Source: Pseudomonas sp. GD03944 (lineage in GTDB: Bacteria > Pseudomonadota > Gammaproteobacteria > Pseudomonadales > Pseudomonadaceae). Taken from it: 64,000 nt of DNA. Shown here in pieces: positions 1 through 64,000 of this stretch. The DNA lies in NCBI RefSeq assembly GCF_029839275.1, contig NZ_JAOCAH010000001.1, positions 496,001 through 560,000 of the forward strand, given 5' to 3'. Position 1 is the stretch's first letter. Every line of letters starts with the position of its first letter. Both the position numbers and the translations under genes were made by a program. Below the pieces are notes generated by a model. It was not told where the DNA came from, ran no database searches, and saw only the letters and a program-made list of their open reading frames with translations.

Positions 1-2
1 CC

Positions 3-740
3 TTTACCGAGGGCGATGGCCCGCAACCCCCCAAGGTGCTGAAAGCACCTGTGGAAATCGTTGCCAACCTGCGCCTGCTGCAACAGCACCACGATCCGCT
101 GATCATCACCTTCCACGAGCGCAACCAGCGCTTCCAGAGCTACGTGATCGACGTCGACCGTGATCGCAACCGCGTGATCCTCGACGAAATGATCCCCAGC
201 GACGGTGAACGTTTCCTGCAGAACGGCGAACCCTTCCGTGTCGAGGCCTTCCATGAAGGCGTGCGCGTGGCGTGGGAATGCCTGAGCGCCGTACAGATCA
301 CCGAACACCAGGGCGAACGCTGCTATTTCAGCCCGATGCCTGACGAGGTGCTGTACCACCAGCGCCGCAACGCCTTCCGGGCCACGCTCAAGCAGGGTGA
401 ACAGATCAAGATCGAACTGGCGGGAGAAAAACTGCGCACGGCGCTGCAGGGCGTTTTGCTGGATATCTCGGCCACCGGCTGCAAGCTGCGTATGCCCGGC
501 GATGTCAGCAGCAGCCTGCAAGCTGGCCAGGTCTACGAGCGCTTCACCGTGCGCCTGCCCTTCGGCGCGATGACCACTTCGATCGAATTGCGCCACGTGC
601 AGTACGAAGAGAAGCTCGACATCACCTTCGCCGGCGCCCGCTTCTACCGCATGAGCGGCCTGGAACAACGCCAGGTCGAACGCTTCGTCTACCAGTTGCA
701 GCGCGAAGCGCGTCGCTTCGAAAGCGACGGCCTGTTCTAG
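3..740 (+). CDS. ycgR: flagellar brake protein YcgR (PilZ domain), 5' partial
   Basis: This is a cyclic-di-GMP receptor that slows flagellar rotation. The N-terminal YcgR-type domain is followed by a PilZ domain: the c-di-GMP binding signature appears as the RRNAFR stretch, then DISATGCKL further on. The frame is open to the window edge, with a GTG at 36 that could start a 234-residue product. The codons upstream of that GTG still read like coding sequence, so the true start probably lies left of the window. The product is cytoplasmic and acts at the flagellar motor in the family. It ends two bases before the convergent glycosyltransferase gene, and no terminator is visible between them. Confidence 0.85.
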
Positions 741-742
741 CA

Positions 743-1360
743 CTACACCTCGACGAAAATCCCCAGCTCCGCCAGACGCGGCAGGTCTTCCGGCCTGTCG
801 ATGTCCCACAGCACCGGCAACAGCTCATAGCTCCAGTCCAGTTGCCGCAGGCGGACCTGGGTCATCGCCAACACCTGGTCGGTGCCCCAGGGCATGGCCT
901 GGAACAGCGCCGGGTCCACGCGGCGCAGGCCCAGCAGCACACAACCGCCATCCTCCGCCGGCCCGAGCACCACGGGCTGACCGCTCAGCGCCTCGCACGC
1001 ACCATCCAGGTAATGCGCATCCAGCGCTGGGCAATCGTTGCCGATCAGCATCACCGCATCACTCTCGGCCAAGCCCAGGGCCGCGATGCGCCGCATGCGC
1101 TCCCCCAGGTCCCCTGCCGGCTGCTCGACCAGCGTCCAGTCGAGCGCCGCGGCCAATGCCTGCAGGTCATCGTCGGAGCCGTCATCCAGCCACAGGAAGC
1201 GTTCGCTGAAACCTTCGGCGGGCAGGTGCAGGGCGCGTTCGAGCAACTGGCGCTGCAGGTCACAGGCGCCCTCCTCGCCCAGAGCCGGGATCAATCGGGT
1301 CTTGACCCGCCCGGGGACCGGCGAGTGCGCCAACAGGTGCAAGGAAATCGACAGACTCAT
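743..1360 (-). CDS. DUF2064 / TIGR04282-type glycosyltransferase-like protein
   Basis: This 205-residue protein belongs to the group annotated as arsenosugar-biosynthesis-type glycosyltransferases (DUF2064, a nucleotide-diphospho-sugar transferase fold). Visible landmarks are KTRL near residue 20, the IGNDCPAL stretch, and the GPAEDGGCVLLG stretch that resembles a sugar-nucleotide binding loop. I chose the ATG at 1360 (MSLSISLHLLAHSP) because conserved similarity begins there; an ATG at 1411 would add 17 unlikely residues. It is a single gene convergent with ycgR. Without the other arsenosugar genes nearby, arsenosugar synthesis is not supported; only the family is. Confidence 0.75.
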   Translation of the reverse strand: MSLSISLHLLAHSPVPGRVKTRLIPALGEEGACDLQRQLLERALHLPAEGFSERFLWLDDGSDDDLQALAAALDWTLVEQPAGDLGERMRRIAALGLAESDAVMLIGNDCPALDAHYLDGACEALSGQPVVLGPAEDGGCVLLGLRRVDPALFQAMPWGTDQVLAMTQVRLRQLDWSYELLPVLWDIDRPEDLPRLAELGIFVEV

Positions 1361-1491
1361 AGCGTGGTCCTCGATGATGCAGGTGCGCCTGACGGCACAC
1401 CCTGGCGCCACAAGCGTAGGCCAGCTGCAAGATCCTCATCGCCACCACGCTACGCCGAAAAAACCGAGACGCCCAGCATCATTTGCGGCCA

Positions 1492-1540
1492 GCCGCCCCG
1501 CCGAGGCCTGGGGCGGGCATCGCGGGCCTCAAGCCCGCGC
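1492..1540. repeat. REP-like double hairpin
   Basis: Two short stems lie back to back: GCCGCCCC (1492) pairs with GGGGCGGG (1510), and GCGGGC (1522) pairs with GCCCGC (1533). The GC-rich stem-loop pair in an intergenic space matches the look of Pseudomonas REP elements. It sits upstream of both flanking minus-strand genes' coding regions and has no T-run, so I do not call it a terminator. Confidence 0.5.
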
Positions 1541-1588
1541 ACCATTGCCCCAGCCATTCAGAATACTGACTGACCAACGGTCACCCGA

Positions 1589-2920
1589 TCAGGATCGCGG
1601 CACCGGCTCCTCCGGCCCGGCAGGCCCGACCACCTCTTCGCTCGGCGGTGCCGGCGGGTTGCCCTCCTGCATCTGCTCGTGCACCACCTGTTCGTCGACC
1701 CGGGGGTCGAGCGCGGCCACCAGGGGCGAGCTGGTCATGTTGTCCGGCATCGGAATGTGATGCAGCGGCGCGTCGTCGACCTGGTGCTGATGGGTGACCT
1801 TTTCCGGCCGAACGCGCCATACCGGGATCAGCGCGCAGAGGCAGAAGAAGGCATACAGCATGTTGGCGCCGTAGAAACGCATCAGCACCCCGGCCAGCAG
1901 CGGCCCGATACTGGCCCCCACGCCGAAGGTGACCAGCAGCATGGCGGTCAGCGACACCCGCCGCTCGCCCTCCACGTGGTCGTTGGCGAAGGCCACGGCC
2001 AAGGGGTACAGGCTGAACAGCAGCAGGCTGACCACAAACCCGACGCCGATCAGCATCGCTAGCGGTGCCTCCGGCATCAGCGCCAGCGGCAGCGCTGCCA
2101 CCGCCAGCAAGGCCGCCGTGCCGCGGATCAGGCGGGCGCGGTCGTAGCGGTCCGACAGCCAGCCCAGCGGCCACTGCACCACCAGCCCGGCCAGGATGCA
2201 GCTGCCCATGAACACACCCACCTGCTCGGTGGGCAGGCCCATTCGCGTGGCGTACAGCGGCGCCAGGCCGTAGAACGAGCCGATCATCAAACCTGCCACG
2301 GCAATGGTGGTCAGGGACATCGGTACGCGGGAAATGAAGAAGCGCAGCTCCAGCGGCGCCGGATGCAGGGGGGCCGGGTGCAGCCGGCGGGTCAGTGCCA
2401 CCGGCACCAGGCACAGGGCGAAGCACAGCGCCACCAGCATCAGCAGCTCGAGCCCCAGGGTTGGGTGCACCACCAGCACCATCTGCCCCAGGATCAGGCC
2501 CAGGTAGGACGCCGCCATGTAACCGGAGAAGACCTTGCCGCGCTGGCTGGTTTCGGCCTGCTCGTTGAGCCAGCTCTCGATCACCATGTACTGGCACATC
2601 ATGCCCAGGCCGACCAGCATCCGCAGCACCAGCCACACCGGCAACCAATCGATCAGGCCATGCCCGAGCACCGCGGCCGTCACCACCCCGGCGCACGCCA
2701 CGTAGGCACGAATATGACCGACCCGGCCGATCAGGCGGTGCCCCAGCTTGCCGCCGAGCACCAGGCCCAGGTAGTTGGCCGCCATCAGGGCACCAACCCA
2801 CAGGCCGTCGACCCGATCGGCCAGGCGCAACGCTAGGTAGGTGCTCAGCAGACCGGACCCCAACAGCATCAGCACGGTGGCGAAATACAGCGAACCGAAA
2901 GACTTCCAGATCAGGCGCAT
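1589..2920 (-). CDS. MFS transporter, YcaD-like
   Basis: This 443-residue inner-membrane protein has about twelve hydrophobic segments and resembles the YcaD-type major facilitator transporters. The first helix starts near residue 8 (FGSLYFATVLMLLGSGLL) and the sixth and seventh helices are separated by a basic loop rich in Arg and Pro. The last 60 or so residues form a soluble Pro- and Glu-rich tail. The start at 2920 follows AAGGAGAT about 13 bases upstream and leaves MRLIWKSFG, the usual N-terminus of this group. The substrate cannot be told from sequence. It lies 75 bases downstream of the glutamine-synthetase-like gene on the same strand, so the two may be cotranscribed and could import or export a substrate of that enzyme (inference). 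Confidence 0.8.
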   Translation of the reverse strand: MRLIWKSFGSLYFATVLMLLGSGLLSTYLALRLADRVDGLWVGALMAANYLGLVLGGKLGHRLIGRVGHIRAYVACAGVVTAAVLGHGLIDWLPVWLVLRMLVGLGMMCQYMVIESWLNEQAETSQRGKVFSGYMAASYLGLILGQMVLVVHPTLGLELLMLVALCFALCLVPVALTRRLHPAPLHPAPLELRFFISRVPMSLTTIAVAGLMIGSFYGLAPLYATRMGLPTEQVGVFMGSCILAGLVVQWPLGWLSDRYDRARLIRGTAALLAVAALPLALMPEAPLAMLIGVGFVVSLLLFSLYPLAVAFANDHVEGERRVSLTAMLLVTFGVGASIGPLLAGVLMRFYGANMLYAFFCLCALIPVWRVRPEKVTHQHQVDDAPLHHIPMPDNMTSSPLVAALDPRVDEQVVHEQMQEGNPPAPPSEEVVGPAGPEEPVPRS

Positions 2921-2995
2921 AAGGCTACGGACATCTCCTTGTAACGGGCGCCAGCACCCCACGGGCACTGGACTCGGGTACCGGCAACGGCGTGT

Positions 2996-4336
2996 TCAGC
3001 AGGCGGCGAGTACACGCCGCTCCCACGGGGTGATCTCGTCGAGGAAGCTCTTGAGTTCCATCGCCTTGCTCGCCAGGTAGCCGTCGATGAACTCGCTGCC
3101 GAACAGCTCGACGGCCAGCTGGCTTCGTTTCAGACGCTCGATGGCGGCCTGCATGCTACAGGGTAGTAACAATTCGTCCGGGACCACGAACTCCCCTTGG
3201 ACCGGTGCCGTCGGCAACAGTTGCTGCTCGATGCCATACAAACCGGCCGCCAGGCTGGCAGCCAGCGCCAGGTAAGGGTTGGCATCGGCACCAGGCAATC
3301 GGTTCTCCAGCCGGCGGGCCGCGGGCGAGCTGGCCGGAACCCGCAACCCCACGCCCCGGTTGTCCTCCGACCAGCAGGCGTTATTGGGCGAAGCGAAGGG
3401 GTGGCAGAGGCGCTGGTAGGAATTCACATGGGGCGCGAACAACAGGGTGAAATCCGCCATGGCCGCCTGTTGGCCGCCGATGAAATGCCCGAATGCCGGC
3501 GTCGCCTGGCCATCGGCCGCGGTGAAGATATTCGCCCCGCTGCCCTGCTCGATGACGCTCTGGTGAATGTGCATTGAACTGCCGGCCGTGTGGCCCAGCG
3601 GCTTGGCCATACACACGACGTTGAGCCCGTGCTTGAGGCCCACTTCCCGGAGCAGGTGCTTGAACAGAAAGGTCTGGTCGGCCAGCAGCAACGGATCCCC
3701 GTGCCACAGGTTGATCTCGAACTGGCTGACGCCCATTTCGTGCATGACCGTGTCACGGGGAATACCCAGCGCCGCCATGCAGGCGTAGACCTCGTTGAAG
3801 AACGGGCGCAAGCCGTTGCTGGAGCTCACGCTGAATGCCGAACTGCCATCCTCGCGTCGCCCATCGAGTCCCAGGGGCGGGCGGAAGTCCTGTTGCGGGT
3901 CCGGGTTGGGCGCAAAGATGAAGAACTCCAGCTCGGTCGCCACCACCGGCTGCCAGCCCCGGCTGGCGTAGCGCGCCACCACGCGCTTGAGCAGCCCGCG
4001 CGTGGACAGCCCGGAGCTTCGACCATCCAGCTCATCGGCATCACAGATGGCGAGCGCCCGGGGCTGATCGCTCCAGGGCAGCCGATGCACCTGGCTGGGT
4101 TCGGCGTTGAGCACCAGGTCGCCATCGTCACCGCCATAGAAACGGGCCGGCGGGTAGCCGCCCATGATGCATTGCAACAGCACGCCCCGGGCCAGCTGCA
4201 GGCGCCGCCCTTCAAGAAAACCCGCCCGGGTCATGACCTTGCCCCGTGGCACGCCATTGAGATCGGGCGTCACGCATTCGATCTCGTCGACATCACGCAG
4301 CCGTTCTTCCAGTGCCGGGCCGTCCATACGACTCAT
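2996..4336 (-). CDS. glutamine synthetase family protein (probable gamma-glutamyl-amine ligase)
   Basis: This 446-residue protein has the glutamine synthetase fold. The active-site strands show ATELEFFIF (metal-binding Glu), QFEINLWHGDPLLLADQ, GSSMHIHQS and the ATP-side stretch ENRLPGADANPYLALAA. It lacks the adenylylation region of housekeeping GlnA and is shorter (446 versus about 470), so it belongs to the gamma-glutamylpolyamine or gamma-glutamylmonoamine ligase group (PuuA/SpuI-like). Its exact amine substrate is not clear. The start at 4336 is preceded by AAGGACAG; an ATG at 4432 gives an unrelated extension. The gene is divergent from the repeat protein across an AT-rich promoter region and upstream of an MFS transporter on the same strand. 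Confidence 0.8.
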   Translation of the reverse strand: MSRMDGPALEERLRDVDEIECVTPDLNGVPRGKVMTRAGFLEGRRLQLARGVLLQCIMGGYPPARFYGGDDGDLVLNAEPSQVHRLPWSDQPRALAICDADELDGRSSGLSTRGLLKRVVARYASRGWQPVVATELEFFIFAPNPDPQQDFRPPLGLDGRREDGSSAFSVSSSNGLRPFFNEVYACMAALGIPRDTVMHEMGVSQFEINLWHGDPLLLADQTFLFKHLLREVGLKHGLNVVCMAKPLGHTAGSSMHIHQSVIEQGSGANIFTAADGQATPAFGHFIGGQQAAMADFTLLFAPHVNSYQRLCHPFASPNNACWSEDNRGVGLRVPASSPAARRLENRLPGADANPYLALAASLAAGLYGIEQQLLPTAPVQGEFVVPDELLLPCSMQAAIERLKRSQLAVELFGSEFIDGYLASKAMELKSFLDEITPWERRVLAAC

Positions 4337-4459
4337 CGATCTCTGTCCTTGTCCGCGTAGCCGCGCGCTGCGGCCAGCCAAAAGGACTATGTACCACGCC
4401 CTCGAAACCCGAGCACCCATAGCCTTGGCCACAGGGGACGATACATAAAATCAATCGAC

Positions 4460-4484
4460 TAAATCGATCATGTTTATCGATTTA
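4460..4484. promoter_or_regulatory. perfect inverted repeat in AT-rich divergent promoter
   Basis: TAAATCGAT (4460-4468) and ATCGATTTA (4476-4484) form a perfect 9-base inverted repeat around a 7-base spacer. It lies in an AT-rich 230-base stretch between the divergent glutamine-synthetase-like gene and the repeat protein gene. Further ATCGA words occur near 4452, 4561 and 4571. This looks like an operator for a dimeric regulator, but which one is unknown. Confidence 0.4.
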
Positions 4485-4665
4485 AAAACACGCCAAAAGA
4501 CCCACTAAAAGCGGACACAAATAAATTCATGCCATTGATAAATAACAATAAAATCAACTATCGATCACGTCGATTATTACCATGCCTGATTCGAACTTCT
4601 TGATCGAAATATTCTGAGTAGTATGGGTCCCGTACTCACTTACCGCCCCCTACGAGGAGCCCGAC

Positions 4666-5220
4666 ATGAAAAAGCAGATTCTTACCAGCCTCATCCTGGC
4701 CAGCCTCTCCGCTACCGTTCTGGCTCTTCCGCAAGCCAGCACCCTGGCCGAAGGGGGCGCTGACCGCCTGATCGAGAAGCGTGTTGCCGAAGGTGGTTCC
4801 GACCGCCTGATCGAGAAGCGTGTTGCTGAAGGCGGTTCCGACCGCCTGATCGAGAAGCGTGTTGCAGAAGGCGGTTCCGACCGCCTGATCGAGAAGCGCG
4901 TTGCCGAGGGTGGCTCCGACCGCCTGATCGAGAAGCGCGTTGCCGAGGGTGGCTCCGACCGCCTGATCGAGAAGCGTGTTGCCGAGGGTGGCTCCGACCG
5001 CCTGATCGAGAAGCGTGTTGCCGAGGGTGGCTCCGACCGCCTGATCGAGAAGCGTGTTGCTGAAGGTGGTTCCGACCGCCTGATCGAGAAACGTATCGCC
5101 GAAGGTGGTTCCGACCGCCTGATCGAGAAACGTGTCGCCGAAGGTGGTTCCGACCGCCTGATCGAGAAGCGCGTTGCCGAAGGTGGTTCCGATCGCCTGA
5201 TCAACAGCCGCACCAGCTAA
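4666..5220 (+). CDS. secreted tandem-repeat protein (12 x 13 residues)
   Basis: This 184-residue protein has a signal peptide (Lys-Lys, then a hydrophobic core, with a likely cut after Ala20 in the ATVLA region or after Ala24). Twelve copies of the 13-residue unit AEGGSDRLIEKRV follow from residue 28. The first copy has Ala for Ser, one has Ile for Val, and the last ends in INSRTS. DNA copies differ by silent changes (gcc/gct/gca for Ala, ggt/ggc for Gly) while the protein stays the same, so the peptide itself is under selection. GAGGAG upstream of the ATG is a good ribosome site and a strong terminator follows. I recall similar Pseudomonas proteins being labelled phage infection protein, but I know of no proven role. 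Each unit ends in a dibasic Lys-Arg. Confidence 0.8.
   Translation: MKKQILTSLILASLSATVLALPQASTLAEGGADRLIEKRVAEGGSDRLIEKRVAEGGSDRLIEKRVAEGGSDRLIEKRVAEGGSDRLIEKRVAEGGSDRLIEKRVAEGGSDRLIEKRVAEGGSDRLIEKRVAEGGSDRLIEKRIAEGGSDRLIEKRVAEGGSDRLIEKRVAEGGSDRLINSRTS
4747..5214 (+). repeat. 39-bp coding tandem repeat, 12 copies
   Basis: Twelve consecutive 39-base units, each encoding A-E-G-G-S/A-D-R-L-I plus E-K-R-V/I (the last is N-S-R-T), fill the gene with no spacers. Neighbouring units differ mostly at third codon positions, which suggests expansion by unequal exchange followed by silent drift. Confidence 0.95.
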
Positions 5221-5235
5221 CGATCCGTCCCCACA

Positions 5236-5266
5236 AAAAAGGCGCCTTTCGGCGCCTTTTGTTTTT
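5236..5266. terminator. bidirectional Rho-independent terminator
   Basis: AAAAAGGCGCC and GGCGCCTTTT pair around a TTTC loop, with A-run and T-run flanks on both strands. It sits between the repeat protein gene and the convergent yceH and can serve both. Confidence 0.9.
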
Positions 5267-5274
5267 CCGCAACG

Positions 5275-5925
5275 CTACGCCTCCAGCCGGGCCAGCCGCG
5301 CTTCGAGTTCGGCGACCCGGGCTTCCAGTGCCTCCAGACGGCTGTCCTGCGCCGCCCCGCCAGCCGGGCGGTCACCGTCCGCCGCGCGCTGCTCCAGCAA
5401 GGCCTGAAGGTCTGCCGCCTCGCCCAGTTGATGCATGTAGCGGTCTTCACGCTGCCCTGCCTGGCGCGGCAGCAGCAAGCCCAGGCCCCGAGTGATCAGG
5501 CGCTCCAGGTGATGCTGCACCTGCTCAGTGTCATCGAACGCGTGCATGCGGCTGCTGCGGGTCAGCAATTCATTGAGCGTCTGCGGGCCGCGCAACAGCA
5601 GCAGGCCGAGCAGCACGGTCTGCGGCGCCACCAGTTCCAGGGCCTTGTCGGCACGCTGCTCCCAGCGGTCGGCACGGCTGCCCATTACCAGACGCGCCAG
5701 GCCGCGCCCTTCCAGCGAGCGCAGGGCCTGCCCCACTTCGCCAGGATTGAGGTTCATCAGCGGCTCGCGGCTGGTTTTCTGGTTGCAGGCCAGCACCAGC
5801 GCGTTGAGGGTCAGCGGATAGACTTCGGGGGTGGTCGCCTGTTTCTCGATCAGGCTGCCGAGTGTCCGCACTTCGACGGCGGTCAGAGGGGCTTCGCTGA
5901 ACGGGGTAGCGATCTCGTTGGACAT
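5275..5925 (-). CDS. yceH: UPF0502 protein YceH (DUF480)
   Basis: This 216-residue protein matches the DUF480/YceH family across its length. It has the N-terminal winged-helix repeat beginning [30 protein letters not shown]..., the conserved CNQKTSREP segment, and a C-terminal Leu/Ala/Glu-rich coiled coil (residues about 190-216) typical of the family. The function is unknown; the fold suggests DNA or protein binding in the cytoplasm. It ends against the bidirectional terminator and is divergent from sstT. Confidence 0.9.
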
Positions 5926-6193
5926 GGCGGTGCTCTCAGGCTCAAAGGTGCTGCTAGCCTAGCCGGACTCGACGCCCGTGACCATTGAGCCGGATGCCTG
6001 CCGCCAGGCGCGTCGGTGTGCTAGAGTCGCGCGCTGTTTTTTCCAGCTCGGGCGCCGTTGAACCAAGGCCCCGATCATTCGCAGCCCATCCGTGTAGCCA
6101 TCGGCCTGTTCGCCCAGGAGCACTTTGCACCGGCGGACCTGCCATTGCGGTGGATACAGGGACAGCCTGCGCACACCTGTCGAGACGCTCGTT

Positions 6194-7432
6194 ATGACCG
6201 CTGCCCAACGCCCCCTTCTGCACCTGCTCACCCGCACCAGCCTGGTGTTGCAGATTCTGATCGGCCTGATCGCCGGTATCGCCCTGGCGCTGATCTTCCC
6301 CGCCGCCGCACTCAGCCTGGCCTTCCTCGGCACGGCGTTCGTGTCGGCGCTCAAGGCCGTCGCGCCGGTGCTGGTCTTCATCCTGGTGGCGGCCTCCATC
6401 GCCAACCACCAGCACGGCCAGCAGACCCACCTGCGGCCGATCCTGTTCCTGTACCTGATCGGCACCTTCAGCGCCGCGGTGATTGCCGTCATCACCAGCT
6501 TCGTCTTCCCCTCGACCCTGACCCTGGTCAGCGGCAGCGCTGAACTCAGCCCGCCCGGCGGCATCGGCGAAGTCCTCAACAGCCTGCTGATGAATGCCCT
6601 GGACAACCCGATCAATGCCCTGCTCAACGGCAACTTCATCGGCATCCTGGCCTGGGCCATCGGCCTGGGCCTGGCCATGCGTCACGCCGCACCGAGCAGC
6701 AAACAGATGCTCGCCGACCTGTCAGGCGCCGTGACCTCTATCGTCAAGATCGTGATCCGCCTGGCTCCGCTGGGGATCTTCGGCCTGGTCGCTGCCACCC
6801 TGGCCGAATCCGGCATGGGCGCGCTGCTCGAATACGCCCACCTGCTGGCGGTTCTGGTGGGCTGCATGCTGTTCGTGGCGCTGGTGGTGAACCCGGCCAT
6901 CGTGTACTGGAAGATCCGTCGCAACCCCTATCCGCTGGTGTTCCTGTGCCTGCGCGAAAGCGGCATGACGGCCTTCTTCACCCGCAGCTCGGCCGCCAAC
7001 ATCCCGGTCAACCTGCAGCTGTGCCAGCGCCTGGGTCTGCATGAAGAAACCTATTCGGTCTCCATCCCGCTGGGCGCCACCATCAACATGGCCGGCGCGG
7101 CCATCACCATCAGCGTGCTGACGCTGGCCGCCGTGCACACCCTGGGCATCAGCGTCGACCTGCCGACCGCGATCCTGCTCAGCATCCTGGCGTCCGTCTG
7201 TGCCTGTGGCGCTTCCGGCGTGGCCGGTGGTTCGCTGCTGCTGATCCCGCTGGCCTGCAGCCTGTTCGGCATCCCCAACGATGTGGCGATGCAGGTGGTG
7301 GCGATCGGTTTCATCATCGGCATCGTCCAGGACTCGGCGGAAACCGCGCTGAACTCCTCCACCGATGTGCTGTTCACCGCTGCGGCCTGCATCGCCGATG
7401 AACCGCAAACGGCGTCCGAAGCGACCCGATAA
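6194..7432 (+). CDS. sstT: serine/threonine:Na+ symporter SstT
   Basis: This 412-residue inner-membrane protein of the dicarboxylate/amino acid:cation symporter (DAACS) family imports serine and threonine with sodium. It carries the family signature regions [18 protein letters not shown] (re-entrant loop) and [17 protein letters not shown], plus several strongly hydrophobic helices from residue 12 on. Length fits SstT (about 400-414). I chose the ATG at 6194 (MTAAQRP); longer starts add an Arg/Cys-rich unlikely tail. It stands alone, with its own terminator downstream. Confidence 0.92.
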
Positions 7433-7455
7433 GCAGTTCATAGCCGTACGAAATG

Positions 7456-7488
7456 AAAAAGGCCTGCGCACTGCGCAGGCCTTTTTTG
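7456..7488. terminator. Rho-independent terminator between sstT and tRNA-Arg
   Basis: AAAAAGGCCTGCGCA pairs with TGCGCAGGCCTTTTTT around a short loop. T-runs on both strands let it end sstT from the left and the tRNA transcript from the right. Confidence 0.9.
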
Positions 7489-7490
7489 TA

Positions 7491-7565
7491 TGGCGTCCCC
7501 TGCTGGAATCGAACCAGCATCTAGCCCTTAGGAGGGGCTTGTTCTATCCATTAAACTAAGGGGAC
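7491..7565 (-). tRNA. tRNA-Arg (CCT)
   Basis: On the minus strand a cloverleaf starts GTCCCCT, closing with AGGGGAC, discriminator G and encoded CCA. The anticodon loop is CTCCTAA (anticodon CCT, reads AGG). The T-arm has the GGTTCGATTCC motif. A terminator lies just downstream. Confidence 0.95.
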
Positions 7566-7686
7566 GTGCAGCGTGGGCCGGCAGGGCAGCCGACCGGGCG
7601 GCATGTTAACCAGCGCAGACGGATTTGTCATGCCGCTGCCATCTGCCGCTGGCCATACTGACCTGGAATTCGCCCAGGAGATCGCC

Positions 7687-8169
7687 ATGTCCACGAATGC
7701 CGCGCAGTCCCTTCCCGATTCGCCCTTCAGCCACGTCGACGTCCGCAGCGCCTGTTCGAACGATGCCCCTGCCCTGGCCGACTTGCTGCAGCAACTGGGC
7801 CCGGACGAACCCCGGCCCGACACCGCCCTGCTCGCGCTGCGGCTGGCGGAGTTGCCACATGACCGCGTGGTGCTGGTGGCCGAACGCAACCGGCGTCTGG
7901 TCGGTACCTGCACCCTGCACCTGATCGAACACCTGGCCCATGGCTTCGCCCGCTCGGCGATTCTCGAAGACGTGGTTGTCGACCAGGATGCCCGCGGTCT
8001 GGGCATCGGCCAGGCGCTGACCGGCGCCGCCCTGGAACGGGCCCGCAGCTGGAGTTGCTACAAGGTGGCGCTGTCCAGCGCGCAGCACCGTGAAGACGCC
8101 CACCGTTTTTACCAGCGCCTGGGCTTCAAGCCCCACGGCATCAGCCTCACACTGACCCTGCACGCCTGA
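7687..8169 (+). CDS. GNAT family N-acetyltransferase
   Basis: This 160-residue protein has a GCN5-related acetyltransferase domain covering most of its length. The acetyl-CoA binding motif A reads VVVDQDARGLGIGQAL, and the C-terminal motif B is HRFYQRLGFKPHG. The start at 7687 follows CAGGAGATC, a good ribosome site; upstream ATGs at 7573, 7603 and 7630 lack one. The substrate is unknown. It is followed by a strong hairpin and the convergent dehydrogenase gene. Confidence 0.85.
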   Translation: MSTNAAQSLPDSPFSHVDVRSACSNDAPALADLLQQLGPDEPRPDTALLALRLAELPHDRVVLVAERNRRLVGTCTLHLIEHLAHGFARSAILEDVVVDQDARGLGIGQALTGAALERARSWSCYKVALSSAQHREDAHRFYQRLGFKPHGISLTLTLHA

Positions 8170-8180
8170 ACCGTCGTTAG

Positions 8181-8203
8181 GGGCGGCGCCTGGCGCCGCC
8201 CTT
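8181..8203. terminator. GC-rich hairpin between convergent genes
   Basis: GGGCGGCGC and GCGCCGCCC pair around a 3-base loop. T-runs are short on both sides, so it is a plausible but not textbook terminator for the acetyltransferase gene and the dehydrogenase gene. Confidence 0.6.
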
Positions 8204-8206
8204 GCG

Positions 8207-9271
<1,065 letters not shown>

Positions 9272-9379
9272 GAGTGCCTCGGGATTCTTGTTATAGGGGA
9301 ATGAAGGCAGGTGCCCGCCGTCAGCGCCGGCATGCATCACATGCCAGCGCTGTTCAGCGGGTTCTACCAAGGGGAACGA

Positions 9380-12300
9380 TCAGGCCGCGGGTTCGAACAG
9401 CTGCACCGCCTGAATTTCACTGACCAGCAGGCGCGCCCGCAGCTGGGTCGCCTGCTCCCGGGCGGATGCCACGGCGTGTTCCTTCACATGGCCATAACCG
9501 CGGATCTGCTCCGGCAGCTCCGCCAGGGCCACCGCGGTGCGGTAGTTGTCCGGGCGCAGCTCGTCGAGCACGTAGTCGATGTGCTGTTCGTACTCCGAAA
9601 TCAGCTCCAGTTCCAGGCGGCGCTCGGCGCTGTAGCCGAACACGTCCAGCGGCGTGCCGCGCAGGCCCTTGAAGCGGGCCAGCACCGCAAAGGCCTTGAG
9701 CATCCAGGGACCGAAGCTGCGCTTGCGCGGCTCACCGGTGACCGCATCGGGCTTGCTCAGCCAGCTCGGGGCCAGGTGGAACTGCAGTTGGTAGTCGCCC
9801 TCGAACTGTTCCTCCAGGCGCTTGCGGAAGGTCGGCTCGCTGTAGAGGCGCGCCACTTCGTACTCGTCCTTATAGGCCAGCAACTTGAAGTAGTACCGCG
9901 CCACCGCCTTGCTCAGCAGCTGCTCGGGGTCGCGGTCGGCCTGGCGCACGCGCTCGACCAGCGCCCGATAGCGCTGGGCATAGGCGGAGTTCTGGTAGTC
10001 CGTCAGGCGCTGCACGCGGTCCTCGACAATCTCCTCCAGTGTCCGGCAGTGCGGTGCTTCCACCACTTTCGGCGCGGCCAGTTTCTCCACCGCGGCCAAG
10101 TCATGGGCGGCACGACGCCCCCAGAGGAACGCCTGCTGGTTCAGCGCAACCGACACACCATTGAGCTGGATGGCCTTGTCGATGGCCTCGGCCGACACCG
10201 GCACCAGGCCCTTCTGGTAGGCGTAGCCGAGCATGAACAGGTTGGTGGCGATGCTGTCGCCCAGCAGCCGGGTGGCCAGGCGAGTGGCGTCGACGAAGCG
10301 GGTCTTGTCCACGCCCACCGCCTCGCTGATCGCCTCGCGCATGGCAGCGCCAGGCACCTCGGCATCCGGGTTGCGGGTGAATTCGGCGGTGGCCGCCTCG
10401 TGGCTGTTGATCACCGCGTGGGCGATCTTGTCGTTGAGCTTGGCCAGCGCTTCTTCGCTGGCGGATACCACCAGATCGCAGCCCAGCAGCAGGTCGGTTT
10501 CACCGGCGGCGATACGCACCGCATAGATGTCACGCTGCCGTGCAGCAATGCGAATATGGGTGATCACCGGGCCGAACTTCTGCGCCAGGCCGGCCTGGTC
10601 GAGCACCGTACAGCCCTTGCCTTCCAGGTGCGCGGCCATGCCCAGCAACGCGCCAACGGTGGTCACGCCGCTGCCGCCGACGCCCGGCAGCAGGATGTTC
10701 CAGGGCCGTGTCAACGCCGGCTGCTTCGGCTCGGGCAGCGCGATGAACAGCGCGCCCAGGCCCACGGCTTCGGGCTTGCGCAGGCTGCCGCCGTGCACGG
10801 TAACGAAGCTCGGGCAGAAGCCTTCCAGGCAGCTGAAGTCCTTGTTGCAGGCGCTCTGGTCGATCTCGCGCTTGCGCCCCAGTTCGGTTTCCAGCGGCAG
10901 CACCGACAGGCAGTTGGATTTCACGCTGCAATCGCCGCAGCCCTCGCACACCGATGGGTTGATGAAGGCGCGCTTGGCCGGGTCGACCATCTTGCCGCGC
11001 TTGCGCCGACGGCGCTTCTCGGTGGCGCAGGTCTGGTCGTAGAGGATCACCGACACGCCCTTGAATTCGCGCAGCTCGCGTTGCACGGCGTCCAGCTCGC
11101 GACGGTGGTGGAAGGTCACGCCCGGCGCGAAGGTGGCACGGGTCGGGTATTTGTCCGGCTCGTCGCTGACCAGGGCAATGCGTTTGACGCCCTCGGCGTG
11201 CACCTGCTGGCTGAGCTGGTCGATGCGCAGTTCGCCGTCGATGGGCTGGCCGCCGGTCATGGCCACGGCATCGTTGTAGAGAATCTTGTAGGTGATGTTG
11301 ACCCCGGACGCCACCGCGGCACGCAAGGCCAGGTGGCCGGAATGGAAATAGGTGCCGTCGCCCAGGTTCTGGAACACGTGCGGGGTGTCGGTGAACGGTG
11401 CCTGGCCGATCCAGGTAGCCCCCTCGCCGCCCATCTGGGTGAAGGTATCGGTGCTGCGGTCCATCCACTGGGTCATGTAGTGACAACCGATGCCACCCAG
11501 GGCACGGCTGCCTTCCGGCACCTTGGTCGAACTGTTGTGCGGGCAACCGGAGCAGAAGTGCGGGGTGCGCGCGGTCTTGTGCTTGGGCGCGGCCAGGGCT
11601 TTTTCCTTGGCATCGAGAAAGGCCAGGCGCTCTTCGATGGTCGGGCTGCTGTAGATCGGCGCCAGGCGCTTGGCGATCACCCGGGCGATCATTGCCGGGG
11701 TCAGTTCACCGAGGTTGGGCAACAGCGAATTGCCCTGCTCGTCGAACTCGCCGACCACCCGCGGGCGCTTGCCCACCGGCCAGTTGTAGAGCTGCCCGGT
11801 GAGCTGGTCCTCGATGATGCTGCGCTTCTCCTCCACCACCAGGATTTCGTCCAGCCCTTCGGCGAAACTATGCACCGACACCGGTTCCAGCGGCCAGCTC
11901 ATGCCGACCTTGAGCACCCGCAGGCCGACCTTGGCGCACAGCGCTTCGTCCAGGCCGAGGTCGTCCAGGGCCTGGCGCACGTCCAGGTAGGACTTGCCGG
12001 TGGTGATGATGCCCAGGCGCGGGTTGGGCGAATCGAGCTTGACCTGGTTCAGGTTGTTGGCCAGGGCGAACGCCCGGGCGGCGTAGATCTTGTAGACGTT
12101 GAGGCGCTTTTCCTGCGCCAGGGGCGGATCCGGCCAGCGGATGTGCACGCCGTCTTCCGGCAGCTGGAAGTCCTCGGGAATCTTCACCTGGATGCGCAGC
12201 GGGTCGACGTCCACCACGGCGGAGGAATCGACGTTCTCGGCAATGGTCTTGAGCGCCACCCAGCAACCGCTGTAGCGCGACAGCTCCCAGCCGATGATGC

Positions 12301-12847
12301 CGTAGTCGAGCACTTCCTGGATGTTGGCCGGGTTCAGCACCGGCATCGAGGCGGCGATGAACGCGTGCTCGCTCTGGTGGGCGATGGTGGACGACTTGCA
12401 CCCGTGGTCGTCGCCAGCCAGCACCAGCACACCGCCGTGCTTGGACACCCCCGCCGAGTTGCCGTGCTTGAACACGTCGCCGCTGCGGTCCACGCCCGGG
12501 CCCTTGCCGTACCACATGGCGAACACGCCGTCGTAGCGCGCGCCGGGAAACAGGTTGGCCTGCTGGCTGCCCCACACGGCAGTAGCGCCCAGCTCTTCGT
12601 TGACGCCGGGCTGGAAGTGGATGTGGTTGTCCTTGAGGTACTCGCGGGCATCCCACAGGCTCTTGTCGAGCCCGCCCAGGGGCGAGCCGCGGTAGCCGGA
12701 AATGAAGCAGGCGGTATTCAGGCCGTGGGCTGCATCGCGTTGCTTCTGCAGCATCGGCAGGCGGGTCAGGGCCTGGGTACCGGTGAGGTACAAGTGGCCC
12801 GTGGCAAGACGGTATTTGTCATCCAGGCGGATTTCGGCCAGTGACAT
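9380..12847 (-). CDS. indolepyruvate-type 2-oxoacid ferredoxin oxidoreductase (fused subunits)
   Basis: This 1155-residue enzyme decarboxylates aryl or branched 2-oxo acids to acyl-CoA, passing electrons to ferredoxin. The order is an N-terminal pyruvate-domain core (GYRGSPLGGLD), a thiamine-diphosphate half (HFCSGCPHNSSTKVPEG, then GGEGATWIGQ), a ferredoxin-like Cys cluster CEGCGDCSVKSNC, and a C-terminal gamma-like domain starting LLPGVGGSGVTTVGALLG. This is the long fused form typical of aerobic proteobacteria. AAGGAGCG precedes the ATG at 12847. The divergent Lrp/AsnC regulator probably controls it, and the amino-acid dehydrogenase downstream would supply its substrate. Confidence 0.9.
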   Translation of the reverse strand: MSLAEIRLDDKYRLATGHLYLTGTQALTRLPMLQKQRDAAHGLNTACFISGYRGSPLGGLDKSLWDAREYLKDNHIHFQPGVNEELGATAVWGSQQANLFPGARYDGVFAMWYGKGPGVDRSGDVFKHGNSAGVSKHGGVLVLAGDDHGCKSSTIAHQSEHAFIAASMPVLNPANIQEVLDYGIIGWELSRYSGCWVALKTIAENVDSSAVVDVDPLRIQVKIPEDFQLPEDGVHIRWPDPPLAQEKRLNVYKIYAARAFALANNLNQVKLDSPNPRLGIITTGKSYLDVRQALDDLGLDEALCAKVGLRVLKVGMSWPLEPVSVHSFAEGLDEILVVEEKRSIIEDQLTGQLYNWPVGKRPRVVGEFDEQGNSLLPNLGELTPAMIARVIAKRLAPIYSSPTIEERLAFLDAKEKALAAPKHKTARTPHFCSGCPHNSSTKVPEGSRALGGIGCHYMTQWMDRSTDTFTQMGGEGATWIGQAPFTDTPHVFQNLGDGTYFHSGHLALRAAVASGVNITYKILYNDAVAMTGGQPIDGELRIDQLSQQVHAEGVKRIALVSDEPDKYPTRATFAPGVTFHHRRELDAVQRELREFKGVSVILYDQTCATEKRRRRKRGKMVDPAKRAFINPSVCEGCGDCSVKSNCLSVLPLETELGRKREIDQSACNKDFSCLEGFCPSFVTVHGGSLRKPEAVGLGALFIALPEPKQPALTRPWNILLPGVGGSGVTTVGALLGMAAHLEGKGCTVLDQAGLAQKFGPVITHIRIAARQRDIYAVRIAAGETDLLLGCDLVVSASEEALAKLNDKIAHAVINSHEAATAEFTRNPDAEVPGAAMREAISEAVGVDKTRFVDATRLATRLLGDSIATNLFMLGYAYQKGLVPVSAEAIDKAIQLNGVSVALNQQAFLWGRRAAHDLAAVEKLAAPKVVEAPHCRTLEEIVEDRVQRLTDYQNSAYAQRYRALVERVRQADRDPEQLLSKAVARYYFKLLAYKDEYEVARLYSEPTFRKRLEEQFEGDYQLQFHLAPSWLSKPDAVTGEPRKRSFGPWMLKAFAVLARFKGLRGTPLDVFGYSAERRLELELISEYEQHIDYVLDELRPDNYRTAVALAELPEQIRGYGHVKEHAVASAREQATQLRARLLVSEIQAVQLFEPAA

Positions 12848-13045
12848 AAGCGCTCCTTTTATTGTTATGGCGAGCACAGGGAACGCGACGGTAGGCACGT
12901 TCCATCGGGTAGCCGCCGCAGGATCACTGCGACAGATTTGCCTAAATCATGACCGGACGGTTCGGCTTTTTTCTTTCTATTTTTCAGCCGCAGCGGCAAT
13001 ACTGCGCATGATCCTTCCAATAATCACAAGAATAGGGAAACAGTC

Positions 13046-13513
13046 ATGCAGGACAAGCTGAGCCCCATCGACCGGCGGATTCTTCGCCTGCTGCAACACA
13101 ACGCCGACCTCTCCGCCGCCGAGATCGCGGAAAAGGTCGAGCTGTCGCAATCGCCCTGCTGGCGACGTATCCACCGCATGCAGGAAGAGGGATTGATCGA
13201 GCGCAAGGTCGCCCTGCTCAACCACAAGCGCCTGGGTTTCGGCATCACCGTGTTCGTCGACATCAAGCTGTCGGCCCACGGCCGAGGCAACCTGGATGAG
13301 TTCGAACAGGCGGTGGTGGGCTATCCGCAGGTGCTGGAGTGTTACAGCATGGCCGGCGGCTCGGACTACATGCTGAAGATCGTGGCCCGGGACATCGCCG
13401 ACTACGAACGCTTCCTGCGCGACCACCTGCTGCAACGCCCGCACGTCCAGGAAGCGCACTCGCACATTGCGATGAGCGAGGTGAAGAGGACGACGGAGTT
13501 GCCGTTGGATTGA
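13046..13513 (+). CDS. Lrp/AsnC family transcriptional regulator
   Basis: This 155-residue protein has an N-terminal helix-turn-helix (LSAAEIAEKVELSQSPCWRRIHRMQEEGLI) and a C-terminal RAM/AsnC ligand domain (VFVDIKLSAHG through AHSHIAMSEVKR). It would bind an amino acid and act locally on DNA. It is divergent from the oxidoreductase/dehydrogenase genes across 198 bases, the classical place for their regulator (inference). Similar to BkdR and related Lrp-type activators in pseudomonads. Confidence 0.9.
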   Translation: MQDKLSPIDRRILRLLQHNADLSAAEIAEKVELSQSPCWRRIHRMQEEGLIERKVALLNHKRLGFGITVFVDIKLSAHGRGNLDEFEQAVVGYPQVLECYSMAGGSDYMLKIVARDIADYERFLRDHLLQRPHVQEAHSHIAMSEVKRTTELPLD

Positions 13514-13522
13514 GCTCGGTGT

Positions 13523-13536
13523 GCATCACGTGATGC
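13523..13536. repeat. perfect 14-bp palindrome
   Basis: GCATCACGTGATGC is a perfect palindrome 10 bases after the regulator gene's stop. It has no T-run, and its role is unknown; a protein-binding site or part of a weak terminator hairpin are both possible. Confidence 0.3.
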
Positions 13537-13689
13537 CGCCGCTGTCGGCAAGTCGGAAAACCTGACCCAGTCGATGGAATCGGGTTGGCAGCCTTGACCA
13601 CCCACAAGGCCTGTCACTAGATTCATCCATCCTCTTCTCGCTGGGCCTGTTGCCCGGCGGTGGTCACACCCGCAAAGGATTGTCCTGCC

Positions 13690-14289
13690 ATGCGTGCATC
13701 TCTGAGGCATGTACTGCCTACCCTGCTCCTCTGCACTGCGTTTACCGCCCAGGCGGATGTCCCGCCTACCGGCGATTTCTGGATCGTCCATCAGGAGACG
13801 GCGGAGTCTGGCTACCGCCACAATTACTACATCGATGATCGTGCCGGGAACACTGCCAGCCGCCCAGGGGGAATTCGCACGGCAGGCGTTTTCCAAGCGG
13901 AAAGTCGGGAAGGCGGAGCAGCGTGGGTCGGTTTCCTCGATATCGAAGTGGACTGTGCCAAGCAACGAGCACGCGTCACCAACATCCAGGTGCATAACAG
14001 CTGGGACAACACCTGGTCCGGCAAGGATGTAGAGGGTGAATGGCTCAAGAAACCGGAAGACTGGATGATCAAGAGCCGGGACTTTGTCTGCAAGCCACAG
14101 GGACGCGCATCGAGCGGTGCGTACCATCTTGGAAAAATGCACGTTTCGGCCTTGCACGAGCAGTCCCGCGCGCTGTTCATCGCTCAAGGGCGTCAACTGG
14201 CAAAAGAGGCCATCCTGAAGAAAATCGATGAAGCTTTCGACATGATGCCTCAGCAGGGAGCTAGCGGCTCGAAGGAGAAGGTGCAATGA
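13690..14289 (+). CDS. secreted protein, surface-adhesin-protein-E-like
   Basis: This 199-residue protein has a signal peptide (MRASLRHVLPTLLLCTAFTAQA, cut after AQA). The central part (WIVHQETAESGYRHNYYIDD... DIEVDCAKQRARV) resembles the surface-adhesin protein E family: a Tyr-Ile-Asp start, a polar strand, then DC followed by basic residues. That is a family guess by eye, not a search result. The ATG at 13690 was taken because the signal peptide begins there. It overlaps the next gene by 4 bases (ATGA), so the two are translationally coupled and probably work together in the envelope. Confidence 0.6.
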   Translation: MRASLRHVLPTLLLCTAFTAQADVPPTGDFWIVHQETAESGYRHNYYIDDRAGNTASRPGGIRTAGVFQAESREGGAAWVGFLDIEVDCAKQRARVTNIQVHNSWDNTWSGKDVEGEWLKKPEDWMIKSRDFVCKPQGRASSGAYHLGKMHVSALHEQSRALFIAQGRQLAKEAILKKIDEAFDMMPQQGASGSKEKVQ

Positions 14290-14681
14290 AAAGGATCATC
14301 GCGCTCGGAATGACGAGCATGCTGCTGAGCGGCTGCGCGGGTATGAACGTACCGGATACCCTGGCCCGGAATTACTGGAAGGATCGACCGGTGTCCGAGG
14401 TCATCGATTACTTTGGCGCCCCGCACCAGATAGGCGGGATGGTCGACAGGCAGTGGGTCGTATTGGTGTATGGCTACGACACCTCGTACACGACTCGCCA
14501 AGCCCTCGGCACTTACACAGGCCCGGTGAATGGGCAAGTGGTGCATCAGGAATACTGGGGAGACGTGTTCACGTCGGCCAACTGTGAAATGCGCGTCGCG
14601 ATCAACCGGGACCGGCGGGTCGATATGATCGCCACCAAGGGCCGCAACTGCGGCAGCGTCGACCTGGTTCCGCCCAGGTAA
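14286..14681 (+). CDS. putative lipoprotein, unknown function
   Basis: This 131-residue product has a lipoprotein signal with lipobox LSGC (Cys17), and residues after the Cys (AGMN) do not include an Asp at +2, so outer-membrane sorting is expected. The body (FGAPHQIGGMVDRQWVVLVYGYDT) has the FGxP-type pattern of small BamE/SmpA-like lipoproteins, but the match is weak. It overlaps the secreted protein gene by four bases and is followed by a terminator at 14704. Confidence 0.65.
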   Translation: MKRIIALGMTSMLLSGCAGMNVPDTLARNYWKDRPVSEVIDYFGAPHQIGGMVDRQWVVLVYGYDTSYTTRQALGTYTGPVNGQVVHQEYWGDVFTSANCEMRVAINRDRRVDMIATKGRNCGSVDLVPPR

Positions 14682-14703
14682 CCTCGGCGACCGTCGCTGA
14701 CAC

Positions 14704-14740
14704 AAGGGAGCAGGTTCGCTGCGCGAACCCTCCCTTTTTG
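14704..14740 (+). terminator. Rho-independent terminator
   Basis: GGGAG-ca-GGTTCG pairs with CGAACC-CTCCC, followed by TTTTT. It ends the secreted protein/lipoprotein pair. The next 165 bases up to phnP hold nothing I can identify. Confidence 0.8.
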
Positions 14741-14906
14741 CCCGGCACGGCCATCTCCCATCCGCTCCCTGCCCCGCCGCGGGTGTCGCTCCGATAGCCG
14801 TCAGCGTGTCCCACGCTGAATGGCTTCGTTCTCCAGTTGCCGCTCGCCCCCTTCTTCGCCTGAATCAGCCGCAGTCACCTCCACACCAACCCCGGACCAT
14901 CCGTTG

Positions 14907-15686
14907 CTAGAGCCGCATGCCATCGCTGGCGAGGGTGACGCCGGGGGGCAAGGCATCGGGGTGATCGAGCAGCCAGGCGTCGAAGCTGTGGCCGATATGC
15001 GTGAGCACGGACTTCACGGGCCGCAAGCGATCGATCACCTCCAGCGCTCTGGTCAGGTCATTGTGATTGCGCGGTGCGGTGGGCTGCGGCGCGGTGGAGC
15101 AGTCGAGCACCAGCAGATCCAGCGGTGCGCGCTGCAGTTCCGCACAGCTGGCCTCGGGCACACCAACGGTGTCGGTGAGATAAGCGATACGCCTGCCCAG
15201 CCCTTCGACCCCCTGCCCCTCGAACCCCTGCCCCTCGAACAAATAGCCGAAGGTCGGCTTCGAATGCGTCAGCGGCAAGGCGGTGACCTTGAGTTCCCCC
15301 AGCTGGCGCCGCTCGAAGGCGACAAAGGGCTGGCTGAAATCCAGGATACCGGGGTGCTTGTACAGATCGGCCAGGCCGTCCGGATCATCCGGGCCATGCA
15401 CAGGAATCACCAGCCCCTGCCCCCAGCGCAGGTGCAGCAGGCCCTGGGCGTGGTCAGCGTGGTAATGGGTCTGCAGGATGCCGCTGAGGCTGTGCGGTGG
15501 AAACTGCTCACCGAGGTCCATCAGGCCGCTGTCGATCAGCCAGCGCTGATCGCCGCATTCGATCAGCGCACAACAGGGGCCGCGCCGCCGCGAGGGGTAG
15601 ACGCGCGCCGCATCGCAGGCCGGGCAGCTGCAGTTGTACACCGGCACCTGGCGGGCATCACCGCTGCCGAGCAGGGTCAGGCGCAT
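14907..15686 (-). CDS. phnP: PhnP, cyclic phosphodiesterase of the C-P lyase pathway
   Basis: This 259-residue metallo-beta-lactamase-fold enzyme opens 5-phosphoribosyl 1,2-cyclic phosphate to ribose 1,5-bisphosphate. Seen are the family's zinc-site Cys pair CSCPAC near residues 19-24, the THYHADHAQG metal motif, LTHSKPTFGY and a final THIGHS. A 15-base duplication gives a short Glu-Gly-Gln-Gly repeat around residue 152. It overlaps phnN by 10 bases and is the last gene of the phosphonate operon. Confidence 0.92.
   Translation of the reverse strand: MRLTLLGSGDARQVPVYNCSCPACDAARVYPSRRRGPCCALIECGDQRWLIDSGLMDLGEQFPPHSLSGILQTHYHADHAQGLLHLRWGQGLVIPVHGPDDPDGLADLYKHPGILDFSQPFVAFERRQLGELKVTALPLTHSKPTFGYLFEGQGFEGQGVEGLGRRIAYLTDTVGVPEASCAELQRAPLDLLVLDCSTAPQPTAPRNHNDLTRALEVIDRLRPVKSVLTHIGHSFDAWLLDHPDALPPGVTLASDGMRL
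15206..15240. repeat. phnP: 15-bp tandem duplication in phnP
   Basis: The word CCCTGCCCCTCGAAC occurs twice in tandem, preceded by a related partial copy, and encodes the acidic-glycine repeat of PhnP. The length is a multiple of three, so the frame is kept. Confidence 0.8.
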
Positions 15687-16276
15687 CGCTGCTCCCGCTC
15701 CAGCAGGCGCAGCAGCTTGGCAACGGTGTTTTCCAGCGGCCCGGAATTATCGAGGATTGCCAGGAACTCCCCTGTGGCAGGGGCTTTAGCCGCGACAGTC
15801 GCCGCTGAAGCGCCTCCCACAGGGGTAAAGCTGCGGCTACGCGCCAAGCGCTGTTCGATCTGCTCCGGCGTCTCGCGGCCGCGCGCCAGCAGACGCTGGC
15901 GCAGAACCGCTTCATCCACCTGCAGAAGTACCGGCAACAGGTGCGGGTAGCGCTGCCGCGCCACCTCCAGGTAGCCCCGCGAACCATTGACCAGCACATC
16001 CTGGCCGGCGGCCAGCCAGTCGTCGATCTGCCGGGGAATGCCATAGGCCAGGCCGTTGGCACGCCAGGCCATGGCGTAGGCGCCGGCCCGTTCCTGGGCG
16101 TCGAACTGGTCGAGGGAAACCGCCAGCGCCTCCTCGCCGACGGCTTCGGCGGAACGCGTGATCACCCGCCGGGCGATCTGGCAGCCTCGGGCCGCCAGGC
16201 GCTCGCGCGCCGCATTCAACAGGCTGTCCTTGCCCGAGCCCGAAGGGCCCATCAGATAGATCAACCGGCCTTGCAT
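15677..16276 (-). CDS. phnN: PhnN, ribose 1,5-bisphosphokinase, with in-frame REP insert
   Basis: This 199-residue kinase makes PRPP from ribose 1,5-bisphosphate at the end of phosphonate breakdown. The P-loop GPSGSGKD is at residues 10-17; the RVITRSA stretch and the GSRGYLEVAR stretch are visible. Near residues 149-169, between RSFTP and EFLAIL, about 19 residues rich in Gly, Ala and Thr come from a REP element read in frame; E. coli PhnN (185 residues in my memory) lacks it. The insert lies in a loop ahead of the C-terminal LDNSGPLENTV segment, so activity may be kept. Start and phnM stop overlap by one base. Confidence 0.9.
   Translation of the reverse strand: MQGRLIYLMGPSGSGKDSLLNAARERLAARGCQIARRVITRSAEAVGEEALAVSLDQFDAQERAGAYAMAWRANGLAYGIPRQIDDWLAAGQDVLVNGSRGYLEVARQRYPHLLPVLLQVDEAVLRQRLLARGRETPEQIEQRLARSRSFTPVGGASAATVAAKAPATGEFLAILDNSGPLENTVAKLLRLLEREQRCA
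15769..15825. repeat. inverted REP pair inside phnN
   Basis: CCCCTGTGG (15769) and CCACAGGGG (15817) bracket two inverted copies of the GGCTTTAGCCGCGAC-type Pseudomonas REP core. The element closely resembles the intergenic pair at 49819-49901 but here is entirely coding and keeps the phnN frame. Confidence 0.8.
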
Positions 16277-17421
16277 CAGAACACCCTTTTCGCTTGTCGC
16301 CAGACCTGCTGGATCATCGCCTGGCCGTCATGCACCCGTGCGTGCACGAGGTCGGCGCGCAGGCCGACACGGATTTCGCCGCGATCGTCCAGCCCCGCCG
16401 CCCGGGCAGGTACCCGGCTGACGGTGGCGATCGCCTGGGGCAGATCATACCCGTTGTCCTGGCCGGCCAGCAGCAGCGCGGCTTGCAGCAGGCTCGACGG
16501 GTAGTAGTCGCTGGAGAGGATATCCAGCACACCGTGACGCGCCAGTTCGGCGGCGGCGATATTGCCCGAGTGGGAGCCACCGCGCACGATGTTCGGCGCC
16601 CCCATCAGCACCTTGAGGCCCAGCTCATGGCTGGCCTTCGCAGCTTCAAGGGTAGTCGGAAACTCGGCGATGGACATGCCGAAGCCCGCCGACTCCTGCA
16701 CGTGGGCCAGGGTCGCGTCGTCATGGCTGGCCACCGACAGGCCACGCGCGCCGCAGTCCTCGACGATGGCGCGGCGGTGGCGGTCGCTGAATTCCCGGGA
16801 GTTGGCCATCTGCTCCTCGATGAAGCGGTCCATCTCCTCGGTACTCAGGTGGTACTTGCCCATGTAGTACTCGCGGTACTTCTCTTCCTTGGCGAACTGG
16901 CGCTGGCCCGGCGAGTGGTCCATCACCGACACCAGTTGCACCAGCGGGTGCTCCACCAGGTCGCGGAAGGCGGCGAGGGTGTCCGGGTGGCCCAGCTCGC
17001 AGCGCAGGTGCAGGCGGTGCTCGGCGCGGGTGTGCCCGGCCTGCTCGGCAGCGGCGATCGCCTCGAGCATGGCCGGCAGTTGCTGCATGCGTTTGCCCCG
17101 GGGGTTGATGTCACCGATCGCCAGGGCGTCGAACACCGTGGTGATGCCGGCGGCGACGATCTGCGCATCGTGGGTCAGCACCGCCGACATCGACGGCCAG
17201 TCCACTCCCGGTCGCGGGCTCATGTGCTTTTCCAGGTTGTCGGTGTGCAACTCGATCAAACCGGGCAGCAGATAGTCGCCACCCAGGTCGAGGGCACCTG
17301 GCACCTGGCAGGGCCCCTCCTCCACCGCGGCGATCAGCCCGTCGCGCAGCAGCACGCTGCCGAGGAACTCGCGATCGGCGGTGACGATGCGGGCATTGCC
17401 GAGAATCTGTTCAGCCGACAT
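16276..17421 (-). CDS. phnM: PhnM, alpha-D-ribose 1-methylphosphonate 5-triphosphate diphosphatase
   Basis: This 381-residue amidohydrolase-fold enzyme removes diphosphate from the triphosphate intermediate made by PhnGHIL. Metal-site motifs are seen: [47 protein letters not shown]. Length equals the usual (about 378). It overlaps phnL by 11 bases and touches phnN by one base, so all three are coupled. Confidence 0.95.
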
Positions 17422-18130
17422 AGACGTACTCCTGCTTCGGCGCCGTGGCCGCGCTCATGTCCAGGTAACGGTCCGCCACCGCCTCGCGGGCGGCGCGGTC
17501 ATGGAAGATGCCGATCAGCGCACTGCCCGCCGCCTTGGCCTCGGCGATCAGTTCCAACACCACCTGGCGGTTGGTTTCATCCAGGGAGGCAGTGGGCTCG
17601 TCGAGCAGCAGCACCGGCCACGCGACCATGAAGCCGCGGGCGATGTTGACGCGCTGCTGCTCACCGCCGGAGAAGGTGCCAGGCGCCAGTTGCCACAGCG
17701 CCTCCGGGATGTTCAGCCGGGCAAGCAGCGCCTTGGCCCGGGCCTCGGCATCTGCTCGCGCCCAGCCCCGCGACAGCGCCGGCTCCATCACCACGTCCAG
17801 GGCGGAGACCCGGGGGATCACCCGCAGGAACTGGCTGACGTAGCCCAGGGTCTGCCGGCGCACCGCCAGCACCTGGCGCGGCTCGGCACCCACCAGTTCG
17901 GTCCAGCCCTCCTGATGGCGAACACGGATGCTGCCGCCCGCCGCCAGGTAATTGCCGTACAGGGTGCGCAGCAGAGTCGACTTGCCGGCCCCGGACTGGC
18001 CGTGCAGCACCAGGCATTCGCCGGCCCGCACGCTGAAACTCAGGCCGTCCAGCACGTTGAGCACCACGCCGTGCTGCTGGTGCAGGGTGAAGGTCTTGCT
18101 GAGGTCGGTGACCTCGATCAGGTTGTTCAT
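17411..18130 (-). CDS. phnL: PhnL, C-P lyase ABC-type protein
   Basis: This 239-residue ABC ATPase has Walker [10 protein letters not shown], signature [14 protein letters not shown] and Walker [14 protein letters not shown]. In the C-P lyase pathway PhnL works with PhnGHI in forming ribose 1-phosphonate triphosphate; it is not a transporter. I chose the ATG at 18130 ([14 protein letters not shown]). The 84-base gap to phnK contains a hairpin. Confidence 0.93.
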
Positions 18131-18171
18131 GTGAAGGTCGCTCCTACAAACGGGTTTTGCCGCTAGCCGTA

Positions 18172-18199
18172 GGGTGGATGGCGCTTTTTCCATCCACCG
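18172..18199. repeat. hairpin between phnK and phnL
   Basis: GGTGGATG and CATCCACC pair around a T-rich loop. There is no T-run after the stem, so this is more likely an RNA-processing or REP-like element than a terminator. It is the only gap over 70 bases inside the phn operon. Confidence 0.5.
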
Positions 18200-18214
18200 T
18201 TTGCTGGTTCCCGA

Positions 18215-19024
18215 TCAGGGCTGCAGCACCGACGACACCAGCAGCTGCGAGTACGGATGCTGCGGGTCGTCGAGGATCTGGTCGGTGAGGCCGGCCTCCA
18301 CCACATGGGAGCGACGCATCACCATCAACCGGTCGGCCAGCAGGCGCGCCACCGCCAGGTCGTGGGTGACGATCACCACCGCCAGGTCCAGCTCGCGCAC
18401 CAGGCCGCGCAGCAGGTCAAGCAGGCGTGCCTGCACCGACACGTCGAGGCCGCCGGTGGGTTCGTCCATGAACACCAGGCGCGGGCTGGACACCAGGTTG
18501 CGGGCGATCTGCAGGCGCTGCTGCATGCCACCGGAGAAGGTGCGCGGCAGGTCGTCGATGCGCAGCGGGTCGATTTCCACCTGCCGGAGCCAGTCGATGC
18601 CGGCCGCCCGCAGCTCGCCGTAATGGCGCACGCCCTGGGCCATCAGCCGCTCGCCGATGTTGGCACCGGCAGACACCGCCATGCGCAGGCCGTCCCGCGG
18701 GTTCTGCTCGACGAAGCCCCATTCGGTACGCAGCAACGTGCGGCGCTCGGCCTCGCTGGCGCGGTACAGGTCGACCGCGGTGCCGTTGCGGTGGCGGTAG
18801 GTCACCGTGCCCCGGTCCGGCTGGCCGCGTCCGGACAACAGGCTGAGCAGGGTCGACTTGCCCGAACCGGACTCGCCGACGATGCCCAGCACCTCACCGG
18901 GGTACAGGTCGAAGCTGACACCCTGGCAGCCCTTCTCCGGCCCGTACAGGCGAGTCAGGTCACGCGCGCTGAACAGCGGTTGCGCCGGCTCCGGGTGCGG
19001 GTTCAATCGTTCGGCGGCGCTCAT
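18215..19024 (-). CDS. phnK: PhnK, C-P lyase ABC-type protein
   Basis: This 269-residue ABC ATPase, about the usual length, has Walker A GESGSGKST, signature FSGGMQQRLQIARN and Walker B RLVFMDEPTGGLD. PhnK docks on the PhnJ subunit of the PhnGHIJ core in the known complex. It overlaps phnJ by four bases. Confidence 0.94.
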   Translation of the reverse strand: MSAAERLNPHPEPAQPLFSARDLTRLYGPEKGCQGVSFDLYPGEVLGIVGESGSGKSTLLSLLSGRGQPDRGTVTYRHRNGTAVDLYRASEAERRTLLRTEWGFVEQNPRDGLRMAVSAGANIGERLMAQGVRHYGELRAAGIDWLRQVEIDPLRIDDLPRTFSGGMQQRLQIARNLVSSPRLVFMDEPTGGLDVSVQARLLDLLRGLVRELDLAVVIVTHDLAVARLLADRLMVMRRSHVVEAGLTDQILDDPQHPYSQLLVSSVLQP

Positions 19025-19908
19025 TGCAGGACCTCCCCGGCAGCACCCTCATCGTCGCGGCGCTGCATGCAGTAATCGGTGTCGGAGCAGACGAAACGCT
19101 TGCTGCCGGCGTCATCGACGATCAGTTCGTCCAGGTAGGAATCGCGGCTGCCGCAGAAGGCGCAGCACTCCTCCCACTGCTGGACGGCGAACGGGTGATC
19201 GTCGAAGTCCAGGCTGACCACCCGGGTGTAGGGCGGCACGGCGTACAGGCGCTTCTCGCGGCCGGCGCCGAACAGCATCAACGCCGGGCTCATGTGCAGC
19301 TTGGGGTTGTCGAATTTGGGAATCGGCGACGGGTCCATCACGTAGCGGTCGTCCACCGTCACCGGGTAGGCGTAGCTGGTGGCGATGTGGCCGAAGGTGG
19401 CGATGTCCTCGTACAGCTTCACGTGCATCACCCCGTAGTCGCCGAGGGCGTGCATGGTGCGCGTCTCGGTTTCCGAGGGTTCGATGAAGCGCAGCGGCTC
19501 CGGGATCGGCACTTGGTAGACCATGATCTGGTCGCCGGTCAGCGGGGTTTCCGGAATCCGGTGGCGGGTCTGGATCACCGTGGCTTCCGGGGTACGCAGG
19601 GTGGTGCGGACGCCGGCAGTGCGGGCGAAGAAGCGGCGGATCGACACGGCGTTGGTGGTGTCGTCGGCGCCCTGGTCGATGACCTTGAGCACATCGTCGG
19701 CCCCCAGGATCGCGGCGGTCAGCTGCATGCCGCCGGTGCCCCAGCCATAGGGCAGCGGCATCTCGCGGCCGCCGAACGGCACCTGGTAACCGGGTACCGC
19801 CACGGCCTTGAGCAGGCCGCGGCGGATCATGCGTTTGGTCTGCTCGTCGAGGTAGGCGAAGTTGTAGCCACGCTCGGGGGCTTGGGTGATCGGCATCTGG
19901 ACGGTCAT
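19021..19908 (-). CDS. phnJ: PhnJ, radical SAM C-P lyase
   Basis: This 295-residue enzyme cleaves the carbon-phosphorus bond using an iron-sulfur cluster and S-adenosylmethionine. Cys249, Cys252, Cys274 and Cys280 are spaced 3-22-6, the same as the cluster and catalytic Cys residues in E. coli PhnJ. The start at 19908 (MTVQMPITQAPERGYN) overlaps phnI by four bases. The C-terminal tail after Cys280 is short and acidic. Confidence 0.96.
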   Translation of the reverse strand: MTVQMPITQAPERGYNFAYLDEQTKRMIRRGLLKAVAVPGYQVPFGGREMPLPYGWGTGGMQLTAAILGADDVLKVIDQGADDTTNAVSIRRFFARTAGVRTTLRTPEATVIQTRHRIPETPLTGDQIMVYQVPIPEPLRFIEPSETETRTMHALGDYGVMHVKLYEDIATFGHIATSYAYPVTVDDRYVMDPSPIPKFDNPKLHMSPALMLFGAGREKRLYAVPPYTRVVSLDFDDHPFAVQQWEECCAFCGSRDSYLDELIVDDAGSKRFVCSDTDYCMQRRDDEGAAGEVLQ

Positions 19909-20981
19909 CGGGCAGGCTCCTCGGCGCGTGGCGTGCGCAGTTTGCGGATCAGCTCCAGCTCGGACTGGAAGTCGACGTAGTGCGGCAGCTTCAGGTGCGA
20001 GACGAAGCCCGCGGCCTCGACGTTGTCGCAGTGCATCAGCACGAATTCCTCCTGCTGGGCCGGCCCCTCCACTTCTTCGCCGTACTCCGTGGTGCGCAGG
20101 GCGCGGTCCACCAGGGCCATGCCCATGGCCTTGCGCTCGGCGTAACCGAACGCCAGGCCATAGCCGCGGGTGAACTGCGGCTCGATGCCCTTGCCGCCGA
20201 CGAACTGGTTGACCATTTCGCACTCGGTCACCTCGATATCCCCCAGCGGCACGGCGAAGCCCAGTTCCTCCGGCGCCATCCACACCTCGGCCCGGCCGAT
20301 GCGGATCTCACCGGCGAACGGGTGGTTGCGCCCGTAACCGCGCTGGGTGGAATACCCCAGGGCCAGGAGAAAGCCCTCGTCGCCACGGGCCAGGGCCTGC
20401 AGGCGCTGGGCGCGGTTGGTGGGAAAGTCCAGGGGCTCGCGGGTGATGTCCGCCACCTCGCCGCCCTCTTCCGTTTCGCGCGTCATCAGCCCTTCATCGG
20501 CCAGGAAATCCAGCACCCGCGGGCAGTCGGTGGGCGCTGCCGAGACTGCTGCCTGTGGCCCAGGGTGTTCGCCCTCGGCCAGCAGGGCGAAGTCCAGCAA
20601 GCGGTGGGTGTAGTCGAAGGTCGGCCCCAGCAACTGGCCGCCCGGCACATCCTTGAAGGTGGCGGAAATGCGCCGGCTCAGGGTCATCGCCGTGGTGTCC
20701 AGCGGCTGCGTGGCCCCGAAGCGCGGCAAGGTGGTCCGGTAGGCGCGCAGCAGGAAGATCGCTTCCATGAGGTCACCGGCGGCCTGCTTGATGGCCAGGG
20801 CCGCCAGTTGTTCGTCGTACAGCGAGCCTTCGCTCATCACCCGGGCCACGGCCAGGGGCAGCTGCTGGCGCACCTGCTCCACATCGAGCTCGGGAATGGA
20901 GGTATCGCCGCGGCGCTTCTTCGCCAGCAGCAGGTGGGCGTTGTCGATGGCGCGTTCGCCACCTTTGACGGCGACATACAT
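19905..20981 (-). CDS. phnI: PhnI, C-P lyase core subunit
   Basis: This 358-residue protein is the nucleosidase-type subunit that starts the pathway by joining phosphonate to ATP ribose with PhnG, PhnH and PhnL. It begins MYVAVKGGERAIDNAH, the family's hallmark N-terminus, and ends with VSHLKLPHYVDFQSELELIRKLR. The start overlaps the phnH stop by one base (TGATG). Confidence 0.95.
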   Translation of the reverse strand: MYVAVKGGERAIDNAHLLLAKKRRGDTSIPELDVEQVRQQLPLAVARVMSEGSLYDEQLAALAIKQAAGDLMEAIFLLRAYRTTLPRFGATQPLDTTAMTLSRRISATFKDVPGGQLLGPTFDYTHRLLDFALLAEGEHPGPQAAVSAAPTDCPRVLDFLADEGLMTRETEEGGEVADITREPLDFPTNRAQRLQALARGDEGFLLALGYSTQRGYGRNHPFAGEIRIGRAEVWMAPEELGFAVPLGDIEVTECEMVNQFVGGKGIEPQFTRGYGLAFGYAERKAMGMALVDRALRTTEYGEEVEGPAQQEEFVLMHCDNVEAAGFVSHLKLPHYVDFQSELELIRKLRTPRAEEPAR

Positions 20982-21592
20982 CAGGCGGCCTCCTCGGCAG
21001 GGGTCAGCACATGGGTGCTGCGCGGCAGGCCGATGATCTGGCTGCCCGCAGCGAAGAAGGCATCCAGCCCGCGTGGGAAGGCACTGCGCGCCTGGCGCTG
21101 CTGCCAGAACACCGCTGGCAACGGCAGGCTCACGCTGCGCACGTCCTTGATTCCCGGGCCGCGCCAGCGCAATGGCGCGCTGCCGTCGAGGGCCTCGAGT
21201 TGGATCAGCAAGGTGCAGGACTGGTCGGGGTAGCGTTCGCTGCCGTTGTCGAAGTCGCTCAGGTCGTGCAATTGCGGCTCATCGAGCAAGGCGAACAGCG
21301 CCAGCTCGCGCGCTTCGACGATCGGGCAACCGCAGTGGAACGCCAGGTTGGCGCGGATCAGCGGGGTGTCGAAGGACGGTGCCAGCCACAGCGGCGTGTC
21401 GCCGTCGAGAAACGCCAGGCACAGTGCATAGGTCGCCGGCGCCAGGCCGTCCAGGGCCAGGGCGCGGTCCAGCGGCTGGACCAGGCCGGGCTCGGCCAGC
21501 GCCTTGAGCGCCACGCGGAAACTGGCCTGGGCATCCAGCACCGGATCGTTGAAGGCCGGTTGCAGCCATTCGGAGCTGTAAAGCGCAGTCAT
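20981..21592 (-). CDS. phnH: PhnH, C-P lyase core subunit
   Basis: This 203-residue protein matches PhnH: FNDPVLDAQASFRVALKALAEPG near the start is the conserved N-terminal region. It is a structural member of the PhnGHIJ core. The ATG at 21592 overlaps the phnG stop by one base; a TTG three bases upstream also gives an open frame but is less likely. Confidence 0.93.
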   Translation of the reverse strand: MTALYSSEWLQPAFNDPVLDAQASFRVALKALAEPGLVQPLDRALALDGLAPATYALCLAFLDGDTPLWLAPSFDTPLIRANLAFHCGCPIVEARELALFALLDEPQLHDLSDFDNGSERYPDQSCTLLIQLEALDGSAPLRWRGPGIKDVRSVSLPLPAVFWQQRQARSAFPRGLDAFFAAGSQIIGLPRSTHVLTPAEEAA

Positions 21593-22053
21593 CAATCCTC
21601 TCCTCTGACCAGGGTGAAGAATTCCACCTGGGTTGTTGCGGTGTCCGCCTCGGTACTGGCCCGTGCCGCCTGCTGCTCGGCCGCCAGGGGTTCGATCAGT
21701 TGTTCCAGCCAGTGCTGTTGCTGCGCGCCCTGCAGGTGGGCGTCCGCCAGGGCGGCGAGTTCGGCGTGGCGCTTGTCGCGCCCCGCCACGTAGCTGTAGC
21801 CGGTGCGTCCGTCCCCCAGGCGTACCACGCAGCGGGTCACGGTCATTTCGCCGAGGTTGAAGGCGCTGCCGGTGCCGCCCATGCGGCCGCGTACCAGGGT
21901 CATGCCGACCTCGGGGGCGCGAATCAGTTGGTAGTCAGCGTCCATCAGGGCCGCCTCGAAACGCGGCAGGTGCTGGCCGGCGCGGGCGAGCACGCCCATC
22001 CAGCGCTGGCGAAGGGCGATCTGCGGGTCGTGGTGCATGGTCGGGTTCTCCAT
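21592..22053 (-). CDS. phnG: PhnG, C-P lyase core subunit
   Basis: This 153-residue protein is the small core subunit. The stretch RQRWMGVLARA and the middle VGMTLVRGRMGGTGSAFNLGEMTVTRCVV are typical. Two ATGs compete: 22053, which overlaps the phnF stop (TGATG), and 22038. I took the coupled one. A long in-frame extension upstream to 22419 is not part of the gene. Confidence 0.93.
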   Translation of the reverse strand: MENPTMHHDPQIALRQRWMGVLARAGQHLPRFEAALMDADYQLIRAPEVGMTLVRGRMGGTGSAFNLGEMTVTRCVVRLGDGRTGYSYVAGRDKRHAELAALADAHLQGAQQQHWLEQLIEPLAAEQQAARASTEADTATTQVEFFTLVRGED

Positions 22054-22757
22054 CAGGGGGCGACCTGGTACTGGAAGCGGTCGGCACGGCTGGTCGACAG
22101 CGCCAGCTCCACCGGCCGCCCGGCAACGTCGCGGGACAAGGTGAGTACGGTGAGCAGCGGCGCGTGCTGTGGCATCAGCAGGCGCGCGGCCTCTTCGCGG
22201 CTGGGCAGGCGCGCACCGATCAGGCTGAAGGTGCGGGTCAGGTGCAAGTCGCGCTCGGCCAGGTGCTGGCGCAGCGAGCCGCCCTGGTAGTCGGTGAGCA
22301 GGCCGGCGCGGCTGGCACAGAAGCGGTGGCGGATCAGGCTGACCGGCTGGCCGTCGAGCAGGCGCAGGGTGCTCAGCTCGATCAGCGGCGCGGCGTCTGG
22401 CAGTTGCAGGTGCTGACACTCCTCCTGGCTGGCCGCGCGCTGGCGGCGCTCCAGCAGCTGCGCCTCCACACGGTGCCCCAGGGCAGACAGCGATTCGCTG
22501 TAGGCACTGCCCGCCTCCACCGGGTAGATCAGCGGCTTGGCCAGCACCCGCGTGCCCTTGCCCTGCTGGCGCAGCAGGCGGCCTTCGAGCACCAGCTCGT
22601 CGACGGCCCGGCGCACCGTGTGGCGGTTGACAGAGAAGCGCGAGGCCAGCTGGATTTCCCCCGGCAGGTAATCGCCCGGGGCCAGGTGACGCAGCTCCTC
22701 GCGGAGCACGGCGGCCAGCTCGCGGTACAGCGGTTCGGTTTGTCTAGACAAGTGCAT
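22053..22757 (-). CDS. phnF: PhnF, GntR-family regulator of phosphonate genes
   Basis: This 234-residue regulator has an N-terminal winged helix (YLPGEIQLASRFSVNRHTVRRAVDELVLEGRLL) and a C-terminal UTRA effector domain of HutC type. It is within the operon, 33 bases downstream of phnE, and coupled to phnG. It probably responds to a phosphonate pathway compound, with the Pho box giving the main phosphate control. Confidence 0.92.
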   Translation of the reverse strand: MHLSRQTEPLYRELAAVLREELRHLAPGDYLPGEIQLASRFSVNRHTVRRAVDELVLEGRLLRQQGKGTRVLAKPLIYPVEAGSAYSESLSALGHRVEAQLLERRQRAASQEECQHLQLPDAAPLIELSTLRLLDGQPVSLIRHRFCASRAGLLTDYQGGSLRQHLAERDLHLTRTFSLIGARLPSREEAARLLMPQHAPLLTVLTLSRDVAGRPVELALSTSRADRFQYQVAP

Positions 22758-22790
22758 GCTTGAAAAAAGGCGCTCACCGCGCCCCCTCGA

Positions 22791-23585
22791 TCAGATGAAC
22801 TGTTTGCGCAGGCGCTGCGACAGGATGTCGATCAGGCTGACCACCACGATGATCACGATCAGCAGGGCGCAGGTCTGGGCGAACTGGAACCCGCGGATCG
22901 CCTCCCAGAGGATCACGCCGATGCCGCCGGCACCGACCATGCCCACCACCGTGGCCGAGCGCACGTTGGACTCGAAGCGGTACAGCGAGTAGGAAATCCA
23001 CAGCGGCAGGACCTGGGGAATGACCCCGAAGATCACTTCCTGCAGGGCGCTGGCGCCGGTGGCGCGCACCCCTTCCACCGGGCCCGGATCGATAGCCTCC
23101 ACCGCTTCGGCGAACAGCTTGGCCAGCACCCCGGTGGTGCCGATGAACAGCGCCAGCACCCCGGCGAACGGCCCCAGGCCGACCGCGACCACGAACAACA
23201 TGGCGAACACCATTTCGTTGATCGACCGGCAGGCGTCCATCACCCGCCGTACCGGCTGGTAGACCCACCAGGGCACGATGTTGGCGGAGCACAGGATGCC
23301 CAGCGGGATGGCGCAGACGATGGCCAGCACCGTGCCCCACAGGGCGATCTGCACGGTGATGATCATTTCCTTGAGGTACAGCTCCCAGTTGCTGAAGTCC
23401 GGCGGGAAGAAGTCGGCGGCGAAGGTCGCCATGTTGCCCGCGTCACGGATCAGGCCGAGGGGGTTCATCTCGGCGCCCTTCCAGGACCAGGCCAGCAGGG
23501 CGAAGAACAGGCCCCAGCCGATCAGTTGAGGCCAGGAGCGCTTGGCGCTGGCATCGAGGCCGGAAGCGGAAGTCAGAGTGGTCAT
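22791..23585 (-). CDS. phnE: PhnE, phosphonate ABC transporter permease
   Basis: This 264-residue inner-membrane permease has about six hydrophobic segments and the EAA-type loop [16 protein letters not shown] seen in PhnE. It works with PhnC (ATPase) and PhnD (binding protein). There is only one phnE in the operon; some C-P lyase clusters carry two. Confidence 0.93.
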
Positions 23586-23651
23586 GACAAAGTCTCGACG
23601 AAAAAGGCGAAGTCAGCCGCCCTGCCCGGCTGGGCAAGGCGGCTAGCGGAA

Positions 23652-24656
23652 TCAGCCAGCGTTGGCAGCGTTCTTCTGCTCACGCTCGGCCATGCGCTGT
23701 TCCAGCGTGGCCAGTTGTTCGTCCAGCTCCTTGAGCTTGGCCTGCTTGTCGCCGTCGGACAGCTTGTCGTTGTTGGCCACGTCGCTGCGCTGCTTGAACA
23801 GCTCCAACTGGCGAACCGGCAGCAGCTGGTCGTCATCGGCAGCGCGGAACTTGCCCCACTGCAGGCCCTCGAGCACTTTCAGCTCATCCGGCTGGTCGCC
23901 GTAGGTCATGAAGAATTCACGCAGGGTGGCCTTGTCGCCGGCGCTGAGGTTCTTGCGCCAGACCATCGGGTCGGACGGAATCAGCGGCGAGGTCCAGATC
24001 ACCTTCAGTTGCGCGGCCTTGTCCGGCGCGGTGATTTCCAGGCGCTCCATGCCTTCGCTGTTGAAGGTGCCGATGTCCACCTGCTTGTTGGCCACCGACA
24101 GGGCGTTGACCTCGTGGCTGCCGTTCAGCGCGCGCTTGAAAATGCGGTTGGCGTCGACCTTGTTCTGGGCGAACACGTAGTAGCCGGGCACCAGATAACC
24201 GGACGTGGAGTTCGGGTCGCCGTTGGCGAAGGTCAGGTTCTTGGCGTTCTTGAGCATGTCCTCGACCGAATTGATCGGGCTGTCCTTGTGCGCCACCATC
24301 AGGCTGTAATAGCCCTGCGAGCCGTTGGCCGCGACGGTCTGGGCGAACACCTCGCCACCCGCCCGGTCCACCGCCTCCATGGCGGCCTTGTTGCCGTACC
24401 AGGCCACGTCGACCTTGTCGAAACGCATGCCCTGGATGATCCCGGCATAGTCCGGGGCGAAGAACGCCTTGATCTTCATCCCGGTCTTCTCGCTCATGGC
24501 CTTGAGGAACGGGTCCCAGGTGCTTCTCAGGTTCTGCGACGACTCGGTGGAAATGATGCCGAAGTTGATTTCCTGGTCGGCGGCCTGGGCAGTGCCCAGG
24601 ACCGAGCCGGCCAGCAGCGCCGACGCGGCGAATACATGGCTGATGCGTTTGAACAT
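23652..24656 (-). CDS. phnD: PhnD, phosphonate-binding periplasmic protein
   Basis: This 334-residue protein has a signal peptide (cut after AQA, about residue 25) and the PhnD fold: INFGIISTESSQNLRSTWDPF, FFAPDYAGIIQGMRFDKVDVAWYGNKAA. The C-terminal 60 residues are a charged coiled coil. The ATG at 24656 has GGAG eight to twelve bases upstream; a GTG three codons earlier overlaps that site and is less likely. Confidence 0.94.
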   Translation of the reverse strand: MFKRISHVFAASALLAGSVLGTAQAADQEINFGIISTESSQNLRSTWDPFLKAMSEKTGMKIKAFFAPDYAGIIQGMRFDKVDVAWYGNKAAMEAVDRAGGEVFAQTVAANGSQGYYSLMVAHKDSPINSVEDMLKNAKNLTFANGDPNSTSGYLVPGYYVFAQNKVDANRIFKRALNGSHEVNALSVANKQVDIGTFNSEGMERLEITAPDKAAQLKVIWTSPLIPSDPMVWRKNLSAGDKATLREFFMTYGDQPDELKVLEGLQWGKFRAADDDQLLPVRQLELFKQRSDVANNDKLSDGDKQAKLKELDEQLATLEQRMAEREQKNAANAG

Positions 24657-24711
24657 GCAAAGCACTCCTGCGAAGGATGGGCGTTCGGGAACAAGCGGAA
24701 TTCGGGGGCGG

Positions 24712-25548
24712 TCAGGCTTTCGCCAGGGTCAGCGACACGTCGCGGGGCCGTGGGCGGCGCGCGGCGTCGCTCAGCAGCAGGCTGGCGTCGAGGTCGGCGC
24801 CATAGAGGTCATTGAGGAAGTTCGGACTGAGCCCGGCGGTCGGGCCGTCGAAGTGGATGCGCCCGCCTTTCAGGGCCACCGCGCGCTGGCAATAGCGCAT
24901 GGCATAGTCCACCTGATGCAGGGTCACCACTACGGTCTTGCCGTCTTCGCGGTTGATGTCCGCGAGGATGTCCATGACCTTGCGGGCGGACTCGGGGTCC
25001 AGCGAGGCGATCGGCTCGTCGGCCAGGATCACCTCGGCCCGCTGGCACAGCGTGCGGGCGATCGCCACGCGCTGTTGCTGGCCGCCGGACAGGGTGGAGG
25101 CGCGCTGCTGGGCCAGATCGACCAGGCCGACACGCTCCAACGCATGCAGCGCGCGCTGCTTCTCCTCGACGGTGAACAGGCCGAAGGTGCCGCGCCAGCG
25201 CGGCGTGCGCCCCAGGCAACCGAGCAGCACGTTCTGCAGGACGCTCAGGCGCCCCACCAGATTGAACTGCTGGAAGATATAGCCGATGTCGGCACGCAAC
25301 CGGCGCACGTCGCCGTTCAGCCGGCCCTGGGCCTGCACTTCACGGCCCAGCACCTCGATGCGCCCGCCGTCCGATCGGTCGCAGCAGGCCAGGCCCGCCA
25401 CATGGCGCAGCAGCGTGGATTTGCCGGAGCCCGAGGCGCCGATCAGCGCCACCATTTCGCCGGGCTGGATCGACAAGGCGAGGTCGAACAAGGCTTGCTT
25501 GCGACCGAACGATTTGTTCAGCCGCTCGACCTGGATCACTGCGCTCAT
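24712..25548 (-). CDS. phnC: PhnC, phosphonate ABC transporter ATPase
   Basis: This 278-residue ATPase carries Walker [10 protein letters not shown], signature [14 protein letters not shown] and Walker [13 protein letters not shown]. It is the first gene of the phn operon, with PhnD and PhnE following. A probable Pho box lies 80-120 bases upstream of its ATG. The C-terminal 20 residues are rich in Arg and Ala. Confidence 0.95.
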
Positions 25549-25626
25549 GGGATGCCCCCTCTTGTTTTAACGGTTGCTCGGCGACGCCAGGCCACCTGCT
25601 GGTGTAGACCAAGCTAGGCAAATCCT

Positions 25627-25666
25627 GTGTCAGCCCCGTTAACGGGCCATGACGCTTGAGTGACGA
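25627..25666 (-). promoter_or_regulatory. probable Pho box upstream of phnC
   Basis: On the minus strand, half-sites CGTCAC and CGTCAT start 11 bases apart (25649-25666), followed in the same 11-base phase by GTTAAC and TGACAC. PhoB sites are 7-base direct repeats with 4-base spacers, which this matches in phase; words resemble CTGTCAT only partly. The location and the phosphonate operon support PhoB control. The minus-10 box is not clear. Confidence 0.5.
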
Positions 25667-25693
25667 TTCGTTGAAGGTTTTTCGGAATAGGCG

Positions 25694-25719
25694 GAACGTT
25701 TTGTCGAGTTTGTGTCCAA
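25694..25719 (+). promoter_or_regulatory. candidate AlgU (sigma-22) promoter for amrZ
   Basis: GAACGT (25694) and TCCAA (25715) are separated by 15 bases, close to the GAACTT-N16-TCnAA pattern of AlgU promoters. amrZ of P. aeruginosa is AlgU-dependent, which raises the likelihood. The spacing is one base short, so this is tentative. Confidence 0.35.
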
Positions 25720-25799
25720 CTACACGAATTTCGGATAACTGGTGCTGGCAAAAAGCCGGTACTGGCGTCAGAATTCGACACGTATTTGACGTCAAAGAA

Positions 25800-25826
25800 T
25801 TGTTTGCGTGACCAAAAGGTTATAAT
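25800..25826 (+). promoter_or_regulatory. candidate sigma-70 promoter for amrZ
   Basis: A perfect TATAAT minus-10 lies at 25821-25826 with TTGTTT at 25800-25805 (15-base spacer). It is about 109 bases upstream of the amrZ start and would give a leader of roughly 100 nucleotides. Confidence 0.45.
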
Positions 25827-25934
25827 GCGGCAAATGGCGAATCTGGTTGAACGGCTAGTGCTAAAGATGGTCAAACCGGTGACAATCTCGACGCTCATGC
25901 CAGCATCGCTTCCCTGAACTAACCGGTTTAATGT

Positions 25935-26261
25935 ATGCGCCCTATGAAACAGGCTATCTATTCCAGCCGCACGGCTGACAAGTTCGTCGTTCGTTTGCCC
26001 GACGGCATGCGTGAACGCATTGCTGATGTAGCGCGTAACCATCACCGCAGCATGAATTCGGAAATAATCGCCCGCCTGGAGCAGAGCATGCTTCAGGAAG
26101 GCACGCTGGGTGATGACGTCAACCTGCGTCTGGACAGCCCCGAGCTGTCCCTGCACGAACGCGAATTGCTGCAACGCTTCCGCCAGTTGTCTCGCCGTCA
26201 GCAGAATGCCCTCGTGGCATTGATCGCTCACGACGTCGAAATGGCTGCCGAAGAAGCCTAA
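25935..26261 (+). CDS. amrZ: AmrZ, ribbon-helix-helix regulator
   Basis: This 108-residue protein is the alginate and motility regulator. The Arc-type ribbon-helix-helix reads [42 protein letters not shown], and the C-terminal tetramerisation part is [18 protein letters not shown], nearly as in P. aeruginosa AmrZ. It controls biofilm, motility and c-di-GMP genes there. It is divergent from phnC and followed by a terminator. Confidence 0.96.
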
Positions 26262-26268
26262 ACAGCAG

Positions 26269-26306
26269 CAACAAAAAAACCGGCTCTGGAGCCGGTTTTT
26301 TTGTTG
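26269..26306. terminator. bidirectional terminator amrZ / AraC regulator
   Basis: CAACAAAAAAACCGGCTC pairs with GAGCCGGTTTTTTTGTTG around a short loop. It is strong on both strands and lies between two convergent genes. Confidence 0.95.
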
Positions 26307-26320
26307 CCCGCGTTTTTTGC

Positions 26321-27259
26321 CTACAGCGCCAGGCCACGCTCCGCGCCCACCGCCGGGGCCAGCGACAGCAAAGCCTTGAGATGGCGCACCTCGTGCCCGG
26401 GTGCTCGGCCGAACAACCGCTTGAACTCGCGACTGAACTGCGACGGGCTTTCGTAGCCGACCCGCTGCGCCGCACTGCTCGCACTCAGTCCTTCGCGAAT
26501 CATCATCAGCCGCGCCTGGTGCAGCCGCACGGTCTTGAGGTACTGCAACGGCGAGGACGACGTCACCGCCTTGAAGTGCACGTGGAAGGCCGGCACGCTC
26601 ATGTTCGCCGCCTCGGCCAGCGTGGTGACATCCAGGCTCTGGTCGTAGCTCGAATGAATGCGCTGCAGCACCCGGGCGATCCGCCCGAAGTGCCCGCCCT
26701 GTGACAGGGTAGCGCGCAGTCCCCCGCCCTGCTCCCCCATCAGCACCCGAAACACGATCTCCCGAATGATCGACGCCCCGAGCAAGCGCGCCTCTTCCGG
26801 CGAACTCAAGGCCTCGAGCAGGCGCAGCGTCGCATCGGCCAGCCGGCTGTCCATCGGCGTCGAATGCAGGGTTTGTGGCAGGGGCTGGGTCGCGCCGCGG
26901 ACTTCCTCCAGCCCCATCGCCAGCTCGGCAACCAGTTGCGGGTCGACACGCAAGGCCAAGCCCAGCAGCGGCTCCGCCTCGCTCGCTTCGGTCTCGATGG
27001 TGAACGGCAGCGGCACCGACAGCACCAGGTAGTGCTGGGCATCGTAGACATAGAGTTTGCCGCTGTGCAGGCCGCGCTTGCGCCCTTGGATCACGATCAC
27101 GATGCTCGGCTCGTACAGCGCCGGCGTGCTGGGCAGCGCGCGGTTGGAGCGCATGAAGGTTACGCCGTCGTGCAGGGCACGGGTGTAGCCCTCTTCGGGC
27201 GCCAGGCGCAGCATCAACTCGACCATGCGCCGCCGCTGGTCTTCAGGTATCACCGTCAT
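26321..27259 (-). CDS. AraC family transcriptional regulator
   Basis: This 312-residue regulator has an N-terminal AraC_N-type sensor half and two C-terminal helix-turn-helix motifs (LDVTTLAEAANMSVPAFHVHFKAV and SASSAAQRVGYESPSQFSREFKRLFG). It resembles regulators of nearby dehydrogenase genes in pseudomonads. It is divergent, over 148 bases, from the secreted NTF2-like gene, its most likely target. The effector is unknown. Confidence 0.88.
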   Translation of the reverse strand: MTVIPEDQRRRMVELMLRLAPEEGYTRALHDGVTFMRSNRALPSTPALYEPSIVIVIQGRKRGLHSGKLYVYDAQHYLVLSVPLPFTIETEASEAEPLLGLALRVDPQLVAELAMGLEEVRGATQPLPQTLHSTPMDSRLADATLRLLEALSSPEEARLLGASIIREIVFRVLMGEQGGGLRATLSQGGHFGRIARVLQRIHSSYDQSLDVTTLAEAANMSVPAFHVHFKAVTSSSPLQYLKTVRLHQARLMMIREGLSASSAAQRVGYESPSQFSREFKRLFGRAPGHEVRHLKALLSLAPAVGAERGLAL

Positions 27260-27407
27260 CGTTCAGGCAACCGCATCGCTCAGGGATGAGACGGCATTCT
27301 AGGGGTCACTCGATAGAAACAGGCAAGGTCGAAAGAGTAACCGGACTTAGCAACCAGCGCGCCCCTGCCTAGCATGACCCTGACGACCACAACAGGAGAA
27401 CCACCCC

Positions 27408-27869
27408 ATGCGCCCATTCCACCACGCGAGTGCCTTGCTGCTGAGCGCCCTGTTGAGCCTGCCGACCTGGGCCGGCAGCAGCGAGTCCGAGAACACCGCC
27501 CTGGTGCAACAGGCCTTCGACAATTGGCGCAACGGCACAGGCAGCGTGTTCGACCTGCTGGCCGACGACGCCGAATGGACCGTTGCAGGCAACAGCCCGG
27601 TGTCCGGGATCTATCGCACCCGGGAATCCTTCATGAACGATGCGGTCAAGCCGATCACCGACCGCCTGGCCACCCCCATCACGCCCACCGTGCGCCAGAT
27701 CGTCGCTCAGGGACCGCACGTGGTGGTGATGTGGGATGGCAGCGCGACCGCACGGGATGGCAAGCGCTACGAGAACAGCTACGCCTGGCACCTGCAGTTC
27801 GAGGAAGGCCGCATCACGCGGGTCGTGGCCTTCCTCGATACCTGGCGACTGGTGGAGCTGATGGAATAG
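27408..27869 (+). CDS. secreted NTF2/SnoaL-like protein
   Basis: This 153-residue protein has a signal peptide (MRPFHHASALLLSALLSLPTWA, cut after TWA) and a SnoaL-like domain: ALVQQAFDNWRNGTGSVFDLLADDAEWTVAGNSPVSGIYRTRESF. The fold holds small ligands or acts as a hydrolase or cyclase in relatives. Nothing shows the substrate. The stop is 4 bases from the convergent mgtE end. Confidence 0.8.
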   Translation: MRPFHHASALLLSALLSLPTWAGSSESENTALVQQAFDNWRNGTGSVFDLLADDAEWTVAGNSPVSGIYRTRESFMNDAVKPITDRLATPITPTVRQIVAQGPHVVVMWDGSATARDGKRYENSYAWHLQFEEGRITRVVAFLDTWRLVELME

Positions 27870-27872
27870 GCC

Positions 27873-29315
27873 TTACAACAGGAAGATCGAGGCCAGGCCG
27901 AGGAAGATGAAGAAGCCACCGCTGTCGGTGACGGCGGTGATCATCACACTGGCCCCCATGGCCGGGTCGCGCCCCAGGCGCGCCAGGGTCATGGGGATCA
28001 GCACCCCCATCAGGGCGGCCAGCAGCAGGTTGAGCGTCATCGCCGCGGTCATCACCACGCCCAGCGACCAGCTGTCATAGAGCACGTAGGCGACCACCCC
28101 GATCACCCCACCCCACAACAGGCCGTTGATCAATGACACACCCAGCTCCTTGCGCACCAGGCGCTTGGTGTTGCCAGTGCCCACTTGGTCCAGGGCCATG
28201 GCGCGCACGATCATGGTGATGGTCTGGTTGCCCGAGTTACCACCGATACCCGCCACGATCGGCATCAGCGCCGCCAGGGCCACCAGCTTCTCGATGGAGC
28301 CCTCGAACACGCCGATCACCCGCGACGCCAGGAATGCCGTCATCAGGTTGATCGCCAGCCAGGCCCAGCGGTTTCTCACCGACTTCCAGACCGAGGCGAA
28401 GATGTCTTCTTCCTCGCGCAGACCGGCCATGTTGAGGACTTCGCTTTCGCTTTCCTCACGGATCAGGTCGACCATTTCGTCGATGGTCAGGCGGCCGATC
28501 AGCTTGCCGTTCTTGTCCACCACGGGCGAGGAAATCAGGTCGTAACGCTCGAATGCCTGGGCCGCATCGTAGGCGTCTTCGTCCGGGTGGAAGCTCACCG
28601 GGTCGGTGGCCATGACTTCGGCCACGTGTTTGTCCGGGTCATTGACCAGCAGGCGCTTGACCGGCAGCACACCCTTCAGCACGCCGTCGTAGTCGACCAC
28701 GAACAGTTTGTCGGTGTGGCCAGGCAGTTCCTTCAGGCGGCGCAGGTAGCGCAACACCACTTCCAGGGTGACGTCTTCGCGGATGGTGACCATCTCGAAG
28801 TCCATCAGCGCGCCGACCTGGTCTTCCTCGTAGGACAGGGCCGAACGCACGCGCTCGCGCTGCTGGGCGTCGAGGGACTCCATCAGCTCATGGACAACGT
28901 CGCGCGGCAGTTCGTGGGCCAGGTCCGCCAGTTCGTCGGCGTCCATCTCCTTGGCGGCCGCGAGGATCTCGTGATCCTCCATGTCGGCGATCAGGGTTTC
29001 ACGAACCGCGTCGGACACTTCCAGGAGAATGTCGCCGTCACGCTCGACCTTGACCAGTTGCCAGACGGTCAGGCGCTCTTCGAGCGGCAAGGCTTCGAGG
29101 ATGTAGGCCACGTCGGCGGAGTGCAGGTCATCGAGCTTGCGCTGCAGCTCGGCGAGATTCTGGCGATGGACCAGGTGTTCGACCCGGTCATTGTGCTGGC
29201 CTTCCTGACGGTGCGTCAGGTCCTCGACCAGCTTGTGACGATGCAGCAGCTCGACCACCTGAGCGAGGCGGTCCTGCAGGCTTTCTTGCGGTTTTTTGGC
29301 GTCTACTTCAGTCAT
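27873..29315 (-). CDS. mgtE: magnesium transporter MgtE
   Basis: This 480-residue inner-membrane channel has an N-terminal superhelical MgtE domain, two CBS domains (DPVSFHPDEDAYDAAQAFERYDLISSPVVDKNGKLIGRLT is the second) and five transmembrane helices with the pore signature PIVAGIGGNSGNQTITMIVRAMALDQV. The start at 29315 (MTEVDAKKP) was chosen over 29327 for its fit with homologues. No magnesium riboswitch is recognised upstream. Confidence 0.95.
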   Translation of the reverse strand: MTEVDAKKPQESLQDRLAQVVELLHRHKLVEDLTHRQEGQHNDRVEHLVHRQNLAELQRKLDDLHSADVAYILEALPLEERLTVWQLVKVERDGDILLEVSDAVRETLIADMEDHEILAAAKEMDADELADLAHELPRDVVHELMESLDAQQRERVRSALSYEEDQVGALMDFEMVTIREDVTLEVVLRYLRRLKELPGHTDKLFVVDYDGVLKGVLPVKRLLVNDPDKHVAEVMATDPVSFHPDEDAYDAAQAFERYDLISSPVVDKNGKLIGRLTIDEMVDLIREESESEVLNMAGLREEEDIFASVWKSVRNRWAWLAINLMTAFLASRVIGVFEGSIEKLVALAALMPIVAGIGGNSGNQTITMIVRAMALDQVGTGNTKRLVRKELGVSLINGLLWGGVIGVVAYVLYDSWSLGVVMTAAMTLNLLLAALMGVLIPMTLARLGRDPAMGASVMITAVTDSGGFFIFLGLASIFLL

Positions 29316-29638
29316 GGCGCGCTCCACCCCCAGTGGCGGCGCACGCCAGAGAGGGTCAATCAGTCAATACGCGATTGCACAATCGGGATTCAGAGTAACT
29401 ACTGGGTAAGTCCATGGTGGTGTTCCACAAGCCCCGGCGGGGCTGACGCGGCAAATGATAACACTGCCAAGCCGCTTTGCACGTGACAAAAGCGCGGCAA
29501 GAACAAGTGCTTGCAACACACTCTTGAGCACGATTTAAAACTTCGCAACTGCGACGCCCGCCAACCGCACCAAGACACCCTGGCGAACGAAAGAGGCGCG
29601 ACTATGCTTGAGGAGCAATCGTCAAGGAGGACGACCCC
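29316..29638. other. intergenic region, mgtE / DUF4124 gene
   Basis: This 323-base divergent region holds an inverted repeat CGATTG-CA-CAATCG at 29372, a short hairpin GCCCCG-GCGGGGC near 29431 and a promoter candidate at 29511. I see no gene in it. Confidence 0.5.
29511..29539 (+). promoter_or_regulatory. candidate sigma-70 promoter
   Basis: TTGCAA and TTTAAA are separated by exactly 17 bases, upstream of the DUF4124-type gene by about 100 bases. Confidence 0.45.
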
Positions 29639-30136
29639 ATGCATGGACTACAGTGCGCAGCCTTTGTCTGCATCATCTCGCTCTACCCCACCACTTCCCT
29701 CTCGGCAGCCACCGTCTTTCGCTGCGAAGACGCCAACGGCCATATCACCTTCACCTTTCACGGGTGCCCGACCGACCAGCAGCAACAGCTGCAGGACGCG
29801 CGCAATCACACACCCAGCAGCGGCGAAACCATCCCCTTGGCCGACACCAGCAGGCCCGAAGGCGCTCGCCAGCAACCGCGCGAGCGGCTTACCAGTTTGA
29901 CTGTAGTCGGTGAGCGCACCGACGGCTGCGGCGACGTGCTGACCGGCCATGCCCGTCGCGACGCCATGGTGAAGCGACAGGTACGCAGCGGCATGACCCA
30001 ATCGGACGTGGAAAGCATGTTCGGCAAACCCGACCGGGTCAGCAGCCGCAACGGCGAAACCCGCTGGCACTTCCTCGACCCCAAGGGCAATACGCGCCAG
30101 GTGAGTTTCGACGAAGCCGGCTGCGTGAAGAACTGA
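29639..30136 (+). CDS. exported DUF4124 / BamE-like protein
   Basis: This 165-residue product has a hydrophobic N-terminus (signal peptide, cut near LSA around residue 23), then a DUF4124-like start (AATVFRCEDANGHITFTFHGCP). Residues about 110-160 resemble SmpA/OmlA (BamE): VRSGMTQSDVESMFGKPDRVSSRNGETRWHF. AAGGAGG precedes the ATG. Such proteins are periplasmic or membrane-attached; the role is unknown. A terminator follows. Confidence 0.7.
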   Translation: MHGLQCAAFVCIISLYPTTSLSAATVFRCEDANGHITFTFHGCPTDQQQQLQDARNHTPSSGETIPLADTSRPEGARQQPRERLTSLTVVGERTDGCGDVLTGHARRDAMVKRQVRSGMTQSDVESMFGKPDRVSSRNGETRWHFLDPKGNTRQVSFDEAGCVKN

Positions 30137-30155
30137 CGGCGAAAAATCGCGGGCA

Positions 30156-30189
30156 AAGAAAAAGGGCCTGCATTTCTGCAGGCCCTTTC
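30156..30189. terminator. Rho-independent terminator
   Basis: AAAGGGCCTGCA pairs with TGCAGGCCCTTT around TTTC. It ends the DUF4124-type gene and, from the other side, the tRNA cluster. Confidence 0.9.
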
Positions 30190-30193
30190 GGTA

Positions 30194-30270
30194 TGGCGGA
30201 CTCAGGAGGATTCGAACCTCCGACCGCTCGGTTCGTAGCCGAGTACTCTATCCAGCTGAGCTATGAGTCC
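30194..30270 (-). tRNA. tRNA-Arg (ACG), copy 3
   Basis: Cloverleaf on the minus strand with GGACTCA/TGAGTCC acceptor, anticodon loop CTACGAA (ACG, read as ICG) and encoded CCA. It is the last of three identical tandem copies in transcription order. Confidence 0.97.
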
Positions 30271-30342
30271 GTTTGGCGCTTTTAGACCAGATCACCACTG
30301 GTTGAAACAACATGACCCGCATCGCTGCAGTGCCATTCGATA

Positions 30343-30419
30343 TGGCGGACTCAGGAGGATTCGAACCTCCGACCGCTCGGTTCGTAGCCGAGTACTCTAT
30401 CCAGCTGAGCTATGAGTCC
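30343..30419 (-). tRNA. tRNA-Arg (ACG), copy 2
   Basis: Same 77-base sequence as its neighbours, including CCA. The unit length to the next copy is exactly 149 bases. Confidence 0.97.
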
Positions 30420-30491
30420 GTTTGGTGTTTTTAGACCAGATCACCGCTGGTTGAAACAAAATGGCTTGCACTGCTGCAAGCCATTTCAATA

Positions 30492-30568
30492 TGGCGGACT
30501 CAGGAGGATTCGAACCTCCGACCGCTCGGTTCGTAGCCGAGTACTCTATCCAGCTGAGCTATGAGTCC
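30492..30568 (-). tRNA. tRNA-Arg (ACG), copy 1
   Basis: Same 77-base sequence with encoded CCA; first Arg copy after tRNA-Ser in the transcript. Confidence 0.97.
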
Positions 30569-30638
30569 GTTTGGCACTTTTAGACCAGATCACCACTGGT
30601 TTTTTTCAACCTGACTGACAGCCAGATTAGTCAAATAA

Positions 30639-30729
30639 TGGCGGAGAAGGGGGGATTCGAACCCCCGACACCCTTTTGAGGTGTACTCCCTTAGCAGGGG
30701 AGCGCCTTCGGCCACTCGGCCACCTCTCC
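30639..30729 (-). tRNA. tRNA-Ser (GCT)
   Basis: A 91-base class II cloverleaf with long variable arm, acceptor GGAGAGG, anticodon loop CTGCTAA (GCT, reads AGC/AGU) and encoded CCA. It lies 62 bases downstream of csrA on the same strand, so csrA and the four tRNAs may share a transcript, as in other pseudomonads. Confidence 0.96.
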
Positions 30730-30791
30730 GCAACACGGGGCGCATGATAACCATGTTTTCCCCGTTTGCAAAGCCAAAATTTCGATAAAAA

Positions 30792-30977
30792 TTAGTGGCT
30801 TGGTTCTTCGCCTTTCTCTTTCTGGATGCGCTGGTAAATCTCCTCACGGTGCACGGCAACTTCCTTCGGCGCGTTAACGCCAATGCGCACCTGATTACCT
30901 TTCACGCCCAACACGGTGACAGTGACTTCGTCACCCACCATCAGGGTCTCTCCGACCCGGCGAGTCAGAATCAGCAT
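30792..30977 (-). CDS. csrA: carbon storage regulator CsrA/RsmA
   Basis: This 61-residue RNA-binding dimer blocks ribosome access to GGA motifs in target mRNAs and acts in the Gac/Rsm cascade. The full family sequence is visible: [40 protein letters not shown], including Arg44 (of VHRE). It lies downstream of lysC with a terminator between. Confidence 0.98.
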
Positions 30978-31126
30978 TCCTTTCTCCTTACGGATTTAAG
31001 TTCAGGACAACAGCAGTCTGCAAAGATGAAATGGTGGCAGCTCCCTGCAATATCAAGCAGAGCTTACACCCAAGTATTGACCAGAGTGGACAGAAAGAAA
31101 GTTCCTTCCCTACCAGCCAAAAAAGA

Positions 31127-31155
31127 CAAAAGGCGCGGATGAGCCGCGCCTTTTG
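31127..31155. terminator. terminator between lysC and csrA
   Basis: CAAAAGGCGCGG pairs with CCGCGCCTTTTG around a short loop; the minus-strand reading ends the lysC transcript. Confidence 0.88.
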
Positions 31156-31167
31156 GGTATACCTCGA

Positions 31168-32406
31168 TCAGTCGCCCTGTCGAGCAGGTGCGTCGAGCTC
31201 GAAAGCGGTGTGCAATGCACGCACTGCCAGCTCCAGGTATTTCTCCTCGATCACCACCGATACCTTGATCTCCGAGGTGGAGATCATCTGGATGTTGATG
31301 TTCTCCTTGGCCAGGGCTTCGAACATGCGGCTGGCAACGCCTGCATGGGAACGCATGCCCACGCCGACGATGGAGACCTTGGCGATCTTGGTGTCACCGA
31401 TCACTTCACGGGCACCCAGCTCGCGCGCGGTGTTTTCCAGCACTTGCTGAGCGGCGGTGTAATCGTTGCGGTGCACAGTGAAGGTGAAATCGGTGGTGTT
31501 ATCGTGGGCCACGTTCTGCACGATCATGTCCACTTCGATGTTGGACGCACTGATCGGGCCGAGAATCTTGAAGGCCACGCCCGGGATGTCCGGCACGCCA
31601 CGGATAGTCAGCTTGGCTTCGTCGCGGTTGAAAGCGATGCCGGAGATGATCGGCTGTTCCATGGATTCCTCTTCATCAAGGGTAATGAGGGTGCCCGGCC
31701 CCTCTTGGAAGCTGTGCAACACGCGCAGCGGGACGTTGTACTTGCCGGCGAACTCCACCGAGCGGATCTGCAACACCTTGGAGCCCAGGCTGGCCATTTC
31801 CAGCATTTCCTCGAAGGTGATCTTTTCCAGGCGCTGAGCCTGGGGCACCACACGCGGGTCAGTGGTGTAGACACCGTCCACGTCGGTATAGATCTGGCAC
31901 TCATCGGCCTTCAGCGCGGCAGCCAGGGCCACACCGGTGGTATCGGAACCGCCACGGCCCAGGGTAGTGATGTTGCCGTGCTCGTCGACGCCCTGGAAAC
32001 CTGCCACCACCACCACGCGACCTGCCTTGAGGTCGGCACGCAGCTTCTGATCGTCAATCTGCAGGATGCGCGCCTTGTTGTGCGCGCTGTCGGTGAGGAT
32101 ACGCACCTGGTTGCCGGTGTAGGACACCGCCGGCACGCCACGCTTGATCAGCGCCATGGCCAACAGGGCAATCGTCACCTGCTCGCCGGTGGAAACCATC
32201 ACGTCCAGTTCACGCGGGACCGGCTGGTCGTCGCTGACCTGTTTGGCCAGATCGATCAGGCGGTTGGTCTCGCCACTCATGGCCGACACCACGACGACGA
32301 TGTCGTCGCCTTTCTCGCGGAACTTCTTCACCTTCTCGGCCACTTGTTGAATACGCTCAACGGTGCCGACGGAGGTGCCCCCGAATTTTTGTACGATCAA
32401 AGCCAT
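31168..32406 (-). CDS. lysC: aspartate kinase
   Basis: This 412-residue enzyme phosphorylates aspartate as the first step to lysine, threonine and methionine. It has the kinase start [10 protein letters not shown], the substrate region [16 protein letters not shown] and two C-terminal ACT domains for feedback control. An internal start for a beta subunit, common in this family, could exist near the ACT part but is not proven. It lies downstream of alaS. Confidence 0.96.
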
Positions 32407-32460
32407 TTCAAAGCCGCCTCAGCCCGTGAAGGGCGCCCATTAAACATTCAACTCGAGAGA

Positions 32461-32498
32461 CTGCCAAGGCCCACCGGGCGTGATCCGGGCCTTGGCAG
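32461..32498. other. 12-bp stem hairpin between alaS and lysC
   Basis: CTGCCAAGGCCC pairs perfectly with GGGCCTTGGCAG around a 14-base loop. There is no T-run on either side, so partial termination, processing or mRNA stability control between alaS and lysC are all possible. Confidence 0.55.
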
Positions 32499-32519
32499 CC
32501 TGCGTCCGGGTACCGGACG

Positions 32520-35144
32520 TTACAGGCCCTGCTCGGCGAAGGTCTGGGCCAGGCCCAGCGCTTCGTCCAGCTTGCCGGCTTCGGTGCCGCCGCCCTGAGC
32601 CATGTCCGGGCGACCACCGCCCTTCCCGCCCACGGCTGCCGCCGCTTGCTTCATCAGGTCGCCGGCCTTGAGCTTGCCGGTCAGGTCCTGGGTCACACCG
32701 GCGACCAGTACGACCTTGTCGTCCTGTACACCGCCGAGCAGGATGACGGCGCTGCCCAACTTGTTCTTCAACTGATCGACCATCGCCAGCAGCGCCTTGC
32801 CATCCAGGCCGTCGAGGCGCGATGCCAGGACCTTGACGCCTTTGACGTCCACGGCCGAGCCGGCCAGGTCGTTACCAGCCGCGCTGGCGGCCTTGGCCTT
32901 GAGCTGCTCCAGTTCCTTTTCCAACTGACGGTTGCGCTCCAGCACGCCGGCCAGTTTGTCCAGCAGGTTGTCGCGGCTGCCCTTGACCAGTGCGGCGGCT
33001 TCCTTGAGCTGCTCTTCGGCACCGTTCAGGTACGCCAAAGCCGCTGCGCCGGTGACCGCTTCGATACGGCGCACGCCGGCGGCCACGCCGCCTTCGCTGG
33101 TGATCTTGAACAGGCCGATGTCGCCGGTGCGGGAAACGTGGGTACCGCCGCACAGCTCCACGGAGAAGTCGCCGCCCATGCTCAGCACGCGAACCTGGTC
33201 ACCGTACTTTTCGCCGAACAGCGCCATGGCGCCCTTGGACTTGGCGCTCTCGATGTCGGTTTCTTCGGTCTCGACCTCGGAGTTCTTGCGAATCTCGGCG
33301 TTGACGATGTCTTCCAGGGCCTTCAGTTGCTCCGGCTTGATCGCCTCGAAGTGGCTGAAGTCGAAACGCAGGCGCTGGCTGTCGACCAGCGAGCCCTTCT
33401 GTTGCACGTGCTCGCCCAGTACCTGACGCAGCGCAGCGTGCAGCAGGTGGGTGGCGGAGTGATTGAGCGCAGTGGCCTGGCGCACGGTGGCGTCGGCCTC
33501 GGCCTTGACGCTGGTGCCGACGTTGAGGCCGCCCTTGGCCACCACGCCGTGGTGCAGGAACGCACCGCCGGCCTTGGTGGTGTCACGCACGTCGAAACGC
33601 ACGCCAGCGCCTTCGAGGTAGCCGCAGTCACCGATCTGACCACCGGATTCGGCGTAGAACGGGGTCTGGTCCAGCACCACCACGCCCTCTTCGCCTTCAG
33701 CCAGGCTGTCCACGGCCGCGCCGGCCTTGAACAGCGCAATGATCTTGCCGTTGCCGCTGGTGCCTTCGTAGCCCATGAAGCGGGTATCAGCGTCGACCTT
33801 GACCAGGTTGTTGTAGTCCATGCCGAACGCGCTGGCCGAACGCGCACGCTCGCGCTGGGCTTCCATCTCGCGCTCGAAGCCGGCTTCGTCCAGGGTCAGC
33901 TCGCGCTCACGGGCGATGTCGCCAGTGAGGTCCATCGGGAAGCCGTAGGTGTCGTACAGCTTGAAGATCACTTCGCCTGGGATGACGGAGCCTTTGAGCT
34001 CGGCCAGGTCCTGCTCGAGGATCTTCAGGCCCTGTTCCAGGGTCTTGGCGAACTGCTCTTCTTCGGTTTTCAGCACGCGCTCGATGTGCGCCTGCTGCTG
34101 TTTCAGTTCTGGGAAGGCTTCGCCCATCTCGGCGACCAGGGCCGCAACGATCTGGTAGAAGAAGCTGCCCTTGGCGCCCAGCTTGTTACCGTGGCGGCAG
34201 GCGCGACGCACGATGCGACGCAGCACGTAGCCACGGCCTTCGTTGGACGGGGTCACGCCATCGGCGATCAGGAAGCCGCAGGAACGGATGTGGTCAGCCA
34301 CCACTTTCAGCGAGGCCTGGCCTTCGTTGGCGCAGCCAATGGCCTTGGCTGCCGCGTTCAGCAGGCTCTGGAACAGGTCGATCTCGTAGTTCGAGTTGAC
34401 GTGCTGCAGCACGGCGCTGATGCGCTCCAGGCCCATGCCAGTGTCCACGCTCGGTGCCGGCAGCGGGTGCAGCACGCCGTCAGCGGTCCGGTTGAACTGC
34501 ATGAATACGTTGTTCCAGATTTCGATGTAGCGGTCGCCATCTTCCTCGGGCGAACCGGGCGGGCCGCCCCAGATGTGGTCGCCGTGGTCGAAGAAAATCT
34601 CGGTGCACGGGCCGCACGGGCCGGTATCGCCCATGGTCCAGAAGTTGTCGGACGCGTACGGCGCGCCTTTGTTGTCGCCGATGCGGATCATCCGCTCGGC
34701 CGGTACGCCGATTTCCTTGTTCCAGATGTCGTAGGCTTCGTCGTCGGTGGCGTAGACCGTGACCCAGAGCTTGTCCTTGGGCAGGTTCAGCCAGCGATCG
34801 CCGGTGAGGAATTCCCAGGCGAAGTGGATCGCGTCGCGCTTGAAGTAGTCGCCGAAGCTGAAGTTGCCCAGCATTTCGAAGAAGGTGTGGTGACGCGCGG
34901 TGTAGCCGACGTTTTCCAGGTCGTTGTGCTTGCCGCCGGCACGCACGCACTTCTGGCTGGTGGCCGCACGGGTGTAGCTGCGCTTTTCCAGGCCGAGGAA
35001 GCAGTCCTTGAACTGGTTCATCCCTGCGTTGGTGAACAGCAGCGTTGGGTCATTGCCCGGAATCAGGGAGCTGGAAGCGACACGGGTGTGCCCTTTCTCT
35101 TCGAAGAAGCTCAAGAAGGCTTCACGGATTTCTGCGCTTTTCAT
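32520..35144 (-). CDS. alaS: alanyl-tRNA synthetase
   Basis: This 874-residue class II synthetase shows [18 protein letters not shown] in the catalytic core, editing-domain zinc motifs [12 protein letters not shown] and [11 protein letters not shown], and a C-Ala domain at the end. The start at 35144 ([19 protein letters not shown]) is the family N-terminus. Confidence 0.98.
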
Positions 35145-35328
35145 AGGGTTTCCCACGGAATCAGGCGGCCACGGCAAAAGCCGGCAAAGGGCCGCATTAT
35201 ATCGGGCCTAACGCCCGCGGCTAGTGCCTTTATCGATAGATGGTGGCTATTGCGCGGGGCGGGCATGGCGGCGTCTCGCCCCTGGCCTGTCGCCGGGACA
35301 GCGAACCTACCCCGGCATTGGGGAAGCC

Positions 35329-36333
<1,005 letters not shown>

Positions 36334-36447
36334 GAAGGATTTCCCTGAACCGGTCGAAAACACCGATGCTAAGGCCCTCGCTGGTGGCAGACAAGCGACA
36401 GATCGCAACGATACGGGGCGAACAGTTCGAGCGGCAGCAACAGGCCG

Positions 36448-37458
36448 TCAGGCCAGGTAATCGCCATCGGCCGGCACGATCAGGATGCCGGCCCGCAGGC
36501 CGTTCTTGACCTTGGGATTGGGGAAGATGATGCGCGCGCCCTCCTCCTCCACCACCCAGCGGGTGCCGGCCACGTCATCGGCCAGCAGGTAGCCCACCGG
36601 CAATTCGCTGAAGTTCTCGATATCGGCCGGCAGGTGCAAGTGGAAGGCGTCGCTGTGCTTGATGATTTCCCTTGCGACGGAAAACAGCTGCAGGCCATTC
36701 AAGTCGTGGTCGTCCGATTCCGGCTCACGCCCCTCGATGATGGCGTGCAGGCGCGCTTCCAGCAGGTCGAGGTTGACCGCCTCGTTCTGGCCGAAGGCGC
36801 GGGCCTTGCCCAGCTCCAGGGTGAAGGCCTCGGCGCCGAGCTGCGAATAGGTGTAGGCACTGAAGGTAATCGAGCTCTTGTTCTGCAGCAGCACCGCGTC
36901 GATGCCCGCCGCATTCAACCGCGCCAGCTCGCGGCGCGAATGCACGCGCCCCTCGTGCCAGGGGTAGAGGGCGAACTGTTCGATCTTCGAGGCGCGGATC
37001 GCCGTGTGCAGGTCGTAGTGCAGGCGGGTGCGCTCGGGTTTGCTGAAGAAACTCGCAGCCAGGTGTTCGAGCTCACAGGCGCGAATGGCCTCGAAGCCAC
37101 TGGTCTGCTCGTGCCGGCCATTGAACAGCCGGTTGATGTCCTGCTCGATGTAGCGCTCGCCCTTGCGGATCGCGGGCGGGTTGCCCAGCAGGAACAGAAT
37201 GCGCACCCGGGGTTTCAGTTCATTGCGCGCGATGCTGCGCAGCAAGCGGTCGAGCAATTCGATGGGGGCGGTTTCGTTACCGTGTATCCCGGCGGACAGC
37301 AACAGGTCCAGGCCGTTGTCGCTGGCCACCGGCGGCGTCACTTCCAGGGCGCCTTCGGCCAGCCAGCGCAACCGCGAACCCTCGGGGGTCAGCTGAATCT
37401 TCGCTGCCGGCTCGTAGCCGGCGAGTGTCAGGTCGAGCAGTTTGCCGAGGGCGAGCAT
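36448..37458 (-). CDS. astE: succinylglutamate desuccinylase AstE
   Basis: This 336-residue zinc enzyme does the last step of the arginine succinyltransferase route, giving glutamate and succinate. The zinc motif [11 protein letters not shown] is at about residues 60-70, with LHYDLHTAI further on. It starts at 37458 and ends the AST operon. A small His-rich gene separates it from astB. Confidence 0.95.
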
Positions 37459-37468
37459 GGGAAGTTCC

Positions 37469-37759
37469 TCAGTCGTGATTGCAGTCAGGGCCATGCACGT
37501 GGCCGTGCTCCTCATCGCCGCCGTCAGCCGGCTCCATTTCCAGCTCCAGGCTGACCAGGTTGGTCGCCAGCGGGCGCAGCAGCAGGTTGGCGTACTCGGT
37601 ATCGCCTTCCGCCACATCGACGCCGATCATCAGTTGGCCGTTACCGACCTGCTGGATCCACACTTCCTTGCCCTGCCAGATCACGGCGAACCGGGTGCAG
37701 GAGGTTTCCAGCTGGGTGCCGTCTTGGTCTTCGAGGATCAGTTGCAGGGCATCGGACAT
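37469..37759 (-). CDS. small protein with His-rich tail, in AST operon
   Basis: This 96-residue protein sits between astB and astE with gaps of 10 (to astE) and 70 (to astB) bases, so it is cotranscribed with AST genes. It starts [21 protein letters not shown] and ends with an acidic, His-rich tail ([14 protein letters not shown]) that could bind zinc or nickel. I recognise it only as a conserved Pseudomonas AST-operon protein of unknown function. Because AstE is a zinc enzyme, metal delivery is possible but unproven. Confidence 0.75.
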
Positions 37760-37829
37760 GGGTGCGAAATCTCTTCAGGGCAATGGGAAAGGCAGGCTGT
37801 CGGGGCGGCCGCTACGGCGACCCGCCCGA

Positions 37830-39175
37830 CTACGCTAATTGAAAAGGATAGACGGCGCCCAGTTCAAGGATCTGTGTCAATTCATCCAGTGCCGTCCGGC
37901 ACTCGATCAACAGCTGGGGGTCTGCCAGGTCGTTCTCGCTGAGGCGATCGCGGTAATGCTTGTCGACCCAGGCATTGAGGGTGTCGTACAGGCTCGGGGT
38001 CATGATCACCCCCGGATTGACCGCCGCCAGCTCGCTGTCCTTGAGCGCCACCCGCAGGCGCAGGCAGGCCGGGCCGCCGCCGTTCTGCATGCTCTGCTTG
38101 AGGTCGAACACCTGCACGTCGCGAATCGGGCCGTTGCTGCTGGTCAGTTGTTGCAGGTAGGCCCACACGTTGGCGTTGTTGCGGCACTCCTCGGGCACGA
38201 TCAGCAGCATGCTGCCGTCGCCGCGGCTGAGCAATTGGCTGTTGAACAGGTAGGAGCGCACGGCGTCTTCCACCGCCACGGCACTGCGCGGCACGCACAC
38301 GGCGGTAAAGCCAGCACCGCGACGGGCGAGCTTCTCGGCCAGTTCGGCCAGCACGCGGTCGGTGTCGAGGAAGGCATCCTGGTGGTAGAACAGCACCTCG
38401 CCATTACCCACCGCGATCACGTCGTTGTGGAACACCCCCTGATCAATGACCCAGGGGTTCTGCTGGGCATACACCACACCGTCGTCGCTCAGGCCATGCA
38501 GCCGTGCCACGGCCTGGGAGGCCTCCAGGGTCTGGCGCGCCGGGAAGCGCTCGGGCTGTGGCAAGCGGCTGTCGAATGCGCTACGGCCGAACACGAAGAA
38601 CTCCACGCCGGCATCGCCATAGCCCTTGCAGAAGCGTGTGTGGTTGGCCGCGCCCTCGTCGCCGAACTGCCCCACCGCCGGCAGGGCCGCGTGGTGGGCG
38701 AAATGCCGGTCGTTGGCGAACATCGCCTCCAGCACGCGGCTGGTGGTCGGGTGTTCGATGGAGCGGTGGAACTTGCAATTGAGGTTGGCGGCGGTGAAAT
38801 GCACGCGACCATCGGCGGTGTCGGCGCTGGGGCTGACGGTGCAGGCGTTGGCCGTCCACATGCTGGAGGCCGAGCAACTGGCGACCAGCAGCGGCATCGC
38901 CGCCTTGGCGGCCTTTTCGATCACCTGGGCATCGCTGCCGCTGAAGCCCAGACTGCGCAGGGCCGCGACATCCGGGCGTTCCTGCGGGGCGAGCACGCCC
39001 TGCTTGAAGCCCATGTCCATCAGCGCCTTCATCTTCGCCAGGCCCTGGCGTGCCGCCTCCCGGGGGTTGGACACCGCCTGGCTGTTGCTCTGCGACGCCA
39101 CGTTGCCGTAGGACAGGCCGCCGTAGTTGTGCGTGGGCCCGACCAGGCCGTCGAAATTCATCTCATAGGCGGACA

Positions 39176-39176
<1 letters not shown>
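37830..39176 (-). CDS. astB: N-succinylarginine dihydrolase AstB
   Basis: This 448-residue enzyme turns N-succinylarginine into N-succinylornithine, ammonia and CO2. It begins [25 protein letters not shown], the family N-terminus, with active-site stretches [10 protein letters not shown] and [11 protein letters not shown]. The start at 39176 overlaps the astD stop (TGATG). Confidence 0.97.
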
Positions 39177-40732
<1,556 letters not shown>

Positions 40733-41749
40733 TCAGCCGCCGGCGGACAGCGGCACGGCGCGGATCTGGTCGCCGGCGGACAGGCGCAGGCGCTTGGCGG
40801 TCAGCGGATCGACCACCAGGGTGCCCGCCGCCAGGCGCGCAGGCGCCGCCGTGATGCGGCAGTCCTCGCGCTTGCGGTTGTGCATCAGGTAGGCCGGGGC
40901 ATCGTCGCCCGGGGTGCCGATGGCCAGCACCAGGGTCTGGCTGTCGCGCACCGCGCGGATCTTCGCGGTCTCGGCCTCGATCGCCGGGCCGGCGTCAAAG
41001 ATGTCGACATAGCCCTGGTAGCTGAAGCCTTCGGCCTTGAGCATGGTCAGGGCCGGCTCGGTGTCGTGGTGCACACGGCCGATGACGCTGCGTGCGTCCT
41101 CGGACAGGAAGCAGGTGTAGAGCGGGAACTTGGGCATCAGCTCGGCGATGAACGCCTTGTTGCCCACACCAGTCAGGTAGTCGGCCTGGCTGAATTCCAT
41201 CTTGAAGAAGTGCCGGCCCAGGCTCTCCCAGAACGGCGAACGCCCCTGCTCGTCGGACATGCCGCGCATCTCGGCGATGATCTTCTCGCCAAACAACTGG
41301 CGGAACTCGGCGATGAACAGGAAACGCGCCTTGGACAGCAGGCGGCCGTTGAGGCCCGTGCGGTGGTCGGCGTGCAGAAACAGCGAGCACAGTTCGGAGT
41401 TGCCGGTCTGGTCGTTGGCCAGGAACAGCGTCGGAATCTGCCGGTGGATGTTCAACTCCTGGGAGGCGCTGACCGTCAGGCCCACCCGGTAGTTGTACCA
41501 GGGCTCGCGCAGGCCGACCGCGCCGGCCACGGCGGAAATCCCCACCACCTTGCCGTCATCCGCTTCGAGGACGAACAGGTAGTCGGCGTCGGCCCGCTCG
41601 GCCTGGCCGTGGAATGCCTTTTCCGCCCACTGCACGCGGTGCGCCAGGCGCTCCTCGTTGGCAGGCAGGGTGGTCAGGCCGGCACCCGTGCTGCGCGCCA
41701 GGTCGATCAGGGCCGGAAGATCGGCACTGCGTACGGGACGAACGATCAT
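40733..41749 (-). CDS. aruG: arginine N-succinyltransferase, beta subunit (AruG/AstA)
   Basis: This 338-residue acyltransferase transfers succinyl from succinyl-CoA to arginine or ornithine. It starts MIVRPVRSADLPALIDLA, and has ELCSLFLHADHRTGLNGRLLSKARFLF. Pseudomonads have two paralogous subunits side by side; this one follows aruF by 9 bases, which together form the enzyme. Confidence 0.94.
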   Translation of the reverse strand: MIVRPVRSADLPALIDLARSTGAGLTTLPANEERLAHRVQWAEKAFHGQAERADADYLFVLEADDGKVVGISAVAGAVGLREPWYNYRVGLTVSASQELNIHRQIPTLFLANDQTGNSELCSLFLHADHRTGLNGRLLSKARFLFIAEFRQLFGEKIIAEMRGMSDEQGRSPFWESLGRHFFKMEFSQADYLTGVGNKAFIAELMPKFPLYTCFLSEDARSVIGRVHHDTEPALTMLKAEGFSYQGYVDIFDAGPAIEAETAKIRAVRDSQTLVLAIGTPGDDAPAYLMHNRKREDCRITAAPARLAAGTLVVDPLTAKRLRLSAGDQIRAVPLSAGG

Positions 41750-41758
41750 ACGGGCTCC

Positions 41759-42775
41759 TTAAACCGCGACCAGGCGCACGCTGGCGCCTTCACCGACGCC
41801 CAGGGCATCGGCGGTGGCAAGACTGAGGGTGACGGGCTTGCCGGGCACCCAGTCGAGTTCGGCGACCACGGCGCGGAAATCCTGCAACTGGCTGTTGCTC
41901 ACCAGGTACTGGCGGCCGCCACTGCCCGGCTCGCCGATGCGCACCGGCACCATGCGGCTCTGGGCGATGGAACGGATGCCCGAGGTGCGTGCATGCAGGG
42001 TCGGACCGCCATCGAAGATGTCGATGTAATGGTCGGTCTCGAAACCCTCGCGCATGAGGATGTCGAAGGTGATCTGCGCCCGCGGGTGCACCTGGCCCAT
42101 GGACTCCTGGGCCTCGTCCGGCAGCAGCGGCACGTAGATCGGGTAATGGGGCATCAGTTCGGCGAGGAAGGTCCGGCTCTTCAACCCGCACAGGCGCTCG
42201 GCCTCGGCATAGTTCATGTCGAAGAAATTGCGCCCCACCGCGTCCCAGAACGGCGACTCGCCGGCGTCGTCACTGTGACCGACGATCTCCACCACCACCG
42301 CATCGGCGAAACGCTCCGGGTGGTTGGCCATGAACATCAGGCGCGCCCGGGAATTCAGCTCCGACGCCGCGCTGCCCACCAGCGGTCGCTCGACGTAGAA
42401 GCTGGTCAGCAGGCTGTTGCCGGTCAGGTCGTGGCACAGCGAGAGCACGTGGATCTTGTTGTGGATCTTCAGCTCGCGGGAGTTGTGCACGAAGGTTTCG
42501 TTACGGAAGCTGTAGAACGGCTCGGAATAGCCGGCCGAAGCGACGATGCCGGCGCAGCCGACCAGGCGGCCGCTTTCGACATCCTCCAGCACGAAGAAAT
42601 AGGTTTCCTCACCGTTGAAGCTCACCTCGGCGGAGAACGAAGCCTCCGAGGCGGCGATCTTGTCGCGCAGGCGGCCGGCGTCATCCGGCAGCGAAGTCAC
42701 ACCAACCGGGCTGTCCGCGGCGAGACGCTGCACTTCCGCAAGGTCGGCCATTTGCGCGGGGCGCATCACCAGCAT
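41759..42775 (-). CDS. aruF: arginine/ornithine N-succinyltransferase, alpha subunit (AruF)
   Basis: This 338-residue paralogue of AruG starts MLVMRPAQMADLAEVQRLAADSPVGVTSLP and has LLTSFYVERPLVGSAASELNSRARLMFMA. It pairs with AruG. It lies 129 bases after aruC, with a small hairpin-rich space between. Confidence 0.94.
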   Translation of the reverse strand: MLVMRPAQMADLAEVQRLAADSPVGVTSLPDDAGRLRDKIAASEASFSAEVSFNGEETYFFVLEDVESGRLVGCAGIVASAGYSEPFYSFRNETFVHNSRELKIHNKIHVLSLCHDLTGNSLLTSFYVERPLVGSAASELNSRARLMFMANHPERFADAVVVEIVGHSDDAGESPFWDAVGRNFFDMNYAEAERLCGLKSRTFLAELMPHYPIYVPLLPDEAQESMGQVHPRAQITFDILMREGFETDHYIDIFDGGPTLHARTSGIRSIAQSRMVPVRIGEPGSGGRQYLVSNSQLQDFRAVVAELDWVPGKPVTLSLATADALGVGEGASVRLVAV

Positions 42776-42904
42776 GGTGTCACTCCTTTATTGATCTCGA
42801 AAAACACCCGGTCACTCGGACCGGGCAGGCCCCGGCAGACGCCGAGGCCGACAGAACCGTCATCCCTGGGTAGAACACGGCGCGTCCCTGCGCCGGCTTG
42901 CGAA

Positions 42905-44305
<1,401 letters not shown>

Positions 44306-44405
44306 TCACCCGGTTGGCGTACAGGTCTGCGTAATTTATCCATGGGCTGACCGCCGGGTATTCGACAACCGCCCGGCATGGACGCAAGCAGGCGGCTACC
44401 GGGCC

Positions 44406-45608
44406 TCAGGCCGTGACCGGCTGCTCCGGGGCCACCGCCGAACTGGACAGCCCGAGGAAGCTGCTCAGGGCCGCCTTCTGAGCCATGGCGTCCTGGTACC
44501 CGAGTTCGATCAGCTCGTTGCAGTAGCCCGGCTCGAACAGCAGGTAGCTGAGCACCCCGGCGCCGCTGGCCTTGGTCGCCCCGGGACCGCGCAGGAACAT
44601 GCGCAGGGCCGCCGGCAATTCGTGGCGATGGCGAGCGGCGATGACATCCAGCGGCTGGCTCGGCGACACCACCAGCACCTCCACCGGGTTCAGCCCCAGG
44701 CCACGCGGGCGCTGCTCCGGCGGCACCAGGCGGCTCATCTGGTTGAGACGTTCGAGCAGCTCGATGTCGCCTTCCAGGCTGTCGATGAAGGTGCTGTTGA
44801 GCATGTGCCCGCTGATCTGCGCCAGGCTGGGCGGCTTGTTACTCACTACCCGCGGTATCGGCGAGGACGCATGCAGCCCCTGCGGGTTGCCGCTGACGCC
44901 CACCACCAGCACCTTGCTCGCGCCCAGGTGCAGCGCCGGACTGATCGGCGCGGACTGGCGCACGGCGCCGTCGCCGAAATACTCGCGACCGACCTTCACC
45001 GGCGGGAAGATCAATGGAATCGAGGCGCTGGCCAGCAGGTGCTCCAGGGCCAGGCGGGTCGGCACCCCGACACGGCGGTGGCGGAACCACGGGTCAATGG
45101 CAGCGCGCCCCTGGTAGAAGGTCACCGCCTGGCCGGAGTCATAAGCGAAGGCCGTTACCGCCACCGCCCGCAGCTGGCGCTGCCGCACGGCAGCGGCAAT
45201 CCCGGAGAAATCCAGCTCACTGGCCAGCATCTCGCCCAGGGGCGAACTGTCGAGCAGCGCCACCGGCGCCTGGCCGCCCAGGCCGAGCAGGCTGTGGCCG
45301 ACGAAGCGCCCGGCCTGGCGCAACACGCCGGGCCAGTCGCTACGGTACACCTGATGGGTATGGAAGCTCTGCCAGACCGTGGTCAGCCGGCGGATCGCCT
45401 CGCCGAAGTGCAACGCCCCGCAGGCCAGGCTGACGGCGTTGATCGCCCCGGCCGAGGTGCCGACGATCACCGGGAAGGGATTGTGGGTCGCATCCGGCAG
45501 CAGGTCGGCGATCGCCGACAACACCCCGACCTGATAGGCCGCCCGCGCGCCACCGCCTGAAAGAATCAGCCCGGTCACGGGCTGGGTTGCGGGGGCGATC
45601 AACGTCAT
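44406..45608 (-). CDS. patatin-like phospholipase family protein
   Basis: This 400-residue protein has the patatin fold: oxyanion loop SGGGARAAYQVG, nucleophile Ser52 in GTSAG and catalytic Asp213 in DGA. It has no signal peptide and probably acts on membrane lipids from inside the cell. It resembles RssA-type esterases, but the C-terminal 130 residues are long. It stands alone between the AST operon and the acyltransferase gene. Confidence 0.88.
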   Translation of the reverse strand: MTLIAPATQPVTGLILSGGGARAAYQVGVLSAIADLLPDATHNPFPVIVGTSAGAINAVSLACGALHFGEAIRRLTTVWQSFHTHQVYRSDWPGVLRQAGRFVGHSLLGLGGQAPVALLDSSPLGEMLASELDFSGIAAAVRQRQLRAVAVTAFAYDSGQAVTFYQGRAAIDPWFRHRRVGVPTRLALEHLLASASIPLIFPPVKVGREYFGDGAVRQSAPISPALHLGASKVLVVGVSGNPQGLHASSPIPRVVSNKPPSLAQISGHMLNSTFIDSLEGDIELLERLNQMSRLVPPEQRPRGLGLNPVEVLVVSPSQPLDVIAARHRHELPAALRMFLRGPGATKASGAGVLSYLLFEPGYCNELIELGYQDAMAQKAALSSFLGLSSSAVAPEQPVTA

Positions 45609-45675
45609 GGGCAGGTTCCGTCTTTTTTATCCAGTATAGAGAGCAGCGCCCCCGCCCTTGCAACACCGGCTCCGA

Positions 45676-46611
45676 TCAGGGCCGGCGCTTGCCGTAGAGC
45701 TTGGGCTCGCCTTCAGGGCGGGTCTTGAAGCGGCGGTGGGCCCACAGGTACTGCTCGGGGCAGGCCGACACCGCCTGCTCGACCCACTGGTTGATCAGCA
45801 GGCAGTCGGCCTCTTCGCTTTCCGCCGGGAAGCCGGCCAGCGGCGGGTGGATCGTCAGGCGATAGCCGCTGCCATCCGCCAGGCGCTCCTGGGTGAACGG
45901 CAGGACCCGGGCACGGCCCAGGCGGGCGAACTTGGTCGTCGCCGTGACCGTGGCGGCCTGGATGCCGAACAGCGGCACGAACAGGCTCTGCTTGCGGCCG
46001 TAGTCCTGATCCGGCGCGTACCAGATCGCCCGGCCGGCCCGCAGCACCTTGAGCATCGCCCGCACGTCCTCGCGCTCGATCGCCGTGGCGTCCAGGTTGT
46101 GACGCTCGCGGCCGGTGCGCTGGATGTAGTCGAACAGCGGATTCTTGTGCTCGCGGTACATGCCGTCGATCGTGTGCACCTGGCCGAGCAGCGCCGCGCC
46201 GATTTCCAGGGTGGTGAAGTGCAGGGCCATGAGGATCACCCCCTGCCCTTCGGCCTGGGCCTGCTGCAGGTGCTCCAGGCCTTCTATATGGGCGAGTCGC
46301 GCCAGCTTGGCCTTGGGCCACCACCAGCTCATGGCCATCTCGAAGAAGGCGATGCCGGTGGAGGCGAAATTCTCGCGCAGCAGCCGCTCCCGCGCCGGCT
46401 CGGACAGCTGTGGGAAGCACAGCTCCAGGTTGCGCCGGGCAATCCGCCGCCGCGAGCCGGCCACGCGGAACATCAGCGCGCCCAGCACACGCCCCAGTCT
46501 GAGCAGCGCCGGGTACGGCAACTGCACGATCAGCCACAGCACACCCAGGCCCAGCCACAAGGGCCAGAAGCGCGGGTGCAGGAAATAGCCACGGAAAGCT
46601 GGACGATTCAT
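45676..46611 (-). CDS. lipid A lauroyl-type acyltransferase (HtrB/LpxL family)
   Basis: This 311-residue inner-membrane enzyme has an N-terminal membrane helix (PLWLGLGVLWLIVQLPYPALL) and the family HX4D/E active site at ALHFTTLEIG, with a later GMYREHKNPLFDYIQ stretch. It would transfer a fatty acyl chain from acyl-ACP to lipid A. A similar gene sits upstream of minC in P. aeruginosa. The ATG at 46611 was chosen for the family N-terminus. Confidence 0.88.
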   Translation of the reverse strand: MNRPAFRGYFLHPRFWPLWLGLGVLWLIVQLPYPALLRLGRVLGALMFRVAGSRRRIARRNLELCFPQLSEPARERLLRENFASTGIAFFEMAMSWWWPKAKLARLAHIEGLEHLQQAQAEGQGVILMALHFTTLEIGAALLGQVHTIDGMYREHKNPLFDYIQRTGRERHNLDATAIEREDVRAMLKVLRAGRAIWYAPDQDYGRKQSLFVPLFGIQAATVTATTKFARLGRARVLPFTQERLADGSGYRLTIHPPLAGFPAESEEADCLLINQWVEQAVSACPEQYLWAHRRFKTRPEGEPKLYGKRRP

Positions 46612-47050
46612 GAACGGTCCCGGACAAGGCATAAAGCGCGGCATTCTATCAGGACTTGCCCGCCGCCGACGTGCGGCACGCCCCGCTCCAACCCCCTCGC
46701 CGCGGGGCGCAGCTCCCACACGCCAATCACGGGCGCCCGCGTCACCTTTTTGCTATTGCTCATGAACCCCGGCATCCGCACGTGTTTCTGTAGGAGCCCC
46801 GCCCCGGGGCGAATCGGGAATACCCGGCATAATCGTACCGGGCCACATTTCGCTGCGGGGCGCAGCTCCCACAAATCCTCTCCTGACTCGAATGGCGCCC
46901 CATACCGGTAGTCCCTCGGTCTGACCGACAGCCACAAGCCCACCAGCTTCCGCCACACAAGCGCCTGCCGGCCGGCAAGCCGCTTGCGGCTCACCGGCGT
47001 TCTCGCTATAAGTCCCGGCTATCTTCGTTACCGGCCGTATCAGGCAGACC
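46612..47050. other. intergenic region with REP elements, lauroyltransferase / minC
   Basis: This 439-base divergent region holds a REP unit at about 46700-46723 (TCGCCGCGGGGCGCAG then CTCCCACA), an inverted REP pair at 46786-46873, and a GC-rich hairpin near 46970-47000. Promoters of both divergent genes must lie here but I cannot pin them. No gene is visible. Confidence 0.6.
46786..46873. repeat. inverted REP pair (REPIN-like)
   Basis: TGTAGGAGC-CCCGCCCCGGGGCGAAT on the left is matched in inverted form by ATTTCGCTGCGGGGCGCAG-CTCCCACA on the right, separated by about 35 bases. Confidence 0.7.
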
Positions 47051-47785
47051 ATGAGCCAAGCTGACCTCCTCGACAAAGACCCCGTGTTCCAACTCAAAGG
47101 CAGCATGCTGGCCATCACCGTGATGGAGCTGACGCACAACAACCTCGAGCGCCTCGACCAGCAACTGGCCGAGAAAGTCGCCCAGGCCCCGGCCTTCTTC
47201 AGCAACACCCCGCTGGTCCTGGCCCTGGACAAGCTGCCCGAAGGCGAAGGCGCCCTTGACCTCAGCGCGCTGATGGCGGTCTGCCGTCGCCATGGCCTGC
47301 GCACCCTGGCGGTGCGCGCCAACCGTGCGGACGACATTGCGGCCGCCACCGCCCTGGACCTGCCGGTCCTGCCGCCGTCCGGCGCCCGCGAACGCCTGCT
47401 CGAAGTCGGCACGCCGGCGCCGAAGAAACCGGAAAAGCCCGTCGAGCCGGAAGTCAAACCCAGCAAGGTGATCACCTCCCCCGTGCGCGGCGGTCAGCAG
47501 GTCTATGCCCAGGGCGGCGACCTGATCGTCCTGGCTCCGGTCAGTGCCGGGGCGGAACTTCTCGCCGATGGCAATATCCATGTTTACGCACCGATGCGCG
47601 GCCGGGCGCTGGCCGGCATCAAGGGCAACACCAAGGCACGCATTTTTTGTCAGCAAATGGGTGCGGAACTGCTGTCGATCGCCGGCCAGTACAAGGTCGC
47701 CGAAGACCTGCGCCGCGACCCGCTCTGGGGCGATGCGGTACACGTCAGCCTGTCGGGTGATGTGTTGAACATCACCCGCCTTTAA
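47051..47785 (+). CDS. minC: septum site inhibitor MinC
   Basis: This 244-residue FtsZ inhibitor has an N-terminal domain acting on FtsZ, a linker rich in Pro and Lys near residues 120-140, and the C-terminal MinC beta-helix ([45 protein letters not shown]) that binds MinD. It precedes minD by 101 bases. Confidence 0.97.
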
Positions 47786-47886
47786 CGGATACTGCCGCCA
47801 ATTTTCAGGGACACAAAAAGGGCATCTGGAAGCCTCTTTCGGCTACGGATTACCGCTTTTATCTTCACATTTTGGGGTGAATCACC

Positions 47887-48702
47887 TTGGCCAAGATCCT
47901 CGTAGTCACTTCCGGCAAAGGTGGCGTCGGTAAAACCACCACCAGCGCCGCCATCGGTACCGGTCTCGCCCTGCGCGGCCACAAGACAGTCATCGTCGAC
48001 TTCGACGTCGGTCTGCGTAACCTCGACCTGATCATGGGCTGCGAACGCCGCGTGGTGTACGACTTCGTCAACGTCGTCAACGGCGAAGCCACCCTCACCC
48101 AGGCCCTGATCAAAGACAAGCGCCTGGAAAACCTCTACGTCCTGGCCGCCAGCCAGACGCGCGACAAGGATGCCCTGACCCAGGAAGGCGTCGAGAAAGT
48201 CATCACCGAGCTGGGCGAGAACTTCGAATACGTGGTCTGCGACTCCCCGGCCGGTATCGAGAAAGGCGCCCACCTGGCCATGTACTTCGCTGACGAAGCG
48301 ATCGTCGTGACCAACCCGGAAGTCTCCTCGGTCCGCGACTCCGACCGCATGCTCGGCCTGCTGGCCAGCAAATCGCGCCGCGCCGAGAAAGGCGAAGAGC
48401 CGATCAAGGAACACCTGCTGCTGACCCGCTACAACCCCGAGCGCGTCACCAAGGGCGAAATGCTCGGCGTGGAAGACGTCGAAGAAATCCTCGCCATCCG
48501 CCTGCTGGGCGTGATCCCCGAATCGCAAGCGGTGCTCAAGGCCTCCAACCAGGGCGTGCCGGTCATCCTCGACGAGCAGAGCGACGCCGGCCAGGCGTAC
48601 AGCGACGCCGTTGACCGCCTGCTGGGCAAGGACGTGGCCCACCGCTTCCTCGACGTTAAAAAGCAGGGCTTCCTGCAACGGCTATTTGGAGGTCGCGAAT
48701 GA
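47887..48702 (+). CDS. minD: septum site ATPase MinD
   Basis: This 271-residue ParA-family ATPase has the deviant Walker [12 protein letters not shown], and a C-terminal amphipathic helix ([11 protein letters not shown]) for membrane binding. Translation starts at TTG (47887) with GGGGTGA upstream; no ATG is near. It overlaps minE by four bases. Confidence 0.97.
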
Positions 48703-48953
48703 ATATTTTCGACTTCTTGCGTTCGCGCAAGAAGGAATCCACGGCCTCGATCGCCAAAGAGCGCCTGCAGATCATCGTCGCCCACGAGCGCGGCCAGCGC
48801 AGCCAGCCGGACTACCTGCCGGCCCTGCAACAAGAGCTGGTCGAAGTGATCCGCAAGTACGTCGCCATCGACTCGGACCAGGTCCAGGTCGCCCTGGAAA
48901 ACCAGGGCAGCTGTTCGATCCTGGAGTTGAACATCACCCTGCCCGATCGCTGA
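48699..48953 (+). CDS. minE: cell division topological factor MinE
   Basis: This 84-residue protein has the N-terminal amphipathic region [13 protein letters not shown], the MinD-binding helix with [12 protein letters not shown], and the dimer fold. It sets MinCD oscillation. The start overlaps the minD stop (ATGA). Confidence 0.97.
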
Positions 48954-49092
48954 AAATCTATTTGGGCTTGCTGCGCGTCGGCCCTGCTGCGTTAAAAACA
49001 GGCTCGGAATGCTCATGTACAACAGTACACTCCGCTTCCTCAACTGTTTTTGCCTTGCAGGGCTCTAGCTCGCAGAGCCCAAGATAGATTTT
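48953..49092. repeat. 140-bp imperfect palindrome
   Basis: AAAATCTAT on the left and ATAGATTTT on the right bracket arms that keep pairing inwards (TGGGCT with AGCCCA, CCCTGC with GCAGGG, AAAAACAG with CTGTTTTT, GTAC with GTAC). The loop centre is GTAC-AACA-GTAC. As RNA it would form one long hairpin right after minE; as DNA it resembles a short inverted-repeat element. Confidence 0.8.
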
Positions 49093-49165
49093 TTGCCAAG
49101 TTGAACGAATGGCGGCCTCGATGGCCGCCTTTTCGTTTTCACTGCCCCACACAGCCAGAACGCCC

Positions 49166-49801
49166 ATGCCCCTCAGCCAGATCGAAATTATCCACCAGGA
49201 CGCCGCCCTGCTGGTGATCAACAAGCCCACCCTGCTGCTCTCGGTGCCAGGCCGTGCCGAGGACAATCGGGATTGCCTGGTCACCCGCCTGCAGGAAAAC
49301 GGCTACCCCGAAGCCCGCATCGTGCACCGGTTGGACTGGGAGACCTCGGGCATCATCGTCCTGGCCCGTGATGCCGACAGCCACCGCGAGCTGTCCCGTC
49401 AGTTCCACGACCGCGAAACGGAGAAGGCCTACACCGCCCTGTGCTGGGGCCACCCGGAGCAGGACAGCGGCAGCATCGACCTGCCCCTGCGCTACGACCC
49501 ACCCACCAAGCCGCGGCACGTGGTCGACCATGAGCGGGGCAAGCACGCCCTCACTTATTGGCGCGTGCTGGAACGCCATGCCGAGCATTGTCGGGTGGAG
49601 CTGACGCCGATCACCGGCCGTTCGCACCAGCTGCGCGTGCATATGTTGTCCATCGGTCACCCGCTGCTCGGCGACGGGCTCTACGCCCACGAGAAAGCCC
49701 TCGCGGCCTACCCGCGCCTGTGCCTGCACGCCAGCATGCTCAGCCTGACCCACCCGCAAAGCGGCGAACGCCTGCGCTTCGAGTGCCCCGCGCCGTTCTA
49801 G
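49166..49801 (+). CDS. RluA-family pseudouridine synthase
   Basis: This 211-residue enzyme modifies uridine in rRNA or tRNA. The catalytic Asp is in HRLDWETSGI, with the ITGRSHQLRVHM strand later. The ATG at 49166 (MPLSQIEIIHQD) was taken. It lies downstream of minE, as in P. aeruginosa, but the long palindrome separates it, so its expression may be uncoupled. Confidence 0.92.
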   Translation: MPLSQIEIIHQDAALLVINKPTLLLSVPGRAEDNRDCLVTRLQENGYPEARIVHRLDWETSGIIVLARDADSHRELSRQFHDRETEKAYTALCWGHPEQDSGSIDLPLRYDPPTKPRHVVDHERGKHALTYWRVLERHAEHCRVELTPITGRSHQLRVHMLSIGHPLLGDGLYAHEKALAAYPRLCLHASMLSLTHPQSGERLRFECPAPF

Positions 49802-49818
49802 ATGCGACAGCCCCTATC

Positions 49819-49901
49819 TGTAGGGGGCTTTAGCCGCGACAATCTCGAAATCGATGGTGCCGCCAACGCCCTGAAAGCTCGGGGCTGAAGCCCCTCCCAC
49901 A
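49819..49901. repeat. inverted REP pair between rluA-like gene and rstB-like gene
   Basis: TGTAGGGGGCTTTAGCCGCGAC on the left and GGGGCTGAAGCCCC-TCCCACA on the right are inverted REP units with a 45-base spacer. This is the intergenic counterpart of the element inside phnN. Confidence 0.75.
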
Positions 49902-49928
49902 TCCGAGCACCAGCCGTCAAAGCTGCCC

Positions 49929-51533
49929 TTATGCCTGGCGACGCGGCCAGACCAGGCTGAAGTGCGCACCGCCCAGGGCTTCGCTGCGGCCGAGTTGGGC
50001 GCGGCCGCCGTGCCAGTAGATGATGCGCCGCACGATGGACAGGCCGAGCCCGTGGCCGCCGGAGGCGCGGGTGCGGCTGTCGTCAAGACGCAGGAACGGG
50101 GTGAAGATATGCTCCCAGGCCGATTCCGGCACGCCCGGGCCGTCATCCTCGACATCCAGCCGACAACGCTGCCAGCCCACCTGGTAGCTGATGCGCACCC
50201 GGGATTCGGCATGGCGCATGGCGTTGGTCACCAGGTTCTGCAAGGCCCGGTGCAGGTAGCGCAGCTCCGCCTCGACCACCGCCCCGCCGCCATCCTGCGC
50301 ATGCAGCGACGGCCCGCGCTCGACCCGGACACTGGCACGCAGCGGCGCCAGTTCGGTGATCACCTGGTCGATCAGGCCGTCGAGGTCCACCTGCTGGAAA
50401 TTCAGCGCCGGCGAGCCCTGCTCCAGGCGCGCGTAGGTCAGCATCTCGTCGACCAGCTTGTCGAGGTCCTGGATGTCGTTGTCCATGCCCTCCATGTACT
50501 TGCGCCGGGCGGTTTCCGTTTCGGCGTCGCCGATCATTTCCAGGCCGAAGCGCAGGCGCGCCACCGGCGTGCGCAGCTCATGGGACACCGCCCGCACCAT
50601 CTCGCGCTGGATGCTCAGCGAGCGCTGCAGGTGTTCGGCCATGGCGTTGAAGGCGGCCGCCAGGCGCCCCACCGAGTCGGTCCCCGGCGAGGGCACCCGC
50701 GCGTCCAGACGACCGCTGGCGATGCGTGTGGCCGCCCCTTCCAGCTCGCGCAGGCGCTGCTCCAGGGGGCGCACCAGCAGGTACAGCATCAGGCCGATCA
50801 GACTCAGGCCCACCGCCCCGATCAGTACCAGCAACTGCGGCGGATAGGGATTCATCTGGTACAGCGGGCCGATCTCCAGCACCCAGGGCGTATCGACGAT
50901 GCCGGAGTACACATGGATGGTGTCGCCACCCTTGCCCAGGGCCATCACCGTATCGCCCTCGTCCACCCGGCGGCGCTGGTCGACGTCCAGGTTGGCCTCG
51001 TCCAGCCGCACCAGACGCAGGTCGAAACCGAACTGCTTGGCTTCCTTCAGCTCGGCCAGGCGCTGCGGCTGCTCCTCAACCGGGTAGCGGACCAGCTCAT
51101 CGACCAGCAGGTAGATGGTGGCGCGGGCCAATTGCTCGCTGACCTGCTGAACTTCGCCGGTCAGCACCAGTTGTTCGTCTTCGCTGATCAGGCCGTAGAC
51201 CTCGGCCGCATGGGGGCCGGTCTGCTGCACCAGCACCTGGCCGCGCTGCACCGCCGCCCGCGCGCCGCTGTCGGTCACCGCCTCGGTCAGCGGCTGGATG
51301 GTCAGCGGGATGCCCAGCAGGCGCCCCCAGACCGTCACCGCCATGCGCCGCTCCACCTCGCTCATGGGCTGCAGGTTGTCCGCCATCAGGCGGAAGGTGC
51401 CCCGGGCCAGGCGCTCGCGGTACTGGTCCGAACGCACCTCGTTGACCAGGTGCAGGGCGCCCACGCCCAGCAGCGCCACCAGCACCAGCACGCTGAGCAT
51501 GCCGCCATAGATGCGCAGGAAGATCGAGTTCAT
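49929..51533 (-). CDS. rstB: sensor histidine kinase, RstB-like
   Basis: This 534-residue membrane kinase has helices at residues about 8-31 and 232-254, a periplasmic part between, then HAMP, a HisKA domain with phospho-His318 in VSHELRTP, and HATPase_c with GPGVPESAW and GGHGLGLSIV motifs. The start at 51533 overlaps the stop of a small upstream frame (ATGA). The stimulus is unknown. The response regulator gene precedes it. Confidence 0.85.
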   Translation of the reverse strand: MNSIFLRIYGGMLSVLVLVALLGVGALHLVNEVRSDQYRERLARGTFRLMADNLQPMSEVERRMAVTVWGRLLGIPLTIQPLTEAVTDSGARAAVQRGQVLVQQTGPHAAEVYGLISEDEQLVLTGEVQQVSEQLARATIYLLVDELVRYPVEEQPQRLAELKEAKQFGFDLRLVRLDEANLDVDQRRRVDEGDTVMALGKGGDTIHVYSGIVDTPWVLEIGPLYQMNPYPPQLLVLIGAVGLSLIGLMLYLLVRPLEQRLRELEGAATRIASGRLDARVPSPGTDSVGRLAAAFNAMAEHLQRSLSIQREMVRAVSHELRTPVARLRFGLEMIGDAETETARRKYMEGMDNDIQDLDKLVDEMLTYARLEQGSPALNFQQVDLDGLIDQVITELAPLRASVRVERGPSLHAQDGGGAVVEAELRYLHRALQNLVTNAMRHAESRVRISYQVGWQRCRLDVEDDGPGVPESAWEHIFTPFLRLDDSRTRASGGHGLGLSIVRRIIYWHGGRAQLGRSEALGGAHFSLVWPRRQA

Positions 51534-51601
51534 CGGGTAGGCCGCCCGCACAGGCTGCGCCGCAGGGTCATTGCGCGGTACCACTTCATTCGTTCGACCA
51601 C
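51530..51601 (-). CDS. possible 23-residue leader peptide before rstB
   Basis: A GTG at 51601 (a GTG/ATG pair is available, ATG 12 bases later) starts a 23-codon frame rich in Arg, whose TGA overlaps the rstB ATG. AAGGAGG lies upstream, too close for the GTG but well placed for the internal ATG. No good ribosome site exists directly in front of rstB, so rstB may be translated by coupling to this frame. Short, so only suggestive. Confidence 0.35.
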   Translation of the reverse strand: MVERMKWYRAMTLRRSLCGRPTR

Positions 51602-51632
51602 AGGCCCTCCTTAATAAGCGCCCGATTGCGGC

Positions 51633-52367
51633 TTACGCCTCGGCAATCCCCAGGGCCTCGGCGGCTTCGGCGACGAACAGGTAGCCCTTGCTGCGCACGG
51701 TCTTGATCAGGCGCGGGTGCATGGGGTCGTCGCCGATCTTGGGGCGAATCCGCGAAATGCGCACATCGATGGAGCGGTCCTGGCCGTCGTACTCGATGCC
51801 GCGCAGGGCGTTGAAGATTTCCTCACGGGAGAGAATGCGCCCGGCATTGGAAGTCAGCAGCCACAGCAGGTCGAACTCGGCGCTGGTCAGCTCGATGCTC
51901 TGCTCGCCCAGCCAGGCCTCGCGCATGGCGCTATCGATGACCAGAGGGCCGAATTCCAGGCGCCGCTGCTCGGCCGGAACCGCCGGCTCATTGCCCTCGC
52001 GGCGACGCAGCAGTGCACGGATGCGTGCCAGCAGCACCCGCGGGCGCACCGGCTTGCACACGTAGTCGTCGGCGCCCATTTCCAGGCCCAGCACCTGGTC
52101 CATGTCGTCGGTGCGGGCGGTCAGCATCAGGATCGGCCCGTCGTAGCGGTCACGCACCTTGCGGCAGATCGACAGGCCGTCTTCGCCCGGCAGCATCAGG
52201 TCGAGGATCACCAGGTCCGGGCGCAGCGACAGAATGCGTGCGGCGGCCTGGCCGCCATCGGCCTCGATGCTGACCGTCAGCCCGTTGCTCTGCAGGTACT
52301 CACGGGTCAACTCGGCCAGGCGCTGGTCGTCTTCGACGATCAGGATGTGCCACGACTCTTGCTCCAC
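51633..52367 (-). CDS. rstA: response regulator, RstA-like (OmpR family)
   Basis: This 244-residue regulator has a receiver domain with acidic pair Glu12-Asp13-Asp14 and phospho-Asp56 (DLVILDLMLP), and an OmpR-type winged helix (LTSAEFDLLWLLTSNAGRILSREEI). The GTG at 52367 has GGGAGG eight to ten bases before it; longer starts lack a site. The signal is unknown. Pairs with the RstB-like kinase downstream. Confidence 0.88.
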   Translation of the reverse strand: MEQESWHILIVEDDQRLAELTREYLQSNGLTVSIEADGGQAAARILSLRPDLVILDLMLPGEDGLSICRKVRDRYDGPILMLTARTDDMDQVLGLEMGADDYVCKPVRPRVLLARIRALLRRREGNEPAVPAEQRRLEFGPLVIDSAMREAWLGEQSIELTSAEFDLLWLLTSNAGRILSREEIFNALRGIEYDGQDRSIDVRISRIRPKIGDDPMHPRLIKTVRSKGYLFVAEAAEALGIAEA

Positions 52368-52646
52368 TCCTACCTCCCGGGCGACGGCAATCGAAAAATG
52401 CCCGGCATTGTAGCAACGCCGCACCGCCAGCGGCGCTCAATCTGTGGCCCACACCAGGGCCACGGCACCGTTGCATAAAGCAGGCCCATTGCCCTGAAAA
52501 AACCCTACATGTTGTGTTCCTGTGATCGACTCAGAAACTTGCGCGATGAAATGTAAAAAAGCGTCGGTAGACTGACCGACGGTGTAAAACGACGTATCCC
52601 AGCAGCCATGCGGCCTTGGGCGCCTTACCCCAAGATAACCCACAGA

Positions 52647-52655
52647 TTATCCACA
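52647..52655 (+). promoter_or_regulatory. consensus DnaA box upstream of nrdA
   Basis: TTATCCACA is a perfect DnaA box; a second weaker match (TAACCCACA, 7 of 9) lies 11 bases upstream. DnaA sites upstream of nrd genes are known in E. coli. Confidence 0.65.
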
Positions 52656-52672
52656 GGCGAACCCACGTTTTG

Positions 52673-52741
52673 TTGACTTGCCATCCCCAGACGACCGCAC
52701 TATCTTGTATCCCCATCGCGCCAAACCCCTACATCTTGGGT
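52673..52741 (+). promoter_or_regulatory. nrdA promoter with two NrdR boxes
   Basis: A minus-35 TTGACT lies at 52673; the minus-10 is not clear (CACTAT at 52698 would give a 19-base spacer). Two imperfect NrdR-type boxes, ACTATCTTGT (52699) and CTACATCTTG (52729), share ATCTTG words exactly 31 bases apart, about three helical turns, the usual arrangement for NrdR. Confidence 0.6.
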
Positions 52742-52920
52742 TTTGATGACGAAAACGACACAAGCACATCTGCACCGTAAAGGTCCAGACAAAGAACTAG
52801 AACAGTGCAGGTGGAACGCTTCAATGGTCGCATCGTGCGTCACAACGTCGACACAGGCCCTCTGGCGTGATGATCACGCCCCGTCGCGTCGATCACCGCA
52901 TGAAACCCTTGCAGCGATAC

Positions 52921-52937
52921 CACTACATATAGTAGTG
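52921..52937. promoter_or_regulatory. palindrome in nrdA leader
   Basis: CACTAC-ATATA-GTAGTG is a palindrome with 6-base arms, resembling an NrdR half-box pair (CACTA...TAGTG). It sits 195 bases upstream of the nrdA start. Confidence 0.4.
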
Positions 52938-53132
52938 CCGGCCATGACCGGTCACGACTCGAAAAGCCAGGGACGGGCTTCAAGCAACACCCTTCCTGCC
53001 CAGTTTGCAAGTCCCAGCCGCCCGGCCGTTTCCGGGCGTCTGGCGTTGTGGAAATGGAATGAACGGCCCCTGTGCCCCGGCACTCAAACGGCTTAGCGCT
53101 CAATCAAACGTATAAAGAACACGGAGACATCC

Positions 53133-56045
<2,913 letters not shown>

Positions 56046-56415
56046 GGTGTTCGGCAACGCGCGGATCTGAGCGGCGCCCGCGTTGTTGCCGTGTGAACCG
56101 ACCCCGGTCATGTACAGACGTACACTCCCGGGGCCGGCCCACCCGGCGCCTAGCGCTCACTCGCTCAGCTTCGCGCTCGGGCGTCGAGCCAAAGCTAGAG
56201 TCAACTGAGCGGTATCCCCTCTCCTTCTGGAGCGGGCGGGAGGCAAGCCTCCCACGAACAATCTGCCCCTGCCCGTCGCGGCGGGGGTATCGGGAGCCGG
56301 AGCGGCAAGCCGCCCGCCCCGATCCGTTTTGCCCTTGCGCGCAGTACGCAACGCAGAATTACGACTATCCATACCGACCGGCCCCATTCGCCGGTCCTCA
56401 CGCAGGAGCCAAGCC
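56046..56415. other. 370-bp spacer nrdA / nrdB with hairpins
   Basis: There is no gene here. A hairpin at about 56100-56135 (CCCCGG-tcat-GTAC with GTAC-actc-CCGGGG) resembles the centre of the 140-base palindrome after minE. Further GC-rich hairpins lie at 56228-56252 and 56291-56325. They may set different levels of nrdA and nrdB. Confidence 0.55.
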
Positions 56416-57669
56416 ATGCTGAGCTGGGATGAATTTGACAAGGAAGACGGCGCCGAAGCGGCTGCCGCCACCAAGAACACCAACGCCCAACAGGCGGACA
56501 TGAGCCTCGACAAGCTCAACCAGGTCGGTGGCAACGCTGCCATCGAAGCACGCGCCGTGTCCTCCGAGGACTCCGACGCCGTTGCCCGCGCCAAGAAAGC
56601 CCTGAACGACCTCGACATCCAGGAAGGCCTGGACGACCTCGAAGGCGCCAGCGCCCGCGTGCACGTCGGCGACAAGCAGATGATCAACGCCCGTGCCGAC
56701 CTCAATCAGCTCGTGCCCTTCAAGTACGACTGGGCCTGGCAGAAATACCTGGACGGCTGCGCCAACCACTGGATGCCGCAGGAAGTGAACATGAACGCCG
56801 ACATCGCGCTCTGGAAGAGCACGGACGGCCTCACCGAGGACGAGCGCCGCATCGTCATGCGCAACCTCGGCTTCTTCTCCACCGCCGACAGCCTGGTTGC
56901 CAACAACCTGGTGCTGGCCGTGTACCGCCTGATCACCAACCCCGAGTGTCGCCAGTACATCCTGCGCCAGGCCTTCGAGGAAGCGATCCACACCCACGCC
57001 TACCAGTACTGCATCGAATCGCTGGGCATGGATGAAGGCGAGATCTTCAACATGTACCACGAGATCCCGAGCGTCGCGAAGAAAGCCTCCTGGGGCCTCA
57101 AGTACACCCGCTCGATCTCCGACCCCGAGTTCAAGACCGGCACCCCGGAAACCGACCGCCAGTTCCTGCGCAACCTGATCGCCTACTACTGCGTACTGGA
57201 AGGCATCTTCTTCTACTGCGGCTTCACCCAGATCCTCTCCATGGGCCGCCGCAACAAGATGACCGGCACCGCCGAGCAGTTCCAGTACATCCTGCGCGAC
57301 GAATCCATGCACCTGAACTTCGGTATCGACGTGATCAACCAGATCAAGATCGAGAACCCACAGCTGTGGGACGCCCAGATGAAGGACGAAGCGACCCAGA
57401 TGATCCTCCAGGGCACCCAACTGGAAATCGAATACGCACGCGACACCATGCCGCGCGGCGTACTGGGCATGAACGCCGCGATGATGGAGGACTACCTCAA
57501 ATTCATCGCCAACCGCCGCCTGACCCAGATCGGCCTGAAAGAAGAATACCCTGGCACCACCAACCCCTTCCCGTGGATGTCGGAAATCATGGACCTGAAG
57601 AAAGAGAAAAACTTCTTCGAGACCCGTGTGATCGAGTACCAGACCGGTGGTGCGTTGAGCTGGGATTGA
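56416..57669 (+). CDS. nrdB: class Ia ribonucleotide reductase, beta subunit NrdB
   Basis: This 417-residue-range small subunit houses the di-iron site and tyrosyl radical. Iron ligands are visible: [15 protein letters not shown] and [12 protein letters not shown]. The C-terminus ends LSWD, used to bind NrdA. The start at 56416 ([11 protein letters not shown]) follows CAGGAGCC. A terminator follows the gene. Confidence 0.97.
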
Positions 57670-57725
57670 TACCAGTTTGAAATCACGCTAGATTCCTAAG
57701 CACAACTAGGGCTTAGTGACATCTT

Positions 57726-57756
57726 AAAAGCCCCCGTTAATCGGGGGCTTTTTTAT
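57726..57756 (+). terminator. nrdB terminator
   Basis: AAAAGCCCCCG pairs with CGGGGGCTTTT around TTAA, followed by more T. The AT-rich locus starts immediately after it. Confidence 0.92.
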
Positions 57757-57780
57757 TACTACATTTAAAGGAATATAAAA

Positions 57781-59742
57781 ATGGCTATAGTTCCCGGAGC
57801 CAGAAAAAAAGATGTATTCACAGATTCACTCACAGGAAGTTATGGTCGATTTAAAACAAACCATAGTTTCAGACTCGACTACTTAATGACCAGCGTACCA
57901 ATAAAAAGAATCAACACCCTATATACAGCATCAGACATATTTCCTATAGAAGAAATCAACTTTGAAGCACTGATACAGCGAAGCATTGACAAAAGGCGCG
58001 TACAAAAAATAGCAAATGAATATCTTGAACAAGGTGCAGGGAAAGTCGTTTTCTTCCCTCCTCTCCTAGCATGCGTAATTTTATTAGACAAGGAAGAGGC
58101 AATAAAAGAAAGATATGAAAAAATCGATTTTTCGCACACATCAACTGTAGGCGACCCCTTAAAGATCACGTGGGATATTGACGGATTTCAGTTTGAACTC
58201 CCGATCGCAGAATCGACAGAATCTGACAGGCAGGCTGAATTTGATGGATGTAACTATCATTATTTTGAATACGCAGCCTCATTAAAGCTAAATCCAACAA
58301 GAGCCAAGCTGGTAGTTCTAGATGGTCAACACAGACTTGAGGCCATAAAGCTGCTCTGGGGAAATAAAGAAAAAAAACATATCGTTTCCGAGATAGAAGT
58401 TCCGATATGCGTTGTTTGGGCGCCGAGTGCTGATCACTCGACTATAGAGTCGATGAGCAAAGACTTCCGAGAACTGTTCGTAAGAGTCAACCACGAAGCC
58501 AAAACTGTTAGCGGGCACTTCATCACGCTATTAAAAGACAACAGCTACTCTGCATGCACCATTCGAAAACTTGCCGACCGCTGGAAAAATCAATATTCAC
58601 CTGGAAACTGGAATCGCTTACATTTACTGGAATGGAACGAACGGGAAGACAACAAAGTAGATCAAAGGACTCGTCAATTTTCCATCACAACCATATCTAT
58701 AATATCTAGATTTCTTGAAGATTACATATTCAACAATAGTAAGGCCGCATCAATACTTGAACTTACAGAAGTGCGCGAGTCTCTAGAGTCTATAGAGCCA
58801 GAAGTAAACTGGGCAGAAATAAATGACGCCACCACATCTAAAGAATTCGACAAAATCATAGAGACTCAAATAGACAAGACTTTGGTAAGCGCTCTTAACA
58901 CAATCTTCCGATTATCAGCCCCCTATCTAAAACTGGAGTCCAACGTAGGCAATGCATTTGAAAAATTACAAAAAAAGGTAGACGAAAATACAGAGTCCTT
59001 TATCTCCCTAAAACAAAACTATCTAGGCAAATATATTTACAAAAAAGCTGAGTATTTTGAAGCACCTGCACTAGGCGCACTAGAAGAGTTCCAAAGCTGG
59101 ATAAAGACGGATGACTCGGATAGAATTTTTTTCTATCAAGTATTTCAGCAAGCCCTCCTGCGACTATGGGCCAACGTCGCCGCTGACCTACATAATTACA
59201 ACATATCCACAGAGAACTCCACCCAGGCGCTAATAAACTCTTTAAACAACTTCATTTTCAGCAAGGGAAAAGAGTTCTTAACATCCGGAAAAAGATACAC
59301 AAACCGCATGCTTTGGCGTAACGAGTCAATACTGCAGGGGACTACCGGCGCAAGGAACAACTGGCTAAATGCACTAACAGCGACTCTATTAAGAGAAAGC
59401 TGTAGAGAAGATATACACTCATACCTTGAATCAAAAACTCAAGACTATAGACGTGCAGAGATAGATAAATGCCTCCAATCACTGGCAGCAAAATCAACCA
59501 GAGATTATGTCAGTGCATTACGAATTGAAATACTGAAAGAAACAGATAAAAATTTTGACGATTACTTTGAGAGTGAAGAAAAAATCAGATCCCTGCAACT
59601 CTTAAAATTATCAAACAAAAAAGAAGACAAAGAAAATTTCAAAGAAGAAATAAACAAAAAATCCGAACAACGTCTATTCCTAGCCCTAACCGAAATGAGC
59701 AACAACCTAGGAATTGCCATTGAAGAAATTTCAGATCAATGA
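57781..59742 (+). CDS. DGQHR-domain protein (DndB-like, phosphorothioation-associated)
   Basis: This 653-residue protein has the DGQHR motif at residues 181-185 (LDGQHRLEAIKLL), with the upstream segment RRVQKIANEYLEQGAGKVVFFPPLLACVI typical of DGQHR/DndB proteins. Its 653 residues are about twice the length of DndB, so the C-terminal 400 residues are an extra region with no motif I recognise. DndB regulates phosphorothioation, while other DGQHR proteins accompany restriction partners. GC is about 30-37% on sampled lines, against about 60-67% in nrdB, so it is acquired. The stop overlaps the next gene by four bases. AAAGGAAT precedes the ATG. Confidence 0.75.
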   Translation: MAIVPGARKKDVFTDSLTGSYGRFKTNHSFRLDYLMTSVPIKRINTLYTASDIFPIEEINFEALIQRSIDKRRVQKIANEYLEQGAGKVVFFPPLLACVILLDKEEAIKERYEKIDFSHTSTVGDPLKITWDIDGFQFELPIAESTESDRQAEFDGCNYHYFEYAASLKLNPTRAKLVVLDGQHRLEAIKLLWGNKEKKHIVSEIEVPICVVWAPSADHSTIESMSKDFRELFVRVNHEAKTVSGHFITLLKDNSYSACTIRKLADRWKNQYSPGNWNRLHLLEWNEREDNKVDQRTRQFSITTISIISRFLEDYIFNNSKAASILELTEVRESLESIEPEVNWAEINDATTSKEFDKIIETQIDKTLVSALNTIFRLSAPYLKLESNVGNAFEKLQKKVDENTESFISLKQNYLGKYIYKKAEYFEAPALGALEEFQSWIKTDDSDRIFFYQVFQQALLRLWANVAADLHNYNISTENSTQALINSLNNFIFSKGKEFLTSGKRYTNRMLWRNESILQGTTGARNNWLNALTATLLRESCREDIHSYLESKTQDYRRAEIDKCLQSLAAKSTRDYVSALRIEILKETDKNFDDYFESEEKIRSLQLLKLSNKKEDKENFKEEINKKSEQRLFLALTEMSNNLGIAIEEISDQ

Positions 59743-60902
59743 ATCTATTTTCTCCAATCCAACTTTGGACTCCGGGCGATAACTTTGTCGCCCCGGAGGT
59801 TGTGTTTCATAGCGATGACCACAATCAACTAAAAAGACTGTATCGTAGAGCCACTCAAAAAAAAGCTTCAATTCAACACTGTCGTTTTTATAAAATTCTC
59901 CCAAATGGAAAAAATTATGAAAACTTAATACAAGCATACATCCTGCATAAAAATGAACACAGCATCCAATGGATCAACTCAACAGCTTCCGCTTTAAGAC
60001 ACTGGAAGATTAATCTTGAGCTAGTAAACGATCTATGCAGGGCTTTCAACGAGCTAAACCATGAAACCTATACTAACTTAGCCGGAAAAATAGACAAAGA
60101 AACAATACTACCAGAGACTGGCACAGCAATAGATTTACTTAATGAAATATGCAATGAGATTATTTATATACTTTGCGATAAGACGCCATATTGCTTTACA
60201 AAATTCGACCACAACCACAAGGCGTGGTGGTTATACCAGACGTCTATAAAATCCAAAATCAAAGACACCTTAGCAAGAATCAATAAGACATATCAAAAAA
60301 AACCGCCAGAGCGCCTAACTCCGTTAGTCGCATGGCTAACAGAACTTGAGAAACAATTTGACAAATTTCTAGCAAATGAAGCAATGAACTGGCCACGCCA
60401 AGATGCAATTAAACATGCATCAGCATACTGCTGGGCACTTTGCGAGAGGCAAATTTCCTCCGGAAATCCTAGCCTAGCTCTATTGATGGCTCATCGAAGC
60501 ATTGATCTTCTTCTACTTTCAGAATGCATATCGAACAATCTTATAAGCTTCGCGAAAGACAAATCGGGATCATACACAACAAGCACTGAAAAAATATCAA
60601 TATCGGAATCCCTAAGAGTCCTGAACAATTATCTTTCACCCAACGCCAAGAGGGACGAGCTTTTCACAAAAATAAACTCCTGGAGAAATCAGCTTCTATA
60701 CACTCATTATTTCACAGGAACAGAAGAAAGCCATACATTACAGATGCTATTAACAGCTAGACTCCATATGGAAAGCATTGGGGGCAGAGCCTGGAAAAGG
60801 ACACAAGAATTCTTCTTATCCCCACCGACCATACTGCCTTTCAACCTACTAAACGTGGAAAACAACCTAGATAAAATGTATGAAGAAATAGAACTAAGCT
60901 AA
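59739..60902 (+). CDS. unknown protein with HEPN-like R-N-x5-H motif, Dnd-associated
   Basis: I do not recognise this 387-residue protein's family. It is AT-rich (about 35-40% GC) and overlaps the DGQHR gene by four bases, so the two are translated together. Residues about 215-345 look all-helical: LALLMAHRSIDLLLLSECIS, then RDELFTKINSWRNQLLYTHYF with Arg316, Asn317 and His323, which fits the R-(N)-x5-H form of HEPN ribonucleases (inference by eye). It ends nine bases past the end of the convergent dndE. A toxin or nuclease partner of the DGQHR protein is plausible, but no activity is shown. Confidence 0.6.
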   Translation: MNLFSPIQLWTPGDNFVAPEVVFHSDDHNQLKRLYRRATQKKASIQHCRFYKILPNGKNYENLIQAYILHKNEHSIQWINSTASALRHWKINLELVNDLCRAFNELNHETYTNLAGKIDKETILPETGTAIDLLNEICNEIIYILCDKTPYCFTKFDHNHKAWWLYQTSIKSKIKDTLARINKTYQKKPPERLTPLVAWLTELEKQFDKFLANEAMNWPRQDAIKHASAYCWALCERQISSGNPSLALLMAHRSIDLLLLSECISNNLISFAKDKSGSYTTSTEKISISESLRVLNNYLSPNAKRDELFTKINSWRNQLLYTHYFTGTEESHTLQMLLTARLHMESIGGRAWKRTQEFFLSPPTILPFNLLNVENNLDKMYEEIELS

Positions 60903-61259
60903 GATAAGCGAATCAACAATGTAATCGTCATATTTACCTGCAAGATACGACAACCCTCTATGGAGATGAGAGAAGCATGCTTTCTTCACATCCTCAATCC
61001 CTATGCCTAATCCGTCCTGCCTGAGACGGAGCATCAATAAATTCAAATAAAGTTCCTCGTTCCCGCCTGTAAAAGTACGCCAATCTATTTCAATACCACC
61101 ATGAAAATTAAACTCTTCTTCTGGCGGCATCGACGGATTAGCAAGTGAAATACATAACGCATGCCGACAAATCGAGTTGTAATGCTCGATACCCGTCTTG
61201 CGCTTGAGGGTCGATAGCTGGATCTTGGCGGCAGCCGTCAGGCGAATTCGGTCGATCAT
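60894..61259 (-). CDS. dndE: DNA phosphorothioation protein DndE
   Basis: This 121-residue protein matches DndE: IRLTAAAKIQLSTLKRKTGIEHYNSICRHALCISLA near the start is the family's ribbon-like N-terminal part, and the later EIDWRTFTGGNEELYLNLLMLRL is the rest. It binds nicked DNA in the phosphorothioation complex. The first 20 codons have the GC of dndD (about 58% on that line), while the last 100 have about 38-45%. The start overlaps the dndD stop by four bases, and the stop overlaps the convergent gene by nine bases. Confidence 0.93.
   Translation of the reverse strand: MIDRIRLTAAAKIQLSTLKRKTGIEHYNSICRHALCISLANPSMPPEEEFNFHGGIEIDWRTFTGGNEELYLNLLMLRLRQDGLGIGIEDVKKACFSHLHRGLSYLAGKYDDYIVDSLILA
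61190..61205. other. base-composition breakpoint inside dndE
   Basis: Line-by-line counts give about 43, 38 and 45% GC over 61021-61200, then about 58 and 53% over 61201-61320. The change falls near codon 21 of dndE. It marks a recombination join between an AT-rich and a GC-richer dnd module (inference). Confidence 0.6.
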
Positions 61260-63244
61260 AATGCGGCTTCTAACTGGAACTGATGGGCTTTTACGCTGGC
61301 AATACTGCGGCGGCTTTCGTCGTCGAAGGTCAGGGCGTATTCACGGTTCATATGCTGTTCAAGTGCGGTATGCACGCTGCCTTCCACCTCCTCGTCGGTG
61401 GAAAGTACCAATACCTGGTGCGAGACCTTGGCGAAGAAGTTATGGATCAATGCCTCACGGTGCGAGCGATCCAGACGAGCCAATGGCGTGTCCACCACCA
61501 CAGGGAAGCGGCCTTTGCGCTCACGGATCAATGCACTGAGTACAGCAACGGCCAGGATCTGCCGCTCACCAGCAGACAAGCGCTCCATGGCCAGGCTGTG
61601 TCCGTTTACGTCCTCGATGGATACGGCGTAGGTTTGCGGCTCCACCAGTACGCGCGATATCAGGTTACGCTTACGCAGCAGTTGCTTGAATTCGGCGGTG
61701 ATCATCTCCGATAGCCACTGCGCCTTCGAAGCCAACAACCGCTCACGGAATATGGCCAGCGCCTTCTTGGCGCGCTCTGCAGCTTCAAACGCCTTGAGCT
61801 GGAACTCGCTCTCACGCGATTCGGTACGCAGCTTTTGGCGCGCGGCATTCACGCGGCTCTCGACATGCTTCTGGCTTGTACGGGCCTCTTCCAGGCCACG
61901 CGACAACTCTTTCAGTTGCAACTCTGAGCTAGATACTGCTTGGGTATATGCCTCCATCCGCGCAAACACATCGGCGAGCTGCCCTTTCTCTGGAATCTGA
62001 TCAACCGCCTTCTGAGCCTTGTCGACCTCGTGCTGAGCCTCTTCGACGGCCTGCTGCGTCTGCTTGAGGCGGGCCTTGGCCTGCTGCAGGCGCGGCTCTA
62101 TCTCTGCAGGGTCACCGCCCGGCAACAGCAGCGGCTCATGTTGCTTCGCTGCCTCCAACGCTTGGAGATCCTGGGCAAGCAACGCAGCTACGGCCTGCCT
62201 GGCTTGTGGCGCTTGAGTGTCGAGCAAGGCCAACACGCGCTGATCGCGCTTACTGAATTCATCGCTCAACAAGGCCGCATGCTGCGCCTGTTTGTCCTGT
62301 TGCCACTGAGCTTTGTAGCTATCCCACAGTGGTCCCAGCCAGGCCAGCGGCAATGTGGGGTCTTCGAGGGCGGCCACTCGCTCGCTCTTCGCGGTGGCAT
62401 AGCGCTCCTGGCACAGTTTCAGTCGCGCCTTGAGTTCGGCGGCCTGTTGATAGGCCTGCAGACCGCTACGTTGCGCCTCGACCGAGAAGGTTTGCAAAGC
62501 GCGTTGGGCATTGTCCAAATCGGTTCGGGCTGCGCCCTGCTGTTGTGTCAGGAGGGCAATACGCTCGTTGATGGCATCCAGTTGCGTCTGGTGCTGCTCA
62601 AGCTGCGTTTGCACCTCGCTGATCTCGCCCGAGATCGACTTCTTACCGCCGGCCCGCTTCTCGACTGCCTTGAGATCAGTGGCCAACGCATCGATACCGC
62701 CCAGCCCCAGAAAGACTTCCGTGGCTCGCCGAAGCAGTTGCGGCAGACGCTCGGGGTTGGCCAATGCTTCAATCTTCTCGCCGTCGAACAGGAACAGGTG
62801 CACCAGCTCGACCGGCAGAATGCCATTGATAAAGTCATCCCACTCTTCGGCTAGCGCGATATCCTCACGGCTCTGCTGGTACACGCGGAACACTTCACGG
62901 AGCGATGCGCCCTTAGCGATCCACTCGCGGCGGATCGTCAGCACCTGTCGCTCATCACCTCGTTCGATGGTGAGGACTATCTCGATACGCGAGTTGCCCG
63001 TTGCATCCTGCCGCTGCAAGCCGGCAATGAGCTGTTCGTACTCGGAACGCCGGGCAATGTTTACGGCTTTGTAGCCGTACAGGCCAACTTGCAACGCAGT
63101 CAGCAAGGTCGTCTTGCCGCTGCCGTTAAGGGCCTTGATAAGGATGACCGGGCGCGTTTCCGCAACGCTGAAATCGAAGCTTTGTTGCTCGCGGAATGGC
63201 CCCAGGTTCTCGATGGATATGTGGTTAATCGTGAGCTTGGCCAT
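61256..63244 (-). CDS. dndD: DNA phosphorothioation ATPase DndD
   Basis: This 662-residue SMC/Rad50-like ATPase has Walker A GSGKTT at residues 41-46, a long coiled coil in the middle, and signature LSAGERQILAVAVLSAL (from residue 556) with Walker B VVVD at about 582-585. It acts with DndC and DndE to place sulfur in the DNA backbone. It starts two bases after dndC ends and overlaps dndE by four. Confidence 0.95.
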   Translation of the reverse strand: MAKLTINHISIENLGPFREQQSFDFSVAETRPVILIKALNGSGKTTLLTALQVGLYGYKAVNIARRSEYEQLIAGLQRQDATGNSRIEIVLTIERGDERQVLTIRREWIAKGASLREVFRVYQQSREDIALAEEWDDFINGILPVELVHLFLFDGEKIEALANPERLPQLLRRATEVFLGLGGIDALATDLKAVEKRAGGKKSISGEISEVQTQLEQHQTQLDAINERIALLTQQQGAARTDLDNAQRALQTFSVEAQRSGLQAYQQAAELKARLKLCQERYATAKSERVAALEDPTLPLAWLGPLWDSYKAQWQQDKQAQHAALLSDEFSKRDQRVLALLDTQAPQARQAVAALLAQDLQALEAAKQHEPLLLPGGDPAEIEPRLQQAKARLKQTQQAVEEAQHEVDKAQKAVDQIPEKGQLADVFARMEAYTQAVSSSELQLKELSRGLEEARTSQKHVESRVNAARQKLRTESRESEFQLKAFEAAERAKKALAIFRERLLASKAQWLSEMITAEFKQLLRKRNLISRVLVEPQTYAVSIEDVNGHSLAMERLSAGERQILAVAVLSALIRERKGRFPVVVDTPLARLDRSHREALIHNFFAKVSHQVLVLSTDEEVEGSVHTALEQHMNREYALTFDDESRRSIASVKAHQFQLEAAL

Positions 63245-63246
63245 GG

Positions 63247-64000
63247 TTACTCTTCAACTTCTTCTTCGACCAGCGGGATCAGCTCCAGCTCTTTGTCTTC
63301 ATCAATGTCTTGTTCATGGCTCGCCTCGTCGGGCGCTATCTGGTCGCGGTGACTGAGCGCAAACGCCAAGGCCTCGTCTTCGGTGCGGAATGCATTGGCC
63401 TTGAGCACGGCATCGAGCCGATCCAGATGCAGGGAACGCTTTTGCGACTGCATGGACTGAAACTGTACGGCCAACAGATTGCGAGTAAGCCGATACAGGC
63501 GATCAGCCGCCTCGGGGTCGAGCTCAGCCGCGACCGCCTTCAAGAGGTCAAGGTCTTCGTTTTCAAGGGGGTGTTGTTCCAAAGGTTTACCCGGATATGG
63601 CTCACCGAAAACACGCTCATAGATCTGCGGCACCAGATCTTCGATTTCCCCTTTTTCCTCAACCCAGATACGGCGAATGGCGTCCATCTCATCGAGCGGG
63701 ATAAGTTCGATTTGGTCATGCCCCGGCACTTTTGCATCGCGCACGGTCTTCTGAGTACGCAGCAACTCTTCCAGCAAGGTGGCGCGGTATTCCTGAAGGT
63801 AAGGACCGTGAATCAGCTCATCGCGCTCGTTCATAACCTTGATGCGGCCATTCATACGCTGGAAGTCGCGCTTGTCCCAATCCTTGATCGTCAGGTAGGT
63901 GTTGCGGAAATCAAGGATCGGCTGCATCCACGACTTTTGCTCGTCGTTCTGAATCATTGCGGCCATGGATTTGTCCTGCGACACCATGGTGCAGACATAA
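63247..64000 (-). CDS. dndC: DNA phosphorothioation protein DndC, 3' part (cut by window edge)
   Basis: About 250 C-terminal residues of DndC are visible; the PAPS-reductase-like ATP-pyrophosphatase domain lies beyond the window. The stretch CTMVSQDKSM at the edge carries the conserved Cys, and the frame is open to base 64000, so the ATG at 63987 is internal. The tail is Glu-rich (LVEEEVEE). Its stop is two bases before dndD. Confidence 0.92.
   Translation of the reverse strand, partial: YVCTMVSQDKSMAAMIQNDEQKSWMQPILDFRNTYLTIKDWDKRDFQRMNGRIKVMNERDELIHGPYLQEYRATLLEELLRTQKTVRDAKVPGHDQIELIPLDEMDAIRRIWVEEKGEIEDLVPQIYERVFGEPYPGKPLEQHPLENEDLDLLKAVAAELDPEAADRLYRLTRNLLAVQFQSMQSQKRSLHLDRLDAVLKANAFRTEDEALAFALSHRDQIAPDEASHEQDIDEDKELELIPLVEEEVEE

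Follow-up and report, generated by a model that had tools for sequence, protein, structure and literature searches.

Pseudomonas sp. GD03944 carries, in the 64,000-nucleotide stretch of DNA analysed here (the window), a gene for a 184-residue tandem-repeat protein at 4666-5220 (+ strand). Judging from the gene, its promoter and its relatives, this protein is probably one of a widespread group of envelope proteins that serve in the stress response and whose genes are preceded by a MexT site, and is probably not a precursor chopped into peptides. The MexT-type box is a new regulatory lead, absent from an earlier note on this DNA, which had described a secreted protein of twelve 13-residue repeats, each ending Lys-Arg, and had proposed that it could be a polyprotein yielding many copies of a short peptide.

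A single-gene unit encodes twelve near-identical repeats

The ORF, which starts with ATG, was confirmed from the sequence to be a real gene. A ribosome-binding site, GAGGAG, was read at 4654-4659 (+), and an intrinsic terminator with a 10-bp stem and a T-rich tail was both computed and read at 5237-5260 (+). The gene is monocistronic, standing single with its own terminator between a divergent glutamine-synthetase-like gene (PF00120) on one flank and a convergent DUF480/YceH gene (PF04337) on the other. No full sigma-70 consensus was found at its promoter, as is expected for an activator-dependent promoter; the sequence TAGTAT at 4619-4624 (+), which is close to the TAACAT conserved in the relatives, is a possible -10 element. 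Rfam detected no RNA element close to the gene, and no Pfam family scored above cut-off for the protein.

The protein is built, in order, of a signal peptide, a six-residue lead, twelve 13-residue units and a two-residue tail. The Sec-type signal peptide (MKKQILTSLILASLSATVLA, residues 1-20, encoded at 4666-4725 on the + strand, likely cut between V-L-A and L) was read from the sequence and has similar counterparts in the relatives. It would export the protein to the periplasm, and this is as far as it carries the earlier description of the protein as secreted. The twelve units (consensus VAEGGSDRLIEKR) occupy 4744-5211 (+), as delimited by Tandem Repeats Finder and unit comparison. The program reported 39 bp x 11.7 copies with 94% matches and a score of 730 at 4747-5202, which is the strongest protein-coding tandem array within the window, and the twelve 13-residue repeats are thereby confirmed. 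Eleven units do end Glu-Lys-Arg, whereas the twelfth ends Asn-Ser-Arg. The differences between units are mostly silent, with a pS of 0.33 and a pN of 0.04 over all twelve units, and of 0.30 and 0.007 when the two end units are left out. The sequence of the repeat protein is therefore under selection, as the earlier note had concluded from the silent codon changes. Units 5-8 are almost identical in DNA, pointing to recent duplication or homogenisation. Elsewhere in the window, at 30194-30568 (-), tRNA-Arg(acg) genes stand three in tandem with a repeat period of 149 bp, adjoined by a tRNA-Ser(gct) gene at 30639-30729.

Relatives keep a short core while the rest of the unit changes

Six paralogs were found in the genome, at C1:500666 (the window gene), C1:574642, C1:576206, C3:115179, C6:87319 and C10:39434; AEGGxDR pattern matches in C5 and C8 were dropped, as their frames look non-coding. 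Within the genus, 95 of 99 genomes contain matches to the repeat family, with up to nine per genome. Matches were also found in other genera of the family Pseudomonadaceae (34 of 50 sampled genomes, 8 of 18 genera), and of 274 genomes sampled across the class, the Pseudomonas sp. GD03944 genome alone gave a match. The earlier note had proposed comparing copy number in related strains: across 69 genes it ranges from 3 to 13 units, with a period of mostly 13 residues and longer units of 14-16 residues in some relatives.

When 475 13-mers were compared, positions 2 (A) and 5 (G) were invariant, which is partly built in as the search motif demands both, and E3 (94%), D7 (99%), R8 (95%) and R13 (99%) were near-invariant. 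The conserved core of the unit is A-E-[G/D]-G-x-[D/E]-R. Position 12, where the Lys of the proposed Lys-Arg stands, was N in 41% of units, R in 37%, K in 13% and S in 8%. Six of the relatives are syntenic orthologs, with both neighbours kept in four (L055, L057, L058 and L062) and YceH kept in two (L053 and L056), and their units are unlike that of the window protein, for example VAEDGYDRTNINR, IAEDGFDRTGSNR and IAEDGADRTGVNR. In another genus, entire arrays read KAFD followed across the junction by VAEGGSDRT, the units ending Phe-Asp with a junction devoid of basic residues. Altogether, the comparisons indicate that the units of any one gene are kept alike by homogenisation and that the unit is replaced from ortholog to ortholog, with the A-E-[G/D]-G-x-[D/E]-R core persisting. 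In genus g9 (L181-L192), divergent relatives occur as pairs of adjacent genes; their units are longer (VADNGSERTIDRLHKQM...), and they lack a clear MexT box. The repeat peptide had no match in a literature search, and the name 'Phage infection protein', which we take to be one used for such proteins, led nowhere.

A MexT-type box precedes the gene and most of its relatives

Alignment of the relatives' upstream regions revealed one strongly conserved element. The window gene is preceded, 106 bp upstream of its ATG, by a MexT-type box of the form ATCG-N5-GTCGAT-N4-ACCAT (ATCGATCACGTCGATTATTACCAT at 4560-4583, + strand), which was assigned by pattern match and conserved position and is the only clean match within the window. 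A longer form of the MexT box was reportedly given by Tian et al. 2009 as ATCA-N5-GTCGAT-N4-ACYAT; the window box departs from ATCA at one base, reading ATCG. With up to two mismatches allowed, the unrelaxed long pattern was found in 58 of 69 relatives versus 0 of 1380 mononucleotide shuffles, and the short published consensus ATCA(N)7CGAT (PMC11144800) was matched perfectly in 36 of 69 versus 6 of 1380, counts that are not independent because the relatives share ancestry. Counted from the ATG, the box of nearly all of the 58 starts at -103 to -115. It is present in most relatives from other genera; L048 and L063 are without it.

Over the 5.13-Mb genome, a relaxed pattern, searched with up to one mismatch allowed, gave 11 sites against one for the reversed-pattern control, the weakness of this count being that the pattern was slightly relaxed after the window site had been seen. 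Six of these 11 sites are exactly the promoters of the six paralogs, with the box about 105 bp upstream. The sole other genomic site with zero mismatches (L156 4753-4776, G000:C12:134752-134775) stands before an ArsR gene with an MFS transporter gene behind it, which is the layout of pyeR-pyeM, a MexT target operon (PMC7950407). A second, weaker site resembling the MexT box, with two mismatches, lies at 4445-4468 (-), towards the glutamine-synthetase-like gene.

MexT itself is encoded in the genome. A LysR gene at G000:C25:242270-243181, whose product matches PDB 6l33 'MexT protein' with an E of 4e-113, stands in a row of an oxidoreductase gene (mexS), the LysR regulator (mexT), mexE, mexF and an oprN-like outer-membrane gene, and MexE scores above its NCBIfam cut-off. 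The mexT-mexE intergenic region (L154 3685-3869) contains a relative of the box with an extra spacer base, ATCG-N6-ATCGAT. Among the 50 genomes of other genera, MexT was found in all 34 that bear the repeat family, the family was missing from all 13 that are MexT-less, and three have MexT without the family. Fisher's test gave p 1.6e-9 by genome and 0.004 by genus, values that overstate the association since genomes share ancestry and MexT-less genomes tend to be small. We consider it highly likely, from the promoters and the gene distribution, that the window gene is under MexT.

According to PMC3557286, PA4881 of P. aeruginosa is a tandem-repeat protein that MexT controls, and in PAO1 it is the most MexT-dependent gene (log2 -6.5; PMC12607905). 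A PA4881 mutant has no peroxide phenotype (PMC3557286). By this description, PA4881 is probably the same kind of protein as that of the window, whose gene carries a MexT-type box. The P. aeruginosa marker ecfX, searched by primer sequence, had no match in 398 genomes of the family and 25 of one genus.

Composition, predicted structure and the PtrA core

Residues 22-184 bear 35 charges of each sign and are free of Cys, His, Met and aromatic residues; Arg accounts for 24 of these 163 residues. In 68 relatives the mean charged fraction is 0.40 and the mean net charge per residue -0.03. AlphaFold2 did not arrive at a confident fold for either of two divergent members (mean pLDDT 36 and 53); in both of these weak models each unit forms one strand, and the turns fall at EGG/EDG. 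A PDB profile search with the repeat protein returned weak matches only, the best of them to a designed protein (E 0.0003), and these were discounted as what a sequence of biased composition would match by chance. By eye, the units are like the RTX nonapeptide calcium-binding repeats in their short length, acidic residues and Gly-Gly-x-Asp-like turn, and unlike them in having a period of 13 rather than 9, no GGxGxDxUx match and no type I secretion genes.

The window protein and PtrA-type proteins have in common an AEGGxDR core after a signal peptide. PtrA (PA2808) is likewise a small exported Pseudomonas protein with a Sec signal peptide, and it is linked to stress regulation. It is periplasmic and copper-induced (PMC8872213). 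PtrA-type proteins differ from the window protein in carrying the core AEGG[AGS]DR once, at the mature N-terminus, before a different C-terminal part; PtrA is under CopR/CzcR, whereas the window protein has the core twelve times, has no His, Cys or Met, and has a MexT-type box. The NCBIfam model NF041599 (PtrA N-terminal domain) reached 107 bits when summed over 12 stretches, the best of which covers positions 7-31 of 46, and a six-frame search of the genome with it gave no match at E 0.001. Membership of PtrA was rejected, as a short motif is counted twelve times here in place of the full, single-copy domain of 46 positions. The common core may reflect a distant kinship. The AEGG[AGS]DR core occurs in two stress regulons, those of copper and of MexT. 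Many genomes encode PtrA-type proteins in several copies (L065-L094), with up to 15 NF041599 matches in one of them (G030).

Alternative readings

The proposal of a polyprotein from which cleavage at Lys-Arg would free many copies of a short peptide draws on the eleven Lys-Arg ends, the near-identity of the units in protein and the junction Arg kept throughout nearly all of the 475 units; tandem units ending Lys-Arg are also what eukaryotic dibasic peptide precursors have, a likeness confined to the window protein. The dibasic site, however, is seen at 0 of 45 junctions in the six syntenic orthologs and at just 231 of 508 overall, some relatives (the KAFD arrays) have no basic residue there at all, and unit length is variable, so that Lys-Arg does not hold up as a processing site. 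Nor is the gene accompanied by processing machinery such as would go with a precursor: the linked protease or transporter that the earlier note had proposed to look for is missing, the neighbours being the glutamine-synthetase-like and DUF480/YceH genes, and no modifying enzyme or exporter is linked. The neighbours of the paralogs are variable. Homogenisation of the unit within genes and its swapping between orthologs, with the core kept, argue strongly against a precursor cut at Lys-Arg, and we hold this reading to be extremely improbable. Periplasmic storage of copper or some other metal, as suggested by the periplasmic, copper-induced PtrA, by its mature start and by the summed NF041599 score, is disfavoured because Cys, His and Met are missing from the mature window protein. 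Moreover, the NF041599 score is inflated by repetition of a short motif, the PtrA segment is single copy and the promoters of the repeat genes carry a MexT-type box. We regard metal storage as very unlikely.

Electrophiles, aldehydes and HOCl elicit a MexT response (PMC11144800; PMC7950407), and the protein could be a sacrificial scavenger, its Arg and Lys side chains consuming reactive carbonyls or hypochlorous acid during the stress that induces MexT; its richness in Arg, near-invariant at unit positions 8 and 13, would fit. Against this, Arg13 and Lys are missing in some genera, the usual scavenging groups (thiol and thioether) are absent, and the strict A-E-G-G conservation is not needed for scavenging, which leaves the idea unlikely. 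A protein released from the cell whose repeats form a surface for ligand binding or structure, as in an adhesin or a matrix protein, would agree with the signal peptide, the variable copy number and the multiple paralogs per genome, features that surface repeat proteins commonly have. Neither a surface anchor nor an autotransporter domain nor a linked secretion system was seen, though, and the mature window protein is without aromatic residues; the probability of this reading is low. About equally low is that of the box serving another LysR-type regulator of MexT-like specificity. The genome does encode three more MexT-like regulators (57-65% identity), and PA2206 also binds the PA4881 promoter (PMC3557286), but the box fits the MexT consensus, a perfect box precedes the pyeR-pyeM-like pair, and the family co-occurs with MexT.

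Proposed function and significance

A pS far above pN, a conserved core and a junction that is not conserved argue for a function of the whole protein, and the protein likely acts intact. We favour, with somewhat less assurance, an intact, charge-balanced envelope protein free of Cys, His and Met that is induced by MexT in electrophile or redox stress. Going by the box and by published MexT biology, electrophile, disulphide or related stress would activate the LysR-type MexT, which would then bind the predicted box at 4560-4583 and turn on the single-gene unit. The signal peptide would route the product via Sec to the periplasm. The mature protein, which strings together A-E-[G/D]-G-x-[D/E]-R units and is rich in charges that cancel out overall, would most likely act whole in the envelope as a multivalent, flexible or simply folded protein while MexEF-OprN exports toxic compounds; its partner molecule there, the last step, is a guess. 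One might go further and see in this lineage-specific, charge-balanced, cysteine-free repeat class, with up to nine genes per genome, a bulk periplasmic layer that protects or scavenges under electrophile stress, which we think unlikely. We know of no MexT target with such a role.

Drug efflux, quorum sensing and virulence are all under MexT, and the most MexT-dependent gene of PAO1 encodes a hypothetical protein that has been called a tandem-repeat protein. For proteins of this kind there are now a conserved core, a promoter signature, a range (Pseudomonadaceae with MexT) and a natural copy-number series, and with these their function becomes testable.
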